From NCBI GenBank assembly GCA_933228895.1, contig OW121847.1:196001-260000 (forward strand): a DNA stretch of 64,000 bases, read 5' to 3'. The notes below the pieces were generated by a model. That model was not told the DNA's origin. It did not search any database and saw nothing but the letters and a program-made list of their open reading frames with translations. The number at the start of each line of letters is the position of its first letter. Within the stretch, counting starts at the first letter, position 1. Positions 1 to 64,000 of the stretch are shown here, one piece after another. Made by a program: the position numbers and the translations under genes. The DNA comes from Platycnemis pennipes. Its lineage: Eukaryota; Arthropoda; Insecta; Odonata; Platycnemididae.

Positions 1-634
1 TTTTTACAAAATTTTTCTATTTTATTAAACAATTTTTCAAGTATTTTTACCATAGAGTAGAAAAATCTTTGTTGGCGGTTTTTAGCGACAAAAATATTTA
101 TGCCAAATTATAAAGCAAAGTGTTAGCTTAAATGTTTAAAGGAAAAATCCTGCCCCAATCTGCCCCCCCCCCCACCCCCCACCTTCTACTCCGATCATGA
201 TATCTACACAGAGATCCAACACCGCGGTGCGGAGCTGAGATGAGGAAATTCGTTCATAATTTGTAACAGTTAAGGATTAGTGAAAAAAAATTCTTCATTC
301 TTCCGAATTTTCACCTAAGCTTTTACATGTATGTGACAGTGGTAAGAAATTGGACTTCTTAGAAAATTTTGAAATTGTATCTCATCTGAATGTACATGGT
401 AACCGCCTGCTTAATGACCTAATTCCGTCGACCTCTTCTCCCTTGTTTTCCGTTCCGGTTCCCCCACCTCCATCTCCATAGTCTAATGCAGTTTGCCCTT
501 GTTGGTTCCTCCTGGTTTGTTCTTCCTTCCTTACCCCCACCACCTTCTCATTGTTTTTGTTAAAACTCCCCCCCCCCACCCCCTCCTTCCAAAATCTTCG
601 GGTATAAATTCACGTCCTTCTCCCTCTGTTCTTT
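1..634. other. Gene-free AT-rich DNA with C-rich tracts
   Basis: I see no coding signal here. Two C-rich tracts stand out, at 163-182 and about 568-586. The short open frames across the second tract have low-complexity composition (Gly/Glu-rich in translation) and no family motif. Confidence 0.6.
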
Positions 635-674
635 ACTCCTGATGATGACCTGCAAAGGTTGAAACCGGTTGAGT
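635..674 (+). ncRNA. Hammerhead-ribozyme-like motif, Penelope-type
   Basis: Seen: the conserved core CTGATGA (639-645) is followed by a short stem II (GACC 647-650 pairing with GGTT 657-660 around loop TGCAAA), then GAAA (661-664), the self-complementary CCGG (665-668), TT (669-670), and GAGT (671-674), which pairs with ACTC (635-638) as stem I. All three stems and both core boxes are in hammerhead order, with cleavage expected after position 670. Known: Penelope-like retroelements carry minimal hammerheads whose palindromic stem III is stable only as a dimer. Inference: this is a remnant of a Penelope-like element; no Penelope reverse transcriptase is visible nearby. Confidence 0.72.
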
Positions 675-1563
675 CTTCCAAAATAAACCGTGGAATTAAC
701 TAAGTAGTTTCTTTTTTCACTATGTCTAAATTCCACAAAGTCAACTTGCCGACCATCGATTATAGTTAAGGATTACTCAGTAAAAATGGGACAACACTCG
801 TGTTTTCCACACCAGTATATATAATGCTCATGTATATGTACCTATGACTTATGTCTATGTAAGACTTATTGATCCATTTTTTCAATGAACCCATTGCGAT
901 TTTATTTAGAAAGATAACATTTGCAAGGTTCAACGCGTTCGCCGGAAAGTCGGAAGCTTGTCTCATGAAGCTGTCGGCAACAGAGGAATATTTTCTCTTC
1001 TTAGTGAAACCCAATTTTTACCATTATACACTCACATATTTTGCTTTTCACACATTCCTGAGCCTTTTAACTGACAGCCGCTTAAACCTTCGAATAAGGA
1101 AATGGTACAGCAGTGGCCGCGGTCACTACCCGGCCGACAGCGGTAATCACCTTTGTGCCCTTTAACCCTACCTTAGCCTTTTGATTTTTATCTGGCGTTT
1201 GAGAGCTTTTATCCCTATACGGCTGAGTGTTGGTAAAGATGACTTCGATTCTTTGCTTTTCGTTTGTTGAAATGCCTCTTATTCTTTATTGCCTCGTCCT
1301 GGAAAAGGGGTTTTTGCACTTTTGCGGATCGCTTCTCTTGGACACTTACAAGGACGAATTCTACGAAGTAGCTCCCATGGGTTTTTCTACAAATGCTTGG
1401 TACCAATTGGTTGAAAAATTATCTTTTTCACGATTTCAGTGAGCAAATTAGTCAGATTTTCGTCGTGAGTGCGAAAGGATCTCAGTGCTCGTTTCACGGA
1501 AGCCAAAAACAAAAGAATTCTCTGAAGTTCAATTTCCCCAGAGCGTGACATTTTAACGTAGAG
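675..1563. other. No recognisable gene
   Basis: Short open frames on both strands overlap each other and match no family I recognise. The sequence just after the ribozyme motif (AAATAAACC around 681-690) could be the end of the Penelope-type remnant. Nothing else is supported. Confidence 0.5.
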
Positions 1564-2815
1564 GCCGAACTTGACGATGCTAAGATCGATAACAAGGTAA
1601 GTTTCCCTAGACAACTGTCTAAGTGACTTTGCGGGTATTACGTAGGGAATTTTATCCTAATTTTTATTGCTTCACCGGTGATTCATATAATTGCAATTCT
1701 GAATTAGAAAAAAATGGACCCCTCGAAAGTGACCCGAAAAGAAATGCATGTCATGATTTTCAATGCAAGTGGAAATTCGGTGTATTCCATAGGAAAATTA
1801 GCCTTGCAATATCTTCACAGTAAGTTTAATCAAGGTAAAGACATGGAAATGAAGGAAATTTTGACTAATGTCATCCACACAATTTTTTTCAATCCATACT
1901 TCAAAAAATGGGATGAATGCCATAGGACGAACGACAGGTTTAGATAAAAACTTCGCTGTTGTTTAGAAAAGGATATACTATTCCCAGCGGACATGTATAA
2001 ATATCTGCTTGGAAATCCCAACTCAGGTTGGTACCGATCATTGGTTAACATATTTCCATTGGCTCTATTTTACTCCAAGGAAATTTATATTGCATTGCAA
2101 TCTAGCTGCATGTTCTTCTGAGTTAAGAGGCAAAGAAAGACCGAAAAAAGATTTTGAGAGGTCTAGTGATAGAACTAAAAGAAGAAAAATAGCAGATTTA
2201 AGAAAGAAAGCGTCAGCAGCAGAACTATTGATAGCCATATCCATGACATTGCACTGCAAAGGGAATGACGCGGCAGCGAAAATAATAACTGAAATGACTA
2301 CAACAACCCCCACCTGAGGAAAACGAATGTTAAAAAATGGAGGTCAATGTCTGCACCTCAAAATGAGTTGACGCTCTGACGGTGATTGTTGATTGCAATT
2401 TAACGAAGTTGCAATATGAAATACTTCGCAAGTCTGCCAAAAAATGTGGACACAAGCTTTACCTTAGTTATGAAAGGGTTAGATTTCAGAAGAAAGCTTC
2501 ATACCCAGAGGGCATATGAGCAGGGGAAAAAATATGGGGGTTCGATGGCAGTTCGGGATACTCTCAATACAAGCAGGTATGGTAGGACCCGAATGCCATT
2601 CATGAAAGCATATTCGCTACATCTCTTGTACCACTTCGTCTGCTGGATGATGTGAGAGGTAGGTGAACAAGAAATAAACATTTTCGAGCTTTCACTAGCC
2701 AGCTAAATAACTTTTAATTTGTTTATGTTATTCATATTTTTCAAAAAGGTGAAGCTATCTGGTCAAATCTATGGCCATCGTCCAAGGCGATTTTGCAGGC
2801 CATTAATATTATTTA
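1564..2815 (+). pseudogene. Degenerate Transib (RAG1-like) transposase, N-terminal part, copy A1
   Basis: Transib enzymes are DDE transposases related to RAG1. Seen in order: a possible donor (AAG/gtaagt near 1596) and an acceptor (attag/AAA near 1710); an open stretch beginning MDPSKVTRKEM; a basic segment SSDRTKRRK near 2161-2190; a segment EILRKSAK near 2418-2440; then GFDGSSGYSQYKQ (2538-2576), whose Asp codon at 2544-2546 fits the first catalytic Asp of Transib/RAG1; SLVPLRLL; and finally IWSNLWPSS near 2760-2790, aligning with the IIWMNPRPSS segment of the copy at 16.3 kb. It is broken by frameshifts, a TAG at 2583-2585, and a roughly 112 bp deletion just before GFDG compared with copy A2. 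The family call rests on recognising several conserved blocks, not on a search. Confidence 0.7.
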
Positions 2816-2897
2816 TAAAAAATAATTTTATGTGCTTAATATGTAATATTTTGTTTAAAAAATTAAATATATTTAAAAGTCACGATACCAAAGTCAT

Positions 2898-3825
2898 GTT
2901 TTATGACAGTGGTATCGTACAACTTGACGCCTTAGACGTTTGAACTTCTTCAGGGACTCCACGCCTGATTCTTTTCACTGTGCCAACAATGTAAATGCTA
3001 ATTTCGTTTAGTTTTTCGTCAATTTCATTTACATGACTATCTGCCGTGGTGTCTTGTCCTGAATTTACGTACTATGTCCGAACGTAATAAGCGTAAAACA
3101 ACATTGTCAAGGAGACTTTCGTTGGGCAGATGCAAATATCTTTCCTCAGATATAGAAACCCATTGCAGAAATATTCGGAATTTACATCTGCTAACCTGAT
3201 GGAATTTACACCTGCTAACCTGATGGAATTTACATCTGCTAACCCAGAACTTGATTCCAAATTTTTCTGGTTTATTTGTATGCATGTGACCATGTACTGA
3301 GTGAATCTACACCTAGCTGTATGTAGTGGGAAAAAGCTGCTCGTTCAAGGATAGGTATTCCCTAGGACTATAGCAGGCTATACAGTTTCCCACAAAATTG
3401 CTCCATATTTCGAACACTAATGCAAATTTATCTGCATTGAGACGCTGAGATCTTGTCCCGAGAACTTCGCAACTTAGGTACTGAATGAGCTTGCGACATG
3501 TTTCGTGGCATCATCTGAGGGAAAAACGCTGGCCCCCAATCACTAGTTCATAACATATCATAATCTAGTGAACCACAATCATATGCTCCTCGTGCAAGCA
3601 TTAGTTCAATAATAGCTTCAATTTCTTTAGCAGTTGTGGTCCAATATCTCTCACCCATCTGCTTCCGCTTTAGTGCATATTTTGATATTTCGGAGCGTAC
3701 GTTCATAGATAAATAAGCATCATGCGTTATATACATAATCTTTATAAACGCTGCGTTTGCTTTTTGGTGATGGTTCCGGATTTTCTTCCAAAATATTTTT
3801 AAGTAGTTACGAAGTTAGACCGCGT
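2898..3825 (-). pseudogene. Degenerate piggyBac transposase, copy B1
   Basis: Seen on the minus strand: an N-terminal stretch from about 3825 (ILEENPEPSPKSK), then MYITHDAYLSMNVRSEISKY to YWTTTAKEIEAIIEL (3736-3548), the block EYLSLNEQLFP near 3350-3320, NKPEKFGIKFW near 3275-3240, LDNVVLRLL near 3105-3075, and GTVKRIRRGVPEE near 2985-2945. These are piggyBac transposase blocks in the right order. The first catalytic Asp (normally DEQ) reads Asn, and stops and frameshifts divide the frame. A 24 bp repeat is expanded inside it. It lies immediately downstream of Transib copy A1 in the opposite orientation, and the same arrangement recurs at 12.1-13.0 kb. Confidence 0.78.
3177..3244. repeat. 24 bp tandem repeat, about 2.8 units, inside piggyBac copy B1
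   Basis: The unit GGAATTTACATCTGCTAACC plus TGAT occurs at 3177-3200, 3201-3224 (one substitution) and, incompletely, from 3225. On the coding strand it adds eight-residue blocks in frame. The homologous site at about 12430 has only one unit, so the expansion is specific to this copy. Confidence 0.9.
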
Positions 3826-3889
3826 CCCGGGGACATGCTTAGGAGCATCGAGGTGCTTCTCCTACCCAAAGCGCGGTCAGATCTTGACT

Positions 3890-4465
3890 GTCCGTGTAAG
3901 GATACAGCTGCGACCGATTGTGAAACAAAACTCTTATCTCTACGCCGAGCCGGCTTTCCCAAGAGGGCTGGAGGGGAGCGCGAGAGGAGAAGGAAGAGAG
4001 AGAGAGAGAGAGAGACAGGAGGTGGGAAGGACCGTTAGCGGGAGTGGGGGTGGTCCGTCTGAAGCTCCGAGCAGCGCCAAAGAGAGAAACGGTTTGCGCG
4101 CACAAAATAGTGAAAACATGGTCCAGGAAATGATTCAATGCTAAGTTATTACCCGTCTGACGCCGTTGGGATTGGTGTCGTATTAAAGGAGAAGGATGAA
4201 TCCCTTAGGTGAATGGAAGAGATGTTTCAATTACGATTTGTGTATCGTAAGAAAGACAGCAGAAAAAGAGATATTTCCACCTTTTTCCAGCGCTGTAGCC
4301 TTTGAAATGAAATATACTCGAAACCTGTGTTCCATTCTCCCACATTATTTGTCCTTGTTCTAACGAACTGTGAAAACAGGTCGTCTCTATATGTCATATT
4401 ACGCTCGTAATCTTCGATCTCGCAAGAGTCTGCGCAGCCGTTTTCCGGGTAGGTATTCAACACCC
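3890..4465. repeat. Dispersed repeat R, copy 1, with (GA)n tract
   Basis: About 560 bp are nearly repeated in the same orientation at 18305-18864, from GCAGCTGCGAC/ATTGTGAAAC to GTATTCAACACCC before a TTAA. It contains a GA microsatellite (about 3995-4015). No coding signal is convincing. Because it runs from the N-terminal end of piggyBac B1 to a TTAA, it may be the 5' terminal region of that piggyBac (terminus GGGTGTTGAATAC on the minus strand); that is inference. Confidence 0.7.
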
Positions 4466-5101
4466 TTAAGGGGCCGTGGTACATAGCTGTTTTTCAGACC
4501 TATTTTTCAAGGAAGATTGCTCCAACAGGAAGCCAGATATCGGAATGCGGTTTTCAGTAACTAAAAGAGAAGGTATCAAACTATTACTCTATAATCCTAG
4601 ATTTTACGTAATAAGCCTTTTTAAAAATATATCTCGATGTAAAAATAGACCTATTTGTTGCAAATATTGGGAGACAGAGGGGCTATTTTTTAACTTTCGT
4701 TATTATAGAGTACAAGATTCAAGCTTAGTCTGTTGGATCCTTGAAAATTATTGATTTTTATTAAAAGACACGCTGTTGAGATACTCTGAAAGTAATTTAT
4801 GTTTTTCGCCAACTCCAGCCCAGGGATACGCCTCGAGAATCGTGCAAATCACTAAACAGTTCACACATTCTCCGCCTACTGCGCTACTCAAAAAGTGGCA
4901 CGGTCCCTCTACCCTATATTCTAAAACGGTAACCTTGAGGTGTTGGAGCTTGGGGGAAGGGAAAGTGAAGGCGGGCGGGAAGCAGAGGCGATTGAGACGG
5001 AGTGTCTGATTTACTGACGGATTGTTTCTTGAGTCTCTGTTTAGGTTGTTGCTCTCGGGGTGTCTAGTAATAGTCAAACTGTCTAATTGCCAAGTCTCAA
5101 A

Positions 5102-5500
5102 ATGTCATCGGAAGCGTACCGATATCGGAAAATTAAAGTAGGCAGTCGCTTGACATTTTCGATGGCGAGGAAAAAAAGAAAGGGTGAATTTTTGGCCAAG
5201 CGGAGGGAAGAAAAAAGGTAAATATTGTCATTTTTTGTGAAAACACTATCTTAATGTAGTGATATATTCATGTGTAAGTATGCAAATTTCTATTATCCGA
5301 AACAGGCGTCTCAAAATAATGGGAACAGAGTCGCACGTAGGAGGAACTTCTTGCGCTATTGAAGAAATCCCGTCCAATATTGACGATTCAGTAGCTGATG
5401 AAACTTTGCATGATTCATTTGACGATATGGCAATTGCCGAAGAAGGGAAAAACGAAGGCATATCCGGTGGAGTAACGGGAAGAAGAATTATCGACTTAAA
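5102..5500 (+). pseudogene. Spliced N-terminal transposase-like ORF of TE1, truncated
   Basis: Exon 1 runs from ATG 5102 (or an internal ATG giving MARKKRKGEFLAKR) to 5217, followed by donor AAG/gtaaat. The acceptor aacag ends at 5305 and exon 2 starts at 5306. Joining them restores an open frame in phase: a lysine/arginine-rich N-terminus, an acidic Asp/Glu-rich linker, then GRRIIDLKY near 5477-5503. Basic start plus GR(R/V)(I/V)(I/V)D is, from memory, the pattern at the front of uncharacterised Mutator/Kolobok-like transposases in arthropods. The frame is cut by the LINE remnant, so no catalytic core is present. Confidence 0.5.
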
Positions 5501-7890
5501 ATATTCAACAAATCTGTTTCGAATTTACTTAAAAGGTTTAACCTAAATTTCAACCAGCGTTCTGATAATAATTCCCAGCCTAGTTCTTCTATTAAACTCG
5601 TAACACTTATACAATTATCATAGCGGCCTTTAAGAAATCTAGTGGATCTCCTTTGCATATGCTCTAATTCTTTTATCATACCTTCCTCGTACGGATCCCA
5701 TATACTAGCGGTTATTCTAAATGAGGCCTGACAAGTGTAAAATAGCTTCTAGTACTCTCTCATCGCATTTGCCTAGAACTCTTTTTACGAATCCTGATAT
5801 ATGGTTTGCTACACTAGTTATTTCCCTGATGTGTTTCCCCCACAGCATGTCTTCAATGTTGGTGACGCCTAAGTATTTAATAAATTCTACGTTAGATATT
5901 TTCTTTTCTTTGATGCAATAATTTTTCTGGGGAAAGTTATTCTTTTTCCCAAAGTTCTTTATCGCGAATATCTTCAAATTTCATTCTAGCTGCCAACTAT
6001 CACACCAATCATCAATCGCATATAAATCCTTAGCTAAAGAATGACTATCCTCTTAATTTCTTATTTCCTTATACACTACTGCATCAGAAGAAATACGTAA
6101 ATATGAAGAGATTAGCCGACAGGACTCAGTGGAGAGCTGCGTCAAACCGATCTGAGGATTGATGACCAATGATGACTGCTGCATCATCGGCAAAAAGACG
6201 GAGCTTGCTATTTTTAGCTACTGTATTCAAGTCATTTACGGAGAGAAGAAATAAAATTGGGCCTATCACGCTGGGGAACACCCGATGTAACTTTTACTTC
6301 GTCTGAGGTGACACCATCTAATACCACCCTTTGAACGCGTTCATGTTAAGAAGTCTCCTATTCGGCCTACCATATTACTGTCACCCGTATGATGCTAACT
6401 TCGCGAGTAGTTTATAGTGGGGAACCTTGTCAAACGCTTTTCTAAATTTAAAAACGCTGCGTCTACCTGTACGTTACCTTCTCCGGAAATTAAAATATCA
6501 TGAACAAAAAGACCTATTTGATTTTCGCAAGATCGTCCCTTTCTGGACCCATGCTTTTTTGTTATCAATAAATCCTGGCTATCGAGGTGTCCCCTTATTG
6601 ATGTAACTATCATATGCTGTATAATTTTGCACGACAGTGACGTTATTGATACTGGTTTATAATTCGATGGATGTTCCCTATCACCACTTCTAAAAATTGG
6701 GATAACGTTTGCTATCTTCCAGTCTTTGGGAACCGCGTGTTCTTCGCGGGATTTGTTAAATATTACTTTAAGATACGGTGCCATTTCGAGAGCTATTTCT
6801 TTATACACACTAGCAGGAATTTCATCAGGACCTGAGGACTTGTTCGAGCTAACGTTTTTTAGTAAGGATACGATTCCGCTATAAGATACATTTATCGATC
6901 GGGGGCATTATTTGCTGAAATCGGTTTGGTATGGTTTCGAGCAAACTACGCTTAGATTGATTAAAAACGCTCTGGAAAAATAATTCAACAAATTAGCCTT
7001 ATCTAAATATTTCGCCCCTATACCCTTTCAAGGAATTAACCGTTGAAATTTTAGTTCCCTGTACTTCCCTAGCATATGATCAAAATGCTTTCGGATTCCC
7101 CTCTAGTTGTTCTCCAAGTACTTTTCTCTTGAAATCACTTTACGCTTTTCTAAGGGCTGTTTTTGCGGCTGCTTTATATGTAACGTTCGATAATTTTTTT
7201 AGATCGCTATTAGCTACATTTTTCTTAGTTTCGCTTGGATAACTCGTTGTCGTTTTAAACATTTTTTTAACCTCCGCGTTGTACCACCTTGGTTCCCTAT
7301 TCTCACTCTTATACTCACTCACCGTGTAATTTGGAGGAACTCTTTCTATGTCTGTATCACTATTTTTTCTGATGTTTAGAATTTTTCAAAAGAAGTCTGT
7401 AAGTCACGCCTAAATCCGTTAAAATCTGCTTTACTTAAATGGCAAATCTTTCTTTTTAATTTTACATTTTTGTCAGTATTGAGGGATAATTTAACGTGTA
7501 CTACCTTGTGGTCACTTATTCCATCGTTATTTTACTTTAATAACTTTTTCATGGATGTTTGAGGCAAGTAAATCGAGAACATTCTCCCTTCTATTAAGCA
7601 AATTTACTATTTGATGTACTGCGTATTATGCGAACAGGTTAAAAAATGACGAGTAGATTTCTTTGTCCCTACCCCCAGACTAATGACTACATGTTTTCCA
7701 ATCTATCGATGTTGTATTGAAATCTCCACCTTTCAATAATCTGTCGTTCGTTGGTATGAGAATTAATGTGCCTGATCTGTTTCTCGAGTTCTAATACTGA
7801 TTGTGAGTGTACATCGGAATGGGGTGGTCTGTAGTAGGCACAAAAGTATATTACTTTCAAATTACCACATTTAGACATTAACACGTGCAA
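5498..7890 (-). pseudogene. Dead Jockey/CR1/I-group LINE (endonuclease plus reverse transcriptase)
   Basis: Reading the minus strand from 7890: endonuclease tail with YYRPPHSD, an EN-RT linker (EPRWYNAEVKKMF, 7322-7140), reverse transcriptase start with DWKIANVIPIF (6808 onward) and GSRKGRSCENQ, the catalytic box LFADDAA near 6200-6180, then post-RT sequence VYKEIRN, EFIKYLGV (5977-5717) and LKGRYDNCISVTSL (5679-5488). It has many stops and frameshifts. It lacks its 3' UTR and tail: it stops inside the coding region at about 5498, abutting the TE1 exon. This is unusual for LINEs, which normally lose the 5' end. The same family gives the fragments at 42.5, 48.1, 51.1 and 53.6 kb. Confidence 0.8.
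6087..6178 (+). mobile_element. Very short RTE-type LINE 3' end inserted in the LINE RT box
   Basis: About 92 bp match the 3' end of the RTE copies elsewhere in the window (a GAAGAGATTAGCCGAC-type stretch, GTGGAGAGCTGCGTCAAACC, ending GATGACCAATGATGAC). It is flanked by direct repeats CTGCATCA at 6079-6086 and 6179-6186 (12 bp if one mismatch is allowed). Removing it joins the host LINE reading LFADDAA/VVYKEI, so it landed beside the catalytic Asp-Asp pair. Confidence 0.8.
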
Positions 7891-8415
7891 GCCAAGCTAC
7901 CAGCTGAGACCACCTCCTATTTGTTGCAGTTCTTACGGCTAAACTGTTGTCACAACAACCAATCAACGCGGCTACCCCGAAAAATTAAGTCCATTCATGA
8001 CTTGGACCGCGGACACGTTCTCCTGCAGCTACGAACCCTACTAGGGCCAGGCTGGCCAGACCGGCTCGGTTCTTAGAAAATCGTAGCGAGCACATTTCCG
8101 CGAATTCCACGTTGCCACATGGTATAATGTGGAGTCTGCCAAAGAGTTTGATCCATTCGTGTGTTGAAATGGCAACATTGCGTCTAGTGGTCAGCTATGG
8201 TACGAAAACTCCGCGGACGGAGGGACTGAGAGGGAAGGGTCATTATTGCCTCATCACCTCTGCGCAAAGAATTAAAGCGTAGAGGAGACACTGAACAAAA
8301 ATATGGCTGGTTGGGTAGGCACCGACTCTGGTAACTCTACCGGTCGACGGAAAAACTATCTCCATCATCTCAGCACTCGAAAGCGAAAAAATAATCATGT
8401 GCCACGGCCCCTTAA

Positions 8416-9215
8416 GGGTGTTGACTACGAATTCAAAGCAGCGATTTAACGGACGTCTTGCAGCTAGCTGCAGATAGTTCGGAAGTTCGCCACCACAGGA
8501 CCAAGCACAGGCGAAGGTGGGGGGAGAAGGAATTGAAGGGAGGGGATGGAATGGAGGAGAGGGGAAGGGTATTGAGGAGAGGGGGTGGAGGGGAGATCTT
8601 CAGTGTGTCGGAACGTGAACAAGTGTTGGGAAATAGATGATCCTAGAGCTGAGTCGCCTTGGAAGACTGCTATGAGAATTTGATTATGGCCCTGTATTAT
8701 TTTACTCTAGCATTTTTACAAATTGTAATTATGAATGTAAACCATTGCACAAAGTCAAGGGTGTTGACTACGAATTTAAACTTAAACTAAAGTTTAAACG
8801 AAATTAACTTTAAATAAAAATCTCTCATGAATGTGTAGGATTATAGAAGACTTGACTTATATAAGTACTTATTATGATTCGTAAATAATAATTGTGCTAA
8901 ATAGAACAAGCGCTTACATGAAATACGAGTAAAAAGTTATCAACAACCATAAATGCAAGACCAAAAGATATGGGTATCCAGGAAGGTAACTATTTGTTGG
9001 ATCGATTTTAAGTTATGTGCTATTATATGCATTCCATAGGGATAGAAATCTTGGAGAATGCAAATAGAAGAACATATAAACGGTACTTTAGTTTACTCCC
9101 TCAACTCATTACCAAAAACCATAAAGCTAATCGCAGAATATTATAGTGATCCTCATTATAAAGATGATTTACGCATCTCATATCTGCTTCAGGATTAGTA
9201 CGAAAAATACCTTCC
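8416..9215. other. No gene; repeated GGGTGTTGACTACGAATT ends
   Basis: GGGTGTTGACTACGAATT occurs directly after the TTAA at 8412-8415 and again at 8759-8776. The first looks like a terminus of another TTAA-type element (compare the ends at 4465, 18864 and 32715). The G-rich frame at 8458-8640 has no family signature. The rest is AT-rich and featureless. Confidence 0.45.
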
Positions 9216-10570
9216 GAACTTGACGATACTAAGATCGATAATGAGGTAAGTTTCCCTAGACAACTGTCTCAGTGACTTTGCGTGTATTACGTAGGGAATT
9301 CCATCCTAATTTTGATTGCTTCTCCGGTGATTCATATAATTGCAATTCTGAATAAGAAAAAAAAAGACCCCTCGAAAGTGACCCGAAAAGAAATGCATGT
9401 CATGATTTTCAATGCAAGTGGATATTCGGTGTATTCCAAAGGAAAATTATCCTTGCAATGTCTTCACAGTAACTTAAATCAAGGAAAATACATGAAAATG
9501 AAGGAAATTTTGACTAATGTCATGCACACAATTTATTCAATTCATGCTTCAAAAATGGGATGAATGTAATAGGACTAACGACAGGTTTAGATAAAAACTT
9601 CGCTGTTGTTTAGAAAAGGATATACTGTTCCCAGCGGACATGTATAAATATCTGCTTGCAAATCCCAACTCAGGTTGGTACCGTTCAATGGTTAACATAT
9701 TTCAATTGGCTGTATTTTACTCCAAGAAAATTTATATTGCATTGCAATCTAGTTGCATGTTCTTCTGAGTTAAGAGGCAAAGGAAGGCCGAAAAAAGAAT
9801 TTGAGAGGTCTAGTGATAGAACGAAAAGAAGAAAAATAGCAAATTTAAGAGAGAAAGCGTCAGCAACAGAACCATCGACAACCATATACATGACATTGCG
9901 CTGCGAAGGGAATGACGCGGCAGCGAAAATAATAACTGAAATGACTGCAACAACCCCCCCCCCCCCAAGGAAAACGAATGTTAAAAAAATGGAGGAAAAT
10001 GCCTGCAACTCAAAATGAGTTGACGCTCTGACGTTGATTGTTCATTGCAATTTAACGAAATTGCAATATGAAATACTTCGCAAGTCTGCCAAAAATGTGG
10101 ACACAAGCTTTACCCTAGTTGTGAAAGGGTTAGATTTCAGAAGAATGCTTCATACCCAGAGGGCATATCAGCAAGGGAAAAAATGTGAAGTGAGCCTTCA
10201 AGAACCGCTGAACCACACAGCCTCTCGCACTATAACATCTTCAAGATTCAGAGATGATCAGAGATGAAGGACCTTTAACCTGTTCCTCATATGCAAATAG
10301 GGGTTCGATGGCAGTTCGGGATACTCTCAATACAAGCACGTATGGTAGGAGCCGAATGCCACTGATGAAAGCATATTCGCTACATCTCTTGTACCACTTC
10401 GTCGGCTGGATGATGTGAGAGAGAGGTGAACAAGATTAAAACATTTTCGAGCAATCACTAGCCAGCTAAATAACTTTTTAATTCGTTTATATTATTCATA
10501 TTTTTCATAAAGGTGAAGCTATCTGTTCAAACCTATGGCCATCGTCCAGGGTGATTTTGCAGGCCATTAA
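9216..10570 (+). pseudogene. Degenerate Transib (RAG1-like) transposase, N-terminal part, copy A2
   Basis: Direct repeat of copy A1, starting at the same CCGAACTTGACGAT. It keeps the donor/acceptor pair, the SSDRTKRRK block, LTKLQYEILRKSAK (10046-10095), and a block EVSLQEPLNHTASR (about 10187-10230) that is deleted in A1. GFDGSSG follows from 10301 with the catalytic Asp codon at 10307-10309, then SLVPLRL and the IWSNLWPSS homologue up to about 10570. It shares the in-frame TAG (10346-10348) with A1, so both descend from an already dead copy. Confidence 0.7.
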
Positions 10571-12145
10571 TATTATTTCTAAAAAATAATTTTATGTTCT
10601 ATGTAATATTTTGTTTAACAAATTTAAATATATTTAAAACAGCTTACGTTTTCAATAATAACCATTTATTAAAATAAAATAAACCCTCTATACTGCAATG
10701 GTACGCCTAGTCGATTTTTGGAATTTTTCAGTCTTCACTAATTTGTTTAATAAAAGACCTCGGACCATTTTTTGGCTAAATTCCGTAATATTTATGTCTA
10801 GAAGCATAAGAAAAATTAGCTGGGACGGTTTCGTCGTTCTATCTATAGAAATAGGGAAGATATGATTTTTGATAGCTTTTTTCGATTTCAGCCCACAGGT
10901 TTTCCCCATATCTAAAAGCGCCGGCGGCGGTAATTTTAACCGGTAGGTGTTATCTCTTGATTTCACGGTGTATATGAATAAATTTATGCATTTATTCAAT
11001 TTTGAGGTGATATCGTCATATTATCAAATAATATTTACATTTTAAAAGTAATTAATAAGATTTATAAGCAATTTATTTATTTTCGCTTTTACACAAAATT
11101 TGGAATTAAAGAATTATCATCAATTGCGATATACACGATATAGATAGTGGTAGTTTAGTGGATAAATATTATGTTGAGCAATTATATATACTGTATTTAG
11201 TATCAGGAATTGTTTCTAATGTAGGTAACAGCATATAACCATGTATATAGCTATGGAATACCAGCTCCACCCCCCCTAAGTTTATTTTCACGAAACGGAA
11301 CACATATTATAAATTTTTCAATTTTCATTTCATTTTCTTTTCGTAAGATTCTGTGCATTTTCCGTACGTATATTTTTGGCATATTGAACATTTTATATGG
11401 TTTTGTTTCGTTTCAATTTTTTACCTGACAATGATGTCTATTTCTAATTTCTTGTATCTGAAATGAAATGAGATGGTCCCGGCTGTGACTTGATATACTC
11501 GCTACGCAGTTCTTCAGTTAAATTCAAAATAAATTTATGGCAGCTGATGTTTTGTGAGGTGATCTCTTCCTATATCACTCATGCGTTAATTGCAGCTAAA
11601 TCTAGGGGAGTTGTGTTTGAAACCGTCGGAATTATCTCAAATAGGTAACCAAGGAGTCACGTGATACCTACACGAATGGTTTCAAAATTTAATGTGTCTG
11701 ATTCGCTCTTTACAACATCATTAATTGTTTTCACTCTAGTTTTTCTCACCTATTCCAACTAAAGAGCCCCCAGTTGAGATATAACAAAAGTGTAAACAAA
11801 GAATGAGGTTGCAATCAGCGGTTTTAACACACCAAATTTGGGAACAGTTCGTGTGTATACCACGTGACTCCTTGGTTACCTATTAGAGATAATCCCGACG
11901 GTTTCAAACACAGCCCCCTAGGATACTGTATAAAATTTGACAGGCCATCGGCGAGATCCTGCGCACCTAGTGTTATTCCTTGTCATTTGGTCCGGTATAT
12001 CTACTTCATATTTTGTGGTGTCGTAGAAACTGACTGAATCTCATTATCTTTTTCTGTAAATGTAGTATTTCAATGCTGGTATGTACGGTTCTCAGCACCA
12101 ATATGTTTTTTTCATCTTGGTATACAGTCATTGTAATGTCGTTGT
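10571..12145. other. 1.5 kb segment present only in the second Transib/piggyBac duplicate
   Basis: Copy 1 goes directly from the Transib remnant to piggyBac (about 2815-2898); here about 1.5 kb of AT-rich sequence intervenes. A minus-strand open frame at 10999-10688 (103 residues, KLPPPALLDMGKTCG) is not recognised. A TA-flanked MITE lies at 11603-11920. Otherwise nothing is seen. Confidence 0.55.
11603..11920. mobile_element. TA-flanked MITE (Tc1/mariner-like) with ~75 bp TIRs
   Basis: Inverted ends: left GGGGAGTTGTGTTTGAAACC from 11605, right (reverse complement) GGGGGCTGTGTTTGAAACC ending at 11918, with continuing match through GGTAACCAAGGAGTCACGTG about 45-65 bp in. TA occurs at both edges (11603-11604, 11919-11920). 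It is about 318 bp with no coding capacity. TA duplication plus this structure points to a Tc1/mariner-type MITE; the superfamily is inferred. Confidence 0.8.
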
Positions 12146-13017
12146 GTTTTATGACTGTGGTATCGTACAACTTGACGCATTAGACGTTTGAACTTTTCGG
12201 GGACTCCATGCCTGATTCTTTTCATTGTGCCAACAATATCAATGCTAATTTCGTTTACTTTTTCGTCAAATTCATTTACATGAAATCACTATCTGCCGTG
12301 ACGTCTTGTCCTGAACTAAGGTACTATGTCCGAACGTAATAAGCGTAAAACAACATTGTCAAGGAGACTTTCGTTGGGAGGATTATATTTCTTCAGATAT
12401 AGAAACCCATTGCATAAATATTCGGAATTTACATCTGCTAACCCAGAACTTGATTCCAAATTTGTCTGGTTTATTTTTATGCATATGATCATGCATTGAG
12501 TGAATCTACACCTACCTTTAGTTGGAAAAAGCTGCTCATTCAAGGATAGGTATTCACTAGGACTATAGCAGGCTATACAGTTTCCCACAAAATTGCTCCA
12601 TATTTCGAACACCAATGCAAATTTATATGCATTGAGAAGCTGAGATCTTGTCCCGAGAACATCGAAACTTAGGTACTGCATGAGCTGCAGACATGTTTCG
12701 TGGCATCGCCTGAGGGAAAAACGCTGGCTAATCACTAGATCATAGCATATCATAATCTAGTGAACCACAATCATATGCTCCTCGTGCAAGCCTTAGTTCA
12801 ATAATAGCTTCAATTTCTTCAGCAGTTGTGGTCCAATATCTCTCACCCATCTGCTTCCACTTCAGAGCATATTTTGATATTCCAGAGCGTACGTTCATCG
12901 ATAAATATGCATCATGCGTTAGATACATAATCTTTATATACCCTGCGATTGGCTTTTGGTGATGGTTCCGGGTTTTCTTCCAAAATATTTTTAAGTAGTT
13001 ACGAAGTAAGACCGCGT
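12146..13017 (-). pseudogene. Degenerate piggyBac transposase, copy B2
   Basis: Paralogue of B1 in the same orientation. Minus strand: MYLTHDAYLSMNVRSGISKY to YWTTTAEEIEAIIEL (12928-12740), then in one long open stretch (12753-12316) LMQYLSFDVLGTR, FVGNCIACYSPSEYLSL, NEQLFPTKGRCRF and LDNVVLRLL, and GTVKRIRRG further down. The catalytic DEQ motif reads NEQ as in B1. It has a single copy of the 24 bp unit that is tripled in B1, and frameshifts around 12500-12430. Confidence 0.82.
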
Positions 13018-14202
13018 ATGTATGCGACCGTGTAAGGATAAAAAAGGGGCGATAAGGGTGGTGTAAAAGAGCGCATTTCCCATGTCTTGGGATAAAGCAG
13101 AACTGTGTACCTGTATCCTATCCTGTTTTTATGTATATCTTGAGACAACTGTGAGAAAATCCATGAAAAACTCCTTTGATGCAATTGCAGAATAATAATT
13201 AAAAAAGAAAATTCTCAGGAATCATGCAAGGAAACGTGTTAATTCAATTTGATCACGTGACTACAACCTGTCATGCCAGAAAAATCTTATTTGAAAGGAA
13301 AAAAACTATAAGATGAAAATTTATAATACCGTCAAAACGACCGCTCTGGCGCTTTTAGGTATGATAAATTAATATTTCATTAAGTAACAGACCAAAACAA
13401 ATCATTTTTGGCATGTGAACGTTAGACTAAAGTTCATTAAAAGTCACGAAATTTCAACAATTTATAACCATTGTGAAAAAAACGGTCAGTATTTGAAATT
13501 AAAAAACGGTCAAAATTACCGCTCTGGTGCTTCTAGTGCTAAAGGACTCTACGCGTAATCGAGGGACCCGGGTTCGTCTCGGTTCAGGCGATATTGTTAA
13601 TCTGTGGAGGTCTCTCATTTTACTGCAATGAATATGATGATATAGATGAAAATACTTACTGTCTGTAAAAAATGCAAGACACCCTAGTTTGAGGAGCTCT
13701 ATCGTCTAAACGAAGCAATTCATTTCAATGCAACAAAAAGCATACGAAAGAGAGGTTATTTCTACGTCGGATCATTTACTTCAAAAAATCTTCGGCTACA
13801 TAGTATTTCCTGTACTTAATTTTTTCTCAAAAAAGTACCCGTTTTTTGCGCGTAAAATCAAGTTGCCCAACTTTGAGCGCTTGGTATTCCCGTAGTTTTT
13901 GTTCCAATAACTTTCGATTTTGACATAAGAAAGCCAGATCTATTAGTAACAGTTTGCAGAAAACAAATTGTTTATACCACTAAAATTGATGGATTTGTTG
14001 TAAACAACGCAAACCCCTGCTAACTTCGAAACCAAAGGGTCAATTGAAAATTGATTGGTACTGTTGTAGTAGGTACATCACTTGCAGTTTTTCCATGAAA
14101 GATATGTTTCGTATTCTTTCCTTGGTAGCCTTTCAGATTCTTCTTCCTTTCACTCTCAATGTCGAAAGGCACCAAAATAAAAACTCAATTCGCTCTTCGA
14201 GA
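13018..14202. other. No recognisable gene
   Basis: AT-rich sequence between piggyBac copy B2 and the Transib element. A B-box-like GGGTTCGTCTC near 13570 hints at a worn tRNA-derived SINE, but I cannot support an A box at the right distance. Short frames are unsupported. Confidence 0.5.
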
Positions 14203-14207
14203 CATCG

Positions 14208-15168
14208 CACAGTGGTCGGAAATCGAAAATACCTGGCCAAAATTCAAAAAGTGATCTTTTCAAGCCAGGAAGTTGAAACTTTGCATTAATATTCTCAAAA
14301 GACCTGGGCATGCAATGATGCAAAGCATTTTCCTTAGTACACAACACTTAACAATTAGCATGAGGTCAAAGTTGCACAAATTTCGCAAAAAATGCCTACA
14401 CTCGATTTTCTCACGAAATCTTCAAAATCAAGCCCTTACCTAAGCATTATGTGTAAAGAATTGGAATAAAAAGTCATTTAATTAGATGAAACAGTTTTTT
14501 TCTTTGTTTTCATGTAGTCCGCTTACATTTTTATAATTATTTACCAAAGATATTAAACAAAATGGCAGACCTTAATTTTTGGTCATTTTTTTCATATAGG
14601 TAGAGAAATAGTTAATTGCATCACCGAGCATCACGAAGTAACTTATATGGGGAAACTCTACAAAGCTTCTACAGTGCGAATCCGATGAGTGATGCTGCGA
14701 CCGTTTGCGACGCCGAATTTCACATCAGTTTTTCGATCGCGCGGTCGAGTCTGGTTGAACCCGCCTGCGCGGGGAGTAACGTGGCGCGGCAAGTGTGTGG
14801 ACTAGATTGTAGTCGCATCCACTCCGCTTTGGAGATTTTCGAGATACAAACATTGACAAGATCCTCCATGCATTATATTTTGCAGAAATCGCGAAAAAAA
14901 TTACGCATTTTAACACATGGGGTAAAGGTCTAGGAGGTACTGAAAAACTTCTTTCTTCCGGTGCACCGCGGGAGTTTCTCTTCTTACCAACTTGACATCG
15001 CCTACCGACGAATACGTACACTTTTAACGGAGACAGCATGCATACCACACAGGATTATTGTCTCTTCGAGGCCACCAACCCACAGCTGGTGTCGCACGGC
15101 TGCAATTCCCCCGCCCCCTGCAATGAGGTTGAGCGTTCGGCGAAGGGTCCGTTTTATGACACCGCGGA
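14208..15168 (+). repeat. T1 left terminal inverted repeat
   Basis: About 961 bp, inverted copy of 17321-18282 with only scattered substitutions; the inner end is at GACACCGCGGA. TTTGCGACGCCGA (14704-14716) and TTTTTCGATCGCGCG (14729-14743) lie 496 and 521 bp from the heptamer and recur at the same distance in T2. The open frames along the arm appear on both arms because of the symmetry and are not evidence of a gene. Confidence 0.9.
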
Positions 15169-15770
15169 ACGTTGTCGGGGATTCTGGGGGGTTACGATCC
15201 CGATGCTTAATTATTTTTGCTATGTTAAATGTCAGTGTCATTTTTTATTCAGTGCCAGGGAGAAATACTGTGAAGAGAAATAATTTGCAATACCCTATTT
15301 CATCATGATTATGTATATATCCTTTTTCTTAAAATGTAACAAAATATGCACTACAAAATTCAGTTTTTGCTTGTATTTCTACTAATCGCTATCCGAATAT
15401 TCACTGCCATCACACTCTGAACAAATCAGGTATTTTTCTTTTTCACTCGATAATGCAAATAAGGCCAACTGATATACACTGTAATATTACAGAGAATCTG
15501 TCCATCAAGTTTATGTCGATTCCTGTAATGAAATTAGAAATTTGTTAGAAGAAATCAAAGGTAACCTAAAGCAATGAAATTCCAATGTAGCATCAGAAGG
15601 TGCTAATGAAGAATTCAGAAAATTAGATGTCTTTCACACCTGTTATTTCTGAAGATAATGAGGGATTATCAAAGAATCTTCTGGCAGTAGTACCAAACCC
15701 GGGTCTAGGTACATCTACATTTAGCCCCATCTTCTCTTTGAATGACTTTTGCAGGTGAATCTTCCTGTCT

Positions 15771-16365
15771 TTAAGCATTTTTTTGTATTCTCCACGTGCC
15801 TATTGGAAGGTTCAGAGGGTGAGTTTCACAATAAAATATTTTTGAATGAGAAAGTAATGTTTCGTTCACTTTTTTACCTACCTGCCAGAGTTTGAAATCC
15901 ATGCTATAAGATACATGCAACAGACACTCAAAAAATCTTATATGAAAATGCAGTGTAGATATGCCAAAATTGTTAGTGCCCTTATTAACTGATCTTTGGG
16001 CCAATTCATTAAATTTATTCATACTTGAAATTTTTGCCCCACAAATATAGCATTTCATGCTGCCACTCTCCGTCGATGCGTTGCATACCTAATTTGGACG
16101 TTTTGTTTTAGTTAACACATAAAAATTAAATTATGACGTTTTTTGACAATTTTAAACGTTTTACCTTTCCATTTATCATGGTGAGAAGCAGAGAAAAATT
16201 AATGGAGTAGTTTTTCCATTTGAATGCATTTAAAATATCACATTGCCTCTTTATATAAATTTCCTCTGTCTTCGCCACTTGTTTCGTCTCTTTGATCCAT
16301 TGAAGGCGAATGGGGCGGCAGAATCTTGTTGACGATGGCCTAGGGTTCATCCAAATAATTGCACC
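15771..16365 (-). pseudogene. Transib transposase core fragment in T1
   Basis: Minus strand: an acceptor-like TTTAG near 16366, then AIIWMNPRPSSTRFCRPIR, LQWIKETKQVAKTEE, SLLLTMINGKV (about 16190-16160), a short damaged interval, then CYICGA (16053-16036) and FGISTLHFHIRFFECLLHVSY (about 15975-15900) ending in LWQ before a donor-like gtaggt. TMxDGK is where the second catalytic Asp is expected (about 16-19 residues before the CxxC); here it reads Asn (AAT). CxxC corresponds to the zinc-binding Cys pair of RAG1. The C-terminal HKxLxH/Glu part is missing. Confidence 0.75.
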
Positions 16366-17320
16366 TAAAGTATAAGGAAATGTCTTTAAACATCAGAAAA
16401 TATTATGAGTAATAATTAAATGTTTTTACAAGATATTGCGGAAAACACCTATAATTCTTTGTCATTGTTACCTGTCTCGTCGTTCACTAAACGCAGTGGC
16501 ACCAGGGAGCTGATGAACAAGAATTCATCCTACATCGATTCTTGATGCCATCTTTGCTTATACCAGGAATGGCCTGAGTTTCCGTCAAAACCATATTAAC
16601 CAATTAATGTACAATTTATATTTTGCGCGGTTGTTGAATCTCTGGAAATGCATTCCATGATACGCAATGCTGTATGATCTAGGAGACTTTGAAGTTTAAC
16701 TTCACATGAGTCCTCTAAAATTAAAGATTAACCCATTCGCCTCTTAATTTTCCATGGATATTCTGCATTTTAAACTCTATTTAATTTTCTGAAAAATTTC
16801 ACGGAATTATTTAAAAATATTTTTTGGAAATTAAAATTATTTACTAATTAAATATTTCACAATTTATTTTCACCGAATAAGAAAAAGACTTGTGGTACAT
16901 AGAATCGGGAAAAAAGAATAGCATTAGAACATTGAATTCCATCAGGTGACCGGCGAATCACCGGTTCTTTACCTTAAGGCAAAATAAGGTAGACCGGCGA
17001 ATCGCCGGCGCTTTACCCCAAAGGGTTAAAAAAACGCCAAAAAGGTTATTAAAAATAAAATATTTAAAAAGACATTAGCTTTTCCTAATAGAGTACACAT
17101 ACCTTGAAAAAGTGAGGAATCTTGAAGTGGTTAGCAATGTATCCTCACCATTACGAGTTGTAGAGAGAATTTCGGGAGATCCAATTCTGACACCAACACG
17201 AGTGAAATTCGAGCTGAAGTTTCAAAATCTAATGCTTCGTACCACTACCAAAATGAAACTGAACGCTCCGGTGCATTTCATTGGAGATTAGGAACGTTTT
17301 CCCAAAAAAGCGTAAAGGGA

Positions 17321-18282
17321 TCCGCGGTGTCAAAAAACGGACCCTTCGCCGAACGCCCAACCTCATTGCAGGGGGCGGGGGAATTGCAGCCCTGCGACAC
17401 CAGCTGTGGGTTGGTGGCCTCGAAGAGACAATAATCCTGTGTGGTATGCATGCTGTCTCCGTTAAAAGTGTACGTATTCGTCGGTAGGCGATGTCAAGTT
17501 GGTAAGAAGAGAAACTCCCGCGGTGCACCGGAAGAAAGAAGTTTTTCATTACCTCCTAGACCTTTACCCCATGTGTTAAAATGCGTAATTTTTTCCGCGA
17601 TTTCTGCAAAATATAATGCATGGAGGATCTTGTCAATGTTTGTATCTCGAAAATCTCCAAAGCGGAGTGGATGCGACTACAATCCAGTCCACACACTTGC
17701 CGCGCCACGTTACTCCCCGCGCAGGCGGGTTCAACCAGACTCCACCGCGCGATCGAAAAACTGATGTGAAATTCGGCGTCGCAAACGGTCGCAGCATCAC
17801 TCATCGGATTCGCACTGTAGAAGCTTTGTAGAGTTTACCCATATAAGTTACTTCGTGATGCTCGGTGATGCAATTAACTATTTCTCTACCTATATGAAAA
17901 AAATGACCAAAAATTAAGGTCTGCCATTTTGTTTAATATCTTTGGTAAATAATTATAAAAATGTAAGCGGACTACATGAAAACAAAGAAAAAAACTGTTT
18001 CATCTAATTAAATGACTTTTTATTCCAATTCTTTACACATAATGCTTAGGTAACGGCTTGATTTTGAAGATTTCGTGAGAAAATCGAGTGTAGGCATTTT
18101 TTTGCGAAATTTGTGCAACTTTGACCTCATGCTAATTGTTAAGTGTTGTGTACTAAGGAAAATGCTTTGCATCATTGCATGCCCAGGTCTTATGAGAATA
18201 TTAATGCAAAGTTTCAGCTTCCTGGCTTGAAAAGATCACTTTTTGAATTTTGGCCAGGTATTTTCGATTTCCGACCACTGTG
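17321..18282 (-). repeat. T1 right terminal inverted repeat
   Basis: About 962 bp, inverted copy of 14208-15168, ending outward in CCGACCACTGTG followed by the CATCG duplication. High identity between arms suggests either a young insertion or gene conversion between arms. Confidence 0.9.
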
Positions 18283-18304
18283 CATCGCTTCGGCTTAAAC
18301 CAAA

Positions 18305-18864
18305 CCAATGCAGCTGCGACATTGTGAAACAAAACCCTTATCTCTACTCGCGCCGGCTTTCCCAGGAGGGCTGGAGGGGAGCGCGAGAGGGGAAGGAAGA
18401 GAAAGATAGAGAGACAGGAGGTGGGGAGGACCGTTAGCGGGAGTGGGGGAGGTCCCTCTGAAGCTCCATGCAGCGCCAAAGAGAGGAATAGTTTCCGCGC
18501 TCAAAATAGTGAAAACATGGTCCAGGAAATGATTCAATGCTACGTTATTACCCTTCTAACGCCGTTGGGATTGGTGTCATTTTAAAGGAGAAGGATGAAT
18601 CCCTAAGGTTAATGGAAGAGATGCTTCAATTACGATTTGTGTATCGTAAGAAAGACAGCAGAAAATGAGATATTTTCACCTTTTTCAGCGCCTATAGCAT
18701 TTGAAATGAAATATACTCGAAACTTGTGATCCATTCTCCCACATTATTTGTCTTTGTTCTAACGAACTGTGAAAAAGGTTCATCTCAATGTGTCATATTA
18801 CGCTCGTAATCTTCTATCTCGCAAGAGTCTGCGCAGCCGTTTTCCGGGTAGGTATTCAACACCC
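18305..18864. repeat. Dispersed repeat R, copy 2
   Basis: Same-orientation copy of 3890-4465, here with a shorter GA tract. It ends in GTATTCAACACCC followed by TTAA (18865-18868) without the 3.9 kb insertion present in copy 1, so it works as an approximate empty site for TE1. T1 separates it from the piggyBac B2 side of the duplication. Confidence 0.75.
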
Positions 18865-18870
18865 TTAAGG

Positions 18871-18900
18871 GCGTTCAACACCAATAAAGGTGTTCAACGC
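18871..18900. repeat. Short hairpin beside the TTAA site
   Basis: GCGTTCAACACC and GGTGTTCAACGC form 12 bp arms with one mismatch around loop AATAAA. It follows the TTAA ending repeat R. It may be a scar or a damaged pair of TTAA-element ends. From 18901 to 19393 I see no gene. Confidence 0.5.
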
Positions 18901-19393
18901 ATTTTGAATAGTCCGATTTAACGGCTTCTAATCTCGCCAAGATCTCGCGGTTCTTGTGAGTTGCCATCAGCGTCGCCACCGTAGAAAGTGGAATGGGGAG
19001 TTGAGGGGAGGGACCTGATATGTCGCAGCTGGGATTTTTCGGGGGCGGCGACAGGAGGGCTTGCGAAATCCGCAACGCGATCAAGTTTCTCAGAACACAG
19101 ATAAGGTCGAGAGCTCTCTTTTCGGAGCCGAGTGTGAATTGTTTTCCTCGTCTTCGTTGTGGTCGAGAGTAAGAAAGGTCAGCAATTACCTAAAATTGAA
19201 AACACCTAAAGGGTTCTGGGATTGTCGGCGTTGCCTTGGATTTGTAGTGCAGTTTTTAGTGGTTGTCAAATGTTATTGACTGAAGTTATTAAATTAGTCA
19301 TCCATGATGTATTTTAGCGGGATGCACGTTGCCCTCGTAAAGTAATTGTGAGCATTTTTAATAAGGTTAATTAAAATATCGTCTTTCCCCCTA

Positions 19394-19506
19394 GCGGTCG
19401 TAAAGGACGTGAAAGAGAGGAACTACGTTGGTATGAAGAGGTTGGCCGATAGAAGAATCGAGTGGAGGGCTGCGTCAAACCAATCCTAGGATTGTTGACC
19501 CTTGAT
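19394..19506 (+). mobile_element. 5'-truncated RTE-type LINE, 3' end only
   Basis: About 110 bp match the C-terminal coding end and tail of the RTE copies: GTAAAGGACGTGAAAGAGAG, ATGAAGAGGTTGGCCGATAG, GTGGAGGGCTGCGTCAAACC, then TTGACCCTTGATGG. In translation this is the (M)KRLADRRIEWRAASNQS type of ending. It is followed directly by the 16 bp hairpin at 19507. Confidence 0.75.
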
Positions 19507-19544
19507 GGAGTTAGTCGCATATCATAGCATATGCGACTAACTCC
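19507..19544. repeat. Perfect 16 bp stem hairpin
   Basis: GGAGTTAGTCGCATAT (19507-19522) and its exact reverse complement (19529-19544) flank the loop CATAGC. No T-run or gene adjoins it. Confidence 0.85.
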
Positions 19545-19917
19545 GACTCTTGTCTTTGATTAATGTGAAAGTTCAATGTTATTTCTCTACAGTTTCCTAC
19601 TATATACAGGGCCAAAACGCTCACATATTTTCCTCTAACTGTTACCAGAGTACTTTTACTTGAATATCAATGGCGGAGGCAACAAAAAATGTCGTTTATG
19701 AACGTTGTGCATTTAAGTTTTTCGGTTATCATTATGATTTTACGGTTAAATTGAATACGCTTTTATACACACCAGAAACGAAACGGACTAAACGGTATTA
19801 ATGGTCAATGCTCCACATTTTTAACACGCCGTTTTAAATTGAGATTATTAGTGAAAAAACTTTTTTCTTCGCAGGTAATTCACCATATTTACAATAATTC
19901 CCTCAATTAAACCCAAT

Positions 19918-20108
19918 GACTGGTTTGACAGGGTTGAGTTCCGCCGTACTAAGGTGGAAGGTGAGTGAAATTCACACATTCAGGGTAAAGAGGCCAGTTT
20001 TCCGACCTACACAACTCTGATACTGAAATTCAAACCGAGATATCATGCCAAAGTGCTTCGTCCGGAATTAAATCTGTTACTGAACGCTCTACCCACTGGG
20101 CTACTATG
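19918..20108 (-). mobile_element. tRNA-derived SINE, minus strand
   Basis: Reading the minus strand: an A-box-like TAGCCCAGTGGGTAGAGC near 20105-20085, then body sequence with TACCCTGAATGTGTGAATTT and CTTAGTACGGCGG. These body blocks recur in the plus-strand copy at 23200-23455, giving a two-member family. The B box is worn in this copy. Confidence 0.65.
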
Positions 20109-21149
20109 CACTCACTAGTTACAATTAGTAATTATAATGAGCAAGTTAAGTATGATCACCCTGAAAATTAACTTAACCATTCGTAAATAAGGTATATCTT
20201 CCACTCTGTGCATTGTTACACAAAATTAAAAGTTGAGAAAACAGAAACATAAATGGCATAAATAACAGCCTGAAGTAGAAATTCGTATACAAATTACCAA
20301 CTAACATTAGCACAGGAAATCAAAAAGGTTATATAAAGCAGTTATACAATGAAAATACAGTTTATGAGCACATAAAATCATTATATTAACATCACTCTTA
20401 GAAAGAGGGTAACAAAAAATTATTAAAGTTCACTGATTATATTCACCATTACTGCATAGCTGTTTACCGGATCTTCACGCCCTTCGGATAACAAGGATCC
20501 ACGATTTGTTTACGAATTTTTTTACGAAGGAGCGTACGAAGGAGCCCTTACATTTAATTATCTCGTAAATTTAATATTGCGAAATAAATGCCTTTTTCGG
20601 TTTTTTCCCTGCGAATCGAATTCTGCACGTTGCAATCTCTCCTCTTCGTTTTGTTGTACCCTTTACGATACTGCGCTTTTCTATAAGGCTTCGTGAACTC
20701 TTCCATAACGCCGTCACTTCTGGACGCTGGAGAACACAGCCACTCGCACCCTTCCTCAAGAGATAATCAAAACTAAAAAAAAATCCACCCGTCGTACAGT
20801 GGCGAATTTTTGAGAATTCCTTAACAAAACCATAAAATTGAAATTTCGTTTGAAGAGTTCCGATGTTTGCAACCGTTAGCTAAATTATGTGAGTATCTAC
20901 AGGGCTACAGGTTTGTGGAAAATCGTTTCCTTCCGTACCCTTTCCCTTACTCATTGACCTTGCTGCTGTTGTCTTTTCCGGAGAGTTTCACTAGTCGCAT
21001 ATGACACTGAAATAACAAAAACTACTTCATGTATGCTTTTTCGGTGCATATCGGGCACCCATGAAGCAAAATTACTGCGGAAGATGTGCATTGAGAATAT
21101 TTTAATTTAATTATACGAAGTTTTATTTATCAGTATGCAATATTTTATA
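20109..21149. other. No recognisable gene
   Basis: AT-rich sequence. The minus-strand frame 20759-20571 (62 residues) has no family signature. Nothing structural is apparent. Confidence 0.5.
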
Positions 21150-22579
21150 CTCGCGGCTGAGCTTAAAGCCACCAAGTGCGTTCGCCGCGTTGCGGATGGC
21201 TGGTCGTTCTCTAGATATAGAGGTTAGCTACGAGATAAGCTTTTTTTACTCGTTAAATAAGCAGTCGTGGACGAAAAGCTATCCCTGGGTAAGGTAGGCC
21301 TTCAGTTAATACAGATCCTGTGAAGATACCGCCAACAATTACCCTTCTCAGCACACGGAGGGGAGAGCAGCAGCTCTTATTCTTATGAATGAAGGTGGAG
21401 ACCACAGTGGTCGGTGGACCGACACCCATTTCATTACAGGCGTGGTAACATTTACTTTAGCGGCTATAGTACTACGATGTGGAAGGCAAGGAGAAACCAC
21501 CACATTATTATCCCGAGGAGTCGCAGCTACTCCACTCTTTTCTTTCTATCAAGACGTGATGGAACCCTCTAGAGTAAAATATTCCGGAGGGAAAATAGTC
21601 CCAATTCGGATCTCTGGGCGGGGACTACCCGAGACACTACATCATTCAAGTGTATTAAACATTTAAGGGTAGGAAATTGGAACGTGTGATCACTTTGGAC
21701 ATACGGAATATTGAACCTGAAGGTGGAAATGCAGAGAGTGGACCTCGATGTATTAGGAATCAGTGAAATGAGATGGCCCGAAGGAGACTTCTGGAGCGGA
21801 AGTTACAGAATTATTCAAACCGGATCACTGAATGGTAACACTGGAGTAGGCATAATGCTCAGGAAGAGTGCAGGACTGCGCGTGAAGAGCTTCCTGCACT
21901 ACAGTGACAGGATTATAATGTGAAGATTGAGAACAAGCCTACGATACCATTGTGGTGCACGTTTACATGCCTACGTCGGTCTACGAAGATGAATGAGTGG
22001 ATGACGCCTCCGAAGATATCACGGCAGTTATAAAACTGGTAAAACGAAAAGAAAACCTAATTATTTTAGGCGACTGGAACACTGTCGTTGACGAAAGTTA
22101 ATATGGAAGAATATCTGGAAATATGGTTTGGAAAATCGAAACGAAAGAGGAGAAAGAATACTGGAGTTCTGCAGACAACATAATTTAAGTAGCGGTTGTC
22201 AACACATTGTTTAAAAATCACAACCGCCGTAGTAAAAGTCACAAACGAAGCAACTAAAGATGGTTGAAGCACGAAAGATTAGTAAAATAGCTCAAGCAAA
22301 GAGGGCATTCTATCAAGAGAAGAATCTACTAACAGCTAGAAATACAAGTGTAGAAGTAAGGAAACAATTCATCAGGACGTACGTCTGGAGCATGTTTCTT
22401 AGCGGCAGCATGGACGATGACAGCAGCGGAGAAGAAAAGAGTGTAAGCATTCGAAATGTGGTGTCACAGAAGAATGATGAAGATTTAATGGATCGACCGA
22501 GTAAGTAACGAGGAAGTGCTAAGAAGAGTGGGACAAAAGAGAAGTATCCTGAAAACTAAAAAGAAACGGGACAACTTAA
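21150..22579 (+). pseudogene. RTE-type LINE, internally deleted, left part
   Basis: The 5' UTR-like start (CTCGCGGCTGAGC) is shared with the copy at 57.5-57.9 kb. An APE-type endonuclease (MQRVDLDVLGISEMRW, GVGIMLRKSAGLRVK, LIILGDWN) then runs to about 22215. The sequence jumps to the far C-terminal region (SKIAQAKRAFYQEKN, NTSVEVRKQFIRTYVWSM, about 22280-22400), so the reverse transcriptase core is deleted. It ends at TTAA 22576-22579 after LKTKKKRDN and resumes at 29062. The endonuclease type is related to the craniofacial-development-protein-2-like domain found in RTE LINEs. Confidence 0.82.
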
Positions 22580-22958
22580 CGCGTTATGGTAAGGACAGCC
22601 GCGAGCAGTTTTGGGCGACCGTTTCCGGCCTTTTTTCGCTCTGTCCGTGTTTATATATCACTCAACTACGGGATAACTATTGAAGATAGAGACTTGCGGT
22701 TTTCTTTATTTGATTCAGGAGATATCATTCCACATAACGATTGGAAAGAAAAAAATTTATTTCTCCAGGTTAGCGAGAAAATCAAGCTGAACTTTGGCTT
22801 ATTAAAACTTGCTTCGAAGACAGAAATTCAAAAATCGGAAAAAATCAAAAAATGGCGACATCATTCTTCTACAATTACCTTTAAGCACATAGGTCAGAAT
22901 TAGTTTCCAGAGTCGCTATCATCAAAGCCGTGGACCCCTGCACGCCGAAAATCTTAAT
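22580..22958 (+). repeat. TE2 left terminal inverted repeat
   Basis: Inverted copy of 28692-29061. The open frame in it (SLNYGITIEDRDLRFSLFD) also appears on the other arm because of symmetry. Both arms keep this frame open for about 100 residues, which may be chance or a relic of coding sequence; I recognise no domain. Confidence 0.85.
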
Positions 22959-23199
22959 TTTTCCAGTGGCTATTGTGGCGTACTAGGCCGTTACGAATTT
23001 TACCCTCCCCAGCGATGACTCTGCGGCAACGCGGCATAAGGGGGAGGGGAATTTGGTCGTCTTCTCGCCGATTTCGTCATCCGCTCAAGGTTTTCCACTG
23101 CCTTGGTTCATCAACTCCGTTTCTAGGAATTCGTGAGGATCCTTTTGGACGCGTATTCGCATTGGAAATAAGCTAACTTGTGTCTTTACTGGGTGTCTC

Positions 23200-23455
23200 G
23201 GGGTGGCCTAGTGGGTAGAGCACTGAGCTACCGACCGGAGTGTCTCGGGTTCAAGGGGCTTTCTGGACACCCCGCCTAAAATCTTCGTGATTCGATTTTC
23301 TGCGGGTCAGAACTTCGTAGGAAATTGCAGGTGGCTCGGGGAAGGTAAGTGGCCTCCCTACCCTGAAGGTGTGAATTTCACACGCCAATGGCTTAGTACG
23401 GGGTGAGCTCTACTCTCACCTATCAAAGACCAACCTTCGGGTTGAACACCGGTAA
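23200..23455 (+). mobile_element. tRNA-derived SINE, plus strand, inside TE2
   Basis: A-box-like GGTGGCCTAGTGGGTAGAGC (23211-23220 region) and B-box-like CGGGTTCAAGG (about 23246-23256) at pol III spacing, followed by a body with TACCCTGAAGGTGTGAATTT and CTTAGTACGGGGTGAGCTC shared with the copy at 19918-20108. Confidence 0.75.
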
Positions 23456-24632
23456 TTAGAGGGGAATTTTGGGTACATATCTAGAATTTCGAAGAATTTT
23501 CGGAAATTTTCTTATCTGAAAGGGAATATTTTTTAAAATTATTTTTGAAACATTTAGTGCGAATTCAGTCATGATTTATCCAAATCCGTTTACACTCGCT
23601 TAAGAACAAGAAAATACGTATTTTTATGGTAATTTTGTCGAGTTTCCGTACTGCAACATTACAGTAGAGACAGCAAAGTGGTTGCGTCAATACTACAAAA
23701 TATATCGGTACGGGAAATGCATTAAATTTCACCGCCCAAGACCTTTTTTTATTTCATTGCCATCATTACTCTGGTTTTTTACAGCTTCGTCGGACGCTAG
23801 CCACCGTGTCTCAAGATTTCCTTCGATAATTTATGAAAGCACTATCATAATGTGGTATTCACTCACTCGTGTTGCTTATTTAGTACTTCTTAATGCGAAA
23901 TTAAAATGCAAATAAATTTCCTGTTACCGTCTTAGCCAACTAGCGGAAACTAAAAGGATTCCTTGACTACAATTGTTGTATTTTTTTAGCCTCAGATGTG
24001 GGCTCACACGTTAAAGACTTTTCAACTATATTTTCCATGCGCATGCACTATTCTTACCTGTTAATTGGGTTAACTTCATAGGCGTTGAAATGGGAATATG
24101 TTACTCCAAATGTGGACATTGCATCACACATTCCCGCGTAACGCTAGTAAAAACACAACGCAGAAGGTACTTGAACCCGGAATATTTTGGTTTCTTGGCC
24201 GATACGTTCTTTACCCTGCTTCAACGGCCGGTTCTTATTGATTATTACAACTTGTAATCTGCTGTAAAATTTAACGCAGCATTATACTGTCGGACCGTTA
24301 TTCAAAATTTATAGCTTTCGTTAAGGGGTGTGACTGATGTGTATAATTCATCCTCTATTGTAGTAAGTATTAGTGCACAACGGCTAATTAAACATTGTCG
24401 AAACCCTGTAACGTCGGGAGATACGTTTTGCGGTAAAATTAAGCCGCAGGTAATAACCACTGTATTTATGTTTGAGTCGCATTCTCAAGCTTACAGTCCC
24501 TATAGCTACTATTACCTCTTCTTGCACTTGAAGCAAGGATTAGTGGAAGATTTGAAGATGGCGAAAATCTCGAGACTGCCGTTTTCAACCTGCTCAATTC
24601 TCAGGCTGAGAACTTCTATCCATTCTTTTTAT

Positions 24633-26350
24633 TAGAGATGGGTGGAATAGCATTTTTCTCGAATTCGAGTATCGAATTCAAATATCTAATATTTTTTGAA
24701 TATTGCACTTGAATATCGAATACTACATGGGCGTTTTTCCACCAATTTTAATTACAAACGACAATTCAAATAAAAAATAGCATAGTAGTACTATTTCTGA
24801 GACCCTATTAACAAAAGTTACAAAAAAACTAAATTGTAAAATTAGCTGAACAGAATGTATTAAAATTCTGAGTATTGAAAGTTCTAAAAAGAAACAATGC
24901 TCTTGACATTATATTCACACATATTTGTATTTGGTCACAAATCTGTTGGAGCACAGCCATAAAAATAATTCAATCAATGTAAAAATATCACCAACTCCAA
25001 TAAAAATATTGCATTATTTATCATGATTTATTAGAATGAACAATTTTTTATTGGCACTTTGCAAATAAAGTACTACTAAAACATAAACTTCTCTTTGCAA
25101 ATAAGGTATGTACTAACTTCTAAAAACAAAAACTTTCACTCCGCAAATATGGTATGTACTAACTTCTAAAAACAGAAATTGCACTTCGCTAATTAGGGAC
25201 TAATAAAAACACTAATTGCCTTTGGCAATAAGGTACTTAAAAAACGAACAACATTATTTTAAGTTTAAGTTTTTGTTAAAAAAAACTAACATTTTCACTC
25301 TGTCTGGGTCCCGTCTATTTCTTTTTTTATCGCAGATTATCCCAGCTGTTCGGCTATTACCCTTATTTTTTCTTTCCTCTTGTCCCCTGGCTTGTACTTC
25401 CCCTTCTTATCCATGAAACTCGGCAAGGATAACTGTCTTGTAGGATGATGATATTTTTTTAATTTCCCTGGCGGAGATGCTGCTTCACCAGCTTCACTTG
25501 CTGACGACGATGGCAAAGAGCACTGAGTTGATGACATAACTTCACAATTGCTGTCATCATGAGTCTCAGGGTAGCTTTTGTCAATCAGCTGCATAATGTC
25601 ATCTTTGTGCCTTTTCAAATGGTGTTTTAAACCTGAAGTTGTACGCGACGCACCACGCGATATCCTCGCACTGCAAAAATTGCAAACTGCGAATTTCTCG
25701 TCCAGATCACAAATGTGAAAATGTTGCCAAACTTCGATGGTCATTCTAACTTAATAAGTTTACGTTAATAAGAAATTTGGTGGATTAAAAACGAACGTAA
25801 GTTTTACGACGGCTTATATACTTCTTCTCCTCAATCCTTATGAAACTGACAAACCGCGGCAAACTCGCGCCAATGGAACACCGCGATTCTTTTGTTTCTT
25901 ATTATAAGCATGTATTTTACTATGTTAATCACAAACCTGAAATTAAATAAGGAAACCAATATTATTTCAAAAATTGAATTTAAAAATGTAAGCGTAGTCA
26001 TGCAACGAGGAGTCAAAAAAAAGGAACAACCAATCTCGCGAGCGTTTGATCATTTGCTTTATCATGTAATTCTCGTGAAGTTATTATGGATTTATATTTT
26101 CATGCTTAACTTAAAGATGAAGTTTGGTTTGAAATATTAACTAATGAATTGGTACCAACCAAATCTGCTAGCCCAAATGCTTTTTAACATGTTACCCAAC
26201 CGATGCCCGTGACTTATAAAAGCATAGTCGATATGTGTAATGTATTCGAGATGGTGAAATTATTACTTTGTGTCCTCGAATATAGAATAGTGCAAATAGC
26301 TCACTATTAGAGGTATTCGAGGATTTGACTATTCGAATGTCCCATCTCTA
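24633..26350 (-). mobile_element. Internally deleted hAT transposon
   Basis: Inverted ends TAGAGATGGG (24633) and CCCATCTCTA (26350), with subterminal repeats of the CGAATA/TATTCGA type on both sides (24658-24722, 26270-26340). The interior holds only a BED zinc-finger exon on the minus strand. I could not see an 8 bp target duplication next to these ends, so the exact termini are uncertain. Confidence 0.6.
25337..25744 (-). pseudogene. BED zinc-finger N-terminus of a hAT transposase
   Basis: 135 residues from ATG at 25744: VWQHFHICDLDEKFAVCNFC followed by SGLKHHLKRH, the Cys-X2-Cys...His-X4-His pattern of a BED finger after an aromatic lead, then a Ser-rich linker and PSFMDKKGKYKPGDKRKEK, typical of the segment before the hAT catalytic domain. 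The frame stops at 25337 and no RNase-H-like or dimerisation region follows, so it is truncated. Confidence 0.75.
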
Positions 26351-26754
26351 CAAGGAGATTGAAAAAGCTAGTGCAACGTTACGAAAAGGGCTAAGAAACG
26401 AACGGCGAATAAGTGAGAAAGTAAAGTAGGTTTGTGGAATACGCCTCGTATATTCTTGATGAGATAGTGACTCATCTGGATGAATTTTTTGTCAGTTAAG
26501 ACAAAGATTTGCTTTGTTTTGAGGGAATTTATTGGAAAAAAATGGAAAATAATACAGTTTGACCTCAAAACGTGGAATGTATGACACTTGTATAAACCAT
26601 AATAGTGTGGCAGAGAATTACCTGAATAGAAAACGTATTAATTACGTAAAAATAAATCCTTGCTCCCGACAAACCGGACTAAACCTAGGGTTTTCTTTTG
26701 CCTTTGGAGATTTTAGGCATATTACAATGTGAATAACAACTTAGATAGAGATTG

Positions 26755-26820
26755 TGTGGTCATGATAGTTGAGTACTGGTCTTCACCATCAGGGATCGGG
26801 TTCGATTCCCGGCTATAGCA
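26755..26820 (+). pseudogene. tRNA-Glu-like pseudogene or SINE head
   Basis: GTGGTCATGATAGTTGAGTA fits a D-arm/A-box region, CTGGTCTTCACCATCAG looks like an anticodon arm with TTC (Glu), and TCGGGTTCGATTCCCGG is a perfect T-arm with B box. The acceptor ends do not pair well, so I call it a pseudogene or the head of a SINE. Confidence 0.6.
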
Positions 26821-28691
26821 GAAATTTTTCATTGGTTTTTCGGTCCCTACTTAGTGCTGTATAGAGAGATCTTCAAATTCTGAGCTCCGTCTGTCGGATG
26901 GACCGCTACACCGTGGGCTCCTTGGAGTCTTTCTTGTGGAGAAGGCTAACTCCGGGTTTTCTTCTCCCATCTTGCGTTCCATGAAAGCCTCTTCTCTACG
27001 CAATCACTCACGTATTCTGAATTGCGTAAATGATTATAGCTGTCGGTTGCCTCCTCTAAATAATTATGACTAATATTACCCTTCAACAGTATCGTGTCCG
27101 AAATACATTTCGGCGGCGTCATCAGTCTTTGTAAAGAAAAATTTAGAAAATTATAAATGTATTTTATTCCACTAGAAGACAATTCTTTCCTTAACCTCTG
27201 GTACAAATTCAACCTCTTGAAATGACATACGTTTGCTTGATTTGTCACTTTTTCTATTATTTTCACGAATTTTACTCAGAATTCTATCTACTATTCCTAG
27301 TTTCACCGCGTGCATCGACAAAATCATGAGTGCATCTAATCTCCTTGTATAGGCCTATCTTCTGCATGAATTGTTATGATAGCCAACTTTTACCATTCCA
27401 TTGGTTGTGAAGATGGAGGTTATAAAAACCACAATATTTATTTCTATTTTAAATTCATTTCAAAAATGTTATTTTTATTTAATTGTAAATTACAACTGAG
27501 CAACCGAATATTTTATGGAAGTTCACATGATTTGAAACAGGCAAATATATTTCTTGTTAAGGATTAGATTTTTTATGGTAGGTACTTTCTTTCATCTGGT
27601 TCATGTCTGGTGTAGGACAATAAATACTCCTATAATTTTCGGAAAGGCAAAACGATTGTAGATTGTAAGACAAAGAGCGAATATGAGCGACAAAGTGCTA
27701 TTTTTTACAAAAATATTGATATACATGCATTGTGGTTGTTTGCAATGAACTAAAATCAATCACTTTCACGAGGAAAAGTCTCGAGTGAAAAATTAATGAT
27801 GGTTTCGAGAGAACACGAGAAGCGATTAATATCAATCTTAGTTATTTAGGTAGCATCTGCTCATTTCACAATCAGAATATTGCAAAACGCCACAAAAGAG
27901 CTATTTTAATGGTTGACTACGTATTTCTTAGGACAAAATTTTTATTCCCGCCTGCCATTGTGTCAGATGCAGCTGAAGGTTGTTCAGTTCAAATTTGCGC
28001 TAGGTTATAAATGTGTTTCATACGCCGTATCTTTTTGAATCCCTTAACCCTTCTTAATTTCTAACATACTTTAAAGGAGAAAGGTTTTGGAAGTAAAACC
28101 CAAATTTATATTGGTAATTGCTTATGTAAATACAGCTTCTTACGTGGGACCACGGAGGGCTAAATAAGTAATCATATGCTGTAGTGATAAAAATGAAAGG
28201 TGTAAGATATAGAAACTTTTTTCCCTGAGGAAGAATTGCTGCAGAGAGTACGATAACCCATTAGTAATTGTAAAATAAATTAATTAATTTAAAGACAGTT
28301 CCGAATGGGTATTAATAAGTTCCGGGTGCGCGAACGAAGCGTTGTTATCATTATTTCACTTCCTACGTATTCCTCTCTACATTTAGTAGTTTTTGCAAAA
28401 CTTTAAAAATGAAAAAGGAGGGTTATAAAACCCCTGGCAGCGTACTTCAATATGGTGAGAGTTCGACCATAGAGCTCACTCTTACTCAATCATTTCTCAG
28501 AAGAACTCGGTGTGTAATCCGACTCTCCCGGCCCTCCCGGCCTTTTAGCATCGAGCCACCTGCAAATGACGAGAGGGGGAGGAGGAAGAAGGGAAGGCTG
28601 AAACAATGTTGCCGCTGACCAGTGGCTACGGGGAAAAAGGAATGGGGAAAGGCTCGTAGCGGCCCGGTGGGCCTCCTCAGCCGCCGAAACG
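26821..28691. other. TE2 interior without recognisable genes
   Basis: AT-rich sequence. The minus-strand frame 27266-26946 (106 residues, HFKRLNLYQRLRKELSSSGI) is the longest; I do not recognise it. No splice-supported gene is seen. Confidence 0.45.
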
Positions 28692-29061
28692 ATTAAGATT
28701 TTCGGCGTGCAGGGGTCCACGGCTTTGATGATAGCGACTCTGGAAACTAATTCTGACCAATGTGCTTAAAGGTAATTGTAGAAGAATGATGTCGCTTTTT
28801 TTTGATTTTTTCCGATTTTTGAATTTCTGTCTTCGAAGCAAGTTTTAATAAGCCAAAGTTCAGCTTAATTTTCTCGCTAACCTGGAGAAATAAAATTTTT
28901 CCTTTCCAATCGTTATGTGGAATGATACCTTCTGAATCAAATAAAGAAAACCGCAAGTCTCTACCTTCAATAGTTATCCCGTAGTTGAGTGATATATAAA
29001 CACGGACAGAGCGAAGAGACGCTCGCCCAAAACAGCCCGCAGCCGAGGGTACCATAACGCC
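28692..29061 (-). repeat. TE2 right terminal inverted repeat
   Basis: About 370 bp, inverted copy of 22580-22958, ending outward in TACCATAACGCC before TTAA 29062-29065. Confidence 0.85.
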
Positions 29062-29290
29062 TTAATCGGCCATATCTTGAGACACAATGGCCTGATGAAG
29101 ACAATCGTCGAAGGAAAATTGAACGGGAAGATTGTAGGTAGGCCTCGTATGTGATACATGTAACAGGTTGTAAAGGATGTAAAAAAGAGCCATTACGCTG
29201 ATATGAAAACGTTGGCCGATAGAAGATCCGAGTGGAAGAATGTGTCAAACCAATCCTAGAATTGCTGACCGATGATGATGATGAAAATTT
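29062..29290 (+). pseudogene. RTE-type LINE, right part of the copy split by TE2
   Basis: Resumes exactly where 22579 stops: LIGHILRHNGLMKTIVEGKL, then a degenerate RPRM region, ADMKTLADRRSEWKNVSNQS, and the tail TTGCTGACC(GATGAT)n. Together with 21150-22579 it forms one inactive RTE copy. Confidence 0.85.
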
Positions 29291-29878
29291 TGTAACTAAA
29301 AAACTGAAATATTGCATTAAATGGAGCATTTTCCAAACCTTTGAGCAGACATTATGTTATTAATTAAGCAGTGTTAAGTCATCTGATTGGATGACGTTAC
29401 AGCCCAGTATTTTATAATTTGTCGAATTTACTTTACCAAGAAATAAATGAACTTTTCAAAATCAGAGGTTGTGCTCATTTTGAACAGAAACATTTTTGCT
29501 GTTTCGCATATCTTGTCCAATATCCGAGTTTTAATATTAGGAACGGTATAATTGAAAGTTCTACGTGTGATCATATAACACGAAAGAGGAAAAAAATTGT
29601 GAATGAGTTAATGGTAGCCACTTTGGGGCATAACGTGTCCACTTTTTCGTCCTCATGAAAATACTCCAGGGATATTCCTATATTTTATTTTTGGAAATGA
29701 AACATTTTCTTGTAAATTTCATAACCAAGTGGCTATAAGGAACTAGAGAATTTAAAAAAATGTCGGTAAAGAAACAAAAAAATGGTTTGATAGAGACATC
29801 AGTGTTTCCATCAATACGCCTCAGCTATTTGCAATTGAATGAATATGCAACTAATCGTCTATTTGTTTCTTTCAAAGG
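29291..29878. other. No recognisable gene
   Basis: AT-rich. The frame 29419-29658 shows no family signature. Confidence 0.5.
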
Positions 29879-29886
29879 AACAAGTT

Positions 29887-30146
29887 CAGGGGCGTCGGAA
29901 CTATTTTCGCTAGGAGGGGCCTACCTCTAAAAGGGCCCGCATTTTTTGCGGATAGGAGGGGGTAGAGACTAGAATTCCCCTAAAAGTGCATATGAAGATG
30001 GTAGAATATGCGTCAAAAGCGAAAAGGCAAGATGGAAACAAGTGAAATTTGATTTTTAATAATGAAGACTAATTTTTCAAGGGCCCGGGGCAAATTCTGG
30101 GGCGGGGGCCGAATGCCCCCCCTGCCCCTCACTTCCGACGCCACTG
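29887..30146. mobile_element. 260 bp hAT MITE
   Basis: Ends CAGGGGCGTCGGAA (29887) and TTCCGACGCCACTG (30146) are inverted with one mismatch, flanked by 8 bp near-duplications AACAAGTT (29879-29886) and AACTAGTT (30147-30154). The CAG-N-G terminus plus 8 bp duplication is the hAT signature. Non-coding, with C/G-rich interior blocks. Confidence 0.85.
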
Positions 30147-30154
30147 AACTAGTT

Positions 30155-31459
30155 CAAATTCAAGCGACGTCAGTTCGAATTTCTTTGTGCATAAGCGGTG
30201 AGCTCAACTGTCAAATGCTGTGCAAATGATCCTCCGAGTATCTAGCCTGCGGTTAATGTCATTGTACATGTCATAAATGCAGAAGGGCCCATGGAATAGA
30301 GTGAATTAATAGCATTCCAAATCATGAATGACCGAGTTTTATCATTTTAAGTCATCGTCAGGTATAAGTACGTTATCGTTAAAAGAGTCAGTTGCTACAC
30401 CATCAATATGTAGTAAGGTCAGTGGCTCTGTTCTGCAAGAGCAAAAGTTACCCTAATTACGAGCAGTCACTAGTCTAAGATGCGATTGCTGCCTTGTGGA
30501 AACAAATTATGATTCCTCGTGGGAAAATCTACCTTCCGTCTCATACTGTTCAATTCGTGCCAAATCCTGCACGCTACTTGATTTTATCGTTGCATTTTCG
30601 TTATTTCTTGGTTTTAATTTGTGAACGCGTGAGTTAAGTCCACAAATTTTCCTGCAAAAATGCAGGATTGTTTTTCAATTATTAATGTTAATGAGACTAA
30701 CATTTAATTTACATTTTTTGAATGAACTTCAAACTATAAAGTCATTGTTATTTGGCAGTTGAAAACTAAATAAAAATCGTTCGAAGCATTGTAATAGTCT
30801 CATTTTAATTATCCAATTTCAATTAATTATCAGTTTCAATTATCGCCCAACAATACGAAAACTCAATTTTTTGCAATGTTCTAAATAGCAATGTCAAAAT
30901 ATGAAACTAACGACACGATATTTCGTATTAAAAAAACAAATTGGTGTGAATAAATAGCATAAAAATTAGTTTGTGGAGGTTTTGAAAGAAATAGGTTGAT
31001 CCTTTTCTCGACGCCCAGACACACAGTGGAATATCTCGCCAAGATCGCTCAGACCCTCCGTCAACCTTCCACACTGCTCTTCGAGCGAGGATGAAACTTG
31101 ATCGCTTAGAGATAAGGAAGCCCTCCCCCCTCCGCCTCTCCCTCTCGGAGCGTCTCGGAGGCGAGATGAAGCGGTGGAATGGGGAGAGGAGGGGAAGATT
31201 GGGCGGGAAAAATATGAGGGGAACGCCTCAGCTTGCGTTTAGTTCGGTGAACGCGATGCATCGTCTCGCAATTTTAGATGCTGCAGGAATGGGTCATAAG
31301 ACGAGCACATTAGTCTCTTCTTTAATATGTAGGATTATAGATTGGCTGTGTCGAAGGAATTTTCATTTACGTTCATACACCGCTGCGATAGGCGTTCAAA
31401 AACGCATAAAAACAGTAAAGTTTAACATGCGATTTCTTGATTTGCAAGGCTCACAAGGG
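30155..31459. other. No recognisable gene
   Basis: AT-rich to about 31000. A 132-residue plus frame at 31091-31489 (MKLDRLEIRKPSPLRLSLSE) starts after a GC-richer patch and runs into the fold-back element. It has no family signature and is probably fortuitous. Confidence 0.45.
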
Positions 31460-32165
31460 TTACGTTATTTACCTAAATCACGTAATTAGTACGTGGCGGA
31501 ATAACTTCCGCACGCCCTGTCGTTTTTTGTGTATGAAATTAACGGAAGAGCATAAAGTGTGATCGTGATTTTGAATTTCCGTATCTTTGGCTACGCAGTC
31601 CCGACGCACGTACAACATTTGTTCTAGTTCGCCTGGTGCCGTGATTTTCCAGCGCTGTGCTTTTTTGGAAAAACTAATCGCAAGAGAAAAAAAGAATTTA
31701 GGTTTCGTAATCATACAATTGTAAGTATCTACCGAAATGTTCGGGTGATTCTAACATGCTCCTGAAAAGGTGCAATACATTAATTCTTCAAAATTAATTG
31801 TTACCTCTGGCTTTTTATCAATTTCCAAGCGACGTCCTTGATTCGAAACTCTCTCCCACCCGAATATTTCGCCCGATCACCCGAACATTTCGGTAGATAC
31901 TTACAATTATATGATTACAGAGCTTAATTTCTTTTTTTCTCTTGCGATTAGTTTTTCCAAAAAAGCACAGCGCTGGAAAATCACGGCACCAGGCGAATTA
32001 GAACAAGTGTTGTACGTGCGTCGGGACTGCGTAGCCAAAGATACGGAAATTCAAAATCACGATCACACTTCATGCTCTTCCGTTAATTTCATACACAAAA
32101 AACGACAGGGCGTGCGAAAGTTATTCCGCCACGTACTAATTACGTGATTTAGGTAAATAACGTAA
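31460..32165. mobile_element. Fold-back element with 291 bp inverted arms
   Basis: Arms 31460-31750 and 31875-32165 are near-perfect inverted copies separated by 124 bp. Outer ends are TTACGTTATTTACCTAAATC, inner ends TTCGGGTGAT. The 78-residue frames on each arm mirror one another. The right flank holds more TTACGTAATTA-type repeats. I found no clear target duplication, so the superfamily is open. Confidence 0.85.
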
Positions 32166-32309
32166 TTAACTATTTAACGTACTAATTACGTAATTTTAGC
32201 AAATTACGTAATTATTACGTAAAATAGTTAAAATGCATCCCGGGTAAACATTAAAAATATGTAAAACCAGGGAAAGTCGTACGACGAAATTGCGATGAAA
32301 AAAAAATTG

Positions 32310-32382
32310 GATTCGAAAAGTCTCGAACCAGGGACGTCATCGTTGTGAAGCGAGTACCTTACCCCTAAGCTAAACTGCACTG
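32310..32382 (-). pseudogene. tRNA-like sequence (SINE head or tRNA pseudogene)
   Basis: Minus strand: A-box-like TAGCTTAGGGGTAAGG near 32375-32360 and B-box-like TGGTTCGAGACT near 32333-32322 at tRNA spacing. The acceptor stem is not intact. Confidence 0.5.
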
Positions 32383-35365
32383 ATCAAACATGGCTAATTA
32401 TTGGCTTTATATTTGCAATCAAATATTTCAAAGTCGTTTTTTGACGAAGTTTCTGGATATATAACCCTATATGGGGGGTGATTCGTAAATAACTCATCAA
32501 GGACTACCTGCCTGGCAAATTTCGTCAAAATCCTAGACCCGGAACTCGGACACTCCCCTTGTCAGAGAAGATATTTCCTGGATAGGACCAAATACTCAAC
32601 CTTTGCGCATAATATAATGAAAACAAAATGGACGTATCTATCATAATACGAGCATGGCATTTAAAATAAAAATAGCCTGCAGCGGCATTATTTGGCGAGG
32701 TGTTGAACACCCTTAATGGGATTTTTTTCAGTAGAGTAGACTTCGTTAGAAGATTTATTTCACAGCTGTCATGCTACTGCAGACATGCACTTTCTTAGGG
32801 TAAAAACAACCACATTGGTCTTACAATATGCCACATATTTCTCCCCAGAGAAGGAAACAGCTGAAGGGGATTTTACAGGTTCACTTTATTGTAGCGAAAT
32901 TGCCCGGTGAATGGATGTAACTATCACCCTCATCAAAACAAGTTGGGAGACGACGCATGCTGTTGAGAGGAAAGATCGATAAGGAAGGCTACGAAACACC
33001 ATCACCGATGAGGATGAATGGCTATTTCAATAGATTTGGGAAAACTCCTTCACTTCGGTAACTGTGGTCCGGATAGAGACGAGCTCCCCGCGACCTGAAG
33101 AACTGCACGAAGTCCCCTTTCGAAACTCAATATCTGCCTAAGAGCTGCCAAGGTGGTGTTAGCTCTTGTGCACCTAGGCAAATGTAAGCGTTGGACAAGG
33201 TTAAGAATGTTGGCCTTGAGTTCTTTTTTCCGATGAGAAAACATTCAATTAGTTATTTCATTGTCTCGTATTCCTCTTCGGGGCTGATACCAGTTTATCA
33301 GCCAAACAACGCCCGGTTTTCTCACAGATACATTTGGGAACGACCCAGGAGCATCATTCTGCACTGTTGTTCGCCGTCTTTCGTCCGCGGCAGACGGTCT
33401 ATCAAATGACATCCACCATTCTCCAAGTAAACGGGAACTACATTTGACGTCCGCGGTAGCGCTTGCCACCGCTTTTAGGTGTTCACCTCACCGTCGGGTG
33501 CTGTCGTTCCGGATGAACGCCCGTGATAGTGTGCCAAATACATATATGCTCCCACGAGTCAAGAGCAGTCCGAAAGAAAAAGCTCATAGGGCTTTGGAGT
33601 GAATTTTTCGATGCGTAATTGAGTCGCGGGTGTCAACAATGCGTATAGAATATCATCGGCATTCGCACAAGTGCCTGTTGGTGTTATTTCACCTTCAATA
33701 CCCTGGATTAGCCGAATGCAGGGAGTCCCTCCTTATCCGTCACATTAGCTTCTGCAAAACTTCGTCGTAAATTGGTACGGCGGAAACGAATCACCATTTT
33801 CCGTACGCGCTTCATTCATAGTTTATTATTACATTATTTCACAGGTGTTATCTAAATGCTCATTTGTATAGGTATGAGAAAATTTATTTCACTGTGAACG
33901 TATCAATGAAAGATGCGATTTAAAAGACTAAAAATAAGCATTTTAAAATATCTATAATTTATTATGTATTTTTCTTATTAAATGTCATGATGGTAGAGCA
34001 TCTGTGAGATACTAGGGCCACGGTGCCCAGAGTTGTCATTGGGATTGAAAATACGGAGACACGTTTTCGAGCGAAAAGGATACGTTTATTCGGCGAGCTT
34101 CCGTGCGCTCGCGAGTCAAGAGATCGCGTCCACACGCCAGCAGATCCGCAAACCACAACTGGAGAAACCGAAAAATGCACAACCATGCAGCGGCACTCCT
34201 TGCCGCTAAATGGGGCAGCGACCGCCTTTCGAACCGTCCGCTCAAGGCTCCCCAAGGCGGGTAAGAAACCCATTTCAGTGGGCAAGTGCACGACCTTATC
34301 ATTGAGTGCCTAGTAGGAGGGTTCGGAGCTCGGCCACTACGACCCCAACCCCTTCCTGTGCACGCCTTTGATTCGCCTAACTTCTAATAAGGGTAGGGTT
34401 GACGAAGTGTACCGAACAGTAAAAAATGCTTTGGAAAATCAGATAGAGATGTCGGAGTACCGGATCTCTTGAATAAGCATAGTGATGTAAAGAGGGGACC
34501 CTCTGTCTAAAGTATGCTGCCATAGGAGTGGCCGATTTTCGGTTCACGCCGGGTCAATCCAAATCCAAATCGTTACTAGTTAAAATACACTCATAAAAGT
34601 TAAAATTACTGAACACATTGGCAAAATTAGTTTTACTTAAAGGACACTTGCAATACCTAATGCTGTGGAAAATGGCACTTCTCGAGTGAAAAAGTGAATA
34701 TTTAAAAATAGCATTGGCATGTATTAATACGCAATAATTTTTTTGATCCCCACATACGTCGTTTTATGATCAACTATTACCTCTATTTCCAAAATAAGAA
34801 GAAAAATTGATTTGGATACGCGTATAGCATACGCATATCTCACTGAAAATCTAGAAAATAACGCTAAAAAACTAAAACCAGAATAAATGACGATTTCAAG
34901 TCTTTCTTTTTTATTTGGGTCCTTCACTCTGGCCAGTAATCGATATTAAATTCGCAAATATGGCAGATGGACCCGAAAGCTGAATTATAGTGAAATAGCT
35001 TTCTTCTGCTCTGCACATAACATACATGAAAAATCAGGATAGTGCATTAAATCGAGTGATAAAGGCCATCAGAGATACGGTCAACTGCCTGCTTTCAAAA
35101 ATAGGAGTTCACTGAATGAGCAAGTCAGTCGACATGAACATTAGACGATTGGCAGGAATTGAGAAGCAAGTGGGGCAGAAAACCCAAGTCAAATATCACA
35201 TTCAGCGAGCAACCCAATGGCTAGGTTTAGAGGTGAAGTAAATGAAATATTAATTTTCTAATCCCTACCATGTATAAAATTTACGCATGTTGGGTATTTT
35301 ATTCTTTGAGAAGTTTTCATGACAGAACAATCGCATCACAAATATTTAGTTGGGAGTTAAAAGAG
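32383..35365. other. No supported gene; possible solo LTR near 34.0-34.35 kb
   Basis: A fragment TTGAACACCCTTAA near 32705-32718 matches the ends seen at 4465 and 18864. Around 34020-34320 a GC-richer segment carries, on the minus strand, AATAAA about 70 bp before a CA-ending stretch, as in an LTR. No second copy or gag/pol is present, so this is weak. The overlapping frames there (34023-34313) are not recognised. Confidence 0.35.
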
Positions 35366-35437
35366 GCGTCACCCAGATTTGAACTCAGGACCCTTCAGTT
35401 CGTCGACGAATACTCTTACCACTGGGCTACTACGACC
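35366..35437 (-). pseudogene. tRNA-derived SINE head, minus strand
   Basis: Minus strand: TAGCCCAGTGGTAAGAG (A box) and GAGTTCAAATCTGG (B box) about 35 bp apart. The A box matches that of the SINE at 20.1 kb. Acceptor pairing is poor. Confidence 0.6.
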
Positions 35438-36503
35438 ATTACGATTGGCAGTGTTATGTTGGGCATCATATTTACAGAAAAAGTAAAATTAAACGATCCA
35501 TTTGTAGCCTTGACTAAATGAGGACTCCTGATTTATTGAAGGAAATCAGCTTTTCAGCATCATTACAAACTTGGCAAATACGTAAGCTTGAACTAAGAAG
35601 TCAAAATATTTGTAAAATCCTTTCTTTCGACTTCTTAAGCGCTGGAAATCAAGTATCCAATTTGGGTATCGTAAATATTTTTGAAGGAAAGTTTTACTCG
35701 CTTTTGATAGATGGATTCTTTTGGTGAGAATTATTTTCACGTCTTTAGATTCCTATTATCCAGTTTCCTGTATTTACACGTAAAAGTTGTCAGGTAATAC
35801 GCTAAAATGCTAATTTGAATGTTTGATATTCCTCCACATAAACGATCTAGCTAGTCAACCTAGCCTCTAGCAGTAGAATTATAACGAAATAAAAACGACA
35901 TTCATCCACAACCCTTTGGATATTTTAGTTTGATAATATCTCGAGCTAACAAACAAGCTGCATCCTTACGATAGATTCACTTATCGTGTAAATTCATTAA
36001 TTTTAAACCGAGAAAAATATTTCAAAGATGTCAACGCATCAAATAAATAGCAAGTATCATTATATAAATTATAATAACTTTGGAACATGAACTGGCTACA
36101 GGGTGAGAGTGGTGGAGATCCATCATATTAACTCCAGGTATATCTTGCGAATGTAGACATTAAATGTATGCCTATTGCGTCAATGTGTAAAAACTATTGG
36201 CATCCTTATGAGGTTTAAATATTCCCGGTGTTGAACTCACTTTCTCAATGTTGCCAAGTTGGCGGATTTCATTTAGTTCCCACATAGGCCGCATTTAGAC
36301 GCCAAACACCTTTGCGTTAATTATTTCCGCCACTGTACATCACAATATAAACCGCATAACATTCGATTGGCAATTTATGTTATGTCATTCGACGAATATT
36401 TTATCACAAATAATATGTATTCGTATAATATTTCGTTAGTAAGCAGCAGTTTTTTCAACTTTCAAGGACTTGCTTCAAAAGCAATCCATAACTGGTTTTT
36501 ATT
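35438..36503. other. No recognisable gene
   Basis: AT-rich. Short frames at 35518-35740 on both strands are mirror overlaps with no signature. Confidence 0.5.
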
Positions 36504-36565
36504 AATTAAATGAGATTGGCAATTTTCCACAATTTTTTGTGGAAAATTGCCAATCTCATTTAATT
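36504..36565. repeat. Perfect 29 bp stem hairpin
   Basis: Arms 36504-36532 and 36537-36565 are exact reverse complements (AATGAGATTGGCAATTTTCC core) around a TTTT loop. CATAACTGGTTT occurs at 36487-36498 and again at 36608-36619, bracketing the hairpin as a 12 bp direct repeat. Confidence 0.92.
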
Positions 36566-38029
36566 ATGTTATTCCACCATATAAAGCCTGAAACGTCTCT
36601 TTTTATTCATAACTGGTTTCATAGTAATCGATGTAACAGCGAAGAAATATTTATCACAGAAATCATGAACACTTTTAACACATGACACACTGAAAATGGC
36701 CAATATGACAAAATCAGACAATTATCACGCACTGAAAATTCCACACTGAATCGTGAACATACTGATAAGCTATATCATTCATGTATGTATGAACCACTTG
36801 TTCAATGTGTAGGTATAAGTCCTGCATTGTGGAGCTGTTGTCGGAACTCGTGAACACATGAAGCCCGCACCGAAGAGCAAATAAATTTAAAACAACTTAC
36901 ATCAATCACCTTTCAAGCAGCCGCCTGGTTGTACAGCAAAAGGTGAAATATCACAATATCCTTAATTCACATTAAGTAATGTAGAGCATATATTAGCTTT
37001 TATTGCACGTGACTAGATTACCCAGGTAAAGCCTGAAGTAACAAAATTGTATTGAGCCCTAAATTCTTGAAACTGAAGAAATTTATCACCTAATTATATA
37101 AATATATAAAAAATAATACGTGAAGTCACGTATTTTTTTACATTTATATGTATTTTTTAATAATATCAATATCATCTCTTCACAACAGGACGGGGAAAAT
37201 CATCTAACACCATACCTACGGGACTCATAAAATAGATGCACGTTAATACCTTTGTAGGACTAGATAAGTCCTTCTGTTCGGTATCAGGAAATGTTATTAA
37301 ATATAGGATAGAGGTTTTTCACAACATTTACGCAAGTATAACACCATATTTCACGATTAACGTGGAAATTAAGGTGATATTTCTCTTCTGGTTGGGATAT
37401 GCTTTTAAATGCCAACTATTTCGTGTTTATATTTGCAGCTTCCAACACAGTCAAAGTTTTTTCAGGAAAAACTTCATATTTCAGGAAAACAAACGAAATA
37501 TCAAAAGTAAATAAAATCAATCTGAATATAATGTAAGAGAAATTGGTGCAGCATATCATAGATAAAAAAACCACAGGGCATAAATATTATTAAAAAGTTG
37601 GAAACAAACAAAAACTTACTAATTGTTAACTTCGGCACCACTTCCCATAGGAAATGAGTAAAATTAAAAAATATAATCGACGCATTGGTTATTAAAACTA
37701 ATTTTAAACAACCCGATCGTTCAATGATGTCATTCTTTCATCCAAATACATACGAAAGCTGCTAAATTTAGGCCTAAAGCTGGCTTAACGCAAATTGCAA
37801 ATGCAACGCGTTCGAATCAGCCATAATATTCACCAAGTTTGCTTGGTCAAAGGTACTGTGATTGTCTTTAGTAATTTTTTACGCATTTTAGTGGGATGGC
37901 ATAAAAGAATTTTAGGAGTTATAATTGATAAATGCCGTAGAATACCTTTCCTGTGCCTGCGAATTTACGAAAAAATATTGATTTGTGATGTTAACAGAGA
38001 CGTCTAATTAATCTTTAGTTGTTAATACT
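36566..38029. other. No recognisable gene
   Basis: Very AT-rich. The 92-residue plus frame 37236-37514 is rich in Phe/Ile/Lys as expected by chance in AT-rich DNA. Confidence 0.5.
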
Positions 38030-38630
38030 TTGTTTGACGTGTCGTCATATTACGCCAATGGCTTTTCATTTGTTCTCCTCAAGAGCTACCGGCGACAGAC
38101 GACGGACATCCGGAGAAGGCAGCGTGGCGATCGCAGCGTATCGACGGCTGCCGCAGCCGCAAATCGAAAGCACCATATTAAGCCCCACTCGCATGTGTAA
38201 ATAGCAACTGCGATTCGAGTTCTGGTCGATACTGGACACATGTCGAACACTATCGATCCTAGTTCGAGCTGTTCGCGAAGTTGGAGCCCGTCTACTTTCT
38301 AGAGGAAATGTATCCAACACAATCGCCAACGGAAAGCAATACACGACGTCAGATATCAGGAATTTGGATAAAATAACAAGGATTTCCACCTCCAAAGGGG
38401 AGATTCTACTCCTTAAAGAGTGGGAACAAAAACTACATGAAAATGGAATTCATATCTTGAAGAATTTCATGAAAATACAAGCATCAATCACTATTTAAAT
38501 AAAACTCTTTTTATCTGTTGTGACTGCGCCTTTAAGCTGCATAGAAGTTGGTGCAGACGCATCATAGCAGTAGCGATATAGATATATCGCGACTGTCATA
38601 GCAGTCAACTGCTACGTGTAAACGCACCTT
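38030..38630. repeat. Dispersed repeat S, copy 1, with internal insertion
   Basis: Blocks TGACGTG(A)CGTCATATTACGCCAA, GCTTTTCAT, CTCCTCAAGAGC and GCCGCAAATCGAAAGC, then CAGTAGCGAT and GCAGTCAACTGCTACGTGTA, match copy 2 in order. About 380 bp (roughly 38173-38560) between the two halves are absent from copy 2. Confidence 0.65.
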
Positions 38631-38837
38631 TACAGGGTTCTTTTCATTTAGGAACGGCGATAGCCGATTATCGAACGCAGGAGCCGTCGATCGCCAGGAT
38701 GCAAATGAAAAAGAAACGCAGCTGGCACCGGCTGCGTTCCTTCATGCTTGCGCAGTTAGCTTTGTGAATTGGAGGGTAAACAAGAAAGTAGCAACGAAGG
38801 GATTTGTCCTAATAAATCTATTGGTCGATACATTGTT

Positions 38838-39037
38838 TGACGTGACGTCATATTACGCCAACAGCTTTTCATCTGTTCGTCTCTCCTCAAGAGCCACCAG
38901 CTAAATGGAAAGCACATGGCGGCGTGGCCATCGCCTGTTGCCGCAAATCGAAAGCGCCCTATGACAGTAGCGATGTAGAAACATCGCGCATTTCGCAACT
39001 GTCATGGCAGTCAACTGCTACGTGTATACGCTGCTTA
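38838..39037. repeat. Dispersed repeat S, copy 2
   Basis: Same-orientation partner of 38030-38630, without the internal insertion. It ends at GCAGTCAACTGCTACGTGTA near 39027. No coding capacity, possibly a MITE; ends not resolved. Confidence 0.65.
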
Positions 39038-39816
39038 ATGAATTCGTGTTTTATCGTTTTATGGCCGCATTTTCGTGCAATGTCGCGAAATGGCGATAAA
39101 GCGATTTCCCTGGATCCCTACGTATAATATTGTGACGTGTGACACGTGGCTGGGCGATCCCTCCAAACAAGGCCCCCCCCCTCCCTCCCACTCCTCCCTC
39201 CCCTCCTCCTTCCCTTCGTCAGCTGTGGTTGAAAAAAGACCTATCTGGAGAAAGGAAGGAAAGGCCTTACACGGAACGACAGGGGTGCCACACAAAACCG
39301 CGGTCAATCTAGTCAGCTGGTAGAGTGGATTACGATATATATTTTTTTTTTCGGGTGGTGACCTTGCGGAGCTGACGCCTCCGATCGCGACGTGCGGTGC
39401 GCGTACAATCGAAGCGGAGGCTGTTCGGGGAGGAAAAGCGCTCTCGAGAAGAAACGAACATCTATTCCACAAGTACGAAGAAAATGCACTCTTACGTGAA
39501 GGATGGATGGACTGGTGAGCGGTGAAACATTACTGACGAATGAACGGTAATCACTAAGTCGACGAAAACAAATGATGGATGGCATGGAATGGACACGAGT
39601 ATATTACATGGGATGAAACCCTTTGACAAAATATGTACCTCGTTCTTTTTTTCCTCTTATTTCTTTCGACTGATTTTCGGACGGGAGGTGAGTTGCACAG
39701 AGAAATCAGATTGAACTGATAATAAAAAAAAGTCTTTTGGTAGCAAAAGTACGCGCAGCTGAGACGGTGGAGTCAACTCGGGCGTTTGGATTTTTAACCT
39801 CCCCCCCACTGGGCCA
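39038..39816. other. No gene; pyrimidine tract
   Basis: A C/T-only run lies at about 39171-39217. Overlapping frames on both strands (39059-39472, 39313-39585) are low complexity and unsupported. Confidence 0.5.
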
Positions 39817-39821
39817 CGGCG

Positions 39822-40584
39822 CACAGTGGGGCCAAATCCCATTTTGCCGGACAAAAGTCCAAAACTGCTTTTTATGAGATAACGTCTTGAAATTTGGCAC
39901 ATATACACACAAATGATTGCTGATCATGGAATGGTAAGTCATTTTTCTTAGGTATTACCCGTTACTTAGATACAGAGGCTCAAACACGACCAAATTTCGA
40001 AAAAAGCGCCCGCTCTCATTTTTCTTCGAAAATCTTAAAAGTTGAGCAGATATAGCAGTAATTCAAGGATTTTTATGAAATAAAAAACATTACCAATTGT
40101 GAACAGGGTACTTTGCCTATACTATGCATAAGTTTTAGACACTTTTGCCTATATTTGAGTGCTATTACGTCACAAAATGGCGGACCCTTTTTTTAGACAA
40201 AATTTTACATAAAGTGGACAATATAATCCTTATTCGGAAAATGGTCTCTGGGATACTTCATCAGAGTATAAATTGAAGATATTTCTAGGTTATTCCGTAA
40301 AAATATTTGAAAAAAGTTTGCGACGCCGAGAATAAACTCGATTTTTCGATCGCGCGTCGCGGCCCGGCTCCGCGCAGCGGGACCTGGAATTACCGAGACT
40401 CCGTTGGATTGTTCATGTTGTGTGGATAATAACTCCTCGAATATAACTTTTTCAGGCTTTGCATGCTGTCACTGATTTCTACAGATTCTATATTGAAGAT
40501 TTTTCAAGGATATTGGTTCTAGAGAATGGATTAGTGCACTCGTAACTGCGGTAATTTTTTTATTTGGATAATTTTCGGAATCAT
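39822..40584 (+). repeat. T2 left terminal inverted repeat
   Basis: About 763 bp. TTTGCGACGCCGA (40317-40329) and TTTTTCGATCGCGCG (40342-40356) sit 495 and 520 bp inside the heptamer, as in T1. A G/C block GCGTCGCGGCCCGGCTCCGC follows. Confidence 0.88.
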
Positions 40585-42024
40585 GCTGAAAATTATGAAC
40601 GTCTTTCAGTTCTTGAGCAAGAATGCCGGTTCTCGGGGAACCATGTATGTTATCCATAAAAAGGCAACATTTGGGATTCCCTTCTTTACCCTCTCCTCCT
40701 CCACCCCGAACTACATCCTACGCCTGTACTACCCGAGGAGGGTGGCGCAAAACGGAACGTTTTATGACAATGTGCAGTCTTAAAAAAAACATGCCTGCTT
40801 GGCAAATTACAACTTGTTATCTGACTCTTTGATGCGTCAGAAATAATATTAGTGGATACTCTCCTATAAGTAACTTGGAACTGACATTATATGAAAATTG
40901 ATATTTAATTTTAAGGATTACCTAAAGGGAATCACTTTCACAATATCATTCTTTATAGCTTCTTACAATGAAACTCAAAAATCTGTTTAAAATCAGCATG
41001 ATTTCATGAGTGTTTACAAAAAGCTCTGTTGTGCGCATTATCATCTGTTTGTATTGAGTGAGATACTCGATTATTAGGTTTGAGGGATGGATTCATTTAA
41101 ACTTGAGATTACAGTGGTTTTGCATTTTTATTTCGCATGCTGATCACACAATGTAATAGTGTCAAATTGCAATGCTCTCGACGAAAAGTAAAGTAATATA
41201 GATGAAGCCCCATTAGATTAATCAATAAGATATTAAACAAAACTGAAAAACTGATGTTGTTTTGCATAGAATTTGCTGCGCCATTCTTACTTATAGTTTA
41301 AAAAGAGAAAGTAATTTGAAAAGAAGATGGCAATAAACGAGAATGACTTAAATTCATTTTGATATTGTCAGTACCGATAAAATCAATTCAATAATATAAA
41401 TGAAATGCCATTACTTGTAAGATACTGAACAAAACATAAATATCATTATCCCAAATGATTTTCACCCTCAAAGCATCCTTAGTTTTAACTCATCGAGTCC
41501 TCTTCAGGTAGTTGACAAATTTCTGAAAGCACACACCATGTTTATATTTGGGAATGGTTAAGAAGGCGAAAAAACAGAGAAGATGGGTTGTTCGTACGTG
41601 TACCGATACGCTCCTTGAGAGAGATAAGGGTGAGAAGAGGTCTGTTTGCGGCAATGAAGGGAAAACCCCAAGAAGGGAATACCCGGAGAAAATGAAAGGA
41701 GGGTGGAGGGTCGGCAGAGGAAGTTAGGTCGGCGGTGTTCAAATGAGGGATTAGCAAGGGTGGGTAAGGGAGCGGTTAAGGAAAGGGTGGTTGATAGCGG
41801 GCTCCTGACAATGCGATCGCCTTTTCACTATCCTTCCCTTAACCACTCACCCATCCCCACGAATTCGTCACTACAACACCTTTGACCAAACTTTCTTTGC
41901 CGATTGTTCGATTCAAGCAAAATTCTTAGTGCTCGGACGAATCGTAACCATCATCTCAGTTTGATTCTATGCTTCTTCTTTGTCTTCTACTAGTAATAAT
42001 TCTCGTAATTCCTTCGGAAGCCTC

Positions 42025-42445
42025 CTATGAGTCTTCGCAGTCAATGATATGGTGGAGGAAAGCAACGGATCGAACGTGATCAAGTCTTTTGAATAGGTCC
42101 TCAATGGTGGCCGTCCTGGAGTGTTTCCGCGTGAATCTTTCTCGAAATTTCATGGCGTCCTTATTGCGGGCCTCCATCGCCTCTTCGGATAGCTGGCCTA
42201 AAGGAAAAATTGCCCCTTTCGAAAAATCCGCGCCATGTATGAGTAGTTTATGGACCGTGGTCGGCATATAGGACAATGAATAACATCCCGAAATCCAATT
42301 TTATAAATCGTCAATCTGCCTTTGCAAATAATTATTTTCTGTCTTGGCAATTTCCTTCGTCTCTTTGAGCCACTGAAACGAATGGGCCGGCAAAATCTGA
42401 TGGACGACGGCCACGGATTTGCCCAGATAATTGCACAGCTAAAAC
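42025..42445 (-). pseudogene. Transib transposase fragment in T2, with C-terminal catalytic region
   Basis: Minus strand: acceptor TTTTAG near 42441, then a frame reading AIIWANPWPSSIRFCRPIRF and, after a one-base shift, QWLKETKEIAKTENNYLQRQ. After an internal deletion (second Asp and CxxC missing) the frame 42276-42025 reads YMPTTVHKLLIHGADF, LGQLSEEAMEARNKD, RERFTRKHSRTATIEDL. HKxLxH matches the zinc-binding His pair of RAG1, and SEEAxEARNK aligns with the region of the RAG1 catalytic Glu (SEGNESGNK). Blocks are in family order, but the gene is dead. Confidence 0.78.
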
Positions 42446-42524
42446 AGGGAAAGTATTAATATTGCCCGTTTGTTCTATATGCGGATTAGCCAAAGATAAA
42501 ATAGATACGCTTGAATCTCTTACC

Positions 42525-42960
42525 TGAAGAATCATATGATACCATCTATGACAACCCTCTGTTCTCGCCCACTTAAGAATTCTTTTACCCAGCATACAAC
42601 GTCATTATTCATACCAAAACTCTCTAACTTCAAGATTAATTTGTCATGAGGAACTTTATCGAAAGCCTTTTTAAAATCTAAAAATATCGCATCAACTTCA
42701 GTACTGTTTTCGCCGGAGACTAAAATATCGTGTACGAATAAAGCTAATTGTGTCTCGCAAGATCTACCTTTCCGGAACCCATGCTGGATGTTTATGAGTA
42801 ATCCCTGACTATCCAAATGCCCCATGATCGAACTGACTACAATGTGCTCAAATATCTTTCAAGAGATTGACGTGAGTGAGATGGGTCTGTAGTTACTGGG
42901 TTCTTCCCTATCACCCTTTTAAATATACTAGGTGTAATGTTAGCTACTTTCCAATGTTAA
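42525..42960 (-). pseudogene. LINE reverse-transcriptase fragment inserted in T2
   Basis: Minus strand: WKVANITPSIF (about 42955-42920), MGHLDSQGLLIN, HGFRKGRSCETQLALFVHDI, VDAIFLDFKKAFDKVPHDKL (a clear RT fingers-palm motif with the first catalytic Asp), ending at REQRVVIDGI near 42530. It is the same LINE family as 5498-7890. Neither end of the LINE is present, so this is an internal fragment. Confidence 0.85.
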
Positions 42961-43328
42961 ATTGTCCATTGTTAAAATGTCCAAATCCGTACTTGCATAT
43001 TAAAGTGCAATTAACTTCATCGCTGGAGGTTTACGCTGTAGATACGCACTACAGTACACGTGAGACCGTGTGATTGAATAAATATTGAAGATTCACTTCG
43101 CACATAATTCGGTTATACTTATTCCATCGGGGTAATCCGCATCGGGGATACAACTCGTGCCCGTGACTAAGAACGGGGCATCTAAGTGTATTATACTGAC
43201 TATAAGTCAGTCCCCTAGTGATCAGTAAGGACAAAACCTCCTCAAGTGACATCTCCGTCACCACATCAGGACTTTTCCTACATTTGAGAGCACTCTCCTT
43301 GCCCTACTAAGAGTGGTTGTGATTCAAA

Positions 43329-44130
43329 ATGATTCCGAAAATTATTCAAATAACAAATTTACCTCAGTTACGAGTGAACTGAATGGAGTGCACTGAAGAA
43401 CATATGGACACTACTAACTGATCCATTCTTTCGAACCAATATCCCCGAAAAATCTTCAGTGTAGAATCTTTAGAAATCAGTGACAGCATGCAAAGCCTGA
43501 AAAAGTTATATTCGAGGAGTTATTATCCACACAACATGAACAATCCAACGGAGTCTCGGTAATTCCAGGTCCCGCTGCGCGGAGCCGGGCCGCGACGCGC
43601 GATCGAAAAATCGAGTTTATTCTCGGCGTCGCAAACTTTTTTCAAATATTTTTACGGAATAACCTAGAAATATCTTCAATTTATACTCTGATGAAGTATC
43701 CCAGAGACCATTTTCCGAATAAGGATTATATTGTCTACTTTATGTAAAATTTTGTCTAAAAAAAGGGTCCGCCATTTTGTGACGTAATAGCACTCAAATA
43801 TAGGCAAAAGTGTCTAAAACTTATGCATAGTATAGGCAAAGTACCCTGTTCACAATTGGTAATGTTTTTTATTTCATAAAAATCCTTGAATTACTGCTAT
43901 ATCTGCTCAACTTTTAAGATTTTCGAAGAAAAATGAGAGCGGGCGCTTTTTTCGAAATTTGGTCGTGTTTGAGCCTCTGTATCTAAGTAACGGGTAATAC
44001 CTAAGAAAAATGACTTACCATTCCATGATCAGCAATCATTTGTGTGTATATGTGCCAAATTTCAAGACGTTATCTCATAAAAAGCAGTTTTGGACTTTTG
44101 TCCGGCAAAATGGGTTTTGGCCCCACTGTG
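43329..44130 (-). repeat. T2 right terminal inverted repeat
   Basis: About 802 bp, inverted copy of 39822-40584 with high identity in the outer 600 bp, ending in GGCCCCACTGTG then CGGCG. Confidence 0.88.
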
Positions 44131-44135
44131 CGGCG

Positions 44136-44644
44136 GACAGAATGGGAGTGCACTACACTCCCCTGTCTGGCGGTAGGTACTGTCAATAGTGGGGTGGTCA
44201 GTACTTACTACAGTACTATTCAAGCAGAGACACGTGGTTCTCCCGGCCCTGGGATGAGGAGGCGGCGCGCGTTGGCACCGCACGTCTCCCGCACTCGCCT
44301 CTCGTCTCCTCCTCCCTGGCGTCCTTCTCTCTCTCTCTGTCGGGAGCTCCTTCACTTCTCCCAGAGTGTGTGTTCGCCACACACCTCCTCTCTCTCTCCC
44401 TCTCTTACCTCGCCGGGGTCATGCGACTGGAGCTTGTACAAATAATAGAATGTCGTATTGGCTAGGGCGGTTATTCAAACTACCGCGCGAGCCGTTTCTC
44501 CGCTATCGCACCAAGGCTACACCCCCACACGAGTAGACCGGCCCCAGCACGAAGGAATTCTTTCTCGCGGGATGAAAAAGGACTCAAGAATAAATGAGTT
44601 CGCGGTTGCACGAAAAACGAAAACAAAATAACTTGAGGTGATTC
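44136..44644. other. No gene; CT-rich patch
   Basis: GC-richer sequence with CTCTCT runs at about 44327-44340 and 44388-44403. No family signature in the frames on either strand. Confidence 0.5.
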
Positions 44645-47600
44645 CTTATCACCTATAAGGAACCGAAGAAAACACGTTGCAAGTGCCTAACTCGGATTCG
44701 TCTTCCCGAGACAAAATGTACGCGTTAGGCCCAACCCTTTTGGAGTTTCTATAAGGACCGGTAAACAAATGGAAAAACTTATGAAATAAACCGAGTCTGC
44801 AATCGGACACCCTCCTGAGAACAACGACATCTCCGATTCGAAAGTTAGAATGCATCCCTTTCTGACACTCCTTCTGGCGGGCCTTTTCCAATTCTCAGCC
44901 GCGATGCGAATGAATGACTCCCCCCCGATTACGGCGTCTTCCGGGCGCACTAAGGGAAACGGTTCGGCGGTTTGCGACCGAAATGAGCATCAATTGGCGT
45001 CGTTTGCGCGGATCCGTGCCTCACTTCGTTGAGCCACCTGTTCACGAATGGCACAACCGCGATCCACGCCCTGTGTTCCCTGCTTCCACAAACCCTGAAC
45101 ACTCGAGACAATTCTTCCATAATCCTCTCGCTAAGGATTGGACTGCGGATGACGTATGGACGAGTATACGATCTTTATTCCCAGTCCTTCTAACTCATCC
45201 TTCCATCTATCGCAGGTGAACATCGTTCCATGGTCCGACAAGATTGCTTTGGGTATCCCACAAGGCGAAAAATATTTGTTTTTTAAACAGTTTAAACAAT
45301 GTTTCTCCTTAGTTTTGTTCAGCAAACCTGAACGAATCTGGAAAACACATCCACGCAAACGACAAGGTAACGAAAGCCCCCCTTACACCGCTACGTAGAT
45401 GTCCACAGCGAGGAGTTCACTCGGTCGTCTAGTCCCTATCCATATTAGGCCAATAGCATGGAAATCCGCCTCAACGTTATAATTCTTTACCCGGGGGTAC
45501 TGTTTAACTACTACGCTTATAGATGGTGCTGGTTGCGTTACTACAGAAGGCCCGTTCAATTTGAATTCAACGTGTCGTCGTATTATATATTTCGCCATAT
45601 TCATTACTCTTTTAGCGTTTTCCTGGTTTAAATTTAGAGATATAGAACTTACTTCAAATACGCAGGGTCTTAATTCATCTTCAATCTGCAATAGAAGTGG
45701 ACTTGGGCGTCACAGATAATAAAAACAATTGTTCCAGGCATGGAAATTGATGGCCTTTATTGATTAAAAAAAGTTACACATCCATTGCCATAACCTAAAT
45801 GAATGTCGCATATTTTAGGACAATAAATAATGGCACATTAAACATTTCTACAAATAATAAGTTATTATTAATATAAAAGAGGATTCTTACATTGAAGAAC
45901 CTTGGAAGAAAGAAGGAAATAATGACAAAAGCTGCCTATCTCATGCGAGATTTAGAATGCCACTTTCTGGAGGCCAATCATCACCTGGAATGAGAGTGGA
46001 GAAAGGATTCTTACTGGAGGTTTTTTTTTCATTTTTTAAGCGCAATTGTTTTGTGTTGATCATTAGGCTGGCTGATATTATTTAGTGAAATAACTATTGT
46101 AATACAACTAATTGTAATACAACTAATAATGTGCTACAACGTTAACAGTCACACTGAGAGAGAGGACTTAAAAATAATCAGATTCTCATTAAATCTTCAA
46201 ATTACGACGAGTTAGTGGAGAACCACTAAACTAACATATTCACCTAACTTAAGCATACTTTCATAAAAATACTTGGAAACTGGATGAAATGAAGTATGCA
46301 ACCCAATAAATCTATGGATAGTTATAACGTCTACATTACAAATATCAATATCAACTACAATCATGAAAGAAGCCTGAATGAATGAGGAAGAGTGAATACC
46401 CAAATGTGAGTGCCCACACTTACGAGCTGGTTGGCCATACAGACTCCGTACATTAAGGTTAAATTCATCTAGGGAGCTACAAGGGTGTTTTTTTTAGTAT
46501 TTACACAGACAATTAGTTTAGATACAGGAAGGAAATCTATTGCAGACACTTCCATTAGATTATATCTAAATTCAAAGTTCCTGACAGATCAACACATTCA
46601 GCAAGGCTGCACAATACAGCGTATTCTCATCTAAGTAACTACCAAATGGACCAAAAACAACACAAGAAGCTACTTCGTGATGAGATTACCATTCTCATCA
46701 GTGCGTGCTCAAGTGTGATAGGCAATACTAACGATAGTAACAATTGTCTTAACGCACTCGAGGGTTACTCACTGATATTTACGCCACAAGGCAGCACGAA
46801 AAAGCATATGCGTGACCAAATTCCGATGGTAGAAATGGCTTGAAAATATTTAATGCCAACACAATGCTAACATATAGTAACACAACCTATATGAAGAGAT
46901 AAATTCATCGAAAAACTTTAATGCCTTACCAAGTGTCCGTTCGTGGAATTGAAATATACTAAATTTCTGGATTAACAGCTGCTGACAGCGCAGAATTACA
47001 CATTTAGAGGCTTTACGTCGAATTTCAACACAATTACATCACTTCTTATGCAGCTAAACATAGGATAAACGGTCTTCATCACTGTTATTGCAAACGGAAA
47101 CAACAATTTCTCAACCGACTCTCAGCTTAAATGTAGAGTACGTTCAGGCGGACTGCGATCTTCGTTTGTCAAAGGTTTCGATGTCGTTGTAGTAAAGTTG
47201 ATATTACGCTTCTAGTAATCTAGATGCAACGTTGAATATCTAAAATTTAAATTTTAAGAAGAGCTGAGTAAATATTTTAATTTATAATATACGAAAACGT
47301 TTCATTAATAACCTACTACACTTATAGATGGCGTTACTGCAGGCGGTACCACATTCGCAATGCCAGTTGGAACCCTATGGCCAATAGTATCTGGTTTCGA
47401 TTGCTGCAGCGGTCTTCGTGACGCCGAAATGAGCATACATTTGGTGCGCGTAAGTGTAAACAACACTCTCTCGGACCTCTTGTGGCAACCACACACGATC
47501 ACGAACTCGATCATCGGGAGATGGAATTTTCTTAAATCTAATCCCACCTCCCACATGTTGCGGAGTCGGCCAATTTTCGTATGCGATCGTACCGTGCATC

Positions 47601-48084
47601 ATTCGGCAACTTGATCCCTTGAAAAAAATCCACGATAGGCCGCAAGACTTTGTGCGAGGTTTTTAAAATCATCCTCGGGTGTCAACTGAAGGTCCATCTC
47701 AGCTACGAGGCACTGTGTCCTGCTGTATAGCTGTTCTGCCGTCATCGAACGTCCTGCAGAGTATCGACTTAGCCAGTCTGCCACCACGTCCCCTGGACAA
47801 AATTCAACCGTAAAAGAATATACTTTCATCAAAACAGCCCCTCGAGTGAGTTGACTATTGTAAAATGACACTTGTTTAGAAACGAAAGTGCTTAATGATC
47901 GGTCATGATAACGAATTCTCTCCCTAATAAAAGCGTCCTAAATTTGGTTAGCGTCCAAAAGCATGCAAGTGCTCGGTCGTCGAGTACGCTAATTCGGGAC
48001 CTCTCAGTGACCGACTCGCAAAAGAAATGACTCGTTCGCAGTCGTCACCTCCTTTTTGAAATATGACAGCTCCAAGACCCCTGT
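44645..48084 (-). pseudogene. Gypsy-type LTR retrotransposon pol remnant (RNase H to integrase)
   Basis: Minus strand order: RNase H (SSDRGLGAVIFQKGGDDCER, near 48080-48000), then FTVEFCPGDVVADWLSRY (about 47810-47760), the integrase zinc region HQMYAHFGVTKTAAAIETRYYWP (47450-47375), the integrase core ELLAVDIYV (45425-45390), AILSDHGTMFT and IRHPQSNP (45250-45131), and the C-terminal GDVVVLRRVSD with FTGPYR (44830-44750). Stops are frequent. About 1.8 kb (45550-47310) of unrelated sequence splits the integrase. The upstream part is cut by the LINE ending at 48085. No LTR pair is visible. Confidence 0.78.
45550..47310. other. 1.8 kb insertion inside the Gypsy integrase
   Basis: The edges carry a short direct repeat (CTTATAGATGG followed by a GCGTTACT-type block at about 45516-45545 and 47320-47340). 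Inside is AT-rich sequence with AATAAA on the minus strand near 45755 and no recognised ORF. It may be a separate insertion; its type is unknown. Confidence 0.4.
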
Positions 48085-48770
48085 CACTACTGTCATCTAC
48101 ATATACATCTACATAATACCCTGCAAGCCACCACAACGGTGTGTGGCAGGGGGTGATTGCTCACCAAACATGCACTACATATCATGCATAAAAGAGGAAT
48201 AGTATTAATATAGTAGTCAGAACTACACTATTTAAAAAAAATAGAAATTGCAAAGAAAACATGCAAAAACATTCTGTTAGTAGGGTTAGCTTTAAGTACT
48301 CATACCAACATGCAGCTACCAATGCTATTCATTGCTACTCTCCGATAGGACATATTTACCGTTATTCGTATCTCTAATTGTGCGAGGGAAAAAGGACATT
48401 TTGAATCGGTCAGTTCGGCAATCAATTTCTCTAATTTTATGATTATGGTCCAGTCTGCCATAGTAAGTTGGGGTTCGTAAAATATTTTCAACATCATCAC
48501 TGAAAATATTTCCTTGGAATTTGTTTAAGAGATTAACTCTAAATTTTAACCTGCGATCTGACAATGATTCCCATTTCAATTCATTTAATAGACTGGTTAC
48601 GCTAGTAAGGTTATCATACCGTCCCTTTACAAATCTTTCCGATCTTCGCTGCACACGTTCAAGTTCATTACTTAGACCGATTTTGTAGGGTTCCCATACA
48701 CTGGCAGCATATTCCAAATGGGGTCTAACAAGGGAAAAGTAGCTGATTTCTCTTACATCATACTGTCTGT
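48085..48770 (-). pseudogene. 5'-truncated LINE 3' end (RT C-terminus, hairpin, GATGTA tail)
   Basis: Minus strand: LVRPHLEYAASVWEPYKIGL, LERVQRRSERFVKGRYDN, LLNELKWESLSDRRLKFRVN, RTPTYYGRLDHNHKIREIDC, RFKMSFFPRTIRDTNNGKY, then a 3' UTR with the hairpin GCAAGCCACCAC...GTGTGTGGC (48120-48150) and a tail of GATGTA-type repeats (48085-48115). It inserted into Gypsy RNase H sequence. It lacks everything upstream of the RT thumb region, as expected for 5' truncation. Confidence 0.85.
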
Positions 48771-49204
48771 CTGTAACGCTGGGCGAGGCCTAAAATAAAA
48801 TGGTAGGAAAGACGGAAACTGCGGAGGAAAGTTCGAGAGTTTAGAATGCATGTGAGGAATAATGCGCGTCCGTTCCGGTCGCCAGCGTGTTTACAGCTCG
48901 GGGCAGGCAAGCACAGCTGCTCACATTCCGACACATGGGGCTCTAGGGCCTTTGAACTTCCCTCGAGGTGACCGCGAACATTGTGCCGACAGCAAGGAAT
49001 CCGATTTTCTCGCAGAGCGATAGTGGCGGCGCTCTGTTTGTTGGGATACATTTTTCTCCTCTAGTAAACTCATGCAAACTTCATAAGAGGCCGTAGAAAA
49101 TGAAGCGTTTTGTGACGACGAGGCGAAATCATTATGAACAACTTCCGAACGTGATCATGGTGGGCAATTAGCAACAATAGTGGAATATAATTTCGATCAA
49201 TGCT
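48771..49204. other. No recognisable gene
   Basis: A 97-residue minus frame (49051-48758) has no signature. Nothing else is seen. Confidence 0.5.
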
Positions 49205-50400
49205 AAGGGTTGAGCCAAGATTAACCAAACAACTACTTACCCGGTCGACAACTTCCCGTGCGGTGCAGCCCGATGAGTAGGAGCGGGCCCGATGTCCAAG
49301 ATGCCGAATGTCCAGATTTCATCACAGCTAATTGGTTTTTGTACAAAGTGTGGATAATTCTTCGAGCATTGTAGGAAACTCCAATTCCTTTCAGAATTCG
49401 AAACATTGAATTCCAATCCACGTTGCCAAAAGCCTTCTCTAAATCCACAAATGCAATCAAGGTCGGTTTGTTCTTCTCCATTCTCTCCTCTATAAGCAGC
49501 CGAGGGGCCAATATTGCTTCTCTTGTACCCTTACTTTTCCTCAATCTGAATTGATCTTCATCTAGGAACTCCTCTGCTTTTCGTTCTATTCTTCTGTAGA
49601 CGATCCTTGTCAATATCTTCGATGCATGTGTCGTCAGGCTTATGGTCCTAAAATTTTCGCATTTCTCCGCTCTCTTCTTTTTGGGAATAGGAATGATGAT
49701 GTTTTTCTCGAAGTCCCTGGGTATTTCTCCTGTTGATTACATGTCGCAGATGATCTTATAAACATGGGCCAATGTCCTCTCTCTCGCATTCCTTATCAGT
49801 TCTGCGGGTATATCATCAATTCCAGAAGCCTTATTCATCCGAAGGTCCCTTATTGCTGCGTCGAATTCCGATCTCAATATTGATGCTCCCATATCATCCT
49901 TCTCGACTTCTCTTTCCTCCTCAATCACTTTCGTGCTGAGATTGTTCCCGTTGTATAAATCTTCCAGATATTATTTCCATCTCTTCACTTTGTCTTCATT
50001 TTCAATCAAAAGTTCTCCATTCTTGTCCCTTATAACATTGCTTCTTGTGCTTTTTTCCTTGAAGTGGTTCCTCATTATCCCGTAAGCAGCTTCCACCTTT
50101 CCGATGGTAAGGTTGTTTTGTACATCTTAGCACAGATTGTTCATCCACATTTCTCTAGCTTTCCTGGCTTTGCGACTTATTTCGTTCCTTATTCTTTTGT
50201 AGCAAAGCTGCCCTTCTTCAGTTTTCGAATTCTTGTACTTTCTTCTTTCTTCAATCAAATCTAAGACTTCTTCCGTGATCCATGGCTTCTTCTTTACAAC
50301 TTTTCTTCTTCCAAGAACTTCTTTTGCGGCTTCCTGTAGTCCACATTTAATGTTTTCCCAACGCTCTTTTACTGGTTTCTTTCCTCCCATACCCGTTATT
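49205..50400 (-). pseudogene. RTE-type LINE, linker and reverse transcriptase part
   Basis: Minus strand: ERWENIKCGLQEAAKEVLGR and KKKPWITEEVLDLIEERRKY (50390-50127), ASILRSEFDAAIRDLRMNKASGI then DDIPAELIR (49890-49790), a segment equivalent to IPIPKKKR, and the RT core ERKAEEFLDEDQFRLRKSKG, FVDLEKAFGNVDWNSMFRIL (49613-49400). The usual FDNVDW reads FGNVDW. The frame breaks up near 49260 before the FADD box. Both LINE ends are missing. Confidence 0.82.
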
Positions 50401-51129
50401 TAAAACGGTCACCTCTTGGTAAATCCTTTTGTTTGTAATCCTTTCCCAATACGTCTTCACACATATAAATGTGTCATATGAATGTAGTAAGTCTTCGTAA
50501 TCAGTCAAAAACCAATATACACTATGCGAGGCAGTTGAATTAGTTTCCTTTTTAATATTTATATGAGTTGAAAATATTATTTATATCTCTTTTTATTCAC
50601 TGAAATCAAAATTAGTCATTGTCTCTACACTAGGAAGGGGTCTACCAGCTTCAGTGCTCGTGTGGAAAATCACGCCTAGGGTGAACGGGAAGATCCATCA
50701 AGAGCAGAATTCGAGAACGTGACACGGATAAGAAACGTTTAAGCCTCTCCGCCATCTTGGAGTTTGTGAGGCCTGAACCGGTGCACTTCGGCAACGCAAA
50801 AGTTATTTACAACAAAAGCCGCACAACTATCCATAATTATCCATATAAACAAAGCTAATTCGATTGTAGTAGTATATGCGACCAGTGGGATCAATAAAGG
50901 AATAAGAAATGCGGAAATATCTCCAAGGTCTGTAATTAATTAATGTAAAGTACTAAGAAAAATATTTAGATAAATGCCATTATGCCATTTGAATAGGTTT
51001 AACAAAATATCATACTATTTATAGTAATTTGATTCACACGTGAAGGTGGCAGAACGGATTAATATCTCGATTAATAATATACCAAACATAGCAAATAGGA
51101 CATCATCTAACCAATAGCCTAGATGTTTT
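50401..51129. other. No recognisable gene
   Basis: AT-rich with no supported feature. Confidence 0.5.
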
Positions 51130-51690
51130 ATCGGCAAGATTTGTAAAGGGACGATACGATAATTATATTAGCGTAACCAGTCTATTAAATGAATTGAAAT
51201 GGGAATCATTGTCAGATCGCAGGTTGAAATTTAGACTTAATCTCTTCCACAAATTCCAAGGCAATATTTTCAGTGATGATGTTAAAAATATTTTACGAAC
51301 CCCAACTTACTATGGCAGACTGGACCATAATCATAAAGTTAGAGAAATTGATTGCCGAACTGACCGATTCAAAATGTCCTTTTTCCCTCGCACAATAAGA
51401 GATACGAATAACGGTAAATATGTCCTATCGGAGAGTAGCAATGAATAGCATTGGTAGCTGCATGTTGGTATGAGTACTTAAAGCTAACCCTACTAACAGA
51501 ATGTTTTTGCATGTTTGCTTTGCAATTTCTATCTTTTTTAAATAGTGTACTTCTGACTACTATATTAATACTATTCCTTTTTTATGCATGATATGTAGTG
51601 CATGTTTGGAGAGAAATCACCCCCTGCCACACACCCTTGTGGTGGCTTGCAGGGTATTATGTAGATGTAGATGTAGATGTTATGTCAAAT
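51130..51690 (+). pseudogene. 5'-truncated LINE 3' end, plus strand
   Basis: Same family as 48085-48770: RFVKGRYDNYISVTSLLNEL (from 51135), LKWESLSDRRLKFRLN, RTPTYYGRLDHNHKVREIDC, ending in SSNE stop at 51448. The 3' UTR has TGCCACACACCCTTGTGGTG, GCTTGCAGGGTATTATGTAG and the GATGTA tail (to 51690). The coding part is open for 84 residues, so this copy is comparatively fresh. Confidence 0.87.
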
Positions 51691-52552
51691 GTTAAATGTG
51701 TAGCCGAAAACTGTAAGAACTGTGTAGAAAAAGGTTCTGCGAGCGATGGATGTTAGCTGTAATACCTCCGTTGATCCACCTCTACCGCGAAACACAGAAT
51801 TGCCAACAATAAACACAACCAAATAATACAGTAACAATAAATATGTGAAAGGTCCACAAGGTACGGTACGATAACAGTCAATTGGGTAAGATTTGTGTTG
51901 TCATTTGTGTTGTTCGTTGGTGGTCGTATACTATAGCTTCGTCAACGTGTTAGGCGCCGGAATTCGGAGATAGGGAGAGAGAGATCAAAATAAGCACAAA
52001 ATATTATTCCTTTCCAATACTTCTGCCCTCCTTAGGATGTTCACCTTTTGCGGATCTTGAATGTCCGGGAGACAAATACCTATTTGCGTCCCAAGAGACG
52101 GAAAGTTTCACCTTCGTTCGGCCCTTTATATGCTGTACTGATATATACTGAAATGCAGCCAGCACTCAAGGGGAGTGCGGCGCAGGAGATCGTTTCGGGA
52201 GTTCGTTCCCGAATGTCTGGTCGGTCGACAGGAATCCGTCATCGGAAGCCGTTCCTTGGTAAGATCTAAGCTTTGCTCCATATTCCCCTCTCTCTCTCTC
52301 TCGGCTCTTCCAGTGTAAAGGTTCATTGCACATTCCCCCACTGCTTTGTATCACATTTCTATTTGTCATAATATAAAATCTGAGAAACTCACAACCAGTG
52401 TGGTGTACTTATTCTGACCATTCCGACGCTAAGGGCAAGAACCCATTTTGTCGGCGTGTCGCCGCGCCTAGCAACCTCGAAGGAGGGACGCTCGGGTGCG
52501 GGTCGGATGAGGCATAACAAACGATTATTCTACCATTCCTTGCTTTTTTAGA
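51691..52552. other. No recognisable gene; CT microsatellite
   Basis: A (CT)n run lies at about 52286-52302. Short frames at 52048-52369 are not recognised. Confidence 0.5.
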
Positions 52553-52816
52553 TGTAACCCTCCTCTACACTTTAAATAAATTGGCCAGAAGCAATATTTC
52601 ATTTAAGAAAGAAAAATATTCTCGAGTGTAGGCGTAACGCCCGCCACTGGCGTCAGTCGACCGCACAGTATTCTGGCGTCTTCTTCACACAGCACACACA
52701 CACAGGAACACACTCTTTCTCTCTCTTTCACCTTCTTCTCTCCAGTTGCAACCGGAAACATGCTCTTGAATCCCCTCTGCCCGTGCCATATTTGCGTCCC
52801 GGATATGTGACCGACG
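52553..52816 (-). repeat. 264 bp inverted-repeat arm, left
   Basis: Inverted copy of 62316-62577 with almost no differences. Outer end TAACCCTCC(T/C)CTACAC, inner end GTGACCGACG. Both arms encode, on opposite strands, the same frame (GTQIWHGQRGFKSMFPVATG then KVKERERVCSC). I recognise no protein, and the AC/CT-rich composition suggests UTR-like sequence. Confidence 0.9.
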
Positions 52817-53576
52817 CCCAAGGAAACACGAGGACAGCGAGCACCTTGCAGCGGCGGTCGGGGAAACCATCTTTACTTTGGCTTTCAGTGTTGTTTTCCT
52901 CACCTTTATCCTACTTCTCTCGCATAACATTTTAGCATGTCTCCCGCAACCTCTTTTCCACACTTCTCTCTTTCTCAAGAAAACACCATTTGTCACCCTC
53001 CATCACCCATCCTTCATATTTTACTCTCTGGGCAATCAACGCGAAAGACTGAGCGCTACTCAACTACAACTCAACCGATATTTTGTTTCTCTCTTACATT
53101 TCATTGCCTTCCAGACCCTATCTTCACCCCGTCATTCCTTGCTTTTCCTTTCCTTCTCGTTAATTAAATCATGCACCCCTTTTTAACCATTTTGTTTGAA
53201 ATCATTTTCCCAACAATACTTCACACCTATGAATGAGGTAAGTCTTCGGAAGCAGTCAAAAATAAATGATGCTATGCGAGTCAATAGAATTCGTTTCGTA
53301 CTTAATATTTAGCTGCGTTGAAAATAATTTTTTTGTCTCTCTTTATTTATTTAATGAAAATTTGTCACATCTTAAAATACGATTCACATACCAAAATCTT
53401 AAAGTCGTTATTACACCTATTTAAAGTGTACTTGAGCAATATCAGAAGGTGAGCATAGAACAATGCTGACTGAATATTCTGCACCCTATTCGTGCTCAAT
53501 ACATGTTTACGCGTTAATTCTATTCTCTGGTCCAGCAAAATATGAATGTTGTTTACAGCAATGCTTTTTTAGTTTT
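52817..53576. other. No recognisable gene
   Basis: Pyrimidine-rich at 52900-53160 with overlapping frames of low complexity; AT-rich afterwards. Confidence 0.5.
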
Positions 53577-54070
53577 ACCAGTTTATTAAATTAATTAAAA
53601 TGAGAATCATTGTCAGATCGCAGGTTCAAATTTAGAGTGAATCTCTTAAATACATTCGCAGATAATATTTTCAGTGATGAAGTTAAAAATATTTTGCGAA
53701 CCCCAACTTACTATGGTAGACTGAACCATGATTACAAAATTAGAGAAATTGATTGACGAACTGACAGACTCAAAATGTCCTTTTTTTCTTCGTACAATTA
53801 GGGATATGATTAGCGGTAAATACGAGTGTAGCAATGGATAACATTGGTAGCTCAATGTTGGTATAAGGACTTGAAGGTAACCCAACTAACAGCATGTTTT
53901 TGCATGCTTACTTTGCTATTTTTATTTTTTTTAATGGTGAAGTTTATACTAGTACATTAATACTAATCCTTTTTTATGCATGATATGTAGCGCATGTTCG
54001 GTGAGAAATCACTCCCTGCCACACTCCATTATAGTGGCTTGCAGGGTATTATGTAGACGTAGATGAATAG
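53577..54070 (+). pseudogene. 5'-truncated LINE 3' end, older copy
   Basis: Third member of the family at 48.1 and 51.1 kb. The coding blocks (RTPTYYGRLNH, EIDXRTDRLKMSFF) are frameshifted. The 3' UTR has CCCTGCCACACTCCATTATAGTGG, CTTGCAGGGTATTATGTAG and a short ACGTAGATGA tail at about 54050-54066. More divergent than the other two. Confidence 0.8.
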
Positions 54071-55639
54071 GTACTTATTGCAGGAAAAATTCAAGGGAAG
54101 TCGAAAGAAGAAATCACTTTCGTCTCCGTTTTTCCTCCTGCTGTGAGGGTAGATTCAATGGCCGTTGGTGATGTGGTTGCTTTACTGCAGCATACTTAAA
54201 TTTGAAATCTCGGTACAGAAAAGAAAATTTCTCCGAGAAATTGCCCATAAAGACGACTTCGCATGATTTCAGGGCGTCTCTGACTTTCAAGTAATATGCA
54301 GTTTCGAAATGAGCAATATGCCGTCATACTCCTATAATATTCTCAACAACGACCCCGCAGAAAATATCTACTTAATCTGAGTCTTTAGGAATAGAAAGTT
54401 TCCTAAGTTCATTGTTTGAAACGTATCGCTTCATGTAGAGTGTGTGTGGGAGGAATATTCACCACCGAAAAAGATGAAAAAGTTAGTAAAAGTATCAATC
54501 AGTTCATGGCTCCACGGACGACTACCGCTTATTGTACAGCTGGACTTTTATATGCTACTGCATCGGAGAACACATGTTCACTGTCAGAGGCATGTATTTG
54601 AACCGCGAAAGAGAGTAGAACTGTCGAAACCAGTTGTCCAAGACAAGAAACCAAGAAGTCAGTACTCCCAGGAAAAAACAAACAGCTTGAACACGGCTTT
54701 GAAATTGCAGGATCAAACACATGATATTGATAAATAAATTCCATAGATCAAGTAAATATCAGTTTTAAAAGAAATGAAAACAGCCAGTATCATTGGAAAC
54801 CGAGGACGAGATGACGTCTGTGTCTTATTCTCTCTGGGGCCGACCGTTGGCTAAGATCCTCGCCGAGGGGTTCGCAACTTCAAGAACAAGTGAACACCGC
54901 ATTTCCATTTCATCAATTTCTATCCATTTCTGTCCATTTCCATGTTTTTGGCATGTAGTTTCCCTCACCTTCCCACTAATTTTGTTGGTTGCCAACTGTT
55001 TTCACGCTTTTCAAACTATTTCCTCCCTTTCTGCCTTCGAACGCCCTCTTTTAATTCTGAAAAATGGGCTACCTCGCTGGAAAACATTCACCTTTGACCT
55101 GCGTCAATGAGTAGAATGGAGCAGCCGGCGGTATTACTCACTTCAGCTGCTAGGAGACTCACTTCCGTCTGTTGTGAAGGGCATTCTCATATCGTCAAAC
55201 CTGGCTTCGAGTTGTGCAGGATTCACGCTATTCTTACGCTGCACGGCCCGCCGCCGCCGCCGAAGGACGGTTCGCTTCGAGCCCGCCTTAGCCCAGATCC
55301 AAAAATGCGAATATCGCTTTTCATTTTCAATATTTCGCGTTACCGGCCTCACGAAGCGAATCCTCAATAATATGTAGAAAGTGGCCACTCGCGGCGCTAG
55401 CTGTCTCAGTACATGGGGCCTTTATCCTGCGGATTTAGGTAAATCCCAGCGTTTGGCTGCCCTGCCAGATTAAAATCGACGTCTTATTTACAAAATCGAC
55501 GGATGTTTCTGAAGCACAATTCTTCCTGATATAATGATGGCATAAAAAAATCAAAAATTATTCTGTTTAACATAAATATCTTATTAAGGTTAATTTAAAA
55601 ACAACCCCCATGGCTCTCCAGTTTTTACCCTCATGAAAG
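54071..55639. other. No recognisable gene
   Basis: Open frames at 54444-54737 and 54793-55370 overlap opposite-strand frames and match nothing I know. A (GCC)n run lies near 55246-55262, and CCATTTC-type repeats at 54900-54950 resemble those at 62.0-62.2 kb. Confidence 0.4.
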
Positions 55640-56200
55640 AAAAGTTGGAGACCACAATGGCCTTGCGTGGTAACATTAACTTTAACGGCTATAGTACTGC
55701 GAAGTGGAAGAAGGCAAGGGGAAAACACCAATTTATTATCCCGAGGAGTTGCAGCTACTCCACTCTTTTCTTTCTTATGAAGACGTGAAGGAACCCTCTT
55801 GAGTAAAATAATCCGGAGGTAAAATAGTCCCCCATTCGGATTCTCTTCAGTGTGATTTTAGGGCAGGGACGTGCGATCACTTCGGATCTGCCGAAGATTG
55901 GAGAACCTAAAGGTGGAAATGCGGAGAATGGACCTCGACATACTAGGAATCAGTGAATTGCTGAAGTGAATAAGATTGACCCAAGAGGGATACTTTTGGA
56001 GCGGAAGTTACAGAATTATTCTCACCGGATCACTGAATGGCAATGCCTGGAGTAGACATAATGCTCAGGAAGAGTGCAGGACTGCGTGTAAAGAAGGTAC
56101 TGCAGCACAGTGAAAGGATTATAATGGTGAAGATTGAGACTAAGCCTACGAATACCATTATGGTGCAAGGTTAAATGTCTAAGTCGGACCACGAAGATGA
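55640..56200 (+). pseudogene. RTE-type LINE, 5' UTR and endonuclease fragment
   Basis: Frameshifted homologue of 21390-22000: GGAGACCACA near 55650, TCCCGAGGAGTTGCAGCTAC, then endonuclease sequence (GACCTCGACATACTAGGAAT, AGGAAGAGTGCAGGACTGCG, ATTATAATGGTGAAGATTGA). It ends near AAGGTGATTACTCAG (about 56215). No long frame remains. Confidence 0.75.
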
Positions 56201-56544
56201 AGGTGATTACTCAGTGAATACCCTTCCCCACGTTTAAAATAGCGAAGACGAAAGTGACGGTGATCCAAGTAGGGCACATGATCTTTCCTCCTCTTGGGTC
56301 TGGGGTGGTTGTGATGAATGCAACATTCCAAAAAAAATTCCTTCCATTGGGAAATGTGGTCCGACAGTACTTTTTGATAATATAGTTGAGTCTTTCACAA
56401 ATATTTTTTGAGACATATCGAATCGAATAAGGCTACTTATGGAGTTTTGTTGTTTACTCAAGAGCTGGTTCAACATTTTCGATTACATAAACTCCTGATG
56501 GGCTCAAGACATAAGCAATAGTGGTAAAACTAATATAGCCCCTT

Positions 56545-57309
56545 TTTGAAAAAGGCTATTCGTTATGGTTAGACAATTATTATAATTCAACTGCTTATCA
56601 AAATTTTAACTGGATCACGGTACAAATGTTGCTGGAACTTAACGATTATCTTGAAAAAAATGTGCCAAAAGAGTTAAAGTTAGAAAAGTTGAGGAAAAGA
56701 CAACACATAGCAAAAGTTTGCGAAAGAATAATGGTTATGAAGTGGAAAGACAAAAAACCTGTTTCATTTATTTCAACCTTCCATTGCAATAATTTTCGTG
56801 AAACGGATGAAAAAACTAAACCAGTGAGTATTGTAGAATACAACACTACAATACGTGGTGTTGACCTAAAAGATAAAAAGTTTCAGCCATATTTATAAGA
56901 ATGCAAAAAGACTAAGAAATGGTATATAAAACTATTTAGAAGGTTATTGTATGTTTCGGTTCACAACACATTAGTAATATTCAATAGTGTTCAAAATAAG
57001 GTAGATCATCTAAACTTTCGTCTCCAGCTAATTCAGCGGCTCTTTGAAAAATACGGAGCTAGCTCAAACACATCGACCACTAGGAGACCTCCCACAAATC
57101 CGTCAGCACGCCGTTTAGTCGAGAGGGTCGAGAGACATTTCATTGAAAAAATACCGCCTACCGGGAAGAAGTCCAGGCCTCAGAGAAGATGCAGGGTGTG
57201 CTCAGCTAGAGACAAAAGGTGGGAAACAGTGTACTGGTGCCCAGACTGCAATTCTGGCTTATGTTTAGAAGAATGCTTCAACATTTATCACACGAAAGTT
57301 AACTTTTAG
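56545..57309 (+). pseudogene. piggyBac transposase C-terminal part, copy B3
   Basis: Seen: GYSLWLDNYYNST (from 56554; Asp codon 56572-56574 is the third catalytic Asp), NVPKELKLEKLRK, VMKWKDKKPVSFISTF, VEYNTTIRGVDLKDKK (56626-56898), then after a stop KKTKKWYIKLFRR and a long frame 56947-57309 ending in the cysteine-rich domain CRVCSARDKR, VYWCPDCNSGLCLEECFNIY. The C-terminal zinc-binding domain is complete, followed by the stop. The N-terminal half and first catalytic residues are missing. A polyA-rich region follows. Confidence 0.87.
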
Positions 57310-57519
57310 GACTCAAGTTTGCCAATTCTGAGTGAATAAACAAACAAAATTATTAGGAAAGATGTAACTAAAATTTTTATTATATAAGAACAACATTGTA
57401 GTATACCATACAAAATTTTCAAGTTATTATCATTGAAACTAACAAATATAAAAATAAATATTCCCAAAGGTGCACAAAATGGGATTCTTGTTAAATTTAA
57501 ATACCGCGAGTAGGGCCTG

Positions 57520-58343
57520 GCTATTTAAATACACTGACCGGCTTGAAGGGTAGTAAATGTTACCACGCCTGTAGTGAAATGAGTGTCGCTGTACCGACCA
57601 CTGTGGTCTCCACCTTCACTCATGTGAAGAAGAGCTGCTGCCCCCTCCTCCGGGTGATGGGAAGCGTAATTGTTGGCGGCCTTCATCGCCAAGTCACGGC
57701 ATCTCCACAGGTTCTGTATTATTTAAGGCCTACCTTACCCAAGGATAGACCAATACGCCCTCGGAATGCCGTCGCTTTTTGTCCACGGCTGCTTATTCGA
57801 CGAGTATACTCGCTTATCTCGCAGCTAACGTCTATATCTAGAGGTCGACCAACCATCCGCAACCCAGTGGACGCACTCGGTGGCTTTAGGCTCAGCCGCG
57901 AGCCAATCGCCACCGCCAATTTGTATTTTGTGAAGAATTCTATGAGTCTTTCTCCTCTCTAACTTCGATTTCCCAAGGCATATTTTCCAGTTATTCTTCC
58001 ATCTTGACCTTTTCCAGCGACAGCGTTCCAATCTGCTAAAATAATTAGCTTTTCTTCTGCTTCCGTGATATCCTCATAGACGTCTTCCACTTCTTCATCT
58101 TCGTGGTCCGACTTAGACATGTAACCTTGAACTATAATGGTATTCGTAGGCTTAGTCTCAATCTTCACCATTATAATCCTTTCACTGTACTGCAGGAAGC
58201 TCTTCACACGCAGTCCTGCACTCTTCCTGAGCATTATGTCTACTCCAGGCGTTACCATTCAGTGATCCGGTGTGAATAATTCTGTAACTTCCGCTCCAAA
58301 AGTCTCCCTCTTGGGGCAATCTTATACACTTCAGCAAGAACTC
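57520..58343 (-). pseudogene. RTE-type LINE, inverted 5' part
   Basis: Minus strand from 58343: LLKCIRLPQEGDFWSGS, then GVDIMLRKSAGLRVKSFLQY, IETKPTNTIIVQGYM and LIILADWNAVAGKGQDGRI (58258-57959), the endonuclease, running to about 57915. At about 57912 it switches to the family 5' UTR (CTCGCGGCTGAGCCTAAAGC) read in the same direction to 57520. The + strand portion of an RTE starts directly at 58344, so the 5' part is inverted relative to the 3' part. Confidence 0.8.
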
Positions 58344-61195
58344 ATTGAAGAATGTATGGCAAGTAGAGAAATTAAAGTAGCTTCTATAACGGCTGGCCTT
58401 TCTGAAGGCAATAGAAAATAAGATAGAAGAAGATCGACTGTGAAATCAGTGGAAAAGAGATGGGAGATAATCAAAATCGGGCTACAGGAAGAAGTTTTGG
58501 GAAGAAGAAAAGTTGTCAAAAGAAGCCATGGATTGCAAAAGAAATCTTAGAATTGATTGAAGAGAAAAGAAAATAAAAAACTGTGGAAAATGAAGAAGGA
58601 CAAATTTGCTACAAAAGTATAAAGAATGAGATAAACCATAAAGCGGGAAAAGAAAGGCAAATGTGGATGAAGGATCTATGCGAAGATGCACAAAGCAACC
58701 TCGTACGTGGTAATGTGAAAGTTGCCTACAAGTTGGCGAGGAATCACTTCAAGGAACGGGCTGCAACATGAATACCTTTAGGGAAAATAATGGAGAAATC
58801 TTAATCGAACACGAGGATAAAGTGAAGAGATGGAAGGAATACTTGGAAGAGTTGTACAATGGAAGCAATCTTAGCGTAAAGTAATCGAAGAGGGAATTGA
58901 AGTCAATGAGAATGATTTGGGAGCCCCAATCTTAAGATCAGAATTTGACGCAGCTGTAAGGGACATGAGGAAGAATAAGGCTTCTGGAATAGATGATATT
59001 CCTGCCGAACTAAATAAAAATGTGGGAGAGAATATATTTAGCCAGATGTCCAAAACTATCTGTGACATGTACTCAACAGGAGAGATACCCACGGACTTTG
59101 AGAAGGGCAATATCATCTGTAATATGGAACCCTTATGCAAAAAAGTACAGTGAAATTATTGAGAGAATTCAAAAAAGGTTTTTGAGGTATATGTATTATA
59201 TTCGACATCGCGTTTATCCTATTATGGAAAATCATGTAAAATACGACAACTTATTGGAAATGTTTCATTTCCATAAACTATTTGATCGAAGAATATTGAA
59301 TGATCTTATATTTTTACATGACGTAATAAATAAAGGAGAATGTGGCATGTTGTTGAACCGAATACATTTCCATGGTCCACCCAGAAAGGGTAGAAATATG
59401 ACGACATTTTATGTCATGAATGTCAATAGTGAATATTGTAAAAATTCTCCCGTTAATAGATTGTGTATTACGTACTACAAATATTGCAATGAACTGAATT
59501 TATGTCAAGACAGAAATAAATTTTTAAAAGAATTTATTTCTAAACTTAACACACTGAGGTAATGTTGTTGATGTTGTTAATGTTGATAATGTTGTTCATG
59601 TTATTGATATTTGATAGATATTTATAATTTGTCCAATGCTATTAATATTTGTATTTTCTTCTTTGTCTAGCGTTTTGACCAGTTCTAATAATATTGTATT
59701 ATCTTGTTCGATAATTAATTGTTTACCCTGTAATTATATTTATATGTTGGGTAAACATTTAAAACAATAAATAAATAAATTCCTATTGCCAAAAAGAAGA
59801 GGGCTGAACATTTTAGAAACATAAACCTGACGACGCATGCCTCAAAGATATTAGCAGAGAATCATCTATAGAAGAATAGAATGAAACGAGAAGCAATTGT
59901 GGCCCTCAAGACTACTTATGTAGAAGAAAATAGATAAGAAATTACCGGTGTTTGTAGATTTGGAGAAGGAATTTGACAACGTGGATTGTAACTTGATGCT
60001 GAGGATTCTGAAAGAAATTGGAGTATCGTACAATGATAGAGGAGCTATCCACAGCTGATATAAAAATACGGTGCCTGTAGTCAAATCAGGACCCAGCAGT
60101 AGAGAATATTGCATAAAGATAAGTGACACACGGCTGTGCACTGTCTCCTTATTATTCAATATCTACGTCGAGAAAGCCATCCAAGAATTCAAAGAAAAGT
60201 CTTCGAGAGTGAACATCCACGGGGAGAAAATCAGGACGCTGCGACTCGCCGAAGACCCGAAGACGTAGCAGAAACAGAAGGAGATTTAAAGAAGACATTA
60301 GGAAATGTGGAGAGGACAATAGGTAGATATAAAATCAATAAAAAGAAAACTAAAGTATTGGTAAGCAGTAGAAGAAATGAAGCCAGGATCAATGTTAAAC
60401 TAGGAAAACAAAAAATCGAGGAGGTGGAAGAGTACTGCTACCAGGGAAGCCGAGTAACCAGCGATGGATGAAGTGAAAGAGAAATTGCCATCAGAATTAC
60501 CCAAGCGAAAAGAGCATTTTTACCAGAAGAAGATTCTGCCTACAGCTGCAAATACAAGCGTTGAAGTGAGGAAACATTTCATTGGAACATGCATCTGGAG
60601 CATTCTACTATACGGCAGCGAATCATGGACAATAACAGCAGCAGAGAAGTCCAGGCTGGAAGCATTTGAAATGTGGTGCTACCGAAGAATGATGAATATA
60701 AAATGGATCGATCGAGTAACAAACGAGGAAGCCTTAAGAAGAGTGGGAGGGAAGAGATGTCTGCTGAAAACATTAAAAAGAAAACGGACAACTTAACACA
60801 CCACATGTTTAGACACGAAAGGCCTGATGAAGACAATCGTCGAGGATAAGTGAACTGGAAGAATGGAAAAAGCAGGCCCGGTATGAGGTATATGGAGCAA
60901 GGTTTGAAGGATATAAAAGAGAGGAGCTACGTCAACTGAACACCTTAAAAAGAAGACGGAACAACTTAATCGGCCGGCTTGCACATTACATTTCTTAAGA
61001 CACGATGGCCTGATGAAGACAATCATCGAGGGAAAAGTGAATGGAAAAGGCAGGCCTTGTATTAGATGAATGGACGTGAAGGACATGAAAGAAGAAAGAG
61101 AGGAGCTGCGTCCATATGAGAAGAGGTTGGCCGACAGAAGAATCGAGTGGAGGGCTGCGTCAGACCAATCATATAGGATTGTTGACCCATGATGA
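58344..61195 (+). pseudogene. RTE-type LINE, 3' part with nested LINE and internal duplication
   Basis: Linker ERWEIIKIGLQEEVLGRRKV (58455-58520), FDAAVRDMRKNKASGIDDIP (58938-58997), TLREGQYHL-type junction where a second LINE is nested (59117-59781), PIAKKKRAEHF after it, RT core FVDLEKEFDNVDCNLMLRIL (59955-60015), an LRLAEDP box at about 60240-60260 where LRFADD is expected, then NTSVEVRKHFIGTCIWSILL, FEMWCYRRMMNIKWIDRV (60550-60720) and two successive versions of the C-terminal end (60790-60945 and 60948-61195). Frameshifted throughout. Confidence 0.82.
59117..59781 (+). mobile_element. 5'-truncated LINE nested in the RTE copy
   Basis: The RTE sequence ATCATC|..TTCCTATTGCC is interrupted by an in-frame LINE C-terminus: YSEIIERIQKRFLRYMYYIR, HKLFDRRILNDLIFLHDVIN, NRIHFHGPPRKGRNMTTFYV, CITYYKYCNELNL, stop at 59562, then an AT-rich 3' UTR and the tail AATAAATAAATAAA (59768-59781). 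The uninterrupted RTE copy at 49.7 kb shows the empty site. The family is different from the GATGTA-tailed LINE. Confidence 0.87.
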
Positions 61196-61689
61196 TGATT
61201 TCTATAATTTATTCAAATATTCCTAATGATTACGACACCATGAAGTGTTATATTATATTAATGATTACGAAACCATATATTAGGTTCAAAACTGTACAAG
61301 TTGTCAACATTTATAGATATTTTTAAATATTAATTTCAATGGAAATTTCCCCGTTAAAATTCTCTTCTTCTTTATCTCACTTTCTTAGTCAAAGCAAATG
61401 CAAATTGTTTACACATTGCATTATATTAAATATATTTTCAAGAGTACCTGTGCTTTTATATTCAGTTATCTTTAAAGCTCTGGAAAATAAACCACTTCCT
61501 TTTGAGTTTATGTGCTCGTTGTCTTCCTACCACGTATCCTTCACGGTTCATTTTCTTTAACTCTTTTTCAAACAGGACGTACCCAGAAATCACTATAATT
61601 ATTATACTTACGCAGTAAAACCGTGACTCTAGCTTGGGAAAAAAACTAATTGATTTGAATGGGCTATATTGAAGGACTTGTTCCTCGAG
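61196..61689. other. No recognisable gene
   Basis: AT-rich sequence after the RTE tail (ATGATGATGATT). No supported feature. Confidence 0.5.
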
Positions 61690-61765
61690 GCCACCTCTTT
61701 CACTGGGACACATCTCGGTAGCTTCATTTGTGAGGCATCCGGGTTCGAGTCCCGACCACGGCGAA
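61690..61765 (+). pseudogene. tRNA-like sequence (SINE head)
   Basis: CCGGGTTCGAGTCCCGA is an intact T-arm/B box at about 61738-61754. The A-box half (CGGTAGCTTCATTTGTGAGG) is degenerate, and a T-run follows at 61766. Probably a tRNA-derived SINE head. Confidence 0.45.
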
Positions 61766-62315
61766 TGTTTTTTTTTGGAATTCTGCTAATAGATTTGGAC
61801 TACTCTGCAGCCCACACCTTTTTTCCGAGGCATAGAAGCCACCACTCTCTAATTAACACATTTAACTCATTGCTAGCATTGTTATTTTAACCATTTTATT
61901 TAAAATATTTGGATAATTTAGCCAATGTCAACACTATCCACACCATTTTGATGGAATTCCCACAAACCTACGGCAATTCCTCACTGTTTAGGTCTTTTCT
62001 TGTTTTGTCACTATTTTCTGAATATTTCAAACATTTTATCCATTCCTCCCAATTTCTTCAAATTTCCGCACATTTCTAACCATTTATTGCATTTTGCGGT
62101 GTCTATACTATTCCTCACATTTTTTTCTATTTCAACCAATTAGATCCCATTCCAACGATTTCTTCCATTCCTGACCATTTCGAGCCATTTCAACCCACTT
62201 CTACCCATGCCTGTCCATTTCTCCACCATTTCCCAGAGTTGCATGCCACTGCTCGGTCCTCAAGGCCCTCTTGTCCCTATTCTAGGGTGTCGGCCAAGCG
62301 GTCATCCGGGTCATC
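61766..62315. other. No gene; CCATTTC-type degenerate repeats
   Basis: From about 61940 to 62235 the sequence is built of irregular CCATTTC/CCATTCC units, as at 54900-54950. No coding signal. Confidence 0.5.
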
Positions 62316-62577
62316 CGTCGGTCACATATCCGGGACGCAAATATGGCACGGGCAGAGGGGATTCAAGAGCATGTTTCCGGTTGCAACTGGAGAGAAGAAG
62401 GTGAAAGAGAGAGAAAGAGTGTGTTCCTGTGTGTGTGTGCTGTGTGAAGAAGACGCCAGAATACTGTGCGGTCGACTGACGCCAGTGGCGGGCGTTACGC
62501 CTACACTCGAGAATATTTTTCTTTCTTAAATGAAATATTGCTTCTGGCCAATTTATTTAAAGTGTAGGGGAGGGTTA
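62316..62577 (+). repeat. 262 bp inverted-repeat arm, right
   Basis: Inverted partner of 52553-52816, identical apart from about one base. Flanks differ outside both ends. Confidence 0.9.
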
Positions 62578-62945
62578 GATCTACAACATATAAAAAAATA
62601 GCAAAATCGATGGCACAGGTATATTGTCAAAAATCGATTTGAAAATTTAAATCTGTTATAAACATTATAACATTGTTTATATTTTATATTATGATCCATT
62701 ATTATATTTTTCCAATTCAAGGCGTTTTAAAATGATACCATTATTAAATATCTGCCTTTAACAGTCTCGATGATATGCCGTAAAATGTTTAGTAACTTTT
62801 GCAATATCGAATTTTGCAACGTTGCAATATCTCGTAAAAGGTTGCGTATTTTGCAAAACGGATTAAGGGTTTTAATTTTATAATCAAATGACGACGATTT
62901 GCCAAGTTTGGTCAAAATCGGTTACCCTAAGGGCAATGACCTGGT
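62578..62945. other. No recognisable gene
   Basis: AT-rich. Nothing is supported. Confidence 0.5.
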
Positions 62946-63050
62946 CGAATTGACAACTAATGACCCATGGGTAGATAAGATTAGAGAGATAGGTTGTCGT
63001 ACTGATAGATTCAAAATGGCATTTTCCCCGTACTATAAGAGAACAGAATA
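62946..63050 (+). pseudogene. LINE C-terminal fragment beside the putative promoter
   Basis: WVDKIREIGCRTDRFKMAFS is homologous to REIDCRTDRFKMSFFP at 48.4 and 51.4 kb, so about 100 bp of the LINE family lie here without its UTR or tail. It directly precedes the palindromes and TATA/Inr at 63068-63172. Confidence 0.65.
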
Positions 63051-63067
63051 GCCCATTCAGCGCGGCA

Positions 63068-63128
63068 GGACTGGAATTCCAGTTCTGAGGCACCCTTGCC
63101 AATGGCGGCACAACTGGAATTCCAGTCC
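63068..63128. repeat. Paired palindromes CTGGAATTCCAG
   Basis: GGACTGGAATTCCAGTT (63068-63084) and its exact reverse complement (63112-63128) each contain the 12 bp palindrome CTGGAATTCCAG. They lie about 40-100 bp upstream of the putative start site, as paired binding sites for a dimeric factor would (GGAATTCC resembles a Rel/NF-kB core). The factor is a guess. Confidence 0.6.
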
Positions 63129-63142
63129 AGCGCTCCTTTCCA

Positions 63143-63172
63143 TATATAACGGTACCACTGCGCGTCAGTCAC
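63143..63172 (+). promoter_or_regulatory. Candidate core promoter (TATA box plus Inr)
   Basis: TATATAA at 63143-63149 and the arthropod Inr core TCAGTC at 63165-63170 place the start at A63167, 24 bp from the first T of the TATA box, slightly shorter than the usual spacing. GC-rich transcribed sequence begins here in an otherwise AT-rich region. Confidence 0.5.
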
Positions 63173-63285
63173 TCGGGGAAGCTTCCGTTGCCTTGCAGTC
63201 ATCAGTAAGGGTCTACTCTTCGGTTGGGGAAGGTCAGTTTCCTTCGCCCGGGTGCTTTTGCGGCTTCCGAACCTTTTTTCTCGAG
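63167..63285 (+). other. Candidate non-coding first exon
   Basis: About 119 bp from the Inr to CTCGAG/gtgagt (63286), a strong donor. No long frame starts in it. It could be a host 5' UTR exon or the leader of a retroelement. Confidence 0.45.
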
Positions 63286-63681
63286 GTGAGTAAATCGTGC
63301 CGTTTTTCACTCTTTTCGGTATATATTAATTTTTTTGGCAGTATATTTAATATTCCAATGGATAATTAATATATATTTTATTTATTCATAAATAATAATA
63401 AATTTAACTAATATACATTTTTTTGAATTCGGTTAAATATATAGGCATATATAATTTTTCTTAAATAGATAGTTTAGATAATCACCATTTTGCATTTTGT
63501 TTTGGTTTCTTTTCTTATAATTCCTGTTTTCTTTACTGCGTTGTTGTATCTTTATGGCATTTGGTAACAACGGAATAATATTATCCCCTTTTATTAATAC
63601 ATAAGCTTTAGCAAATAAATTGTTTATATTTATTCATTTTCGTTATATTTGGTAAAATTTATTGTCTTGTCCTTCTTTCAG

Positions 63682-63744
63682 TTCTACTTTCAATTACACC
63701 ATCACTTTCGCATTAATATTCCTTCCTGTTTCTATCCTGTGCTG
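63682..63744 (+). other. Candidate second exon
   Basis: Acceptor TTCTTTCAG ends at 63681; donor GCTG/gtgagt is at 63745. The 63 bp between are pyrimidine-rich with no ATG. The intron on each side is AT-rich. The window ends before any further exon can be judged. Confidence 0.4.
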
Positions 63745-64000
63745 GTGAGTACTTTTATTGTTTTTAATGTGTTCAGTGACAATTTTGTTTATCATCTTGG
63801 AATAAAAACCATAAATTTTAGTAATGCGGCAAGTGCTTTTCTGTGAATGCTTTTTAATATTTCATTTGGTAATTAGCATATTTTTCATAATTACACATGA
63901 ATATCGATAATTTATGCGAACTATATTTTTTTAAATTTGTTTTCTTGTTTTCGTTACTTTGTTCATATTTTCTAATTCCCTTAGTATGTTTTTCTTTTTG

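What the first reader, a model, noticed from the sequence alone, without database searches (positions are those of the whole stretch)
14203..18287. RAG1-family Transib T1: V(D)J-like heptamer CACAGTG, 5 bp CATCG duplication and ~960 bp inverted repeats
The termini read exactly CACAGTG, the RSS heptamer, with a 5 bp direct repeat outside and RAG1-like transposase fragments (CYICGA, RPSSTRFCRPIR) inside. Most described Transib TIRs are tens of bp, so TIRs of nearly 1 kb with high arm identity are unusual and suggest arm homogenisation or a distinct long-TIR lineage.
Basis: partly seen in the sequence, partly recalled or inferred. Interest (0 to 1): 0.88.

Follow-up and report, generated by a model that had tools for sequence, protein, structure and literature searches.

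The report
RAG1-related transposon with kilobase mirrored ends
This is one copy of a jumping gene from the Transib group (kin of the enzyme that cuts antibody genes) in what is probably an insect genome; its two 960-base mirrored ends are on average far more alike within a copy than between copies, likely because one end is copied onto the other, and its own broken enzyme gene is predicted to leave it dependent on an enzyme made by a relative.

Summary
The finding is confirmed. Window 14208-18282 is a complete Transib (RAG1-superfamily) element with CACAGTG ends, a CATCG 5-bp duplication and 961-bp inverted repeats about 98.7% identical. In the source genome (1.79 Gb, probably an odonate) 18 of 18 further complete copies end in CACAGTGG with perfect 5-bp duplications. 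The 'fragments' are exons of a spliced gene (spliced sister copy matches Helicoverpa zea Transib at E 7.5e-71). T1's gene has two stops, Asn for the second catalytic Asp and no Glu exon, so it is predicted to be non-autonomous. Both guesses about the arms hold. (1) Long-TIR lineage: T1, T2 (39822-44130), L059 (1,020-bp arms, nearly complete gene) and L064 share homologous long arms; L060, L062 and L065 in the same genome have TIRs of about 35-40 bp. (2) Homogenisation: arms differ 0.39% within copies against 2.1-2.3% between; 40 of 44 variants found in exactly two arms sit in both arms of one copy. A duplicate of the T1 locus (L009) carries private changes in both arms, pointing to conversion in place. 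Hztransib was already said to have long TIRs, so this is a new variant of a known kind. Bolder lead: the clade has a D-N-E catalytic triad.

The parts
14203..14207 (.). left target-site duplication CATCG
   Evidence: 5-bp TSDs in 18 of 18 other complete copies
14208..15168 (+). left terminal inverted repeat (961 bp), begins CACAGTGG
   Evidence: 98.75% to the right arm
14208..14247 (+). outermost ~40 bp: likely the ancestral short TIR; 87.5% identical to one end of short-TIR relative L065 (83.8% over 37 bp to the other), and its first 35 bp 82.9% to one end of L062
14557..14571 (+). block ACAAAATGGCAGACC, kept at nearly the same offset in T1, T2 and L059 arms (predicted regulatory; function untested)
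14704..14743 (+). conserved motif TTTGCGACGCCGA-N13-TTTTCGATCGCGCG at arm base 497
   Evidence: 471+468 exact matches genome-wide, 0+0 in the reversed-pattern control
15461..15520 (-). approximate exon F remnant (GIDINLMDRFSVILQ...); no Glu-bearing part follows
   Evidence: alignment; in sister copies
15640..15799 (-). exon E (ARGEYKKML...SSEITG); the NDGN of L027 is missing here
15882..16088 (-). exon D (VCNASTESGSMKCYICGAK...DFKLWQ), about residues 213-285 of the HzTransib chain
16165..16364 (-). exon C (AIIWMNPRPSSTRFCRPIR...TMINGK); second catalytic position reads Asn (codon 16171-16173)
16472..16714 (-). exon B (DSCEVKLQ...YGFDG region); first catalytic Asp kept (codon 16584-16586), two in-frame stops
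   Evidence: the homologous stop-free exon of L010 maps to HzTransib chain residues 70-143
16728..16731 (.). TTAA duplication, left of nested insert
16732..17025 (.). 294-bp nested insert with CCC...GGG ends in TTAA (piggyBac-like, label recalled); not spanned by the alignments of T1 to the other copies
17026..17029 (.). TTAA duplication, right of nested insert
17104..17186 (-). possible upstream exon A (weak; homology not shown)
   Evidence: splice-signal match only
17321..18282 (-). right terminal inverted repeat, ends CCACTGTG
17746..17785 (-). conserved motif in the right arm
18283..18287 (.). right target-site duplication CATCG
39822..44130 (.). T2, second long-TIR Transib of the same lineage (arms about 715-790 bp, 98.5% over 719 bp; TSD CGGCG; Glu-bearing exon kept at about 42082-42282 minus)

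Best explanation
T1 is one copy of a Transib (RAG1-superfamily) DNA transposon family with 961-bp terminal inverted repeats that is predicted to be non-autonomous, is likely cut and pasted in trans by a related Transib transposase, and whose two arms are likely kept alike by arm-to-arm gene conversion. The outer ~40 bp, beginning with the CACAGTG heptamer, is likely the part the transposase recognises; the inner ~920 bp is an extension shared by several families of one lineage and holds conserved blocks that are predicted to be regulatory. The family's gene is multi-exon; in T1 it has two stops, Asn at the second catalytic position and no Glu exon. Shown: ends, TSDs, many copies, exon structure by homology and splice signals, catalytic residues, arm homology between families, and concerted evolution of the arms. 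Inferred: mobilisation in trans, conversion as the molecular process, and a regulatory role for the inner arm.
For: Ends and 5-bp TSDs in T1 and in 18 of 18 other complete copies. Spliced transposase of sister copy L027 aligns to Hztransib chain residues 69-358 at E 7.5e-71. Catalytic map: alignments, counted by hand, differ by a constant 17 from the D126/D225/E436 given in PMC6941560 (passage). D2 reads Asn in 23 of 23 distinct T1-clan copies where the motif was found. No Glu-region match in T1. L018 and L024 have identical interiors but different flanks and TSDs, so movement was recent. The genome lists open Transib frames that could act in trans: 36 rows by my count with a frame of 650 aa or more and no stop in the match, plus L062 with D-D-E, open catalytic exons and similar ends. 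Arms: within-copy divergence 0.39%, between-copy 2.14-2.31%; 40 of 44 doubleton variants shared by the two arms of one copy, 0 side-specific columns; own arm nearest in 20 of 20 arms of ten copies, eight of them new; three changes private to both arms of L009, a duplicate of the T1 site.
Against: No transposition was assayed. No copy with matching long arms and an undamaged D-D-E gene was found; only 20 T1-type stretches, 38 automatically cut loci and 7 other loci were read, out of hundreds. In 6 of 36 arms the nearest arm belongs to a sister copy, not to its own partner. Random re-pairing of arms reached 22 shared doubletons at most (observed 40). The private L009 changes could in principle have come as a whole from an unread copy. 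T1's own arms are the most divergent of the 18 (1.06%). Hztransib already had long TIRs.
Confidence: 0.86

Rival explanations
1. The arms are alike only because the palindrome arose recently, with no exchange between arms afterwards.
For: Arms are about 98.7% identical in T1 and the family is young (internal divergence 2.05%).
Against: Then left arms would be nearer to left arms of other copies than to their own partner; observed within 0.39% against 2.14-2.31% between, and no side-specific column. The long arms are also homologous between T1, T2 and L059, so they are old.
Confidence: 0.03
2. Arm copying is tied to transposition (for example template-driven repair of a cut copy) and does not happen in resting copies.
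For: Most copies are independent insertions, so cannot separate the two.
Against: T1 and L009 are one insertion duplicated with its flanks, yet changes at arm positions 130, 277 and 326 are in both L009 arms and in none of 33 arms of other copies nor, as exact 21-base words, in any other held locus.
Confidence: 0.15
3. The lineage moves itself with an Asp-Asn-Glu transposase, so it is not dependent on a D-D-E relative.
For: L059, the T1 clan and Ischnura P0091 form a supported clade, all with Asn; third-position excess of changes between L059 and L027 (71, 59, 161); 184 Asn-type against 33 Asp-type exon ends.
Against: Asp to Asn at this site is expected to abolish catalysis (general knowledge of DDE enzymes); T1 itself lacks the Glu exon and has stops; the N-terminal part of L059 appears to be frameshifted (read by eye).
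Confidence: 0.1
4. High arm identity is an assembly artefact.
For: Long inverted repeats are hard to assemble.
Against: Single-arm variants are present (50 singletons; 13 columns, two of them indels, between the T1 arms), so arms were not collapsed; arms of T2-type copies differ by 1.8-2.2%.
Confidence: 0.02

Closest known systems
Hztransib of Helicoverpa zea (structure 6pqn)
   Same: Transposase homologous over chain residues 69-358; 5-bp TSD; 3518 bp and described as having long TIRs (PMC1852546, passages).
   Different: D-D-E triad there (PMC6941560); T1 has Asn at D2 and no Glu exon. I found no TIR length in the passages seen, so arm length and arm exchange could not be compared.
Drosophila melanogaster transib1-4
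   Same: Superfamily by name.
   Different: TIRs 40-45 bp (PMC10299278 table passage) against 961 bp.
Galileo (P superfamily, Drosophila)
   Same: Works like it in the arms: long TIRs (about 0.3-1.2 kb), 98-100% identity between the TIRs of one copy, recombination and conversion proposed (PMC3573991, passages).
   Different: Different transposase superfamily, 7-bp target duplication; no terminal CACAGTG in the passages seen.
Uncharacterized protein LOC124169231 of Ischnura elegans (P0091)
   Same: 79% identical to the L059 transposase over 65% of the query, also with MINGK.
   Different: Only the protein was seen; its ends and TIRs are unknown here.

Membership tests
Transib superfamily | RAG1-like transposase | tested here: met
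   Only strong structure match is Hztransib. The label PF26100 is on many homologs, but the spliced sister copy itself gave no Pfam match above cut-off.
Transib superfamily | 5-bp target-site duplication | tested here: met
   T1 and 18 of 18 other complete copies; 7 of 7 merged elements
Transib superfamily | Termini starting CAC with RSS-like heptamer | tested here: met
   CACAGTG in T1 and 18 of 18; variants CACAGTA (L036, one end) and CACTGTG (L059)
Transib superfamily | D-D-E catalytic residues | tested here: not met
   T1: first Asp kept, second Asn, Glu exon absent. Homology, ends and TSD place it by descent; it is read as a defective member, and activity is not claimed.
Transib superfamily | Short TIRs (tens of bp; usual, not strict) | tested here: not met
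   961 bp; Hztransib is also described with long TIRs
RAGL / ProtoRAG (RAG1L plus RAG2L) | Adjacent RAG2-like gene | not tested
   No RAG2-like search was run; only transposase exons were recognised between the arms
Galileo / P superfamily | 7-bp target duplication and P-type transposase | tested here: not met
   TSD is 5 bp; transposase matches Transib

The most novel reading that the evidence does not exclude
The long-TIR clade to which T1 belongs runs on a transposase whose second catalytic aspartate has been replaced by asparagine (TMINGK, an Asn-Gly pair) and has been kept that way under selection in at least two insect genomes: a D-N-E RAG1 relative that is either a conserved, catalytically silent TIR-binding repressor of its D-D-E cousins or becomes active by Asn-Gly deamidation to Asp. 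In this genome Asn-type exon ends outnumber Asp-type ones 184 to 33, and five full-length Transib proteins among 233 homologs show the same change.
Probability: 0.15. Interest if true: 0.82.

Novelty: new variant of a known kind. Interest (0 to 1): 0.55.

Why it matters
Transib is the kin group of the V(D)J recombinase. A lineage that likely stretched a ~40-bp recognition end to about 1 kb, and keeps the two arms alike, offers a natural test of what sequence beyond the heptamer does and of gene conversion between inverted arms; long TIRs have arisen in other superfamilies (Galileo), and conversion was proposed there too. The recurrent change of the second catalytic Asp in otherwise long RAG1 relatives, if functional, would bear directly on how RAG-type activity is switched off or tuned.

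Tried and rejected
Pfam on the two T1 peptides and on the spliced protein gave nothing above cut-off. Rfam on 14000-18500, gathering threshold, gave no family. The first idea that the peptides are decay fragments was dropped once they joined in frame and exon lengths proved shared with L059. The idea that Asn at D2 marks only the long-TIR lineage was dropped: L065 has Asn and short TIRs, and groups (94/93, not starred) with an Asp-type protein. dS between L059 and L027 was saturated, so no dN/dS ratio is given. Of three loci fetched to see an Asp-type exon in context, L061 and L063 look decayed and showed no TIR, L062 has a short one. Papers: PMC1131882 is not held, so the original Transib description is recalled only. 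Searches for long Transib TIRs or arm conversion: 0 papers; 14 listed; 11 listed; 25 of 40 listed; 12 of 22 listed. I saw listings, and passages of seven papers (PMC4411706, PMC8355894, PMC7204232, PMC3573991, PMC1852546, PMC10299278, PMC6941560); in these only PMC1852546 speaks of long TIRs in a Transib and none of arm exchange in one. One search (Transib or odonate terms) listed 12 of 1,485 papers, none with the word Transib; (deamidation) found one irrelevant paper. Nothing is said about papers outside that library.
Full report
What is there. Window 14203-18287 holds a complete DNA transposon: CATCG, then 4,075 bp from CACAGTGG to CCACTGTG, then CATCG. The arms are 961-962 bp and 98.75% identical in BLAST. 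A 294-bp insert at 16732-17025 with CCC...GGG ends between TTAA copies interrupts the interior; it falls outside the alignments of T1 to the other copies, and the piggyBac-like label is recalled.

Other copies. The window lies at C1:196001-260000 of a held 1.79-Gb genome. The outer 193 bp returned 40 scored matches, of 1,356 first-look candidates, at 97-100% identity. Twenty stretches were fetched; 18 hold both ends. All 18 begin and end with CACAGTGG and have identical 5-bp flanking repeats such as CGATG, CGTCG, CGGCG and CGCTG; one of them, L009, is a duplicate of the T1 site. Seven further elements, merged from overlapping loci, have 5-bp TSDs too; six have CACAGTG at both ends and one (L036) has CACAGTA on the right.

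The gene. On the minus strand, exons B (16472-16714), C (16165-16364), D (15882-16088) and E (15640-15799) join in one frame at GT-AG introns. The spliced protein of sister copy L027 aligns to Hztransib (6pqn) residues 69-358 at E 7.5e-71. L059, a more complete relative, has the same exon plan, with equal lengths for C and D. PMC6941560 (passages) gives the Hztransib triad as D126, D225, E436; the alignments place the three residues, counted by hand, at chain positions 109, 208 and 419, a constant offset of 17. In T1 the first Asp is present, the second is Asn, the Glu region has no match, and exon B has two stops. Asn was read in 23 of 23 distinct T1-clan copies in which the motif was found (L019 gave no reading); L018 and L024 have lost the first Asp as well (Gly). 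T1 is therefore predicted to be unable to move itself. Yet L018 and L024 have identical interiors at different sites with different TSDs, so the family moved recently, likely in trans.

Who could move it. A search with a related protein listed many Transib frames in this genome; by my count 36 rows have an open frame of 650 aa or more and no stop in the match. One of them, L060, has a short TIR (BLAST match of 40 bases, 90%). L062 is intron-bearing with D-D-E and open catalytic exons, and has a short TIR (38 bases, 92%). These matches take in one or two flanking bases. The first 40 bp of T1 are 87.5% identical to one end of L065, and the first 35 bp 82.9% to one end of L062. The outer ~40 bp is thus likely the recognised part and the rest an extension.

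A long-TIR lineage. T2 in the same window (39822-44130) has CACAGTGG ends, TSD CGGCG and arms of about 715-790 bp. T1 and T2 arms align end to end with score 250.8, against a mean of 84.2 (s.d. 14.3, maximum 134.2) for 200 block-shuffled controls. L059 has arms of about 1,020 bp at 99.8%, TSD CGGTG and CACTGTG ends; L064 has arms of at least 563 bp at 100%. Three-way alignment of T1, T2 and L059 shows kept blocks (A/G)CAAAATGGC(A/G)GACC near base 350 and GTTTGCG...TTTTTCGATCGCGC near base 500. The latter motif, as written for T1 and T2, occurs 939 times genome-wide and its reversed control never; L059 does not match the exact pattern. In 13 of 14 loci where it was read in forward orientation it lies 488-498 bp inside CACAGTG; in L029 no heptamer was found there (the other 16 of 30 loci were not examined this way). 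These loci were picked by the motif, so its constancy among them is partly by choice; its presence in both T1 and T2, which were found by their inverted repeats, is not.

Arms evolve together. Among 18 copies (T1 plus 17; L011 was left out because its right arm is interrupted, L021 and L022 because they are incomplete) the two arms of one copy differ by 0.39% on average (0.00-1.06; T1 is the 1.06), while arms of different copies differ by 2.14% (left-left), 2.31% (right-right) and 2.23% (left-right). Interiors differ by 2.05% between copies. Of 44 variants found in exactly two arms, 40 are in the two arms of one copy; 0 columns separate left from right at the threshold used (14 of 18 each); random re-pairing gave a mean of 2.1 and a maximum of 22 in 1,000. 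By my count, the own partner is nearest or tied in 30 of 36 arms; the six exceptions are between close sister copies. In a second set of ten copies, T1 and T2 among them, the own partner is nearest in 20 of 20 arms.

In place. The T1 site is duplicated: L009 near the end of C2 shares its TSD and 480 and 500 bp of flank, as far as L009 was cut, in BLAST matches of 98.3% and 99.0% that run on into the element. Since that duplication both L009 arms gained the same changes at arm positions 130, 277 and 326. None of the 33 arms of other copies has them, and as exact 21-base words they occur in no other held locus outside L009's own place (the word test is informative only where the surrounding bases match). 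A fourth, at 207, is shared with L021, another duplicate of the site. Columns that differ in a single arm number 19, two of them indels. Parallel mutation is unlikely; arm-to-arm conversion in a resting copy is the simplest reading, though a whole replacement from an unread copy is not excluded.

The Asn. Among 233 homologs, the second catalytic column reads Asp in 224, Asn in 6, Tyr 1, His 1, gap 1; the first column has no Asn and the Glu column no Gln. L059, Ischnura P0091 and the T1 clan form one clade (99/98), all with Asn. Changes between L059 and L027 fall 71/59/161 on the three codon positions over 287 codons, a sign that the protein was selected for at least part of that time. Exon-end patterns that differ only in that codon gave 184 Asn-type and 33 Asp-type matches (reversed controls 0 and 1). 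Against a single meaning: Asn also occurs outside the clade (L065, and full-length proteins such as P0136, P0190 and P0203), the N-terminal part of L059 appears frameshifted (by eye), and L065 has a stop.

Host. The closest proteins are from the damselfly Ischnura elegans; the host is probably an odonate. This is inferred from one gene family only.

Known and new. Superfamily, ends and TSD are known. TIRs of 40-45 bp in Drosophila, 13 bp in TransibSU-1_PM of a sea star (PMC4411706, passage) and 'long TIRs' in Hztransib frame the length. Galileo offers the same arm behaviour in another superfamily. I found no report of arm exchange in Transib in the searches named under Tried and rejected. The finding is filed as a new variant of a known kind.

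Noticed in passing
window 39822-44130: T2, a second long-TIR Transib; keeps the Glu-bearing exon that T1 lacks. Its interior also holds a stretch that looks like a retroelement piece (not tested).
   Followed up: partly
window 1565-3825 and 9214-13017: Two related stretches (86-92% identical in three blocks) with a decayed third Transib gene (FDGSSGYSQYK); the self-BLAST showed no inverted pair around them.
   Followed up: partly
window whole; L009, L021, L022: The T1 site is repeated near the ends of other large contigs (C2 end, C44 start and end), so the window looks subtelomeric and segmentally duplicated.
   Followed up: partly
window 16732-17025: 294-bp insert with CCC...GGG ends in TTAA, containing two 26-bp GACCGGCGAATC repeats.
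   Followed up: partly
G000 C1:173827988-173851690, C1:111861137-111875245, C2:264491-272732, C2:376779-387513, C2:1303479-1310987: Inverted motif pairs 7.5-24 kb apart, far more than the usual 2.6-3.9 kb: nested insertions, unrelated neighbours, or large elements with cargo. Not read.
   Followed up: no
window 48094-48643 / 51130-51679 and 31460-31749 / 31876-32165: Other inverted repeats at about 96%, with no CACAGTG at their ends; not identified.
   Followed up: no
T1-family exon B in T1, L009, L012, L017, L022, L019: Two stop codons (only the second in L019) shared by copies from different arm clades: sign of exchange between copies.
   Followed up: partly
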